Source of the DNA: Bacteroidales bacterium
Lineage (GTDB): Bacteria > Bacteroidota > Bacteroidia > Bacteroidales > UBA932
Direction: 5' to 3'
Assembly: GCA_017509685.1 (NCBI GenBank)
Contig: JAFWPA010000074.1
Location: forward strand, 1-35,823
Length of the DNA: 35,823 nucleotides
Of the stretch, positions 1 to 35,823 are shown in pieces. The notes under the pieces are model-generated. The model searched no databases, was not told where the DNA came from, and was given only the letters and a program-made list of their open reading frames with translations. Each line of letters opens with the position of its first letter. Position 1 is the first letter of the stretch. The translations under genes and the position numbers were made by a program.

Positions 1-473
1 CGCCCGCCCAGGCCGGTTTCAATGACCGCTACGTCCACCCCGGAATCGGCGAACCATTTGAACGCCAGGCCGGTAGTGATTTCGAAGAAGGAAAGTTCGT
101 GCTCCGTGATCCACGGCATCCACCGCGTAAGGAAGTCGAAGACGTATTCTTTGGACACCAGGCCTTCGGCGGTGCGCATACGCTCGCGGAAATCCAGCAG
201 ATGCGGCGAAGTGAAAAGGCCGGTCTTAAGCCCGCAGGAGGCCAGGGCCGATGCCAACATATTCGCCACCGAACCCTTGCCGTTGGTACCGGCGATGTGG
301 ATGCTGCGGAACTGCCGGGAGGGATGTCCCAGGACCTCTTCAAAGGCCTGCATCCGCTCCAGCCCCGGCTTGTACGCCCCGGCGCTGAACCCATCCTTCT
401 GCACGGACGGAAACCGCCGGAAAATGTCCTGCACCAGCGCCTGGTAAGCCGCTTCTGTGAATACCGTATCCAT
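1..473 (-). CDS. folC: Folylpolyglutamate/dihydrofolate synthase, N-terminal part (cut by window edge)
   Basis: This reading frame starts at ATG 473 and stays open to the window edge, giving about 157 residues. FolC is the Mur-ligase-family cytosolic enzyme that adds glutamate to folates, and often also makes dihydrofolate from dihydropteroate. Visible family marks are the P-loop AGTNGKGS at residues 61-68, TSPHL at 88-92, an FFEITT stretch near 130-134, and VIETGLGG at the cut end, all in the family's order and spacing. The rest of the ATPase domain and the C-terminal domain lie outside the window. A TATCTTTG promoter element ends only 7 nt before the ATG. The gene is divergent from the PurL-like gene. 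The family call is confident; whether the enzyme is bifunctional cannot be judged. Confidence 0.93.
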   Translation of the reverse strand, partial: MDTVFTEAAYQALVQDIFRRFPSVQKDGFSAGAYKPGLERMQAFEEVLGHPSRQFRSIHIAGTNGKGSVANMLASALASCGLKTGLFTSPHLLDFRERMRTAEGLVSKEYVFDFLTRWMPWITEHELSFFEITTGLAFKWFADSGVDVAVIETGLGG

Positions 474-480
474 AGTAACA

Positions 481-488
481 CAAAGATA
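481..488 (-). promoter_or_regulatory. -7 promoter element for folC
   Basis: On the minus strand this reads TATCTTTG, a match to the Bacteroidota -7 consensus TAnnTTTG. Only 7 nt separate it from the folC ATG, so the mRNA would have almost no leader. The -33 TTTG element is not clear at the expected distance. Confidence 0.5.
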
Positions 489-511
489 CAAAAAAATGCC
501 GAAGGACTAAC

Positions 512-544
512 CCTTGCCAATTCGCGGAAAATTGCCTAAATTTG
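512..544 (+). promoter_or_regulatory. Promoter of the PurL-like/phoH unit
   Basis: TAAATTTG at 537-544 fits TAnnTTTG, with a weak -33 candidate (CTTG, 512-515) 21 nt upstream. The ATG at 549 follows the last G by only 4 nt, so transcription should start at or next to the start codon. Confidence 0.55.
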
Positions 545-548
545 AAGC

Positions 549-1676
549 ATGAGTGGGAAAGCAGACCTGTTAAACAGCAATTACATTATTGACGGGGTAC
601 AGATGGCGCTCACGCCCCAGAAGATGCTCCGGGAATGTATGGTGGAACCGCCCCTGGAACCGGACGGAGACGCCCCTACCCTTGCCGATGAACGGGAAGA
701 CCCCGCACCGGACAATTACTCCTACGACGAATCCCTTATCGAACGGTATGCCCAGCTGATCCAGTATCTGGAAAAGCGGGAGCTGCCCATTCCCTTTGCC
801 GGTTCCTATTCGGCCGGAAAAGTGGCCCAGGCACTGCTGGACGCCATCTGGATGAATGGCCATTTCCGCCTGGGAGACCTGAGCCTCAAGGCAGAATGGA
901 AGTGGAACGACAAGGAAATCGGCCTGCCCGCCGCATTCTACAACTCGGTGGAAGAGGCGTGCAGCTACATCGACGCCCTGGGCGTGAAGATAGAGAAATA
1001 CAGCGTTACCGGCGGTGTGCCGTCCGTGGCCTTCAAGGCTTCTACCGTGGCCGAAGTGGACGACGACGAAATCACCGAAGAGGAGAGCCTGCTGCGGGAC
1101 CTGCCATACCGCACCGTGAATCCCCGCATGTCCCGTCGGCGCAAGGTTGCCGCGTCCCTGGTGCCGGAACCCTCCGACTGGCTCCTGTACATCCCCTTCG
1201 ACCCCTGCGACTTCCGCCTGGGCGGCAGCGCCCTGTCCCAGGCACTGCATACCACACCCTCCACGGCCCCGGACATCCAGGACGCCGATTATTTCATCGA
1301 CTGCTACGAAGTGGTGCGGGAACTGGTGGAAGACGGCGTGGTGAAAGCCGGCGCCACCGTGGGCGAAGGCGGCCTGATGATGGCCCTGCGTTCGCTTGCC
1401 ACCGCTAACGGGGCCGATGTATGCATCCGGGACATCTGCAAGGCCTACGGCGACGAAAAGCCCGTGCGGGTGCTCTTCGGCGAAGTTCCCGGCGTGGTGA
1501 TCCAGATAGCCGACATCGACTATGATTACGTGGACGCCGAACTCATTCTGCAGGACGTGGTGTACTTTCCCATCGGCCATCCCGTTCCCGGGAAACCCGG
1601 CGTACAGCTGTCCGACAAAGTGGAAATCCCGCAAATTCTCGAATCCCTCTTAAATACCCTGGAAGGTGAAGACTAA
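549..1676 (+). CDS. PurL C-terminal-domain-like (AIR synthase-related) protein, function unknown
   Basis: This 375-residue soluble protein has no signal peptide. Its second half resembles the last synthase domain of long-form PurL (FGAM synthase): FRLGGSAL at 222-229, a stretch near 245-285 corresponding to PurL's region before and around its HDxSxGGL motif, and LFGEVPGVVIQI at 309-320, like the LFxExPGVV region. The PurL HD is replaced: VGEGGL (271-276) stands where HDxSxGGL is expected, so catalytic or ATP-binding residues appear lost. The N-terminal ~200 residues are not recognised. It lacks the glutaminase domain and is far shorter than PurL (about 1200 residues), so a true FGAM synthase is unlikely. 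Its 3' end overlaps the PIN-PhoH gene by 11 nt, indicating coupled translation. Confidence 0.7.
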   Translation: MSGKADLLNSNYIIDGVQMALTPQKMLRECMVEPPLEPDGDAPTLADEREDPAPDNYSYDESLIERYAQLIQYLEKRELPIPFAGSYSAGKVAQALLDAIWMNGHFRLGDLSLKAEWKWNDKEIGLPAAFYNSVEEACSYIDALGVKIEKYSVTGGVPSVAFKASTVAEVDDDEITEEESLLRDLPYRTVNPRMSRRRKVAASLVPEPSDWLLYIPFDPCDFRLGGSALSQALHTTPSTAPDIQDADYFIDCYEVVRELVEDGVVKAGATVGEGGLMMALRSLATANGADVCIRDICKAYGDEKPVRVLFGEVPGVVIQIADIDYDYVDAELILQDVVYFPIGHPVPGKPGVQLSDKVEIPQILESLLNTLEGED

Positions 1677-3006
1677 GACCAAGTCCAAAATCTTTGTGCT
1701 GGACACCAACATCATCCTGCACGACTACCAAAGCGTAAAACAGTTCAAGGACAACGATATCGTGATTCCCATCGCGGTGATCGAGGAACTGGACAAGTTC
1801 AAGAAAGGCGACGAAACCATCAACTTCAACACCCGCGCTTTCATGCGGGAAATCAATACGCTGGTGGAGAGCCACAAGATGGGTCCCCGGGGTGTTCCGC
1901 TGGGCCCCAAGATGGGTTACATCAAGATTGAACCCAACCATCCTTTCTCCGACGAATGGCAGACCCTGTTCCGCGACGATACCCAGGACCACCGCATCCT
2001 GGCCACAGCCATGTGGGTGCGGGACAACAATCCGGACCGTTTCGTGGCCCTGGTCACCAAGGACATCAACCTGCGCCTGAAAGCCAAGGCTGCCGGAATG
2101 GAAGCCCAGGATTACCTCACGGACCGTGTGGACAACGAGGTGATGGACGCTCTGGAGAAGGAGGTCATTGAGATGGAAGCTTCCTCGGAAGCCCTGCAGC
2201 GCCTTTGTTATGGCCAGGACAACAGTATTCCCTGGCTGGAAGTAAGTTCCAAGGAGCCCCGGCCCAACCAGTTATACAAGTTCAATTACGGTGGTGTCAC
2301 CGTGTGCGCCCGCTACGACGCCCAGCGGGAAATGATTGTGCTGGTGCGCACGCAGCAGGCCTATGGCATCCGTCCCCGCAACGACGAACAGAAGTTTGCC
2401 ATGGACGCCTGCCTAAACCCGGACATTCCGCTGGTATCCCTCACCGGCGGCGCGGGCACGGGGAAGACGCTCATCGCGCTGGCATCGGCCCTGGAACAGG
2501 AGGACGAATACGACCAGATTCTGCTCACGCGTCCCACCGTGGTGCTGGGCGGCCAGGATATCGGCTTCCTGCCCGGAGACCAGAAGAGCAAGATGAGCCC
2601 CTACGTGCAGCCGCTGCTGGACAACCTGGAAGTAATCAAGCACTGCTTCAAACCCGGCAGCAAGCAGGCCCAGCGCCTGGAAAACCTGCTCAAGGAGGAG
2701 AAGCTGCTCATATCCCCGCTGGCCTACATCCGTGGCCGTTCCCTGGGCAAGGTCTATTTCATTGTGGACGAAGCCCAGAACCTTACCCCGCACGAGATGA
2801 AGACCATCATCACCCGCGCCGGAGAAGGCACCAAGATGGTCTTTACCGGAGACGTCTTCCAGATTGACCAGCCCTATCTGGACCAGTGGTCCAACGGCCT
2901 CACCCACCTGGGAGAGAAGATGAAGGGCCAGTTCCTGTTCCAGCACGTCTTCCTGCGAAAAGGCGAACGCTCCATGCTTTCGGAGATTGCTTCGAAGTTG
3001 TTGTAG
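1666..3006 (+). CDS. PIN domain-PhoH family ATPase (PhoH2 type)
   Basis: A 446-residue cytosolic protein combining an N-terminal PIN nuclease domain with a C-terminal PhoH ATPase domain. PIN acidic residues are visible at D13 (VLDTN), E41 or D43, D108 (QDHR) and D133 (TKD). The ATPase part has Walker A GGAGTGKT at 261-268 and Walker B FIVDEAQN at 365-372. Proteins of this PIN-PhoH architecture are known as RNA-unwinding, RNA-cleaving ATPases; cellular targets are mostly unknown. The start chosen is GTG 1666, which overlaps the previous stop and gives LDTN the usual N-terminal position; no ATG precedes the PIN motif. It is the last gene before a strong hairpin. The family call is confident; the role in this organism is not known. 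Confidence 0.9.
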   Translation: MKTKTKSKIFVLDTNIILHDYQSVKQFKDNDIVIPIAVIEELDKFKKGDETINFNTRAFMREINTLVESHKMGPRGVPLGPKMGYIKIEPNHPFSDEWQTLFRDDTQDHRILATAMWVRDNNPDRFVALVTKDINLRLKAKAAGMEAQDYLTDRVDNEVMDALEKEVIEMEASSEALQRLCYGQDNSIPWLEVSSKEPRPNQLYKFNYGGVTVCARYDAQREMIVLVRTQQAYGIRPRNDEQKFAMDACLNPDIPLVSLTGGAGTGKTLIALASALEQEDEYDQILLTRPTVVLGGQDIGFLPGDQKSKMSPYVQPLLDNLEVIKHCFKPGSKQAQRLENLLKEEKLLISPLAYIRGRSLGKVYFIVDEAQNLTPHEMKTIITRAGEGTKMVFTGDVFQIDQPYLDQWSNGLTHLGEKMKGQFLFQHVFLRKGERSMLSEIASKLL

Positions 3007-3045
3007 CGCGTGGATGTAAATATTTGATTATTAATTATATAAACA

Positions 3046-3078
3046 AATGACCCCGGGGTGAATTTACCCGGGGTCATT
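3046..3078. terminator. Bidirectional terminator hairpin between phoH and ppdK
   Basis: A perfect 12-bp inverted repeat (AATGACCCCGGG at 3046-3057, its complement at 3067-3078) with a 9-nt loop lies between convergent genes. AT-rich sequence flanks both sides but there is no long T run, so it may work in both directions with moderate strength. Confidence 0.8.
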
Positions 3079-3116
3079 AGCGTTATTTATTGACTATCAG
3101 AGAGATAGCCCCACGG

Positions 3117-5840
3117 CTATTTGCTCTGCTGGATCTGGGCCTGCGCCGCGGCGAGGCGGGCGATGGGCACGCGGAACGGGCTGCAGGACACATAGTCGAT
3201 GCCGATGGTGTTGAAGAACTCGATGGACTTGGGATCGCCACCGTGTTCACCGCAGATACCGCACTGCAGGTTCGGGCGCTTGCTGCGGCCACGCTCTACA
3301 CCCAGCTGCACCAGCTGGCCCACGGCCTTGGTGTCGATGGTCTGGAACGGGTCGGAATCCAGAATCTTGTTACCCAGGTAATCACCCATGAAGGTACCGA
3401 TATCGTCGCGGCTGAAGCCGAAGGTCATCTGGGTGAGGTCGTTGGTACCGAAGCTGAAGAATTCGGCGGTGCGGGCCATACGGTCGGCGGTGAGGGCAGC
3501 GCGAGGGATCTCGATCATGGTACCGAACTGGTAGTCGATGAGCTGGGCGGTGTGGGCCTCAACCTCGGCCTTGATGCGGTCGCAGATCACCTTCTGGAAA
3601 TTGAGCTCGCGGGCGCTGATGGTCACGGGGATCATGATTTCCGGGTGCGGGTGCAGGCCTTCCTTCTGGAGTTCGGCGGTGGCGGTGAAGATGGCACGGT
3701 ACTGAGTCTCGGCGATGAGCGGGAAGCTCACGTGCAGACGTACGCCGCGGTGACCCATCATCGGGTTCACCTCGTGCAGGCTTTCGCCACGCTTCTCCAC
3801 TTCCTTCACGGAAATGCCCAGATCCTTGGCCAGTTCTTCCTTCTTGTCCTTACCCTGCGGTACGAACTCGTGGAGCGGCGGATCCAGCAGACGGAACACA
3901 ACGGGCTTGCCATCCATCACGCGGAGGGTTTCCTTCACGGCGGCCTTCATGTAAGGCTCGAGCTCGGCGAGGGCTTCCTTGCGCTCTTCGTCGGTGTTGC
4001 ACAGGATCATCTTGCGCAGTTTGGACAGCGGCTGCTCGGAGTTGCGGCCATAGAACATGTGCTCGATACGGAACAGGCCGATACCCTGAGCACCAAACTT
4101 GAGGGCGCGGGCAGCATCTTCCGGCGTATCGGCGTTGGTGCGGATACCCAGCTTGCGGAATTTGTCGCACATACCCATGAACTTGGCGAACAGCGGGTTC
4201 TCACTGGCGTCCATGGTCTCGATGGCACCTTCGTACACCAGACCCTTGGCACCGTTCAGGGACAGCCACTCACCCTCCTTGTACGGCTTGCCGCCGCCGA
4301 AGGAAACGGTCTTGTCCTTGAAGTTGATCTTGAGGGCGTCGCAGCCCACGATGCAGCACTTACCCCAACCACGGGCCACCAGGGCGGCGTGGGAGGTCAT
4401 GCCACCGCGCTCGGTGAGGATACCCACGGAGGCGTGCATACCGTCGATGTCTTCGGGAGAGGTCTCTTCACGGACCAGAATGCACTTCTTGCCAGCCTGG
4501 TTGTACTTGATAGCGTCTTCGGAGGTGAAGACAATCTGACCCACGGCGCCGCCCGGGGAAGCGGGCAGACCCTGTGCCAGCACGGCAGCCTTCTTCTCGG
4601 AGGCCGGATCCAGGATGGGGTGCAGAACCTCGTCCAGCTGGGCGGGGGCAACGCGCATCACGGCGGTCTTCTCGTCGATGAGGCCTTCCTCTACCATATC
4701 CACGGCCATCTGCAGGGCGGCCAGACCGGTGCGCTTGCCAATACGGCACTGCAGCATCCACAGCTTGCCTTCCTGGATGGTGAACTCGATATCCTGCATA
4801 TCCTGGAAGTGATCCTCCAGATGCTTGCGGATGTCGTCCAGTTCCTTATAAACTTCCGGCATAGCCTTTTCCAGGGAAGCCAGATTCTTGTTCTTTTCGC
4901 TCTTGGTGGCCTCGTTCAGGGGGTTGGGGGTACGGATACCGGCAACCACGTCTTCGCCCTGGGCGTTGATGAGCCATTCACCATAGAACTTGTTGTCACC
5001 GTTGGCGGGGTTACGGGAGAAAGCCACACCGGTAGCGGAGGTGTCACCCATATTACCGAACACCATGGACTGTACGTTCACAGCGGTACCCCAGTCATCC
5101 GGAATGTGCTCGATCTGACGGTAGCGGATAGCGCGCTTGCCGTTCCAGCTCTTGAACACGCCGCCGATGGAACCCCAAAGCTGAGCCTTGGCATCGTCCG
5201 GGAATTCAACGCCCAGCACTTCCTTGATGCGCACCTTGAAAGCTTCGGCCAGGTCCTTGAGCTGGTCGGCGGTGAGTTCGGTGTCGCTCTTGTAACCGTT
5301 GGCCTTCTTCACATCGTCCATCATGCGGTCCAGCTGCTGACGGATGCCCTGGCCATCGGCGGGCTCGATGCCTTCGGCCTTCTCCATCACAACGTCGGAG
5401 TACATCATGATGAGACGGCGGTATGCGTCGTACACGAAACGGGGGTTGCCGGTCTTCTTGATCATGCCGGGGATAGTGGCAGAGCACAGGCCGATATTGA
5501 GGATGGTGTCCATCATGCCGGGCATGGAGCTGCGGGCGCCGGAGCGGCAGCTTACGAGGAGCGGATCATTGGGGTCGCCGAATTTCTTGCCCATGATCTT
5601 TTCAGTGGCTTCCAGGGCCTCGGCTACCTCGGCGCGGAGTTCGGGGGTGTAACCACCGCCCAGACGGTAGTACTCCGTGCAGCACTCGGTAGTAATGGTG
5701 AAGCCGGCGGGAACGGGCATACCCAGGAGATTCATCTCGGCCAGGTTGGCACCCTTGCCACCCAGAAGCTCTCTCATTTTACCATCGCCCTCGGCGTGTT
5801 TTCCGCCGAAACGATAGACTCTTTTCTTTTTTTCTGCCAT
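3117..5840 (-). CDS. ppdK: Pyruvate, phosphate dikinase
   Basis: A 907-residue cytosolic enzyme that interconverts pyruvate, ATP and phosphate with phosphoenolpyruvate, AMP and pyrophosphate, a major glycolysis/gluconeogenesis step in anaerobic Bacteroidota. The ATP-grasp N-terminal domain shows GGKGANLAEM (27-36) and SCRSGARSSMPGMMDT (97-112). The phosphohistidine domain has GGMTSHAALVARG (479-491) with the catalytic His484. The C-terminal PEP/pyruvate barrel has GICGEHGGDP with Cys863, the expected acid/base. The length is normal. ATG 5840 begins right before the usual N-terminal motif region. It is transcribed alone from a nearby promoter and ends at a shared terminator. Directly upstream lies the candidate small RNA. 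Confidence 0.97.
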   Translation of the reverse strand: MAEKKKRVYRFGGKHAEGDGKMRELLGGKGANLAEMNLLGMPVPAGFTITTECCTEYYRLGGGYTPELRAEVAEALEATEKIMGKKFGDPNDPLLVSCRSGARSSMPGMMDTILNIGLCSATIPGMIKKTGNPRFVYDAYRRLIMMYSDVVMEKAEGIEPADGQGIRQQLDRMMDDVKKANGYKSDTELTADQLKDLAEAFKVRIKEVLGVEFPDDAKAQLWGSIGGVFKSWNGKRAIRYRQIEHIPDDWGTAVNVQSMVFGNMGDTSATGVAFSRNPANGDNKFYGEWLINAQGEDVVAGIRTPNPLNEATKSEKNKNLASLEKAMPEVYKELDDIRKHLEDHFQDMQDIEFTIQEGKLWMLQCRIGKRTGLAALQMAVDMVEEGLIDEKTAVMRVAPAQLDEVLHPILDPASEKKAAVLAQGLPASPGGAVGQIVFTSEDAIKYNQAGKKCILVREETSPEDIDGMHASVGILTERGGMTSHAALVARGWGKCCIVGCDALKINFKDKTVSFGGGKPYKEGEWLSLNGAKGLVYEGAIETMDASENPLFAKFMGMCDKFRKLGIRTNADTPEDAARALKFGAQGIGLFRIEHMFYGRNSEQPLSKLRKMILCNTDEERKEALAELEPYMKAAVKETLRVMDGKPVVFRLLDPPLHEFVPQGKDKKEELAKDLGISVKEVEKRGESLHEVNPMMGHRGVRLHVSFPLIAETQYRAIFTATAELQKEGLHPHPEIMIPVTISARELNFQKVICDRIKAEVEAHTAQLIDYQFGTMIEIPRAALTADRMARTAEFFSFGTNDLTQMTFGFSRDDIGTFMGDYLGNKILDSDPFQTIDTKAVGQLVQLGVERGRSKRPNLQCGICGEHGGDPKSIEFFNTIGIDYVSCSPFRVPIARLAAAQAQIQQSK

Positions 5841-5889
5841 AATACTAGTATTTGGTTAAATAATTTAAAAATTTTTCGTCTTAAACGTG

Positions 5890-5932
5890 CAAATATACAA
5901 AAAATTACCGGATTTCCCCATAAAAATATGGG
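5890..5932 (-). promoter_or_regulatory. ppdK promoter with an adjacent palindrome
   Basis: On the minus strand TATATTTG (5897-5890) fits TAnnTTTG, leaving a leader of roughly 40 nt to the ATG at 5840. No good -33 TTTG is seen. A perfect palindrome (CCCATA, 4-nt loop, TATGGG, 5917-5932) sits at about the -33 position and could be an operator; that part is speculative. Confidence 0.45.
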
Positions 5933-5951
5933 ACCATAATGGAAGACCCGA

Positions 5952-6042
5952 TAAAAATGAGACCGGCGCCCCTCCCCAAGGGCGCCGGTCAGGTATATAA
6001 AACGAACTTAACAAATAGACATGAAGGGAACCTTCGATGTCC
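5952..6042 (-). ncRNA. Candidate small RNA upstream of ppdK (about 90 nt)
   Basis: A complete Bacteroidota promoter (6077-6047) is followed about 5 nt later by a hairpin (6041-6018: GACATCGAAGG, 3-nt loop, CCTTCATGTC, one bulge), then an unpaired U-rich stretch, then an 11-bp GC-rich terminator stem (5990-5961) followed by a T run at 5957-5953. This gives a discrete RNA of about 90 nt with no plausible coding frame beyond four codons. It starts just after the terminator of the LytTR gene and ends about 55 nt before the ppdK promoter element. It does not look like 6S, SRP RNA or tmRNA. It could instead be a terminated leader (attenuator) for ppdK, but ppdK has its own promoter element downstream. 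Confidence 0.6.
5961..5990 (-). terminator. Rho-independent terminator of the candidate small RNA
   Basis: A perfect 11-bp stem (GACCGGCGCCC at 5961-5971, complement at 5980-5990) with an 8-nt loop is followed on the minus strand by TCATTTTTAT, the layout of an intrinsic terminator. Confidence 0.85.
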
Positions 6043-6046
6043 AGGG

Positions 6047-6077
6047 CAAAGTTACAATCTTTTATTGGTAAAACAAA
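6047..6077 (-). promoter_or_regulatory. Promoter of the candidate small RNA
   Basis: On the minus strand, TTTG (6077-6074), a 19-nt spacer, and TAACTTTG (6054-6047) match both Bacteroidota promoter elements and their spacing. It is one of the two best promoter matches in the window, with no coding sequence behind it. Confidence 0.7.
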
Positions 6078-6080
6078 CAA

Positions 6081-6131
6081 AACTTACAGTTTCAACTAAA
6101 ATAAAATATTTTAGTTAATAGATTGTAAGTT
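6081..6131 (-). terminator. Terminator of the PUL operon
   Basis: A long AT-rich hairpin follows the last PUL gene: outer arms AACTTACA (6081-6088) and TGTAAGTT (6124-6131), inner perfect 10-bp arms (6094-6103 and 6107-6116) with a 3-nt loop. On the minus strand it is followed by a T-rich stretch (TTGTTTGTTTT), which also carries the -33 element of the next promoter. Confidence 0.7.
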
Positions 6132-6152
6132 AACCCCCTATCTATCACTTAC

Positions 6153-6965
6153 TTATAGGAGCGCGGTAACACTCTCATAATAGCGCTTGGAAACAGGGAT
6201 GGGCTTGACGCCTTCCTGGTCCAGCTGGGCAAGGGCATAACCGTTGGCATCCTTCTTCAGCAGTTCCACGTGGGCTGCGTTCAGGAAATAGGAGCGGTGG
6301 CAGCGGACCAGGCCGTGGCGCAGGAGGAGTTCCTCCAGGGAGCGCATGGAAGCGCGCAGGTTGAAATCCTTAACGCGGCCGTTGTCCAGATGAACCACGT
6401 GTACGTAGTTGTCTTCGGCCTCGATGTAGAGCACCTGCTCCGACGAAACTACCAGTTTCAGGCGTTTCTGGTCGTCGTGGAAACGGATGAGGGTTTTCTC
6501 GTCCGGCACCACGCCACGCACAGCCTCCTTGGAGAGCACATATACCTGCACGGCCAGGGACAGGATGGACACAGGGAATACCAGGATGCCCGCCATGTAC
6601 AGCACGCACAGGGACATCACGGAGAAGTAAGGCCTTACGCCGGCCCAGCCGATGCCCATGGGGATGGACATGAACAAACCGCACAGGACGGCTTCCCCTA
6701 CGCACCAGATGACGTATAACGCGGCATTCAGGTCTATGCTACGCCGCAGGATGAACAGCAGCATCCGGGACAGGGACATCACGCCCAGCACAATGAGGGT
6801 GCAAATAATCAAATTCAGCGTGTAGCGCTGCCCGCCGGGCGCCAGGAAGACATCCAGGTTGAAGGGCCGATAGGCCAGCACGAAGAGGAAAAAGAACAGC
6901 GGCACCAGCACCATGAACATGGTGTTCACCGGCATCTTATAGAAGGTACGGGAGATGGTCTTCAT
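6153..6965 (-). CDS. Membrane-anchored LytTR DNA-binding protein
   Basis: A 270-residue protein with about four hydrophobic membrane segments (roughly 15-32, 50-73, 80-100, 112-143) followed by a cytoplasmic LytTR DNA-binding domain (about 165-270; IEAEDNYVHV at 181-190, RCHRSYFLN at 221-229). It has no receiver domain, so a phosphorelay is not needed; DNA binding may be tuned by the membrane part. It starts 3 nt after the GH53 stop and is the last gene of the PUL operon, so it probably feeds back on this locus or responds to its products. Its target is unknown; it may share the operator at 21020-21049. Confidence 0.85.
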   Translation of the reverse strand: MKTISRTFYKMPVNTMFMVLVPLFFFLFVLAYRPFNLDVFLAPGGQRYTLNLIICTLIVLGVMSLSRMLLFILRRSIDLNAALYVIWCVGEAVLCGLFMSIPMGIGWAGVRPYFSVMSLCVLYMAGILVFPVSILSLAVQVYVLSKEAVRGVVPDEKTLIRFHDDQKRLKLVVSSEQVLYIEAEDNYVHVVHLDNGRVKDFNLRASMRSLEELLLRHGLVRCHRSYFLNAAHVELLKKDANGYALAQLDQEGVKPIPVSKRYYESVTALL

Positions 6966-6968
6966 GGA

Positions 6969-8150
6969 TTAATCGGCAAATACATCCATGACGGAAGTGG
7001 GTTTTCCGGCCGATGTAAAGGCGCCCATGTTGTACGCATTCCAGGTTTCGGACTTGCCGGTGTATTTCTGGATAGCAGCTTTATCGGAGTACACGGCGGG
7101 CTTCCAGCTGCCGTCCACTTCCGGTTCCCAGTAGAACACGCCGGTAACGCCGTCCACCTTGCGGATTTCTGTCATAAAGGACTCCAGCACATTCTTGGCT
7201 TCAGTTTCTCCTGCGGGCGTTTTCACGCCCACTTCAGAGATAATGACGGGGACTTTGAACGTGGTGATGAGATTCTTCACTGCCGTCACGGCCTGGCTGT
7301 TGGCCTGAGCGGGTTGGAGTTGGGTACTTCCACTCCAGGCCTCCTGCGGATAATGGGAAAGGGCGATGGCGTCCATCAGGCCGCCTTGGTTCTTGAAGTT
7401 GGTAAGCCACCAGTTGTTGTTGGAAAGGTCCCAGGCTTTGTCTATATGCGGCATCACCAGGGCGTCGGGATAAACGGCCTTGGCGGCTTCGTAACCGGCG
7501 TTGGAGAGCTTGATATAGTTGTTGAACTCGTTCCCTTTCTGGTTATACTGGAGGTCGCCGATACCGAACAGCATACCCCCACGCGTCTCGTTGCCAATCT
7601 GGACCCAGTTCACCGTGACGTCGTTGTCCTTCAGGGCCTGCAGCACTTCCGTGGTGTGGTCTTTCACGTGCTGGCACATCTTGGCAATGTCGGCCTTGTC
7701 GGCGTTCCAGGTGGCGGGAATCTGCTGCCGGCCGGGATCGGCGAAAAAGTCGCTGTAGTGGAAGTCCACCATCAGCGCCAACTTGGCGGCGGTTACCTTC
7801 TTGGCCACGGCCAGGACATCATCCTTTCCGCTCCATCCATGATAGGGATCCACCCACACGCGCAGACGGATAGCATTGATGCCGCAGTCCTGCAGCACCT
7901 CCAGCAGGGAGGCCTGGGTGCCGTCTTTCTTCTGGAACTTGCGCCCGCCGGCCTCCATCTCCGAGGCCCAGCCGATATCGGCCCCCTTGGCGAAGGAAGG
8001 CGTCTCTACAGGTATTACCTCGGGAACAGGCTGCGGTTCCGGGCCGGGGCCGGGTTCCGGAGTGGGATCAGGGGATGGATTAATCTTACTGCCGCACGCG
8101 CAGGCAAAAGCCGCAAAAAAAGCGGCCATAAAAAGTATTTTTCCTTTCAT
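6969..8150 (-). CDS. GH53 endo-beta-1,4-galactanase, lipoprotein
   Basis: A 393-residue arabinogalactan endo-beta-1,4-galactanase (family GH53), which cuts beta-1,4-galactan side chains of pectin. The N-terminus is a lipoprotein signal with candidate lipid cysteines at 17 or 19, then a Pro/Glu-rich linker (26-48) typical of surface lipoproteins. The catalytic domain starts with KGADIGWASEME (55-66), continues through IRLRVWVDP (94-102), carries the acid/base Glu188 in QIGNET and the nucleophile Glu306 in IISEVGV, and has FYWEPE near 339-344. Length is normal. It lies 27 nt after the GH13 gene in the PUL operon. Its place beside starch-type genes is unusual. Confidence 0.93.
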   Translation of the reverse strand: MKGKILFMAAFFAAFACACGSKINPSPDPTPEPGPGPEPQPVPEVIPVETPSFAKGADIGWASEMEAGGRKFQKKDGTQASLLEVLQDCGINAIRLRVWVDPYHGWSGKDDVLAVAKKVTAAKLALMVDFHYSDFFADPGRQQIPATWNADKADIAKMCQHVKDHTTEVLQALKDNDVTVNWVQIGNETRGGMLFGIGDLQYNQKGNEFNNYIKLSNAGYEAAKAVYPDALVMPHIDKAWDLSNNNWWLTNFKNQGGLMDAIALSHYPQEAWSGSTQLQPAQANSQAVTAVKNLITTFKVPVIISEVGVKTPAGETEAKNVLESFMTEIRKVDGVTGVFYWEPEVDGSWKPAVYSDKAAIQKYTGKSETWNAYNMGAFTSAGKPTSVMDVFAD

Positions 8151-8177
8151 GGCCGCAAGTTAGCAAATTTTCTTGAA

Positions 8178-10448
8178 TTACAGTTCAAACACCACCGAGG
8201 AGTTGCCGCCCAGGGTGAGGGTCTTTCCGGCAACGGAGGCGGTTCCCAGCAGGGCGATGGGCTTGGTCAGGGAGTCGGAGATGGTGACCGACTTGGACTG
8301 GGCGCCCACGTTGTGGATAACCAGGAGCTTCTGGCTGCCGGCCGTCATGTACCAGGCGGCGATGGTCTTGGCGCCGGTGTTGGACTTGTTCAGGGTTGCG
8401 TGCTCGGAAATCTCACCTGCGGCCAGGGCCGGATAGGTGTTGCGCAGGCGGCTCCAGGACTGGTATACGTTCAGGAGGGAACCTGCATCGGCCTTCTGAG
8501 CCTCCACGGAAATGTTGCTGGTGAGCATTTTGCTATCTACCTTATTCTCTACACCCTTCTTGGCGCAATCCTTGCCGGCCTTATCCCACATGATGGGCGT
8601 ACGCACGTATTCGTCTCCGTTGTCCTTCACGCCGTAATAGCCCAGTTCTTCACCCTGATAGATGAAGGGCTTGTCGGGAACGGTGAGGAGGATGGCGGCT
8701 GCCTGCTTCTCCTTGGCCACGTTGCGGCCAATCCAATCGGCCCAGCGGTTCTGGTCATGGTTGGTGAGGAAGAAGGAAGTAATGGCATCCTCGCGCTGCG
8801 CCTTGTGGTCGGAGACGAATCCCTTCACCGTGCTGGCCAGGTTCAGGCCGTTCTGGTCGTTCAGGGCTGCGCTTACCAGGGAGCCGAAGCCGAACTCGAA
8901 GCAGGAGGTAAGGGACTGATAGTAATACTTCTCCGTGGAGCCGTGGTCGTCCCACTCTTCGGCCACCATGAAGATGTTGCCGGAATGGCTCTTCTTATAG
9001 GTTTCGTTGATGCGGTCGTACCATTTTTTCAGGAGGACGCGGTTGGATGCATGGTTGTAAGAGCTGATGCCGCCGCAGATGTGCTTCACGGCATCCAGGC
9101 GCAGGCCGTCCACGCCCATATTGATCCACTTGTCGGCCGATGCCGCCAGATCCTTGAAGCAGGCGTTGTCCTGGGCACTGTTCACGTCACCGTAATTGAG
9201 GTCCGGCATCCAGTCGGAGAAGCAGCCCATATAATAGAGGCTTTCAACGTTGGTGTCGGTGAGTTCGATCCGATACCGGCCCGAACCCGTGAACCACATG
9301 TCTCCGCCTTCCGATACCAGGTTGTAGACGCTGCCCTCGGTGGGATTGCCGCTGCCGGCGCCGAACTTGGCGTTCCAGTTGTCCTCCGGCCGCACCAGAA
9401 GTCCGTATTTGCCGTTCATCTCCACGATGAGATAGAGCGTTCCGTCTCCGTTATCCACAAATTTCACAGCAGAGCCGTTGCCACCTTCCTTCCACAGCCA
9501 GATGTTCCATTTGGAACTGCCGGATTTTACGGCTTCGTCCGTTTTGGAAATCTTCATTTTGGGAGCACCTCCGGAAATCTTCTTCCATTCGCCGGAATCG
9601 TAGTTGGTTCCTGTGAGCATGGGGAATTTCTTGTAATCGGAAGACGGGTTGGAGGAAATGAAATAATAGTCACGGTAAGGACTGGATGCATTGGACACCG
9701 CTTCCTTGAACCAGGCGTTGTTCTTGCCGCTGTGGTTGAGGACGTAGTCCATATAGATCTGGATATTCTTGGCGTGAGCCGCCGCAATCAGATCCTTGAA
9801 ATCGGCCTCGGCCTTCTCTGCGGTGTGCTCCCCTACTGCATACAGCGGGTTCAGGGAATAATAGTCGTTCACATCGTAGGCGTGATAGGAGCTGGTGGGA
9901 TGGGCAGGACTCAGCCACAGGGCCGTAACGCCCATTTCGTCCAGGTAATCCAGCTTGCTCTCAATACCCTTGAAATCGCCGATTCCGTCACCGTCGCTGT
10001 CGGCGAAGCTGTAAATGAGCAGCTGATAGGTGGTGGAAGCCCGCTTGGTGCCGTCGAAAGCCGCCGGCGCGGGAACCACGTCCTTCGCCTCCCCGCTGGT
10101 GTCGCCACTCTGCTTGACAGCCACCTCCCGGGTGAGAGAACCCAGTTTGAATGTCATTTTTCCGTTCCGCTCGGCCGATGCATTGTAGGCCGCCGATACG
10201 CTCACGGTGGCATCGCCGCTGCCCGATGCGGGACTGGGCTGGATCCAGCTGTTGGAAACCGTGACGGTCCATTTGCCGGAGGCCGTCACCTTGACCTGTT
10301 CCACCTGGGTACCGTCCGGTGAGAAGGTGAGCGACGAAGGAGTCACCTCCAGCTTTTCTTCCACCGGAGTGACAGGGTTCTCCTTCGGGGTGCACGCAGA
10401 CACCGCCACAAGGAGCAGCGCCGAAAGAATGACAGATATACGTTTCAT
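8178..10448 (-). CDS. GH13 alpha-amylase with BACON domain (SusG-like lipoprotein)
   Basis: A 756-residue lipoprotein (VSAC lipobox, Cys19) that should hydrolyse alpha-1,4-glucans at the cell surface. A BACON domain covers about 32-115. The GH13 barrel starts near 138 and shows a Ca-binding-like DSDGDGIGD (150-158), region I DYVLNH (234-239), region II GLRLDAVKH with nucleophile Asp452, region III VAEEW with acid/base Glu497, and region IV TNHD with Asp565. About 125 residues (284-408) are inserted before region II, the place where SusG carries its CBM58, and likely form a binding module. A start nine bases upstream would be TTG; ATG 10448 is chosen because it gives a standard signal peptide. 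Confidence 0.93.
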   Translation of the reverse strand: MKRISVILSALLLVAVSACTPKENPVTPVEEKLEVTPSSLTFSPDGTQVEQVKVTASGKWTVTVSNSWIQPSPASGSGDATVSVSAAYNASAERNGKMTFKLGSLTREVAVKQSGDTSGEAKDVVPAPAAFDGTKRASTTYQLLIYSFADSDGDGIGDFKGIESKLDYLDEMGVTALWLSPAHPTSSYHAYDVNDYYSLNPLYAVGEHTAEKAEADFKDLIAAAHAKNIQIYMDYVLNHSGKNNAWFKEAVSNASSPYRDYYFISSNPSSDYKKFPMLTGTNYDSGEWKKISGGAPKMKISKTDEAVKSGSSKWNIWLWKEGGNGSAVKFVDNGDGTLYLIVEMNGKYGLLVRPEDNWNAKFGAGSGNPTEGSVYNLVSEGGDMWFTGSGRYRIELTDTNVESLYYMGCFSDWMPDLNYGDVNSAQDNACFKDLAASADKWINMGVDGLRLDAVKHICGGISSYNHASNRVLLKKWYDRINETYKKSHSGNIFMVAEEWDDHGSTEKYYYQSLTSCFEFGFGSLVSAALNDQNGLNLASTVKGFVSDHKAQREDAITSFFLTNHDQNRWADWIGRNVAKEKQAAAILLTVPDKPFIYQGEELGYYGVKDNGDEYVRTPIMWDKAGKDCAKKGVENKVDSKMLTSNISVEAQKADAGSLLNVYQSWSRLRNTYPALAAGEISEHATLNKSNTGAKTIAAWYMTAGSQKLLVIHNVGAQSKSVTISDSLTKPIALLGTASVAGKTLTLGGNSSVVFEL

Positions 10449-10467
10449 AGGCTTCAAAAATTGGCAA

Positions 10468-10493
10468 GCGGGTGCCCGGTCAGGGGCGCCCGC
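10468..10493 (-). other. Intra-operon hairpin between the SusF-like and GH13 genes
   Basis: A 10-bp GC-rich inverted repeat (10468-10477 and 10484-10493, one mismatch, 6-nt loop) fills the short gap after the SusF-like stop. On the minus strand the T run lies before it, not after, so it is not an intrinsic terminator for this operon. It may block 3' decay and set the ratio of binding proteins to enzymes. Confidence 0.5.
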
Positions 10494-10503
10494 CTAAAAA
10501 AAA

Positions 10504-13500
10504 CTACTTGACGGTGATGGTTTCAGCAGCCGGATCGTAGGAAACGGCATAGGTATCGAGACCTGTGACCGTAATGTTGGAACCGTCATGCACCACCTCA
10601 AAAGGAGTGCCGGCGGCCACGAAGGAGCCGCCGCGGTTCACGGCCCAAGCGGCGCCCTTGCGGAGCTTCCATCCGTCTGCAGTGGTCATGCCGGCGGCAA
10701 ACCATTTGGCGCCGTCGTACATCATGAAGACATCGTTGCCCCAGCCGTTGAAGTCGCCGACAATGCCCCAGAACTCGCCCGTGAGGGTGATGGTTTCTGC
10801 CGTGGGATCGTAAACGACCATATAGGTACCTTCGGCACCGGTGATGTTATCGCCGTTGTTGACTACAGCAAAGGCTTCCTCGGCAGCGGCGAAGGTACCG
10901 CCCCGGTTTTCGTCCCAGTTGCCATATTTTCTGATCTTGAACAGATCGGTGGCAGCCAGGGTGACGGGAGCAATGCTGTACCACTTGCCGTCAGCGCCCA
11001 GGTTCATGGGAACATCGTTGTTCCAGTTGAATCCGTCAATGGAGGCAATGGAACCCACGACACCCCAGACCAGGGTACCCAGCATGTCGGTATTGGCATT
11101 GTAAACCAGCTGGTACTTGCCGGAGAGCGGAATGTTGCCACCGTTTTGGTATGCCTGCACGAAGACACCGTCATTGGCCAGTGCAGAGCAGCCGCGGTTC
11201 ACGCCCCAGTCGTGGTTCAGACGGATCTTGCAACCTTCTGCGGAAGCCTCAATGACAGGGCTCACAAAGATGCCGGGAGCCACTTCCGTCATATCCACGT
11301 CCGTATTCCAGTCACCATCGATACCGATGACGGACCAGGTGTCGCCCAGGACGGTACCGGCCTCGTAGATCACGATGGTCTCCTTGTCGGCATCGTAGTA
11401 GATATCGTAGGAGCCGGCGGCCGGCACCTTCATGTTGGCACCGTTATTCACCACGGCAACGGCCTCACCCAGGGTAAGGGTATAGGCGCCTTCTTCCGCA
11501 GAATCAACACCGCGGTTGAAGCTCCATTCGTGGTTGAAACGGATCTTGAACTCGGAATCAGCCGTCAGTTCCAGACCCTTGTACGTGAACATGGTTCCGT
11601 TCTTGGTCATGTCAAAGTCCGTATCCCAGTTGGACTCGCCCACGGTGCCGATGATGCTCCAGGGGCCTTCCTTGGTGTCCACATAGTCGCTTTCACCGGT
11701 CTTGGTGAGGACAGCGTGGTAAGGAGTGGTGGAAATGTAGAGCTGGACATCGTAAACGGCGCCTTCGGCTTCCTTGATGTTGGAGCCGTCCTGCACCAGG
11801 TCGTCCAGACTGCCGCCCAGGTTGATATCCCAGGCCTCGTTCATGCGGAACTTCCACTCGGTGCCCTTGATGATTTCCACTTCCTTGACCGTCCAGCAGT
11901 CCTTGTCGGCGTTGTACTCCATCGGGTACATGTCGGAAGCCCAGCTGTTGCCGGAGAAACCGCCGATGATACCCACCGAAGTGACAGGGGTCACCTTGAC
12001 GGTAAGCTCGGCCAGGTCGGCCACGGCCTTGTAATAGGTAACCTCGGAGCCTTCCAGGATGTTGCCGGCGCCGTCGGAGGTGAGCTCGTAAACGGTCCAG
12101 ATACCGTCTTCCTGAGGCTGGCTGTCCTTTACGAAGCCCCATTCACCGTTGTCCCAGTTGGGAGCCGGAGTGAACTTGAAGCCCCATTCGCCGCCCAGGT
12201 TGGCGAAACCTTCGTACTGGCCTTCACCGTTGCCGGCGAAGACGGTCTTGCTGTGATCCCAGCCATTGTGGCTGCCGGGAACGTAGAGCATGTCGGGGAA
12301 CGAAGTGTTGACGTACTTGATGGCGAACGGGACCTTGCCCACGGACACCACAATCTTATACTCACCGTCCTTCTCCACGGCGATATTGCCGCCGGAAAGG
12401 CTATAACCGGTCTCGGCGTCGCCGCCCAGGGACATGGTCCAGTCGTGGTTGAAACGCATCTTGAATTCACCGGTCTTGAACACGGTCACGGCGCTGAATT
12501 CCTTGGCATCGGCGTTGTACTCCAGGTCTACATCCTGACCCCAGCCGTAGTCACCCACGGCCGAGCCGATGAGGCTGAGGCTCTTGAACTGCACCATGGC
12601 AATGGTGTTGAGCTTCTTGTTCAGTTCGATGTAATACACACCGGAAGGAACCTTGATGTTGTCGGCAGCACCTACCTCACCGATGGCCGTTGCGCAGTCA
12701 CCGGAACCGGCCTCGTTCACTTCCACCACGCCGCCGAAGTCACCTTCCCACGCGGGAACCGGGGAGAACTTGAACTCGACGTCGGAACCATCGGCCGTGG
12801 TGAGATCCACGATACCCTGGTACAGGCCCTTGACGGCGGCGCTGTGCAGGATGGTAGGGGCAGTAGCAGGATCCCAGCCCTGGTAGCTGCCCGGCATATA
12901 CAGCTCTTCGGCGAAGGTGGCCGTATAAGTGGTCACCGTAGCGGTGGCCGTACCGGAAGGAACACCGTTGGGCAGGGAGGCGCAATAGGCAACAACCTCC
13001 AGGAAGATCTCGTTTTCGGCCTCTTCCACACCGCCGGCGGCGATGATGGCCTCGTTGAGCTGGTCAACGGTTACCACCAGGTTGGTTTCCTCGATGGGGG
13101 CCTCGGTAAGCTTAACCTTCTTGGGGCCCTCCACTTCGTCGGAGTCACCGGCCTCGCTCTTCACATTGGCCGGGATAATGGACAGCAGCACATCGTAGGT
13201 CACCTTCTCGCCATAAACCAGACGGGCGGGTTCCCAGGCAAGGAGGGCAATCTCTCCCATGGGATCGGTAGGATCCAGAACGGCCTCTTCGACGGCCTCT
13301 TCAATGACAGGAGCCACGGCGTCGCCGGCCGCATACACGGTGATACGGATATTGGCCGATTTCAGCTGCTTGTCGCCGTTGGGAACGGAAACGTAGAGCA
13401 GCAGGGAGAACATGTCATTGTCGGGGAGACCGGCAATCTTGGAATACAGCAGCGTACGGAATGCGGACTTGGTCCAGGTCACATAGTTGGCCTTGGTGGT

Positions 13501-13755
13501 AGCCAGAGCCACGGGATCCTCACCGTAAGCGGCATAGAGCGTGTAATCCAGACCCTCGTCCAGGAAGCGGTAGGGGCTCCAGGAGAAAGTCACATCCTCG
13601 TCCATGGTATCCGTGGTGATGAGAATGTCATTGTGAGCGTAAAGCTCAGGTGCTACCGGAGCTTTGGAGAAGGCGTCCTCCTGCTCGATCTTGGCGCAGG
13701 AAGCCATTCCTGCCACCAAAGCAGCAACAGCAAATATATTGAATAATCTTTTCAT
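10504..13755 (-). CDS. Giant SusF-like surface glycan-binding lipoprotein, eight tandem modules
   Basis: A 1083-residue lipoprotein (ASC lipobox, Cys20). After two SusE-type Ig-like domains (about 30-140 and 150-280), eight SusE/F-type carbohydrate-binding modules follow: about 281-390, 391-482, 485-590, 591-695, 697-800, 803-896, 897-993 and 995-1083. Six (2, 4, 5, 6, 7, 8) share a core of Lys-x-Arg, a variable stretch, Trp-x-x-Asn/Ser-x-Gly (for example FKIRFNHEWSFNRG, 736-749); modules 1 and 3 form a second type (FKFSPVPAW, FKFTPAPNW). B. thetaiotaomicron SusF has only three such modules in about 485 residues. It should hold alpha-glucan at the outer membrane for the SusCD porter and the GH13 enzyme. 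The ligand is inferred from context. Confidence 0.88.
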   Translation of the reverse strand: MKRLFNIFAVAALVAGMASCAKIEQEDAFSKAPVAPELYAHNDILITTDTMDEDVTFSWSPYRFLDEGLDYTLYAAYGEDPVALATTKANYVTWTKSAFRTLLYSKIAGLPDNDMFSLLLYVSVPNGDKQLKSANIRITVYAAGDAVAPVIEEAVEEAVLDPTDPMGEIALLAWEPARLVYGEKVTYDVLLSIIPANVKSEAGDSDEVEGPKKVKLTEAPIEETNLVVTVDQLNEAIIAAGGVEEAENEIFLEVVAYCASLPNGVPSGTATATVTTYTATFAEELYMPGSYQGWDPATAPTILHSAAVKGLYQGIVDLTTADGSDVEFKFSPVPAWEGDFGGVVEVNEAGSGDCATAIGEVGAADNIKVPSGVYYIELNKKLNTIAMVQFKSLSLIGSAVGDYGWGQDVDLEYNADAKEFSAVTVFKTGEFKMRFNHDWTMSLGGDAETGYSLSGGNIAVEKDGEYKIVVSVGKVPFAIKYVNTSFPDMLYVPGSHNGWDHSKTVFAGNGEGQYEGFANLGGEWGFKFTPAPNWDNGEWGFVKDSQPQEDGIWTVYELTSDGAGNILEGSEVTYYKAVADLAELTVKVTPVTSVGIIGGFSGNSWASDMYPMEYNADKDCWTVKEVEIIKGTEWKFRMNEAWDINLGGSLDDLVQDGSNIKEAEGAVYDVQLYISTTPYHAVLTKTGESDYVDTKEGPWSIIGTVGESNWDTDFDMTKNGTMFTYKGLELTADSEFKIRFNHEWSFNRGVDSAEEGAYTLTLGEAVAVVNNGANMKVPAAGSYDIYYDADKETIVIYEAGTVLGDTWSVIGIDGDWNTDVDMTEVAPGIFVSPVIEASAEGCKIRLNHDWGVNRGCSALANDGVFVQAYQNGGNIPLSGKYQLVYNANTDMLGTLVWGVVGSIASIDGFNWNNDVPMNLGADGKWYSIAPVTLAATDLFKIRKYGNWDENRGGTFAAAEEAFAVVNNGDNITGAEGTYMVVYDPTAETITLTGEFWGIVGDFNGWGNDVFMMYDGAKWFAAGMTTADGWKLRKGAAWAVNRGGSFVAAGTPFEVVHDGSNITVTGLDTYAVSYDPAAETITVK

Positions 13756-13771
13756 CTTTTTGCAGGATTAA

Positions 13772-14890
13772 CTATTTCTTCACCATTTCAAGTACCATAG
13801 GGGTACGGTTGGCATGCAGGATGAATTTGTAAGTACCTCCGTCGGTGACGGGAATGTTGGCAGAGTCACCGCCCTGTACAAGGTCAAAGCCGCCGGGAAC
13901 GGCGTCGGAAGCCTTGAGCGGGCCACCGTACTTGAACTTGTCCCAGGCTTCGTTCAGGTGCACCAGGAACTCGTCGCCGGAAGCCAGGGCCACTTCTTCA
14001 ATCACCCAGAGGTTGTTCTGGTCATCGTACTGGAATTTCACGTCGGAAGACCAGCCGGAAGCGGCGAAACTGCCGATGAGGCCTACACCCGCGGCCAGAT
14101 GCGTACGGGAAGCCGTCTTCTTGTTCTTGTTGAACTCGATGATATTGATGGGTTCGTCTGCAGGCACACCCCAGTTACCATCCTTGTCACCGTAATCCCA
14201 GCCGTCCCAGGTGGCCTCATAGCCATCCTTACCGCCGAGCCAGGCGCCGTCCATATAGAGTTTGAGCGGGCAGATGCCGGGGGTGTTGTCGGCGTCTTCT
14301 TTCAGTTGTACGAGGGTACGGAAAACGCCGGAACCGCCTTCCACTTCCCAGACACGCCAGGGCTCCTTGTCGTTGTTGTCACCCCAACTGTTGTAGTAAC
14401 CCGGGAAGAATACCCAGGACTTCGGCGGATCGTAGGTGGTAACATTGAAGGAAATGGTATTGCTGGATTTGATGGAAGGGGCGTTGAGTCCGCTGGTGGC
14501 GGCCTCAACCCACACAGTCATGGGGCTGGTGGCATTGCGGGGCAGGGAAAGGTCGGACACGGCCAGGCTGTTCAGGTCTTCCTTGGCAAGGGAAAGGAAG
14601 GTGGAGGAGGTAGAACCCAGAAGGGCGCTGTATTCCTTCCCGTCCACCGTTGTCTGTGCCATGACGGAATAGTCAATCTGAGTAGATACGCCGAAGTCGG
14701 CGGGAGACCAGATAAAGACCACGGACTCCACCTTGTTGTTGTTGGCGTTCACCTGAACGTCGGACATGGGCTGCACGACAGGTGCGACGAACTTGGATTC
14801 GTCGGCGATCTGCGTCTTCACGAACTCACGTTCGCAGGCGCAGAGCGCAAGAAGGGCCGATACGACTGCTATGTATTTGTTTGTTTTCAT
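13772..14890 (-). CDS. SusE-like surface starch-binding lipoprotein
   Basis: A 372-residue lipoprotein (signal with LCAC, likely Cys19) of normal SusE size. An N-terminal Ig-like domain (about 30-150; the PMSDVQVNANN stretch at 41-51 is typical) leads to two carbohydrate-binding modules, about 157-262 (FFPGYYNSWGD) and 268-372 (GLIGSFAASGW, then HLNEAWDKFKYGG). The second module keeps the Trp/Gly core seen in the giant SusF-like protein; the first is of the other type. It lies 12 nt after SusD and 16 nt before the SusF-like gene. It probably binds malto-oligosaccharides at the cell surface. Confidence 0.9.
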   Translation of the reverse strand: MKTNKYIAVVSALLALCACEREFVKTQIADESKFVAPVVQPMSDVQVNANNNKVESVVFIWSPADFGVSTQIDYSVMAQTTVDGKEYSALLGSTSSTFLSLAKEDLNSLAVSDLSLPRNATSPMTVWVEAATSGLNAPSIKSSNTISFNVTTYDPPKSWVFFPGYYNSWGDNNDKEPWRVWEVEGGSGVFRTLVQLKEDADNTPGICPLKLYMDGAWLGGKDGYEATWDGWDYGDKDGNWGVPADEPINIIEFNKNKKTASRTHLAAGVGLIGSFAASGWSSDVKFQYDDQNNLWVIEEVALASGDEFLVHLNEAWDKFKYGGPLKASDAVPGGFDLVQGGDSANIPVTDGGTYKFILHANRTPMVLEMVKK

Positions 14891-14902
14891 AGGATCAATC
14901 TA

Positions 14903-16591
14903 TTAATAGCCAGAGTTCTGTTTCAGGGAAGTGTTGGCAGTACGGTCGCTCAGGATAATGGGATAAACCTGCATGTAGGCGGGAATGGTAGCCTTACCGT
15001 TCTTGACGCCGGCCTTGTAGGGCCAGGGGAACTGCATGGAGGTAAAGTATCCGTAGCGGATGAGGTCGGTGCGGCGGTGGCCTTCGAGCATGAGCTCGCG
15101 GGCGCGCTCGGCCAGCAGGAAGTCGAGGGTGATGGAGTCGGGCATGCCTACGCCGGCACGGTCGCGGAGAGCCTTCACGTAGCTCACAGCCTTGCTGTCG
15201 GTGGTAACACCGTTATTCAGACGGGCATCGGCCTCAGCGTAGATGAGGTACATCTCGGCCAGACGGAAGATGGGATAGTCCATGGAGGAGAACTTGTAGT
15301 TGTCCACGGAAGCGTCGTTCACGTGGCCGTCGGTGTAAAGTCCGCTGAACTTCCAGCAGCGCCAGCCGCTGGAGACATCGGCCTTGTCAAACTCCTTGAT
15401 GCCTTCGTTGATGAGGAAGGCGCGCTTGTCGGAGTTCTCGCGGTCGTAGCCGAAGCCCTTGCCGGTCCAGTCCACACCCACCAGCTCGAAGTTGTTCACG
15501 TACTCGTTGGACACGTGGTAACCGTTCCAGTTCTCGGGGATGATACCGCTGCCGCCCACTCCCAGGAGGGTGGCCAGGCGCTGGTTCACATCGGCGCTCA
15601 TGAAGGCCGATGCCAGCGTGGTGGTACCGCCCCAGCTCTGGGCGTGATCCTTGTCATAATCCACGGCGAAGATGAATTCCTTCTCGGCGGAACCGTTGGT
15701 GGTGTTGTCCTGCTTCCACAGATTCTCGAAAACAGGCTCCAGGCTGTAGCCCATGCCGATCACGGCTTCGGCAGCATCCTTGGCTTTCTGCCATTCGGGG
15801 GTGCCGGGGGCATCGTCGGTGCGGGTGTATACCTCGGCGTTCAGGTAAATCTCGGCCAGGAGGGCGTTCACGGAACCCTTGGTGGCACGGGGATAAGGAA
15901 CGGCGCCGTAGGCGGGCATCGCTTCGCTGGCAGCAAGCTCTTCCAGTTCCTTGACCAGCCACTCATACAGGCCCTTGCGGCCCAGCTGCTTGGGCAGGGT
16001 ACCCTGGGAGATGTTCTCATAAGTGGCGAACGGAGGGTTGCCGTAGCAGTCCAGGAGAATCCAGTAGAACATGGCACGGTGGAAACGGGCCTCGGCCCTG
16101 TACTGCTCCACGGTAGCCTTGAGGTCGGACTGGCCGCGCTGCTCCAGGAGTTCCGGAGTGGTCTGGGCCAGATACTCGTTCACCAGGGTGACCCCCTTCA
16201 TGCAGCGGGTATAGACGGCTACCAGGGCGGCATTGTCGGCGGTGGTCCACTTGTCGTACTGGATATCGGACACATAGTCGTCCCCCCAGGTGCACTTGAA
16301 CGTATCCACGGAGAGTTCGTTCAGGTTGGTCCACTGGCGGACGAGTTCACTCTGTCCGGCATCGTCGAAATCCAGGTCGGAGGCGCCGGCGTCACCGGGG
16401 CTCACGAAGTTGTAATAGGCATTGATGTATGCCAGGCCGGCCATATAGCTGTCCGGGTTGGAATAGGCATCATCGGCGGCAGAGACGGTCTCGTCCAGCG
16501 GAACGGTGTTCAAATCCTTCAGGCAGGAGCAAGCCAGAACGGAAACCAGGGCCACCAGAATATATCTTGTTATTTTTTTCATGACTGTCAT
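14903..16591 (-). CDS. SusD-like starch-binding outer membrane lipoprotein
   Basis: A 562-residue SusD/RagB-family lipoprotein that caps the SusC porter and delivers glycan to it. The signal peptide ends in LACSC (lipid cysteine 21 or 23), followed by LKDLNTVPLDE, the usual SusD mature start. TPR-like helices are seen (YRAEARFHRAMFYWILLDCYG region, about 175-195), and the C-terminal part ends with the typical LLAERARELMLEGHRRTDLIRYG-like region. It begins 4 nt after the SusC stop; a second ATG nine bases further (16582) could be the real start since it begins MKKITRYIL. Function follows from the pairing with SusC. Confidence 0.95.
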   Translation of the reverse strand: MTVMKKITRYILVALVSVLACSCLKDLNTVPLDETVSAADDAYSNPDSYMAGLAYINAYYNFVSPGDAGASDLDFDDAGQSELVRQWTNLNELSVDTFKCTWGDDYVSDIQYDKWTTADNAALVAVYTRCMKGVTLVNEYLAQTTPELLEQRGQSDLKATVEQYRAEARFHRAMFYWILLDCYGNPPFATYENISQGTLPKQLGRKGLYEWLVKELEELAASEAMPAYGAVPYPRATKGSVNALLAEIYLNAEVYTRTDDAPGTPEWQKAKDAAEAVIGMGYSLEPVFENLWKQDNTTNGSAEKEFIFAVDYDKDHAQSWGGTTTLASAFMSADVNQRLATLLGVGGSGIIPENWNGYHVSNEYVNNFELVGVDWTGKGFGYDRENSDKRAFLINEGIKEFDKADVSSGWRCWKFSGLYTDGHVNDASVDNYKFSSMDYPIFRLAEMYLIYAEADARLNNGVTTDSKAVSYVKALRDRAGVGMPDSITLDFLLAERARELMLEGHRRTDLIRYGYFTSMQFPWPYKAGVKNGKATIPAYMQVYPIILSDRTANTSLKQNSGY

Positions 16592-16595
16592 CCGA

Positions 16596-19568
16596 TTAGA
16601 AGTTGATGTTCACACGCACTGTGTACAGACGGGGACGGGGAACGATGGCCGTATCCACGCCGTCCTGAGCGGTGAGCTCGGGATCCATGCCGCTGTATTT
16701 GGTGAAAGTATAGACATTCTGGACAGAACCGGCCACGCGGATGGACTTGATTCCGTTTCCATTCAGCTTGAAGGTGTAACCCAGGTTGATGTCGTCGATC
16801 TTGAAGAACGAGGCGTTCTCCACCCAGAGGTCGGAGTAGGCCTGGTTGGAGCTGTCGGTACCGCCGCTCCAGCCGTCAATCAGGTACTGGGAAGAAAGGT
16901 TGTCGATGTAGTGCTTGCCCACCTGGTCGGGGATCCAGAGGCTGGTGCTGTAGCCCTTGCGCACCTTGTTGATGGCGTAGTTGCCGAAGGAGCCGTGGCC
17001 GTTGACGCTGAAGTCCCAGTTCTTCCAGGTGATGCGGGTGTTCACGCCGAAGAAGACGGAAGGAACGGGGCTGTAGCCGGTGACGTAGCGGTCGGCGTCC
17101 GTGATGATGCCGTCGCCGTCGCGGTCTACCAGGCCGGCATAGATGGGCTTGCCATCCTTGTCGTATAGTTGCTCGAACAGATAGAAGGTGTACGGAGCGA
17201 AGCCCTCGCGGTGCACGGAGGAGAAACCGGTGTTGCTGCCCATGGTGGTACCGGTGGTGGTACCCAGGAAGCCCTCTACTTTCTCGGCCGTGAGCTTGGT
17301 GATCTTGGTATCCTGGAAGGTGACGTTGCCGCCGATGCTCCAGTGGAAGTCCTTCTTCTCGATGGGAACCACGTTCAGGCTCAGTTCCACACCCTTGTTC
17401 ACCATGTCACCGATGTTCTGGATGGTGGTGTTGCTGAAGTTCTGGCCCAGAGCGGTGGGTGCCACATTCAGCAGGTCGAAGGTGTTGCGGTAGTAAACCT
17501 CGGCGGTACCGGTGACGCGGTCATTGGCAAAGCCGAAGTCCAAACCCACGTTGAAGGTTTCGGTGGTCTCCCATTTCAGGTTCTTGTTGTAGGCCTGGGG
17601 AGCCAGCACGTTGATGAGCTTACCGCCCATATTATACTGCATCATCTGGGTGGTTTCCTGGCGATACAGGGCCATGGCGGGATAATAGTCGTCGCCGATA
17701 TCCTGCTGACCGGTGCGGCCCCAGCCCAGACGGAGCTTCAGGGCGCTCACGGCATCAACGTTCTTGAGGAAGTTCTCGTTCTTCACGTTCCAGGCAAAGG
17801 CGGCCGAAGGGAACAGGCCCCACTGGTTGCCCCGGGCGAAACGGGAAGAAGCATCGGCACGCAGCGTAGCTGTGAACAGATAGCGGGAAGCGATGGAATA
17901 GTTCACGCGGCCGAAGAAGGAAATCAGGTAGTACTCCTTGGCAGAAGTGGGATTCTTCTGGAAGAGGTCGGCATCCTGCCACAGCTTCTCCCTGTTATAA
18001 TAGGTAGAGCCGTTGTAGCGCAGAAAGTTGTGCTGCCAGGAATAACCGGCCATCACATCCAGGTTGGAGTGCTTGAACTCGTGGTTGTAGTCGGCGTAGA
18101 ACTCCAGCAGGGTATTGCTGTTGAAGTTGTCGCTCTTATAAGCGTAATCGGGAGAACTGAGGGCGGACATGTAGGTGCCCAGCTTGTTGTAGTTCTGGTT
18201 CTTGTTGCTGGATACGTCGTAACCCAGGTTCAGGTTCAGGCGCAGGTCTTCGAAACCGTGGATCTTGTAGTCCACCTGCAGGTTGCCGATGGAACGGATG
18301 GAATTGTTGAAATTGGTGCGCTCGAAAATCTGGGACAGCGGGTTGATACCGGCCATGGAGTTGGGGTTGCCGCCGTCGTACCAGTTGAAGAACGTACCGT
18401 CCTCGGCATAAACGGGCTTGGTAGGATCCATGCGCATGGCGTTGCTGATGGCGCCGGCACCGGCACCCCAGTTGGTGATCTGGTAAATGGCCTTGGCGTT
18501 GGCATTGATGCTCAGATGATCCTCCAGGAACTTGGGCGAGAGGTTGAGGTCGATGTTGTAACGCTCGTTGTCGCTCTTTTTCACGGTACCCTGGTCATAG
18601 TTGATGCCGAAGCTCAGGCGGAACGGAACCGTCTTGCCGCCACGCATGCTCAGGTTGAGGTCGGTACCGGTGGCAATGCGGTAAATCTGCTTCTGCCAGT
18701 CGGTGTTTTCGGTACCCAGGATGGCGTATGCGTTGGAATCGGTGCCGTAGATATCACCCACATATTTGCGAAGCTCGTCGCCGGTCATCATCTTGATGCC
18801 GCCGGTGTTCTGCTTCACGGAGAAGCTGGCGTTGGCATCGACCTGCAGGGCGCCCTTGGAGCCCTTCTTGGTGGTGATGATGATAACGCCGTTGGATGCG
18901 CGGGAACCGTAGATGGCGGTGGCCGATGCATCCTTCAGAACGGAGAAGCTCTCGATGTCGTTGGGGTTGACGGAAGCCAGAGGGTCGCCCATGCCGGCAC
19001 CACCTTCACGGGTGATGGGAACGCCGTCGATCACGATCAGAGGATCGTTGTTGGCGTTGAGGGATGCGGCGCCGCGGATACGGATGGTAGCGCCTTCACC
19101 CGGGCTGCCCGAGGCGGGCGTCACCAGCATACCGGAGACCTTACCCATCATGGCCTGTGCAGGCGAAGTGATGGCACCACGGTTGATCTCGTCGTTCTTG
19201 ATGGCGACGACGGATCCCGTCATGTCGGTCTTCTTCACGGTACCGTAACCGATCACCACGACGTCATCGAGGAACTCGGTGTCCTCGGCGAGGGTGATGG
19301 TGGCCGGCACGGCGTTGGCCGGGAAAACTTGGGTTGCATAGCCGATGCAGGAGATTTCCACCATTGCATTGGCATTGGAAACGGTGAGGAGGAAGTCGCC
19401 ATCCAGACCGGTGGAAACGCCGTTGGACGTTCCCTGCTCGATCACCGAGGCTCCGATCACGGGGCCGATGGCGTCTACTACCACACCTTTAACCTGGTAT
19501 CCGCCCTGGGCGAATACGGTAGCGCAGACTGTAAAGAGTACTGCGATAGCGGTTAGAATCCTTTTCAT
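16596..19568 (-). CDS. SusC-like TonB-dependent glycan porter
   Basis: A 990-residue outer-membrane TonB-dependent transporter that imports oligosaccharides with SusD. A Sec signal peptide (1-20) is followed by a carboxypeptidase-regulatory-like domain (about 25-98), a TonB-box region DDVVVIGYG (101-109) and KKTDMTGSV, the plug (with PLIVIDGVPI and GSRASNGVIIITTKKG), then the beta-barrel ending in RLYTVRVNINF with a C-terminal Phe. It is the second gene of the operon, 19 nt after the permease. The substrate, alpha-glucan or galactan, is inferred from neighbouring enzymes only. Confidence 0.96.
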   Translation of the reverse strand: MKRILTAIAVLFTVCATVFAQGGYQVKGVVVDAIGPVIGASVIEQGTSNGVSTGLDGDFLLTVSNANAMVEISCIGYATQVFPANAVPATITLAEDTEFLDDVVVIGYGTVKKTDMTGSVVAIKNDEINRGAITSPAQAMMGKVSGMLVTPASGSPGEGATIRIRGAASLNANNDPLIVIDGVPITREGGAGMGDPLASVNPNDIESFSVLKDASATAIYGSRASNGVIIITTKKGSKGALQVDANASFSVKQNTGGIKMMTGDELRKYVGDIYGTDSNAYAILGTENTDWQKQIYRIATGTDLNLSMRGGKTVPFRLSFGINYDQGTVKKSDNERYNIDLNLSPKFLEDHLSINANAKAIYQITNWGAGAGAISNAMRMDPTKPVYAEDGTFFNWYDGGNPNSMAGINPLSQIFERTNFNNSIRSIGNLQVDYKIHGFEDLRLNLNLGYDVSSNKNQNYNKLGTYMSALSSPDYAYKSDNFNSNTLLEFYADYNHEFKHSNLDVMAGYSWQHNFLRYNGSTYYNREKLWQDADLFQKNPTSAKEYYLISFFGRVNYSIASRYLFTATLRADASSRFARGNQWGLFPSAAFAWNVKNENFLKNVDAVSALKLRLGWGRTGQQDIGDDYYPAMALYRQETTQMMQYNMGGKLINVLAPQAYNKNLKWETTETFNVGLDFGFANDRVTGTAEVYYRNTFDLLNVAPTALGQNFSNTTIQNIGDMVNKGVELSLNVVPIEKKDFHWSIGGNVTFQDTKITKLTAEKVEGFLGTTTGTTMGSNTGFSSVHREGFAPYTFYLFEQLYDKDGKPIYAGLVDRDGDGIITDADRYVTGYSPVPSVFFGVNTRITWKNWDFSVNGHGSFGNYAINKVRKGYSTSLWIPDQVGKHYIDNLSSQYLIDGWSGGTDSSNQAYSDLWVENASFFKIDDINLGYTFKLNGNGIKSIRVAGSVQNVYTFTKYSGMDPELTAQDGVDTAIVPRPRLYTVRVNINF

Positions 19569-19587
19569 TAGTGTGTAGTTGGTTAAT

Positions 19588-20928
19588 TTATTTGGTTTTG
19601 ATGAATTTCACGCAGGCGGCTCCCAGCACCAGGTACACGCCGGCCATCAGCAGCATGGCGGGCTGGCTGCTCCCCAGCAGGTGGAGCACCAGGCCGCCGG
19701 TGGCGGCCGCCACAATCTGCGGCAGGCAGATGGTGCAGTTGAACAGGCCCAGGTAGCTGCCCATGTAGGGGCTTCCTTCCAGGGCGTTGGTAAGGAGCGT
19801 GAACGGCAGGGCCAGCATGGCGGCCCAGGCGAAACCGATGAGGAAGTAGCTGATGAACAGCACGTACTGGTTGTGCAGGAACATCACGGAGGCGAAGCCC
19901 ACGGCACCCACCAGCAGGCTCACGACATAGGCCATCTTCAGGTTCTTGAAGCGGGGCAGGACGGTGGCCCAGAGGATGGAGCCCACGGCCTGCACGGCGA
20001 AGAGCACGCCCACCCAGTTGCCGGCGGCCTGGAAGCCTTCGCTGGCAGCCGCGCCGGGCTGGTTCATGTCCACGCCCCAGCAGTTGGTGGCGATGGCACC
20101 GTTGGTATAGTTCCACATATACAGGAAAGCGGCCCAGCAGAAGAACTGCACCAGGCCTACGGTCCAGAAGGTCTTGGGGGCCTTGACCAGGAGGGAGAAC
20201 AGACCCTCGGAGGGTTCATCGGCCTTTTTCTCCAGATCGATGTCATGGAATTCCGCATACTCCTTGGGCGGCATTTCTTTCACGCGGAGGAAGGTGTACA
20301 GCACGCACAGGATGAGAATGGCGGCACCGCAGTAGAAGCTCCAGATAACGCTGTCGGGCACCACGCCTTCCGGGGCCACGTTGGCAATGCCAATCCAGGT
20401 GAAGAAGATGGGGAACAGGTAGCCCAGCAGGGAGCCTGCGTTGCACAGGAAGCTCTGGATGCTGTAGGCGGTGGTTTTCTGCTTTTCGTTCACCATGTCG
20501 CCCACCATCATCTTGAAGGGCTGCATGGCGATGTTGATGCTGGTGTCCAGGAAGATGAGGGAGAACAGGCCGAACCACATGGCCATGTTCAGGCCCAGCA
20601 GGACCCGGGCGCTGAAGTTGAGGCTTCCGGCGTTGGGCAGGAAAATCATCACCAGCACGGCGATGAGAGCGCCTACCAGCAGATAGGGCTTGCGGCGGCC
20701 CATCTTGCACCAGGTACGGTCACTGTACTTGCCGATGAGGGGCTGTACGATCATACCCATCAGCGGGGGCAGAATCCAGAAAAAGCTAAGCTGGTGGGGG
20801 TCTGCTCCCAGCGTGGCGAAAATACGGCTGATGTTGGCGCTTTGCAGGGCATAGGCAATCTGCACGCCTAAAAAGCCGAAGCTCAGATCTACGAGTTGAC
20901 GGAACGTCAAATCACGTTTGTTGGACAT
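19588..20928 (-). CDS. MFS sugar permease, SLC45/maltose-sucrose transporter type
   Basis: A 446-residue inner-membrane protein with about 12 hydrophobic segments. GKYSDRTWCKMGRRKPY (66-82) is the loop 2-3 motif of the major facilitator superfamily in the form used by SLC45-like disaccharide carriers. It should take maltose or malto-oligosaccharides from the periplasm to the cytoplasm. The first ATG is 20928 (MSNKRDLTF); an extension to 20970 would begin with TTG and run over the promoter's -7 element, so it is rejected. As first gene of the PUL operon it lies under the promoter facing the LytS/LytTR pair. The exact sugar is not readable from sequence. Confidence 0.88.
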   Translation of the reverse strand: MSNKRDLTFRQLVDLSFGFLGVQIAYALQSANISRIFATLGADPHQLSFFWILPPLMGMIVQPLIGKYSDRTWCKMGRRKPYLLVGALIAVLVMIFLPNAGSLNFSARVLLGLNMAMWFGLFSLIFLDTSINIAMQPFKMMVGDMVNEKQKTTAYSIQSFLCNAGSLLGYLFPIFFTWIGIANVAPEGVVPDSVIWSFYCGAAILILCVLYTFLRVKEMPPKEYAEFHDIDLEKKADEPSEGLFSLLVKAPKTFWTVGLVQFFCWAAFLYMWNYTNGAIATNCWGVDMNQPGAAASEGFQAAGNWVGVLFAVQAVGSILWATVLPRFKNLKMAYVVSLLVGAVGFASVMFLHNQYVLFISYFLIGFAWAAMLALPFTLLTNALEGSPYMGSYLGLFNCTICLPQIVAAATGGLVLHLLGSSQPAMLLMAGVYLVLGAACVKFIKTK

Positions 20929-20967
20929 ATTGTTATCAGTTTTAGGCCACTTGTTATGCGGCACTCG

Positions 20968-20975
20968 CAAAAGTA
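20968..20975 (-). promoter_or_regulatory. -7 element of the PUL operon promoter
   Basis: TACTTTTG on the minus strand matches TAnnTTTG and leaves a leader of about 35 nt to the permease ATG. No TTTG is found at the -33 distance (only a short T run), as would fit a promoter that needs an activator. The LytTR-type operator is placed upstream of it. Confidence 0.6.
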
Positions 20976-21019
20976 CTATTATTTAAGGTAAAAAGGAGAG
21001 TGCGGTCCCAACGACTCTT

Positions 21020-21049
21020 ACGAATGGATATTTTTTTGCGACGAACGGA
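21020..21049 (-). promoter_or_regulatory. Candidate LytTR operator (9-bp direct repeat, 12-bp spacer)
   Basis: Read on the minus strand, TCCGTTCGT (21049-21041) and TCCATTCGT (21028-21020) are direct repeats differing at one base, 12 bp apart (21 bp start to start). The first fits the published LytTR consensus [TA][AC][CA]GTTN[AG][TG] at all nine positions, the second at eight. It lies about 20 bp upstream of the expected -33 position of the PUL promoter and overlaps the promoter of the kinase/regulator genes. Confidence 0.65.
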
Positions 21050-21066
21050 ATAATTGTGTAATTTTG
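21035..21066 (+). promoter_or_regulatory. Promoter of the LytS/LytTR two-component genes
   Basis: TTTG (21035-21038), a 20-nt spacer and TAATTTTG (21059-21066) match the Bacteroidota consensus. The kinase ATG follows 4 nt later. The -33 element lies inside the LytTR operator spacer, so binding there could repress or autoregulate. Confidence 0.7.
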
Positions 21067-21070
21067 CCGT

Positions 21071-22252
21071 ATGCACTGGAAGAAAATGGCTTGGCTCATC
21101 CACGGCTTCGCGCTGCTGCACGTAGCCGTAACCATGCTGTGTACGGCCATGGGGCTGCGGGACAGCCTGCTGCTCACCGCCCTCACCATGACGCTCACCG
21201 GTGTCATCTGCTTCCAGGAGAATCTCACCGTGGAGATTACGGTCACGGCCCTCATCCTGGTGAACGTGATCGGGTTCCTGCTGGGGAACATCGGCGCCTT
21301 TGTCCTGGAGAACCTGCTGCCGCCCATCTGGCACCACGCCATTTCCACTTTCCTGGTGACGGAGGGCATCGGCTGGGGCCTCTATCTGTTCGCCCACCGC
21401 TTCTCCCCTTACGGGCCGGCCGGATATGAGCGGGAGCAGTCCTGGTACAAGCACGCCGGGTGGCTGGTGGTTTCCATCGGCCTGGTCTTTGGCATCCGCG
21501 TGTACACAGACCTCAACTTCAACGGCGACTCCGTGCTGGAGAATTCCGGCGTGATGGTGCTGCTCATCGTCACCACGGTGGTGTCCCTGATCCTCATGGT
21601 GAACTTCGCCATCAACATGCAGCAGGAGGCTTCCAAGCAGCGTACGCGCCGCCACCAGGCCGAATTCCGCTACATGAACCTGAAGAACCAGGTGAACCCC
21701 CACTTCCTGTTCAACTGCCTCAACGTGCTGGACTCCATCGTGCAGGAAGGCACGCGGGAAGAGGCCAGCGAGTACATCCAGAAGATGGCTTCCCTGTACC
21801 GCTACCTGATGAACCAGGAGGGAAAGCGGCTGGTACCGCTGTCAGAGGAAATAGAGTTTTCCAAGACCTACCGCCAGCTGATGCAGATTCGCTATCCGGA
21901 AGGGCTGGTGCTCCAGGACAGGCTGCGTCCCACGGACCTCACGGGCTACACGGTGCCCTGCACCCTGCAGTTGCTGGTAGAAAACGCCATCAAGCACAAC
22001 GCCATCTCCCCGGACAAGCCGCTGATTATCACCGCCACCAGCGACCGCCAGTCCATCACCATGACCAACAACCGTATTCCCAAGCTCACTGCTCCGCGCA
22101 ACTCGGGAATCGGCCTGCAATACATCCGAAACCAGTTCCGGGACATTGCCGGAAAAGAGATATTCATCACCGAAACGGAGGATACCTTCTCCGTGACCAT
22201 CCCTATCCTGCGGGAACTAGAAGCATCCAATTATGAAGGCACTGATTATTGA
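21071..22252 (+). CDS. LytS/YehU-type sensor histidine kinase
   Basis: A 393-residue inner-membrane sensor kinase. The N-terminal part has about five to six membrane segments (within 8-180), then a short coiled region (183-200), then the His_kinase domain with NPHFLFNCLN (209-218, phospho-acceptor His211) and an N-box LLVENAIKHN (301-310), and a GIGLQYIRNQF G-box. No separate periplasmic sensor domain is seen, so the membrane part probably senses the signal. It is the first gene after a promoter with TAnnTTTG 4 nt from the ATG and overlaps the response regulator by 20 nt. It is divergent from the PUL, which is probably its target. Confidence 0.93.
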   Translation: MHWKKMAWLIHGFALLHVAVTMLCTAMGLRDSLLLTALTMTLTGVICFQENLTVEITVTALILVNVIGFLLGNIGAFVLENLLPPIWHHAISTFLVTEGIGWGLYLFAHRFSPYGPAGYEREQSWYKHAGWLVVSIGLVFGIRVYTDLNFNGDSVLENSGVMVLLIVTTVVSLILMVNFAINMQQEASKQRTRRHQAEFRYMNLKNQVNPHFLFNCLNVLDSIVQEGTREEASEYIQKMASLYRYLMNQEGKRLVPLSEEIEFSKTYRQLMQIRYPEGLVLQDRLRPTDLTGYTVPCTLQLLVENAIKHNAISPDKPLIITATSDRQSITMTNNRIPKLTAPRNSGIGLQYIRNQFRDIAGKEIFITETEDTFSVTIPILRELEASNYEGTDY

Positions 22253-22979
22253 AGACGAGCTCCGCGCACGGGAGCACATGACCAACCTGCTCAAGACCCA
22301 TTTCCCCTCCGTAGAAGTGGTGGGCGCCGTGGGCTCTGTCAAGGATTCCCTGGCCTGGCTGGGCTCCAACGAGGCCCCGGACGTCATCTTTATGGACGTG
22401 GAACTGTCCGACGGCTCCAGCTTTGACATTTTTACACAGACGGATGTCCCCGCGCCCGTGGTGATGACCACGGCCTATGACCAGTATGCCGTTCATGCCT
22501 TCGAGGTGAATGCGGTGGATTATCTGCTGAAACCCATCAACCTGGCCGATTTGCAGCGCGCGATTGGCCGCGTGGCCTCCGGAGAAGCCGTGAAGCCTTC
22601 CGGGGACGCCATCCGCTCCCTCATTGCGCAGGTTCGTAAGGAGAAATTCCTCATCCGCCTGAACGACCGCATTGTGCCGGTGCGCACCGCCGACATCGCC
22701 TATTTCTATTCCGAGGCCAAGAATTCCTACATCGTCACCACCGGCGGTTCTTCCTACGTGATGGACGAATCCCTGGACGCCATTGCCGGCAACCTGGATC
22801 CTGCGGGCTTCTTCCGCATCTCCCGCAGCTGCATCATCAGCGAAGGCGCCATTGACTCCATCTCCCGCCTCATGGGCGGCCGCCTGCGCATCTCGCTCCG
22901 GCCCGGCCTCCCCTCCCTCACGGACTTCACCGTCTCCCGCGCCCGCGTAGACGGTTTTATGGAGTGGCTGGAGAAGTAG
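22233..22979 (+). CDS. LytTR-family response regulator
   Basis: A 248-residue regulator: a receiver domain (1-120) with acidic pair E7/D8, phospho-acceptor Asp55 in FMDVELSDG, Thr79/80 and Lys100 in LKPI, followed by a LytTR DNA-binding domain (about 135-248; IAYFYSEAKNSYIV near 156-169). Phosphorylated by the kinase encoded just upstream (20-nt overlap), it should bind paired direct repeats such as the one at 21020-21049 and switch on the PUL operon. The repeat array follows its stop codon. Confidence 0.94.
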   Translation: MKALIIEDELRAREHMTNLLKTHFPSVEVVGAVGSVKDSLAWLGSNEAPDVIFMDVELSDGSSFDIFTQTDVPAPVVMTTAYDQYAVHAFEVNAVDYLLKPINLADLQRAIGRVASGEAVKPSGDAIRSLIAQVRKEKFLIRLNDRIVPVRTADIAYFYSEAKNSYIVTTGGSSYVMDESLDAIAGNLDPAGFFRISRSCIISEGAIDSISRLMGGRLRISLRPGLPSLTDFTVSRARVDGFMEWLEK

Positions 22980-22983
22980 AGGC

Positions 22984-23017
22984 GGCGCAGGCTCCGAGCC
23001 TTTCTGGCGCAGGCTCC
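22984..23017 (+). repeat. Short direct repeat before the GTGCAC array
   Basis: GGCGCAGGCTCC occurs twice, at 22984-22995 and 23006-23017, with a 22-bp period, right after the response regulator stop codon and just before the first palindromic unit. No function can be assigned. Confidence 0.5.
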
Positions 23018-23021
23018 CGAC

Positions 23022-23055
23022 TCCGTGCACGAAAATGGCCTCCCCGGTGCACGGA
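23022..23055 (+). repeat. REP-like palindromic unit A1
   Basis: Perfect 9-bp arms TCCGTGCAC (23022-23030) and GTGCACGGA (23047-23055) flank a 16-nt loop. It matches unit B1 (25134) at all but one of about 40 bases and lies 51 bp before unit A2. It is read as part of a RAYT-linked repeat family. Confidence 0.8.
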
Positions 23056-23071
23056 CCCTCGTTTTTGGGCA

Positions 23072-23107
23072 CCCCGTGCACGAATAAGCCCTCTCTGGTG
23101 CACGGGG
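23072..23107 (+). repeat. REP-like palindromic unit A2
   Basis: Perfect 10-bp arms CCCCGTGCAC (23072-23081) and GTGCACGGGG (23098-23107) flank a 16-nt loop; AGCCCTC (23087-23093) and GAGGGCT (23107-23113) offer an alternative stem. The GTGCAC core is 51 bp after that of A1. It resembles unit B2 (26603) and, reversed, the copy after lepA (29034). Confidence 0.8.
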
Positions 23108-23166
23108 AGGGCTATGTAGTTGGGGAACGTCGTGGCCCGTAGCGATGTCATATCCGTGTTTTTTGT

Positions 23167-23174
23167 TAATTTTG
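23167..23174 (+). promoter_or_regulatory. -7 promoter element of menA
   Basis: TAATTTTG fits TAnnTTTG and ends 4 nt before the menA ATG, the same arrangement as at 549 and 21071. A -33 TTTG at the expected distance is not seen. Confidence 0.5.
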
Positions 23175-23178
23175 TAGT

Positions 23179-24087
23179 ATGAAATTCAAAGCCGCCATTC
23201 AATCCATGCGCCTGCGTACGCTGCCGCTTTCCTGCGCCGGCGTGCTGCTGGGCATACTCCTGGCCGCGGCCGACTGGAAGGTAGACCTCCTCACGGCCGT
23301 CCTAATTGTGATTACTACCGTTTGCCTGCAAATTCTGTCCAACCTGTCCAATGAGCTGGGAGATGTGCTGCAGGGCACGGACACAGCCGAACGCCAGGGC
23401 CCGCAATACGGCCTGAACAGCGGCGGAATGAGTGTGGCTGATATGAAGCGGCTCATCGGGACCTTCGTCGTCCTGTGTATGGTCTTTGGGGTTGCCATGA
23501 CCTGGCGGGCATTTGGTACCCTGTGGGAACTCACGCCCATTATGGTGCTCCTGTTGGGCGCAGCGGCCATTGTGGGAGCCATGAAGTACACACTGGGGCC
23601 CAATCCCTACGGTTACCGGGCCAAAGGTGATATCTACGTGTTTCTGTTTTTCGGCCTTGTGGCCGTGCTGGGTTCGTATTTTGTCTGCACCCAGGGACTG
23701 GGACTTCACTGGAAATTGCTGCTTCCGGCCACTGGCGTAGGCTGCTTCAGCGTAGGCGTCCTCAACGTGAACAACATCCGGGACATGAAGACCGATGCCG
23801 CGAACCGGGTCACGGTAGCCATCAAGTTGGGATTGCAGCGGGCCCGCATCTACCAGACAGTGCTGATTATCCTGGGCTGGGCCTGTATGATTGCCTATTG
23901 CTTGCTGTGCTGGCCGTCCTGGTGGCACTGGGTATGGGTGATTACCTTACCATTATATATTAAGCACCTTCACGGCGTCTGGACCCTCGAAGACCGCGCC
24001 CTGGACCCCATGCTGCCCCTGCTGGTCATGTCCACCTTCGCCCTCTGCCTCCTCTACGGCCTCGGCTTCTGCGCCTTCCTGTTTTAG
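23179..24087 (+). CDS. menA: 1,4-dihydroxy-2-naphthoate polyprenyltransferase
   Basis: A 302-residue UbiA-family membrane enzyme that attaches the isoprenoid tail to 1,4-dihydroxy-2-naphthoate in menaquinone synthesis. About eight to nine hydrophobic segments are visible. The two Asp-rich, Mg-prenyl-diphosphate binding motifs are NLSNELGDVLQGTD (55-68) and NNIRDMKTD (198-206), both in MenA form. The N-terminal RLRTLPLS is also typical. It has its own near-leaderless promoter. Its 3' end overlaps the end of the convergent RAYT-like gene by 4 nt, so the two share no terminator space. Confidence 0.92.
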   Translation: MKFKAAIQSMRLRTLPLSCAGVLLGILLAAADWKVDLLTAVLIVITTVCLQILSNLSNELGDVLQGTDTAERQGPQYGLNSGGMSVADMKRLIGTFVVLCMVFGVAMTWRAFGTLWELTPIMVLLLGAAAIVGAMKYTLGPNPYGYRAKGDIYVFLFFGLVAVLGSYFVCTQGLGLHWKLLLPATGVGCFSVGVLNVNNIRDMKTDAANRVTVAIKLGLQRARIYQTVLIILGWACMIAYCLLCWPSWWHWVWVITLPLYIKHLHGVWTLEDRALDPMLPLLVMSTFALCLLYGLGFCAFLF

Positions 24088-25001
24088 CGTTTGGCTGCCA
24101 GAGGAAACAGCGCATCTACATCGGCCTGCGCCAACCGGATGATTCGGGCCAATTGCTTGTTGGAGGAATGATACTGGTTCTTGACCTTCACGGCCAGCTC
24201 TTTTTTCTGTTGCAGCGTAAGTTTAAATATATAATCCTCTCCAAAGACCTTTTTGCTCATGGCAATAACAATGGGTCTTAGTTCTTCGTCGTTCAAGGCG
24301 GAGTCTTCACCGTATCGTAATGAGACTTCCGTCAGGGCCTCCACGTTTTTCAAGATACTGTAGATAAACTGTCGGGCGCTGTCATAGAGTGACATAACCA
24401 GTTCATAGTCTACGAAACTCCAGGGCTGGGCCATTCCATCCTTAACATATATGCGCGGGTCCACTGTCTCCAACATTCGGGAGCAGGTGAAAGCCCTTAA
24501 TGCCCTTCCTTTAAGGGTTGAGGCGGACACCCCCTCCTTAACAAGCAAGGGGTTGAAATACAGAAATGCCGTAGACCAGGGGTCGGCAAACACATTCACT
24601 TCCGGCCTTACGACAAAAGCATTGCGTACCACATACGCAATCTCTGTCTGCATTTGTTGCAAGTTTTTGATGGGGGTTATGCCACAAGTGACAGATTTCA
24701 TAAGATGTCCCCTCTCGTGATGGGCAAAATAGTTGTCCATCAGTTGTTTGAAGCGCTCATAGAAAGATACGCACCGTTCTTTTGACCCAGCTAGGACAAA
24801 ATGAAAATGGTTGGTCATGATTGCGTATGCCAGCATCGTACAACCTGTTTCCATAACGGAAATGGCCATATAATTGACAGCGATGGCGCGCTCGTCATCT
24901 GAATTGAAAAACACATCGCTTTCCAGCGCTTTGGTGTACATGTGATAACTGGGAGTCATTCGCAGGAATGCGGTTTCTGCAGGGGATTCGTAACGGTACA
25001 T
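24084..25001 (-). CDS. REP-associated tyrosine transposase-like protein (RAYT, IS200/Y1 type)
   Basis: A 305-residue protein of the Y1/IS200-like superfamily. The metal-binding HUH motif is HFH at 65-67 in AIMTNHFHFVLAG, and Tyr91 (LMDNYF) is the best candidate for the catalytic tyrosine. The C-terminal 50 residues (NKQLARIIRLAQADVDALF, 281-299) look like a helix-turn-helix. RAYTs are single-copy, domesticated relatives of IS200 transposases that cut and move REP palindromes. ATG 25001 is chosen: the frame is open further upstream to 25256, but that part has no other internal ATG and would translate the repeat at 25134. Base composition is more AT-rich than neighbours. A small hairpin (25004-25022) lies at the start codon. 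Confidence 0.8.
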   Translation of the reverse strand: MYRYESPAETAFLRMTPSYHMYTKALESDVFFNSDDERAIAVNYMAISVMETGCTMLAYAIMTNHFHFVLAGSKERCVSFYERFKQLMDNYFAHHERGHLMKSVTCGITPIKNLQQMQTEIAYVVRNAFVVRPEVNVFADPWSTAFLYFNPLLVKEGVSASTLKGRALRAFTCSRMLETVDPRIYVKDGMAQPWSFVDYELVMSLYDSARQFIYSILKNVEALTEVSLRYGEDSALNDEELRPIVIAMSKKVFGEDYIFKLTLQQKKELAVKVKNQYHSSNKQLARIIRLAQADVDALFPLAAKR

Positions 25002-25133
25002 ACACTTGTTTTTGAGACAAGTTAAGAATGATTTCTTAAACAGAACCGTCAAAACATTAAAATGTGGCGAAAATAGAAATAGAGGGGTGAATGACCAGAA
25101 TCCTGCAAAATAAATACATTTTTTGAAGGATTG
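25002..25133. other. Intergenic leader of the RAYT-like gene
   Basis: This AT-rich stretch separates the RAYT-like start from repeat unit B1. It holds a hairpin ACTTGT/ACAAGT (25004-25009, 25017-25022) next to the start codon. No full TAnnTTTG promoter was found; a near match lies around 25109-25117 on the minus strand. No gene is seen. Confidence 0.4.
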
Positions 25134-25167
25134 TCCGTGCACGAAAATGGCCTCCCTGGTGCACGGA
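25134..25167 (+). repeat. REP-like palindromic unit B1
   Basis: Perfect 9-bp arms TCCGTGCAC (25134-25142) and GTGCACGGA (25159-25167) with a 16-nt loop, nearly identical to A1. It lies about 130 bp upstream of the RAYT-like start codon and 10 bp before the insertion element. Confidence 0.8.
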
Positions 25168-25216
25168 CCCTCGATTTTGAACTGCGCCCCAAAATTTGGA
25201 CATAAAAAGTAAAGAA

Positions 25217-25738
25217 ATGAAGAAGAATGAAAATTACCCCAAGTATGTCCAAGCAATGCATCTAATGGATGAAGGGAAGAGCATCAATTATGTCTGTCAG
25301 TTGCTAAAAATGGGACAGGTTACTGTTAAGCTAATACGTCAGCGATATCTAAGAGGTGGAGAATTAGCTTTATTGCATCCTCAATACCAGCCTCTTCGTG
25401 ATACCGAAACAAAAATCAAAATATTAAGGGATATCACGGATAATCACCTATCTTTGCTGAACGCATCGCTTAAGTATGACATTCAAGTCTATACGATTAG
25501 GCGCTGGATACACGCCTATCAGACAAACGGAATAGCCGGACTTACGCGCAAACGCAAACAGACAAGCATGAAAAAGAAAAGGCAAAGAGCTGAAGCTGAG
25601 CTAGATGAGCTCGAGAAACTGCGTAAAAGGAACGAGTATCTCGAAGCTGAGAATGCTCTGTTAAAAAAAGTGAAGGCCTTAGTCGAAGAAAGGGAGAACC
25701 GTCTACGCGCGATTGGGCGGGGGCCATCCAAGAACTAA
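25217..25738 (+). CDS. IS3-family transposase OrfA
   Basis: A 173-residue DNA-binding subunit. A helix-turn-helix region (about 20-45) and a second HTH-like part (about 75-115) are followed by a long basic and acidic coiled-coil (about 120-165) typical of OrfA leucine-zipper segments. ATG 25217 is the first ATG; a TTG 21 bases upstream would fall in the inverted repeat. Near its end, at 25663-25669, is an A7 slippery run where a -1 shift would join it to OrfB as the active OrfAB transposase. Confidence 0.9.
   Translation: MKKNENYPKYVQAMHLMDEGKSINYVCQLLKMGQVTVKLIRQRYLRGGELALLHPQYQPLRDTETKIKILRDITDNHLSLLNASLKYDIQVYTIRRWIHAYQTNGIAGLTRKRKQTSMKKKRQRAEAELDELEKLRKRNEYLEAENALLKKVKALVEERENRLRAIGRGPSKN
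25663..25669 (+). other. Programmed -1 frameshift site (A7)
   Basis: In the orfA frame the codons are TTA AAA AAA GTG, giving a slippery A AAA AAA heptamer. The -1 frame is open from here through orfB with no stop and encodes the usual link RDWAGAIQELRPKY before STFYYY, so a fused transposase is expected. Confidence 0.75.
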
Positions 25739-25779
25739 GGCCGAAGTACCGTCTTGACCTCCTCCTGGAGATCAAGGAG

Positions 25780-26565
25780 ATGGCCAGATCCACATTCTAT
25801 TACTATTACGATAATGAGAAGCCTGACAAGTGGGCTGTCGAGAGGCAGCGGCTTGTAGAGTTGTATCATGAGAACAAAGGAAGATACGGATATAGAAGGC
25901 TTACCAAGGCCCTCAAAAATGAGGGATATAGCATTAGTAGTAAGACGGTTAGGCGCTTAATGAACGAGACCGGCATCAAGTGCGAAGTCAGAATGAAGAA
26001 GTATAAGTCTTACAAGGGCGAGGTTGGGAAGGTCGCGCCCAATCTGCTCGAAAGGGACTTCCAAGCAGAGGCTCCTCACCAGAAGTTGGTTACGGATGTA
26101 ACTGAGTTCCATTTGTTTGGAGAAAAGATATATCTGTCTCCTGTCTTGGACCTTTACAATAGCGAAATCATCTACTATACCATCTACAGGCGTCCGGTAT
26201 TGGACATGGTTATGGATATGATTGACGGGACGATAGAAGTTATCGGGAACAAGACTAATGCAATATTACACTCTGATCAGGGGTGGCAATATCAAAATAA
26301 AAAATACCAGAACAAGTTGAAAGATAACAATATACGGCAGAGTATGTCTAGAAGGGGGAACTGTCTGGACAATGCCGTGATGGAAAACTTCTTTGGACTA
26401 TTGAAGTCGGAATTGTTATATTTGCAAAAGTTCACTTCTGTTGACCACTTCCTCAAGGAGCTCGAAGAATATCTTCGATACTACAACGAGGAGCGAATCA
26501 AGGAAAAACTAAATGGAATGAGTCCGGTACAATACCGAACTAATAGTCGAATATCTTATTGTTAA
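25780..26565 (+). CDS. IS3-family transposase OrfB (DDE integrase core)
   Basis: A 261-residue catalytic part. An HTH_21-like region (about 25-75, with GRYGYRRL at 34-41) leads into the rve integrase core with Asp106 (TDVTEF), Asp166 (HSDQG) and Glu202 (NAVMENFF), spaced DD(35)E; the downstream LKSEL fits the family K/R position. The frame extends upstream without a stop to the A7 site, so the working protein is probably the OrfAB fusion (25217-26565); ATG 25780 would give OrfB alone. No damage is seen, so the element may be active. Confidence 0.93.
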   Translation: MARSTFYYYYDNEKPDKWAVERQRLVELYHENKGRYGYRRLTKALKNEGYSISSKTVRRLMNETGIKCEVRMKKYKSYKGEVGKVAPNLLERDFQAEAPHQKLVTDVTEFHLFGEKIYLSPVLDLYNSEIIYYTIYRRPVLDMVMDMIDGTIEVIGNKTNAILHSDQGWQYQNKKYQNKLKDNNIRQSMSRRGNCLDNAVMENFFGLLKSELLYLQKFTSVDHFLKELEEYLRYYNEERIKEKLNGMSPVQYRTNSRISYC

Positions 26566-26602
26566 ATCCGTCCAACAAAAGGGGCGCACATCATTTTGGG
26601 CA

Positions 26603-26637
26603 TCCAGTGCACGAATAAGCCTTCCCTGGTGCACGGA
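26603..26637 (+). repeat. REP-like palindromic unit B2
   Basis: GTGCAC (26607-26612), a 16-nt loop and GTGCACGGA (26629-26637); the left outer arm has one substitution (TCCAGTGCAC). After removing the insertion element and one TTT, its GTGCAC core lies exactly 51 bp after that of B1, as between A1 and A2. The trailing ACCCCTCATTTTGAG resembles the spacer between units, hinting that the array was once longer. Confidence 0.8.
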
Positions 26638-26667
26638 CCCCTCATTTTGAGTGTTCCATGCGGCGAA

Positions 26668-26699
26668 ATTGCATAATCCCCGTAAATTGCGTAATTTTG
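26668..26699 (+). promoter_or_regulatory. Promoter of the TlpA-like/lepA unit
   Basis: ATTG (26668-26671), a 20-nt spacer and TAATTTTG (26692-26699) match the Bacteroidota promoter form. The ATG at 26709 is 9 nt further. This position rules out a longer reading starting at 26658. GGAGG (26699-26703) looks like a Shine-Dalgarno but probably lies at or before the transcript start. Confidence 0.6.
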
Positions 26700-26708
26700 G
26701 AGGTTAAA

Positions 26709-27230
26709 ATGAACGCGATGAAAAAAATGTTGACTTTAATGGCCGCCCTGCTTGCTTGCGTGGGACTGGCTGCTCAGAATACCACAGAAGAAGATCTGGA
26801 TGCCCAATATGCAGTGAATCTGCTGAACCCCGGCACGCAGGCACCGGATTTCGCCCTGCAGGACGTCAATGGTAAAACGTTCAAGCTCAGTGATTTCCAG
26901 GGCCGCAAGGTGGTGCTGGTATTCTGGGCTTCCTGGTGCCCGGACTGCCGGGCCGAGGTTCCCCAGCTCAAGGCCATGCACGCCGCCGCCAATCCGGAGA
27001 AGGTGGTCTTTGTGTCCGTTTCCTTCGACCGCACGCTGGAGGCGCTTAAGAAATATGTGGCCGAAAACGAGCTTCCGGGCGTACAACTTTATGACGGAAG
27101 TGGAAAAAAGGATTCCAAGGTATCGGCCGATTTCGGCGTCAAGTGGATTCCCGCCCTTTACCTCCTTGACGAGAAAGGAAAGGTGGTGCTGGGCACCGTC
27201 ATGATTGACAAACTGGCAAAGGCCCTATGA
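26709..27230 (+). CDS. TlpA-like thioredoxin-fold protein, exported
   Basis: A 173-residue periplasmic or outer-membrane-side thiol oxidoreductase-like protein. A Sec signal peptide (about 1-22, ending GLAAQ) is followed by an AhpC/TSA-redoxin fold; the active site is WASWCPDC (73-80) with Cys77 and Cys80. The [15 protein letters not shown] stretch with its cis-Pro is in the expected place near the C-terminus. It may reduce disulfides or carry electrons in the envelope. It begins at the ATG after the promoter; its stop overlaps the lepA start by 4 nt (ATGA). Pairing with lepA appears to be transcriptional only. Confidence 0.9.
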
Positions 27231-29014
27231 AGAATATCCGCAACTTCTGCATCATAGCCCACATCGACCATGGTAAATCCACCCTGGCCGACCGTCTCCT
27301 GGAACTCACCCGTACGCTGAGCGACCGCGAGATGGAGAACCAGGTGCTGGACGATATGGACCTGGAGCGGGAGAAGGGCATCACCATCAAGAGCCACGCC
27401 ATCCAGATGGATTACCTGCGGGACGGCGTTACGTATCGGCTCAACCTCATCGACACTCCCGGACACGTGGACTTCTCCTACGAAGTGTCGCGTTCCATCG
27501 CTTCCTGCGAGGGTGCCCTGCTGGTGGTGGATGCCTCACAAGGTATTCAGGCCCAGACCATTTCCAATCTGTATCAGGCCATCGACCACGGGTTGGAAAT
27601 CATCCCCGTGCTCAATAAGATTGATATGGACAGCGCCCAGCCGGAGGTGGTTACGGACCAGGTGTGCGACCTTCTGGGCTGCGACCCGGAGGAGGTGCTG
27701 CGGGTATCGGCCCGTACGGGAGAAGGCGTGCAGGCGGTGCTGGACGCCATCGTGAACAAAGTGCCCGCGCCCAAGGGAGACCCCGACGCTCCGCTGCAGG
27801 CGCTCATCTTCGACTCCGTCTTCAACCAGTTCCGCGGCATCATCGCATATTTCAAGGTGGTGAACGGCAGCCTCAAGACCGGCGACAAAGTGAAATTCTT
27901 CTCTACCGGCAATGAATACGAGGCCGAGGAAGTGGGTAACCTGAAACTCAAGCTTAACCCTACCGGCGAGGTCAAGGCAGGTGACGTAGGATACATCATC
28001 ACCGGTATCAAGGCCGCCGTGGAGGTGAAGGTGGGAGACACCATCACGCACGTGGAAGAGCCTTGCTCTCAGGCAATTGCCGGCTTCGAGGAAGTAAAGC
28101 CGATGGTATTCGCCGGCCTGTATCCGGTAGATGCCTCCAAGTTCGAGGAACTGCGCGCCACGCTGGAGAAATTCCAGCTGAACGACGCCTCCTTCACCTA
28201 CGAGCCCGAAAGTTCCCTGGCGCTGGGCTTCGGCTTCCGCTGCGGTTTCCTGGGCCTGCTGCATCTGGAAATCGTGCAGGAGCGCCTGTTCCGGGAGTTC
28301 AACATGGACGTGATTACCACCGTCCCCAACGTATCTTATAAGGTATATACCACCAAAGGCGAGGTCATCGACGTGCACAACCCGTCCGGCCTGCCCGCTC
28401 CGTCGGTGATTGACCATATCGAAGAGCCCTACATCCGCGCGCAGATTATCACCAAGGCCGATTTCTACGGCCCCATCATGAAACTGTGCATGGACAAGCG
28501 CGGCACATTGATTGGCCAGCACTACATTACCACGGACCGTGTGGAGTTGAACTACGACCTGCCGCTTTCAGAGGTAGTGTTCGATTTCTACGATAAATTG
28601 AAGTCCATCTCCAAAGGCTACGCCTCCTTCGACTATCATGTGACGGATTTCCGTCCGGCGCGGCTGGTGAAGCTGGATATTCTTTTGAACGGAGACCCGG
28701 CCGATGCTTTAAGTACGCTCATTCACGAAGACCACGCCTACGACTTCGGCCGAAAGATCTGCCTCAAGCTGAAAGATTTGATTCCCCGCCAGCAGTTCGA
28801 CATTGCCGTGCAGGCGGCCATCGGCGCCAAGATCATCGCCCGTGAAACCGTGCGCCAGGTTCGCAAGGACGTGACCGCCAAGTGCTACGGCGGCGACGTC
28901 ACCCGTAAGCGCAAACTCTTGGAAAAGCAGAAGGAAGGCAAAAAGCGTATGCGCCAGATTGGCACCGTCCAAGTACCCCAAAGCGCCTTTATGGCTGTAC
29001 TGAAACTGGACTAA
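27227..29014 (+). CDS. lepA: Elongation factor 4 (LepA)
   Basis: A 595-residue ribosome-associated GTPase, normal length. The G1 motif AHIDHGKST is at 11-19, G2/G3 follow ([15 protein letters not shown]), and NKID lies near 126-129. The LepA-only C-terminal domain is present ([20 protein letters not shown] and following), separating it from EF-G. It influences translation initiation or elongation under stress; its role is still debated. The start overlaps the TlpA-like stop as ATGA, implying coupled translation. A repeat copy and a terminator follow. Confidence 0.98.
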
Positions 29015-29033
29015 AACATTCTATAACTTTCAT

Positions 29034-29065
29034 AGAGCCCTCCCCCGTGCACCAGGGAGGGCTCT
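29034..29065 (-). repeat. Inverted, degenerate REP-like copy D after lepA
   Basis: A perfect 11-bp stem AGAGCCCTCCC (29034-29044) and its complement (29055-29065) with a 10-nt loop containing CCGTGCACCA. It aligns with the reverse complement of unit A2 (AGCCCTCC, CCGTGCACCAG, GAGGGCT), and the next bases (GTGCTCGGGGG) resemble the degenerated distal arm. It lies 20 bp past the lepA stop and has no T run, but could stabilise the lepA 3' end. Confidence 0.65.
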
Positions 29066-29087
29066 GGGGTGCTCGGGGGTGTCAAAA

Positions 29088-29121
29088 AATCTATCGGCAC
29101 CGAAGGGGGTGCCGATAGATT
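29088..29121 (-). terminator. Terminator of the fimbrillin-like operon
   Basis: A perfect 14-bp stem (AATCTATCGGCACC, 29088-29101, complement at 29108-29121) with a 6-nt loop; on the minus strand it is followed directly by TTTTTTG. It ends the operon whose last stop codon is at 29142, and separates it from the convergent lepA. Confidence 0.9.
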
Positions 29122-29141
29122 AATGAGAGTGTGGCCAGGGG

Positions 29142-31643
29142 CTACTCAGTTACACCATTGAGAGAGTAAACCCACGCTTTCTTGTTGGAAGTTTCGGGTG
29201 TGCCATTGTATATGGTGGTCTTTCCGTACACAATCACCTCATCCCCTACGGCAATCTGGGTATTTCCTTCTACCCAGGCCTGATTATTTAACCAGTACAC
29301 GCCATAGCATTCAAAATCCTGCTGGGGATCCGTAGTCTTTTTCTTGTCACTGGAAACACCATGGGCAACACCATCATCGGAAATCCAGAACGTAGCCGTT
29401 CCGTATTGGGCCGAGAAAGAGTACAGGATAGCGGAAATCTTGCCTTTGATGTAGACTTCGTCCTGGGGAGTATTGTCGCCAAGGATGAGCGAAGTGATGT
29501 CGGCTACAGAATACGGGTCATCCAGCGTGCCGGCATGGTCGGTGGTCGTATTCTTTGCCTGGTCTATGACAACACTTGCCGTTACCCCATCGTAGTTGAA
29601 GTAAAGGAAGCCTTGGCGATCTTCTCCTTCGTTTTGCGAAACGGTAACATGCAGGACATACCAGTCGGAATCGATGTAATCCCAATAACAAGACAGCCAG
29701 TCCGCTTCGGTTTTCACTTCCGGCTTTCCAAAGCAGCGGAAGTTAAACTGAGCATCACCTCCAGAAGCATCCAGTGAAGCATAGTTGCTCAGGAATCCCA
29801 GCGGAGTAAGCCTTTCCACGGAAACCAGATTCACATCCTTCAGCTCCACGAGGCCGTTATAGGTTGTCCTGACACCCTCTACCTGGACATAGTCTCCGGG
29901 AAGCAAGCCGAATTCATCGGTGAACCAACCACCAGAGTTTTTGGGATAAAGACCTTGGCTGTTCACCGTACCGTAAATATAGAGCGTATTATCGCCATAC
30001 GGCTTATCGGCAATATAATAATTGCCATAATTGGTGTTTTCCAGTCCGGACACATAACCGCCAACCCAATAGGTTTCTCCGTCGGTACCGTTAAGAACCT
30101 CATCGATACTGACCACAGAGGGCAGATCCTCCACCCATCTGGCATATATATACGGCTCATAAGGATCGAAATAGACCTGGTACACACCGTCGGCGGGAAG
30201 CATTAGATTGGGTCCTCCTCTCCTCAGGGTATAGAAACGACCCGTTTCAATCACCTGTGATTCCCACACGTCAGAATCGTAACCGAACTCCAGGAACCAG
30301 TCTCCACCGAAACGGATCTTGAACTCTTCTCCTTCCCGATACTTGATGTCGAAAACAACCATCGGGTGAATGACATCATTCTCCACAGTGACATAAGAGG
30401 AATAATCCAACATATGATCCCGCTGCCAATCCAAGCCTTCCAGGGTACCGGTTATGCCCCAGGTACCACTCTCTCCAACAGGGTAGATTTCCAGACTGCT
30501 CTTTTCTCTGGGATACCAGAAGAGTTCATACACGCCTTCACGCGGGAAACTAATGTTCAGTCCATTACTTACCAACTGGTTATCTCCGAATTGCAATTCC
30601 TGTTCTTCTCCTATGCCATAATTCACGTCCCAAGCCCCATCCTTGCGGAGTTTTATTGATTCACCCTCACGGATGTAGACCAGGGCATAGTAGGCGTCAG
30701 CGCCATTATAGCAATTGAACATAGGGAAGTCCATATCCCAGTTAGTTCCCTGGAAATTGCCAATCACAGACCAGTTCTCCCGGCCGGGCATGGGGAATTC
30801 CAGATCGTTGTTGTCGGTCCACTCGGTTACCTCCGATGTGAAATCGGTGAAGATATCGTTCTCCTTCAATGTCACATAAGCGGTGTAACTGCAGGACTGG
30901 TTAAACCAGATATCATAAGTACTTTGATAGGTGAACTGCTTTCCGTCGGCCGTAGTGATCATCAATTGAGGCTGGCAACTCTGGGCGGGAATAATCACGG
31001 CCCATACGGGCTCCCCTTCCGGAGTAGTGGCCTTGCAGGTTTTGATGGTACCGGGAAGACCAATCGTATTGTAGTATTCACTGACTTCTCCCTCTACACG
31101 CCCCCTCACATTAGACAGATAGATGTCGGTAATCTGGAGGTCCTGCAACTGGTTGTCCACATGAATGACAATCTTGGAGAAGCAGTGCCGGAAATTGAAG
31201 CTTACCACTCCGTCGGAAGGGTTGGAGGCCGTAGTGGCCACCATGAAATCCGACGCCGTAAACAGCGCGTGAGTAGATTGGTCGGCGTTCACGAAGTGCT
31301 CCGACCACTCATTGGTCCTTTCCGGATCGTAGGGATAATAGGCTCTGAAGTCTACCTTCCTTTCATCCCCGGGGGTCCAGAAGAGCCTGGTTTCGGGAAC
31401 CAAGGCGGTTCCGTCCCAAGTCATCTTCACATTGGTCGCCGACACCGGTGAACTGGCAAACAGGCCCACCTGGTCACCAAGTTCCAGCCCCGTGTCGGTG
31501 GCCTTCACCTGGAAGGTGCCTACCTGTGCGGTGAACTTGATTTCAAGGCTGTCACCAGACTGGATATCCTCCCGGATGGCCGTGCATCCGGCAAGCACCA
31601 ATCCCAGCGCCAAAGCCGAAATATTTAGTATTCTGCGAATCAT
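29142..31643 (-). CDS. Fimbrillin-like lipoprotein with SusF-type modules, OB-fold and BACON domains
   Basis: An 833-residue surface lipoprotein (LAGC lipobox, Cys20). Visible domains: fimbrillin/Mfa-like (33-285; VKATDTGLELGDQVGLF, AYYPY, SFNFRHCFSKIVI, and a closing VTEWTDNNDLEF), two SusE/F-like modules (about 290-390 with IKLRKDGAWDVNYG; 393-506 with FKIRFGGDWFLEFG), an OB-fold-like domain (509-612), a BACON-like domain (614-697) and another OB-fold-like domain (704-833; DEVYIKGKISAI). The last two are inferred from typical strand patterns, not clear motifs. It probably binds or presents glycans; a structural fimbrial role is possible but not shown. Last gene of its operon, 13 nt after its neighbour. 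Confidence 0.75.
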   Translation of the reverse strand: MIRRILNISALALGLVLAGCTAIREDIQSGDSLEIKFTAQVGTFQVKATDTGLELGDQVGLFASSPVSATNVKMTWDGTALVPETRLFWTPGDERKVDFRAYYPYDPERTNEWSEHFVNADQSTHALFTASDFMVATTASNPSDGVVSFNFRHCFSKIVIHVDNQLQDLQITDIYLSNVRGRVEGEVSEYYNTIGLPGTIKTCKATTPEGEPVWAVIIPAQSCQPQLMITTADGKQFTYQSTYDIWFNQSCSYTAYVTLKENDIFTDFTSEVTEWTDNNDLEFPMPGRENWSVIGNFQGTNWDMDFPMFNCYNGADAYYALVYIREGESIKLRKDGAWDVNYGIGEEQELQFGDNQLVSNGLNISFPREGVYELFWYPREKSSLEIYPVGESGTWGITGTLEGLDWQRDHMLDYSSYVTVENDVIHPMVVFDIKYREGEEFKIRFGGDWFLEFGYDSDVWESQVIETGRFYTLRRGGPNLMLPADGVYQVYFDPYEPYIYARWVEDLPSVVSIDEVLNGTDGETYWVGGYVSGLENTNYGNYYIADKPYGDNTLYIYGTVNSQGLYPKNSGGWFTDEFGLLPGDYVQVEGVRTTYNGLVELKDVNLVSVERLTPLGFLSNYASLDASGGDAQFNFRCFGKPEVKTEADWLSCYWDYIDSDWYVLHVTVSQNEGEDRQGFLYFNYDGVTASVVIDQAKNTTTDHAGTLDDPYSVADITSLILGDNTPQDEVYIKGKISAILYSFSAQYGTATFWISDDGVAHGVSSDKKKTTDPQQDFECYGVYWLNNQAWVEGNTQIAVGDEVIVYGKTTIYNGTPETSNKKAWVYSLNGVTE

Positions 31644-31656
31644 GGTTCAAAGCTTT

Positions 31657-33600
31657 TTAGTTAGCGTTGTATGTAGCAGAAAGCGTATTCTCGACGGTGT
31701 TGAGCATCAGAGTCCATTGGCCCTCCATGGGAAGCATGATGTTGGGGCCATTCGGAATCATTGTTGCCGAATAGGTATTATTCCCGGTGTCGGTCCAGCC
31801 TCCATCTATGCCCAGATTCACATCCCAGGTACCGCTCTGGCGGAACTTAAACTCCTCCCCATTATTATAATCAAGGACGGCACTCCAACAACCGGGGAAA
31901 CCAGCAGCACTTTGATCGGTCATCTGAAAATCCTGGTCCCAGGAAGAACCGTAAATATTGCCGATTATCGTCCATTCACCTTCGGCAGGCCTATAAGGTT
32001 TAACCAGCGTGATGTCCGTGATGGCTACATTCTGACCCATAATGACCAATGCGGAGCCCCAGTATTGAATGTTGGTTAGGGCATTATACCATTGCTCGTC
32101 AACATTAAGGGTTACATGACCGGTCATGAAATTGTAATTATAGGACTCGAACAAAGTGCCGTTATTCAGTGCAAAATGTCCGTCATAGACCTGGAAAATC
32201 CAATAATCATAATAGGGGAAAGCATTATAATAAATGTTGATGGCGTCCCCAACCTGCAGGTTGTTATTCACCCACACGTCTTCGGTGGCAAAGCTGCTGT
32301 TGATGGCTTCTTCATAATTCCAGTCGTTCATATAAACCCCACCGGACCAGATGGGCGTTCCTTCCGGAGTGGGGAGATCCTCCTGCCATCCCAGAAACAC
32401 TCTTCCGTTCTCCAGATAAAGCTCGACTCTGTAAACACCGTCCTCCTGAACGACGAAATTCTGCCCACCCTGGGAAATGTCATAGCCTACCCAGTTGTAC
32501 TTTTCGCCCACGGCAGTGATGTCTGCAGCACCGAAGTTGATATCCCAGGAACCGTCTTTGCGGAACTTGAACTCGTCACCGGCATGAAGTACCACGTCTG
32601 TGTACAAGTACTCGGGAGAACCTTGCAGGTTAAAGTCCCTGTCCCAGGCGGTTCCGTAGAGAGTACCCACGAGAGCCCACTGGCCTTCGAAAAGCGGATT
32701 GGGCTGCCTGAACCAGAAGCCGCCGTTATCGATCCAATCATAGACATTGGCCAAGAAACTGGTGGAAATGGCCGTCTCATCCAGAATCACCTGGGCCGTG
32801 TAACGGCGTGCTGCAGCGAAATACACATTATACTCTGACTTATATGTGTATTCCTTGCCACTTTCAGTGACCAGCGTCAGCGTAATCAGACAGCTCTGGG
32901 AAGGGATGATGACAGACCAGGCTTTTTCACCGGCTGCCGTAACGCCTTCACAGGCCTTGACGCTGCTGGGTTCGCCGGTGGAACCATAATTCTGGCTGTG
33001 AACGATGTCAAATACGCCGTCGGCATAAACATTACCCACATAGACCTCCTTCACGGGATCGTTCAGGCGGTTGTCAACGGTGAGAACCAGTTTGGACAAC
33101 CTGTGGATAAAGGTGAAGTTCACCGTACCCTCGGCGGGAGTGGCATAGGTGGAAGCCGTCATCAGGTCAGAGGCCGTGTAAGCGGCGTGTGTAGACTGGT
33201 CCTTCTGCACGGAGAATGCCAAATACAAGCCCCCCTCGTCTGTTGCAATTTGAGGCTCTGCGGTATAGGGATAATAGGCGCTGAACAGGGTGGATTCGTC
33301 TACAAGTTGATTGAACCCCCACTGGACGGGCGTTTCGGGCGTGAGGGCACCGTCCTTCCAGTCCAGGCGGACGTTCTCAGCCTTCACGTGATCACCGGCA
33401 TACAGGCCTATGGCGTCTCCGTTTTCGAAGGCGGTATCGGTGGCCTTCACCTGGAAGGAGCCGATGGATGCCGAGAACCGGATGTCACGGTTTTCGGAAA
33501 CACCCTTGTCCTCCTGAAGGGTAGAGCAACCGACGGCAGTCAGGCACAGGGCGGCCGCCGCTGCAAAGTATTTTGCTATCGTGTGTTTCATGGTCTTCAT
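31657..33600 (-). CDS. Fimbrillin-like lipoprotein with SusF-type modules
   Basis: A 647-residue lipoprotein (AVGC lipobox, Cys25). A fimbrillin/Mfa-like domain covers about 38-297 (VKATDTAFENGDAIGLY, AYYPY, VNFTFIHRLSKLVLTVDN, VYDWIDNGGFWF). Then a SusE/F-like module (303-408; FKFRKDGSWDINFG), a beta-rich domain of the kind found beside Bacteroidota glycosidases (about 415-537; WSGGVYMNDWN), and a second SusE/F-like module (540-647; FKFRQSGTWDVNLG). ATG 33600 overlaps the upstream stop as TAATG; a second ATG at 33591 is possible. The Trp and Asn residues of the module core are kept, so glycan binding is plausible. Confidence 0.78.
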   Translation of the reverse strand: MKTMKHTIAKYFAAAAALCLTAVGCSTLQEDKGVSENRDIRFSASIGSFQVKATDTAFENGDAIGLYAGDHVKAENVRLDWKDGALTPETPVQWGFNQLVDESTLFSAYYPYTAEPQIATDEGGLYLAFSVQKDQSTHAAYTASDLMTASTYATPAEGTVNFTFIHRLSKLVLTVDNRLNDPVKEVYVGNVYADGVFDIVHSQNYGSTGEPSSVKACEGVTAAGEKAWSVIIPSQSCLITLTLVTESGKEYTYKSEYNVYFAAARRYTAQVILDETAISTSFLANVYDWIDNGGFWFRQPNPLFEGQWALVGTLYGTAWDRDFNLQGSPEYLYTDVVLHAGDEFKFRKDGSWDINFGAADITAVGEKYNWVGYDISQGGQNFVVQEDGVYRVELYLENGRVFLGWQEDLPTPEGTPIWSGGVYMNDWNYEEAINSSFATEDVWVNNNLQVGDAINIYYNAFPYYDYWIFQVYDGHFALNNGTLFESYNYNFMTGHVTLNVDEQWYNALTNIQYWGSALVIMGQNVAITDITLVKPYRPAEGEWTIIGNIYGSSWDQDFQMTDQSAAGFPGCWSAVLDYNNGEEFKFRQSGTWDVNLGIDGGWTDTGNNTYSATMIPNGPNIMLPMEGQWTLMLNTVENTLSATYNAN

Positions 33601-35823
33601 TACTTAATGGGTTCTGCGGTAATCTCGGAGAGTTGATTCTGAACACGGGTAACCTTGGGGGCACCTGTATTGAGCATGTGGCGGGTGAAAGGACGTATCT
33701 GGTCCTGGACCATCATGCCGGCCGGTGCCGGTGCTTGGACCAGATTGGACTTTCTGGCACTCTTGACGGAAACTCCGGCAACCTCATCCTTAGGATTGTA
33801 AGTATAACCGGGCATCTCGATATAGGTCCACCCCCAGTCCGTAGTGAGGTCGTAATAGTAGTTGGAGCCTTCGATCTTGGCGTAAGGAGCCAGGTTGTAA
33901 ACACCTTCCTGCATCACACAATTATAAGCAAAGTGCTGGCCGCTGAAGGGATTGCTGTCGTAGTAACGGACATCTCCAAAGTCTTCTTCCTTATAACCGG
34001 TGTAGAAAGCATTGTAGTAAAGTTCCTCACCATCCAGATAGAAATCGATATTGGCGGTCTCAAGCCCATTGTAAGGAATATCCTCTTTATGAGCATCCCA
34101 AAGGGCCTTGTAGGGCTGAGCCACACGGTAACGCACCGGCGTGGTCCGGGCCTGCAGGATTTCCACTTCGGCGGTATATCCCTCCTCTGTCCAGTCCTGG
34201 AAGAAACCATCGGTATAATGACCCTTGCCCAGTGATGTGAATTCCGGGGTAGGGCCGGTTGTTGCCGTTGCCTGTGCCCACGTGGCGCTGCCAAACATGT
34301 CATTACCGGCGACAAATACACGGTAGGCTGTCTGAGGCTTCAACGCCTCAATGAGGAAATCGGCGCCGGTCTTGGAGTTGATAAAATTAGTGTTTTTCTG
34401 CTGACCGTGACTGAGTGTATAGTCATAGATATCGTCGTCTGTGAGGCCGGACTCCTGCCATACCTTGTCCTCCACAGCCAACAAATAGACGTAATCGGGA
34501 TCCTTGAAGTCTATGTGGGCGTTCAACTGAACGTCGGATAGAGGCTGGGCCGGGGTAGCACTGACAGAGGAAGACGGCTCGGGGGCTTCATCTCCTTCGA
34601 ACAGAACCCAGTAATGGCCATAGGAGCCAACTACACTGGCACCTGCCGCATCCTCTCCGTAGAAAATCAGCGTGTAGGTTCCCGACTGGGGAACGGGGAC
34701 AGCCAGGAGGAACTCATCATCTGGATCGAACTCCACTTCGGTTCCCTTGACGGCTACTTCGGTGTAGTAAAGGCCGTCTTTGTTGTTGCCATAGACTTCC
34801 TCACGGGAGAGGGTACCGGCATAAAGGCCGTATTTGAGCTTAGCTACGTCCATTCCGGTTTTGCACGTTACCCGTAAATAACCCTGGCCGGATTCTTCCT
34901 TGTAGACATCATAATAATTTTGGGTAAAACCATAATAATGCACCGGGCGCTCAAATCCGGGCAGGGTGAGGGATGTCATCCCGTCTCCGTTGGAATTGAA
35001 GGACGCGTATGACGTCAAATTGTAGTTCAGATCACTGGTAAACTGGATGAATCCATACTTGGGATAATAAAACCCGTAATAGTCTCTGTCCCAACCGGTT
35101 TCCGGGACCATCGAGGATGCCCAGAAATCACCGTACCGGGAGTGACTGAGCCCCAGGAACGTGTCGCGGAACCAAACAGAATTGTCGGGTTTTACATACA
35201 GGACAATTTCGGCTCCGTCGGTATAGTCGAAGGACTCGGCATAGGACCAATTCTTGTAAGGATTCTTGATGCGGTAAATGGAGGCATTCTTGTCGGCCTC
35301 AACCTCTACCTTTATTTCCTCGTGCGGAATTGTCCAGGCATAAGAAATGATATCATCGATGAAGATACCGGTGCCCAAGGGCTCCCACTGGTGCTCCAAG
35401 AGCGTAATGGTCAGGGTCTTGGCCTTGGTATCCAGGACCAGATCGAATATATCCCCTTCTCCCTGGATATAGAAATAATAGTTGGGAGCCATAGGAACCA
35501 CATCGGTAGGTTCCTTAACCGTGAGATATTTACCATAATTGGGAATGGCGCAGCCCCAGGTTTCGTCATAGTCGTCTTTGACAATCCGAATTTCGGCCCA
35601 ATAGCTGCCAATGGAGAATACCTGATGATAGGTGCCGTCCTCCTGCTTCTCGAAAGGATATAGGGAACCGTCATATTCCACAGACCAGACATGCTCCTGC
35701 ACGCCGGGATCTTCTTCCTTGCCCAGATATCCTTCCACATCCAGCCAGTCCATAATCTCTGCGCTGAAGTTCACGGCGTCTTTCTCCACCGCGATGGCGG
35801 CCACAATCTGCTTGCCGCTCACG
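33600..35823 (-). CDS. Fimbrillin-like multidomain protein, C-terminal part (cut by window edge)
   Basis: At least 740 residues, open to the window edge, so the start lies outside. The first visible residues (VNFSAEIMDWLDVEGY) align with the end of the fimbrillin domain in the two downstream genes, so this is a third relative. A central part has two related segments (YRIKNPYKNW and YRVAQPYKALW) and a fibronectin-III-like region (about 430-540 of the visible part; FLIEALKPQTAYRVFV). No SusF-type Lys-x-Arg...Trp core is seen in the visible part. It is translationally coupled to the next gene (TAATG). Function is inferred as surface binding or adhesion. Confidence 0.7.
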   Translation of the reverse strand, partial: VSGKQIVAAIAVEKDAVNFSAEIMDWLDVEGYLGKEEDPGVQEHVWSVEYDGSLYPFEKQEDGTYHQVFSIGSYWAEIRIVKDDYDETWGCAIPNYGKYLTVKEPTDVVPMAPNYYFYIQGEGDIFDLVLDTKAKTLTITLLEHQWEPLGTGIFIDDIISYAWTIPHEEIKVEVEADKNASIYRIKNPYKNWSYAESFDYTDGAEIVLYVKPDNSVWFRDTFLGLSHSRYGDFWASSMVPETGWDRDYYGFYYPKYGFIQFTSDLNYNLTSYASFNSNGDGMTSLTLPGFERPVHYYGFTQNYYDVYKEESGQGYLRVTCKTGMDVAKLKYGLYAGTLSREEVYGNNKDGLYYTEVAVKGTEVEFDPDDEFLLAVPVPQSGTYTLIFYGEDAAGASVVGSYGHYWVLFEGDEAPEPSSSVSATPAQPLSDVQLNAHIDFKDPDYVYLLAVEDKVWQESGLTDDDIYDYTLSHGQQKNTNFINSKTGADFLIEALKPQTAYRVFVAGNDMFGSATWAQATATTGPTPEFTSLGKGHYTDGFFQDWTEEGYTAEVEILQARTTPVRYRVAQPYKALWDAHKEDIPYNGLETANIDFYLDGEELYYNAFYTGYKEEDFGDVRYYDSNPFSGQHFAYNCVMQEGVYNLAPYAKIEGSNYYYDLTTDWGWTYIEMPGYTYNPKDEVAGVSVKSARKSNLVQAPAPAGMMVQDQIRPFTRHMLNTGAPKVTRVQNQLSEITAEPIK

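Follow-up and report, generated by a model that had tools for sequence, protein, structure and literature searches.

A RAYT-like gene of Bacteroidales with its own family of palindromes paired at a fixed spacing

The 35,823-nucleotide stretch of Bacteroidales DNA analysed here (termed the window) carries a gene for a RAYT-like protein of the Y1/HUH type between two arrays of palindromic units, A and B (Table 1). Units of the form GTGCAC-16 nt-GTGCAC were located at positions 23025, 23076, 25137 and 26607 (n=4), as proposed in the initial annotation, and the pattern GTGCAC N{8,24} GTGCAC was found to match five times in the window (one match bridging the gap between A1 and A2) against 0.05 expected, a count of five or more being reached in none of 100 shuffles of the window. 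Units A1 and B1 show the single mismatch previously noticed over their first 40 nt (two over 46 nt), and A1 and A2 are spaced 51 bp apart. Array A lies approximately 1 kb from the Y1 gene because of the intervening UbiA-family gene. The same menA-RAYT order was observed in the sampled genome G028, where an array is present upstream of the RAYT gene only, and was read by eye in RUG619, where arrays lie on both sides. Searches of the window against Rfam and with PADLOC returned no matches.

Table 1. Coordinates of the features of the locus within the window.
Feature	Coordinates	Strand	Evidence
Palindromic unit A1 (TCCGTGCAC-16 nt-GTGCACGGA)	23022..23055	+	pattern match; hairpin in folding
Palindromic unit A2 (CCCCGTGCAC-16 nt-GTGCACGGGG)	23072..23107	+	51 bp past A1; pattern match; hairpin in folding
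UbiA-family (MenA-like) gene	23179..24087	+	separates array A from RAYT-like gene
RAYT-like Y1/HUH protein, 305 aa	24084..25001	-	HUH/Tyr residues; profile alignment
Palindromic unit B1, first half of array B	25134..25167	+	pattern match
IS3-family insertion inside array B	25178..26593	+	ORFs 25196-25738 and 25780-26565; imperfect terminal inverted repeats
Palindromic unit B2, second half of array B	26604..26637	+	pattern match; IS-subtracted spacing

In the sequence as it stands, B1 and B2 are 1,470 bp apart. The IS3-family element lying between them measures 1,416 bp and ends either at 25178-26593 with a 3-bp duplication (TTT) or at 25179-26592 with a 5-bp duplication (ATTTT). Once the element is subtracted the distance becomes 51 bp, which rules out that B1 and B2 are two separate sites and identifies a single array split by the insertion. 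The earlier statement of an exact 51-bp distance between cores in both arrays is therefore literally true of array A, and of array B only after subtraction; likewise, B1 and B2 do form one array, but one interrupted by an element that had gone unmentioned. No further copy of this element was found in the window's draft genome (n=1).

The 305-aa protein is composed of a core (approximately residues 14-145, including H65, H67 and Y123) followed by a C-terminal extension of approximately 160 aa, and its HFH motif occupies residues 65-67, as first annotated. Residues M62, H65, H67, Y123, R126 and N127 are invariant in all 33 aligned sequences, the window's included (three rows carry an in-frame stop read as X). 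When a family profile of 28 sequences was compared using hhalign to five Bacteroidota Y1 proteins of 180-200 aa, they aligned with 98.7% probability over 132 N-terminal columns, corresponding to the whole core. By these sequence criteria, the RAYT-like family is a member of the Y1/HUH (TnpAY1) superfamily. For Pfam Y1_Tnp, 12 of the 28 gave a match with E no higher than 0.1 (7.6e-5 for the best), and the window member gave none; NCBIfam REP_Tyr_transpos matched 15 of the 28 at E up to 0.01, with the window protein at 18.2 bits, below the curated cut-off of 80. A search of solved structures returned only weak matches, to transposase chains (best E 0.0035). The several near-identical gene copies per genome that characterize IS200/IS605 elements were not found in the window's genome, where the other matches are 23-25% identical to the window protein. 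In our reading, the C-terminal part contains a helix-turn-helix, for which Pfam gave one weak match among the 28 members.

The GTGCAC family comprises 10 units (5 pairs) in the window's draft genome, nine detected by pattern and one diverged partner read by eye. Tens of copies had been anticipated in the initial annotation, a number reached only in a relative described below, with 24 units of one family. None of the dispersed copies falls within a main ORF when short overlapping ORFs are disregarded by eye, in agreement with the expected location mostly outside genes. In the genus sample, the pattern matched four times in G028 and three times in G001, the sampled genomes with the closest orthologs, once each with three mismatches in G036, G044 and G082, and never in the other 115 of the 121 genomes. 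For the second RAYT of the window's genome, a pattern search detected only its four flanking units and no dispersed copies. Three family patterns were each concentrated in the genome or genomes carrying the cognate gene. None of the 8 half-sites of the window's units carries a GT[AG]G foot. A search for an empty site corresponding to array A found none: G028 lacks an array at that place, but the neighbouring gene differs. The locus is thus a RAYT/REPtron in the sense that its flanking palindrome family is also dispersed between genes, though at low copy, and the earlier proposal of a Bacteroidota RAYT-like gene that has a palindrome family to itself, with array-type repeats, is supported in kind.

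Relatives of the RAYT-like gene were found in 100 of the 121 genomes of one genus sample, for a total of 381 matches, and one genome carries no fewer than 12 family genes. Flanking pairs were searched at 33 of these loci, namely the best scoring match per genome and three paralogs of the window's genome; L014, a weak match (E 0.0035), was excluded from flank and alignment tests. A pair score of at least 21 out of 24 was obtained in 37 of 65 near flanks, at 23 of 33 loci, and all 37 pairs had a period of 50-52 bp although 44-57 was allowed. Only 4 of 650 flanks resampled with an order-1 Markov model reached this score, as did 1 of 61 distal flanks. The remaining 28 of the 65 near flanks, among them the two that belong to the window, gave no scoring pair. 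A stricter first detector retained 12 of the 33 loci against 0 of 1,320 Markov flanks, and among further loci, scored without control, 15 of 20 reached 21 or more, every one at 50-52 bp. Stems differ among loci while the spacing is common to them, and, depending on the family, the two arms are separated by 5 to 22 nt. Stem similarity did not follow protein identity across 30 loci (rho 0.06, a value attained by 311 of 2000 permutations) when estimated by a measure that misreads some palindrome frames. The GT[AG]G foot was present at 12 of 148 half-sites of the other loci, against 14.3 by letter shuffles.

The nearly complete relative G081 was scanned over 2.35 Mb and yielded 71 pairs at 50-52 bp, of which 64 are intergenic, as compared to 9.5% of random windows (genes predicted by a codon-usage caller). 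In the period profile from 30 to 120, 59 pair matches were counted at 50-52 and 28 at 100-102, twice the period, with at most 4 at any other period; the same scan of an order-2 Markov genome returned none. Together with the shuffles and the Markov flanks, this profile rules out chance palindromes. Using cores that we picked from the flanks, 66 of the 71 pairs could be assigned to six of the seven full-length RAYT genes of G081, in families of 3-15 pairs each; five pairs match no RAYT, and the seventh gene (C7:94507) has no scoring pair nearby. In an arm test independent of the chosen cores, 26 of 55 dispersed pairs matched their own flanks, as compared to a mean of 5.3 and a maximum of 10 in 30 draws of foreign flanks, so that the palindromes are specific to their genes. 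Doublets are the rule, and most of the stem changes seen on both sides go back to a single constant difference that distinguishes left from right units.

All 24 units of the GACGGTCC family of G081 are paired, and their stems are nearly constant, with 23 different loops in the 24 units. GT[AG]G precedes the stem in 20 of the 24 and C[TC]AC follows it in 16 (both in 15); the GT[AG]G foot occurs at 36 of 48 half-sites in this family and at 0 or 1 in the other five of the six. One pair of the GACGGTCC family was also found in G060, a draft genome 72% complete, though no RAYT passed 1e-10 there, and its loops are nearly identical to those of one G081 pair, which suggests that copies may be old and not freshly made. 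A search for an empty site of one dispersed G081 pair returned only divergent coding matches.

We consider it probable that the gene encodes a Y1 transposase of RAYT type that has been domesticated, in a branch that radiated within one Bacteroidales family, and that it is equipped with private doublet palindromes. A doublet is made up of two palindromes, each of roughly 30-37 bp, at a distance of 50-52 bp, and in some cases the series continues as an array with this period. The HUH/Tyr core would bind the hairpins of the cognate palindromes and nick and rejoin single-stranded DNA there, for example during replication, and the C-terminal part may help to recognise the pair and set its spacing. 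Doublets would have spread over time into intergenic sites with each gene staying single-copy, possibly to the benefit of the host. A bolder version, held with somewhat less than even confidence, is that an unclassified RAYT subclass, sampled only in one Bacteroidales family, measures the inter-palindrome distance and acts only on pairs 50-52 bp apart; stem specificity and spacing would then evolve separately, and a genome could host six or more orthogonal protein-palindrome systems.

The rigid spacing, near five helical turns, could also indicate that the protein has changed its role and now serves as a DNA-binding regulator or an architectural protein. The C-terminal part would then read double-stranded palindromes and each pair would bind one oligomer, the palindromes being selected operators or anchor sites and not mobile copies. 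The nearly constant stems and variable loops of the GACGGTCC family, the perhaps old copy in G060 and the location of pairs between genes are compatible with such a role. We nonetheless find it unlikely, since a pure binder would not need the invariant HUH and Tyr residues, the variable arm gap is unlike a fixed dimer operator, and the helix-turn-helix is our own reading, with its one weak Pfam match. Of 48 dispersed pairs, 20 lie between convergent genes, an enrichment over the 17% of intergenic bases found there, as might be expected if the host maintained them to terminate transcription in both directions or to stabilise mRNA, the RAYT genes being adjacent only because the gene inserts there. 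However, RAYT genes have a stem family of their own in their flanks, dispersed pairs match their own and not foreign flanks, the stems are largely missing from related genomes and 9 of the 48 pairs lie between divergent genes, and we give this explanation very little credence. Template switching at replication is known to correct imperfect palindromes and would yield covariation, so matched stems could arise from quasi-palindromes without selection or protein. It leaves unexplained the fixed spacing, the stems common to distant sites and the flanking of RAYT genes, and equally good palindrome pairs are absent at other spacings; we regard it as highly improbable.

This family bears on how RAYTs recognise their palindromes and on why they are retained by their hosts. 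It constitutes a natural library of matched protein-DNA pairs, several per genome, in which the pairs at 23 of 33 tested loci share one spacing and differ in their stems, making specificity (by stem swap) and geometry (by spacing change) separately testable, and it may provide orthogonal Y1/palindrome pairs as tools. Such systems have added 71 pairs, 64 of them intergenic, to the 2.35-Mb genome of G081.

The RAYT/REP and REPIN systems of Gammaproteobacteria were reportedly described by Bertels and Rainey in 2011. As in these systems (Nunvar 2010, PMC2817692; Corneloup 2021, PMC8266576), approximately one gene corresponds to each repeat family, and repeats both flank the gene and are dispersed between genes, in doublets; one REP group likewise includes perfect palindromes (PMC8266576). 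A REPIN consists of two REPs in inverted orientation that move as one unit; in the doublets described here, loops read in direct as well as in inverted order. In contrast to them, the window family and five of the six G081 families have no GTAG foot, the period is fixed at 50-52 bp and extends into arrays, copy number is not high, with 3-15 pairs per G081 family, and a single genome holds at least 12 family genes.

Quentin et al. (2018, PMC6006769) describe a Bacteroidetes subclass, TnpAY1 2.6 (Bertels group 5), whose genes have atypical structures in their flanks that lack the GT[AG]G consensus and of which the genome holds further copies. Its proteins have a median length of 179 aa, the motif YIH[QN]NP and a median HuH-Tyr distance of 82. 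The present locus resembles it in being from Bacteroidota, in its Y1/HUH core and in structures devoid of GT[AG]G that flank the gene and recur elsewhere in the genome. It differs in its 305-aa length, its YVVRNA motif (Y[VI]xRN in the family), a HuH-Tyr distance of approximately 58 and the long C-terminal extension, and judged by the sequence features given there the window protein does not fit subclass 2.6. The impression that the system was undescribed does not hold for Bacteroidetes RAYTs with atypical flanking structures, published in that study, but the motifs of the window protein do set it apart. Four sampled YIHRNP proteins of ~190 aa had no flank pair scoring 21 at 50-52 bp; for a fifth (L093, YIHDNP) one flank scores 21 at period 51, a score also reached by 9 of 250 resampled flanks. 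The protein recalls the TIRYT/subclass 2.1 proteins (Di Nocera 2013, PMC3733652; PMC6006769), longer RAYT-like proteins whose C-terminal extension contains helix-turn-helix domains according to Quentin et al. (PMC6006769) and which are associated with terminal inverted repeats or no REPs (PMC3733652; PMC6006769); one sampled family of ~320-aa proteins (f19) had no flank pair scoring 21 or more. The GT[AG]G before and C[TC]AC after the stem of the GACGGTCC family are reminiscent of the double-foot REPs of subclass 2.4 (PMC6006769), a likeness limited to this family among those examined and drawn from the repeat, not the protein. The window protein fits none of the published subclasses compared, and these genes of gut-type Bacteroidales form a new branch within an already recognised type of domesticated mobile DNA.

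A looser GTGCAC pattern than that used for the four units of the table gave five matches in the window against 0.05 expected, with at least five in none of 100 shuffles. In array A the arms exceed GTGCAC in length (TCCGTGCAC/GTGCACGGA in unit A1 and CCCCGTGCAC/GTGCACGGGG in unit A2), and the pair folded as single-stranded DNA into two hairpins (z -3.7, 1/200 shuffles equally stable). The initial annotation had given units B1 and B2 of array B the 51-bp spacing of array A, which is true only once an overlooked insertion is subtracted. The actual distance is 1,470 bp because a 1,416-bp IS3-family element, recognized by its ORF matches, ends and target duplication, intervenes; without it the units lie 51 bp apart, as in array A. 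A UbiA/MenA-like gene is located between the Y1-like gene and array A. The palindrome observation is real, and broader than first reported.

Palindromic units and Y1-like (RAYT) gene of the window
Feature	Position	Strand	Size or basis
GTGCAC-16 nt-GTGCAC unit	23025		pattern search of window
GTGCAC-16 nt-GTGCAC unit	23076		pattern search of window
GTGCAC-16 nt-GTGCAC unit	25137		pattern search of window
GTGCAC-16 nt-GTGCAC unit	26607		pattern search of window
Y1-like gene	24084-25001	minus	305 aa

The window protein itself has no Y1_Tnp match in Pfam and scores 18.2 bits, below the cut-off of 80, with the NCBIfam REP-associated tyrosine transposase model. At the level of the family, the link with Y1/REP transposases is clear: among 28 aligned members, 12 match Y1_Tnp (E up to 0.1) and 15 the REP transposase model (E up to 0.01). 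Compared profile to profile with five proteins of 180-200 aa from this phylum, the family aligned over 132 columns at a probability of 98.7%, the HUH and Tyr positions coinciding. Residues M62, H65, H67, Y123, R126 and N127 are invariant in 33/33 sequences. About 160 more residues lie C-terminal to the core and would, in our own reading, end in a helix-turn-helix, for which one weak Pfam match was obtained among the 28 members.

RAYT relatives were found at 1e-10 in 100 of the 121 genomes of the genus sample (381 matches, maximum 11 per genome) and at 1e-20 in 92/199 genomes and 11/25 genera of the family sample, with at least 12 in the top genome. In the phylum sample 62 of 394 genomes match the family model, only the window's own genome doing so beyond position 191 of its 296 positions; the same-order genomes among the phylum matches listed number five, and near relatives outside the family are therefore thinly covered.

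For 33 of the 381 genus matches, we searched 400 bp on each side for the best pair of similar-stem palindromes. Scores of at least 21 of 24 were reached by 37 of 65 near flanks (23/33 loci), versus 4/650 order-1 Markov and 1/61 distal flanks, and all 37 had a period of 50-52 with 44-57 permitted. The IS and the menA gene keep the window's own near flanks from passing this test. Fifteen of a further 20 loci, taken with no control set, also pass, every one at 50-52. In another 30 loci, with periods of 30-109 allowed, 5/50 flanks reached 21 versus 9/250 resampled flanks, and among those five only RUG619 (score 24) and locus L093 (score 21) had period 51. Uncultured Bacteroidales bacterium RUG619 (55% identity) is the only named relative found; by eye, GTGCAC units lie on either side of its menA-RAYT block and the upstream array is enlarged to seven units with a 51 bp period. 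At the ortholog in genome G028 (63% identity) the palindrome core has become GAGCAC in place of GTGCAC, both arms being altered. Directly adjoining a GAGCAC unit, an 84-bp tandem repeat (L045, G028:C63, 1228-1467; 2.9 copies, 92% matches) contains palindrome-like stretches and is possibly another palindrome family.

A genome of the same genus, G081, was scanned over 2.347 of its 2.358 Mb with no prior knowledge of stems, which yielded 71 pairs at period 50-52 with a score of at least 22 (46 with at least 23). When periods of 30-120 were permitted, 59 pair matches fell at 50-52, 28 at 100-102 and at most four at every other period; an order-2 Markov genome scanned at these periods gave zero. 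Intergenic placement was observed for 64 of the 71 pairs, compared to 9.5% of random windows. Full-length RAYT genes number seven in G081, beside three partial matches. The stems of 66 pairs match those of six of the seven genes (15, 14, 12, 11, 11 and 3 pairs), five match the stems of no RAYT gene, and no scoring pair was found near the seventh gene. Since the stem cores had been picked from flanks, an extra test dispensed with chosen cores. In it, 26 of the 55 dispersed pairs matched the arms of own flanking pairs at 7 of 8 or better, whereas foreign flanks averaged 5.3 such matches over 30 draws and never exceeded 10. The 48 dispersed intergenic pairs occupy 20 convergent, 19 tandem and 9 divergent gene contexts. 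Two unit arrays (G081:C10:39627-40093 and C9:24992-25169) were called coding by the gene caller; either these ORFs are miscalled or the palindromes lie within genes.

The GACGGTCC family of G081 comprises 24 units, every one paired at exactly 51 bp, with a nearly constant inner stem and a 5-nt loop that takes 23 different forms. Its outer arms are paired in 147/168 cells versus a shuffle mean of 124, and both sides are changed in 21 cells, neither value being equalled in 2000 shuffles; as 16 of these 21 represent one standing left/right unit difference (CTGTA vs ACGTA), independent compensations number about five. Feet resembling those of published double-foot REPs occur 5' of the stem in 20/24 units (GT[AG]G) and 3' in 16/24 (C[TC]AC). 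Such feet are absent from the window family and from the five remaining G081 families, so that classical-looking and foot-less palindromes share one genome. The 14-bp spacer TTTTGGGGCGTTTT is present in both orientations, and in 12 elements this central spacer lies either way round while the outer arms stay fixed, as if it flipped independently. Of the 121 genomes, G081 has 23 occurrences of the GACGGTCC pattern, G060 a single pair, eight genomes one match each and the other 111 none; because a reversed control pattern matches 22 genomes, the single matches are at chance level. The G060 pair (G060:C194:332-405) has loops nearly identical to those of the G081:C1:190308 pair. It belongs to a draft assembly of 72% completeness in which no RAYT was detected at 1e-10, and is either a relic or a shared site of old date. 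In another family, that of G021, 15 of the 16 units have a listed neighbour at 52 bp; among the remaining 120 genomes, three have single matches. The window's genome (G000) holds 10 GTGCAC units in 5 pairs, and its second RAYT has four units only, all flanking. Two further GTGCAC pairs, in L007 (G000:C28, ~1590-1757) and L005 (G000:C21, ~1580-1738), lie within ~100 bp of what by eye resemble an intron-like end and a second IS-like ORF at contig ends; taken together with the insertion in array B, this may mean that such pairs are favoured by mobile elements.

Gene and stem are tied to each other, the spacing is fixed, the pairs are placed between genes and their units are palindromic. The chief rival reading takes the protein for a binder or regulator and the palindromes for its operators. 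The simplest account of genes and palindromes together is a RAYT-type system, and the initial annotation was right in kind. In such a RAYT-type system the Y1 enzyme would recognize the single-stranded hairpins of its own palindromes, cut them and rejoin them, and doublets would spread slowly while the gene remained single. The near-constant 50-52 bp across unrelated stems suggests that the spacing is measured by a protein dimer or oligomer.

RAYTs with private REPs are known, as are REP doublets, and the novelty here is that of a variant within this kind. A search conducted mostly outside the subscription literature turned up neither fixed 51-bp pairs nor the window's subclass in any title or abstract. 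To have called the system undescribed was nevertheless too strong: TnpAY1 subclass 2.6 of Bacteroidetes is in print, flanked by atypical structures with copies elsewhere in the genome (Quentin et al. 2018, PMC6006769). The window family differs from subclass 2.6 in length, in Tyr motif and in HuH-Tyr distance.
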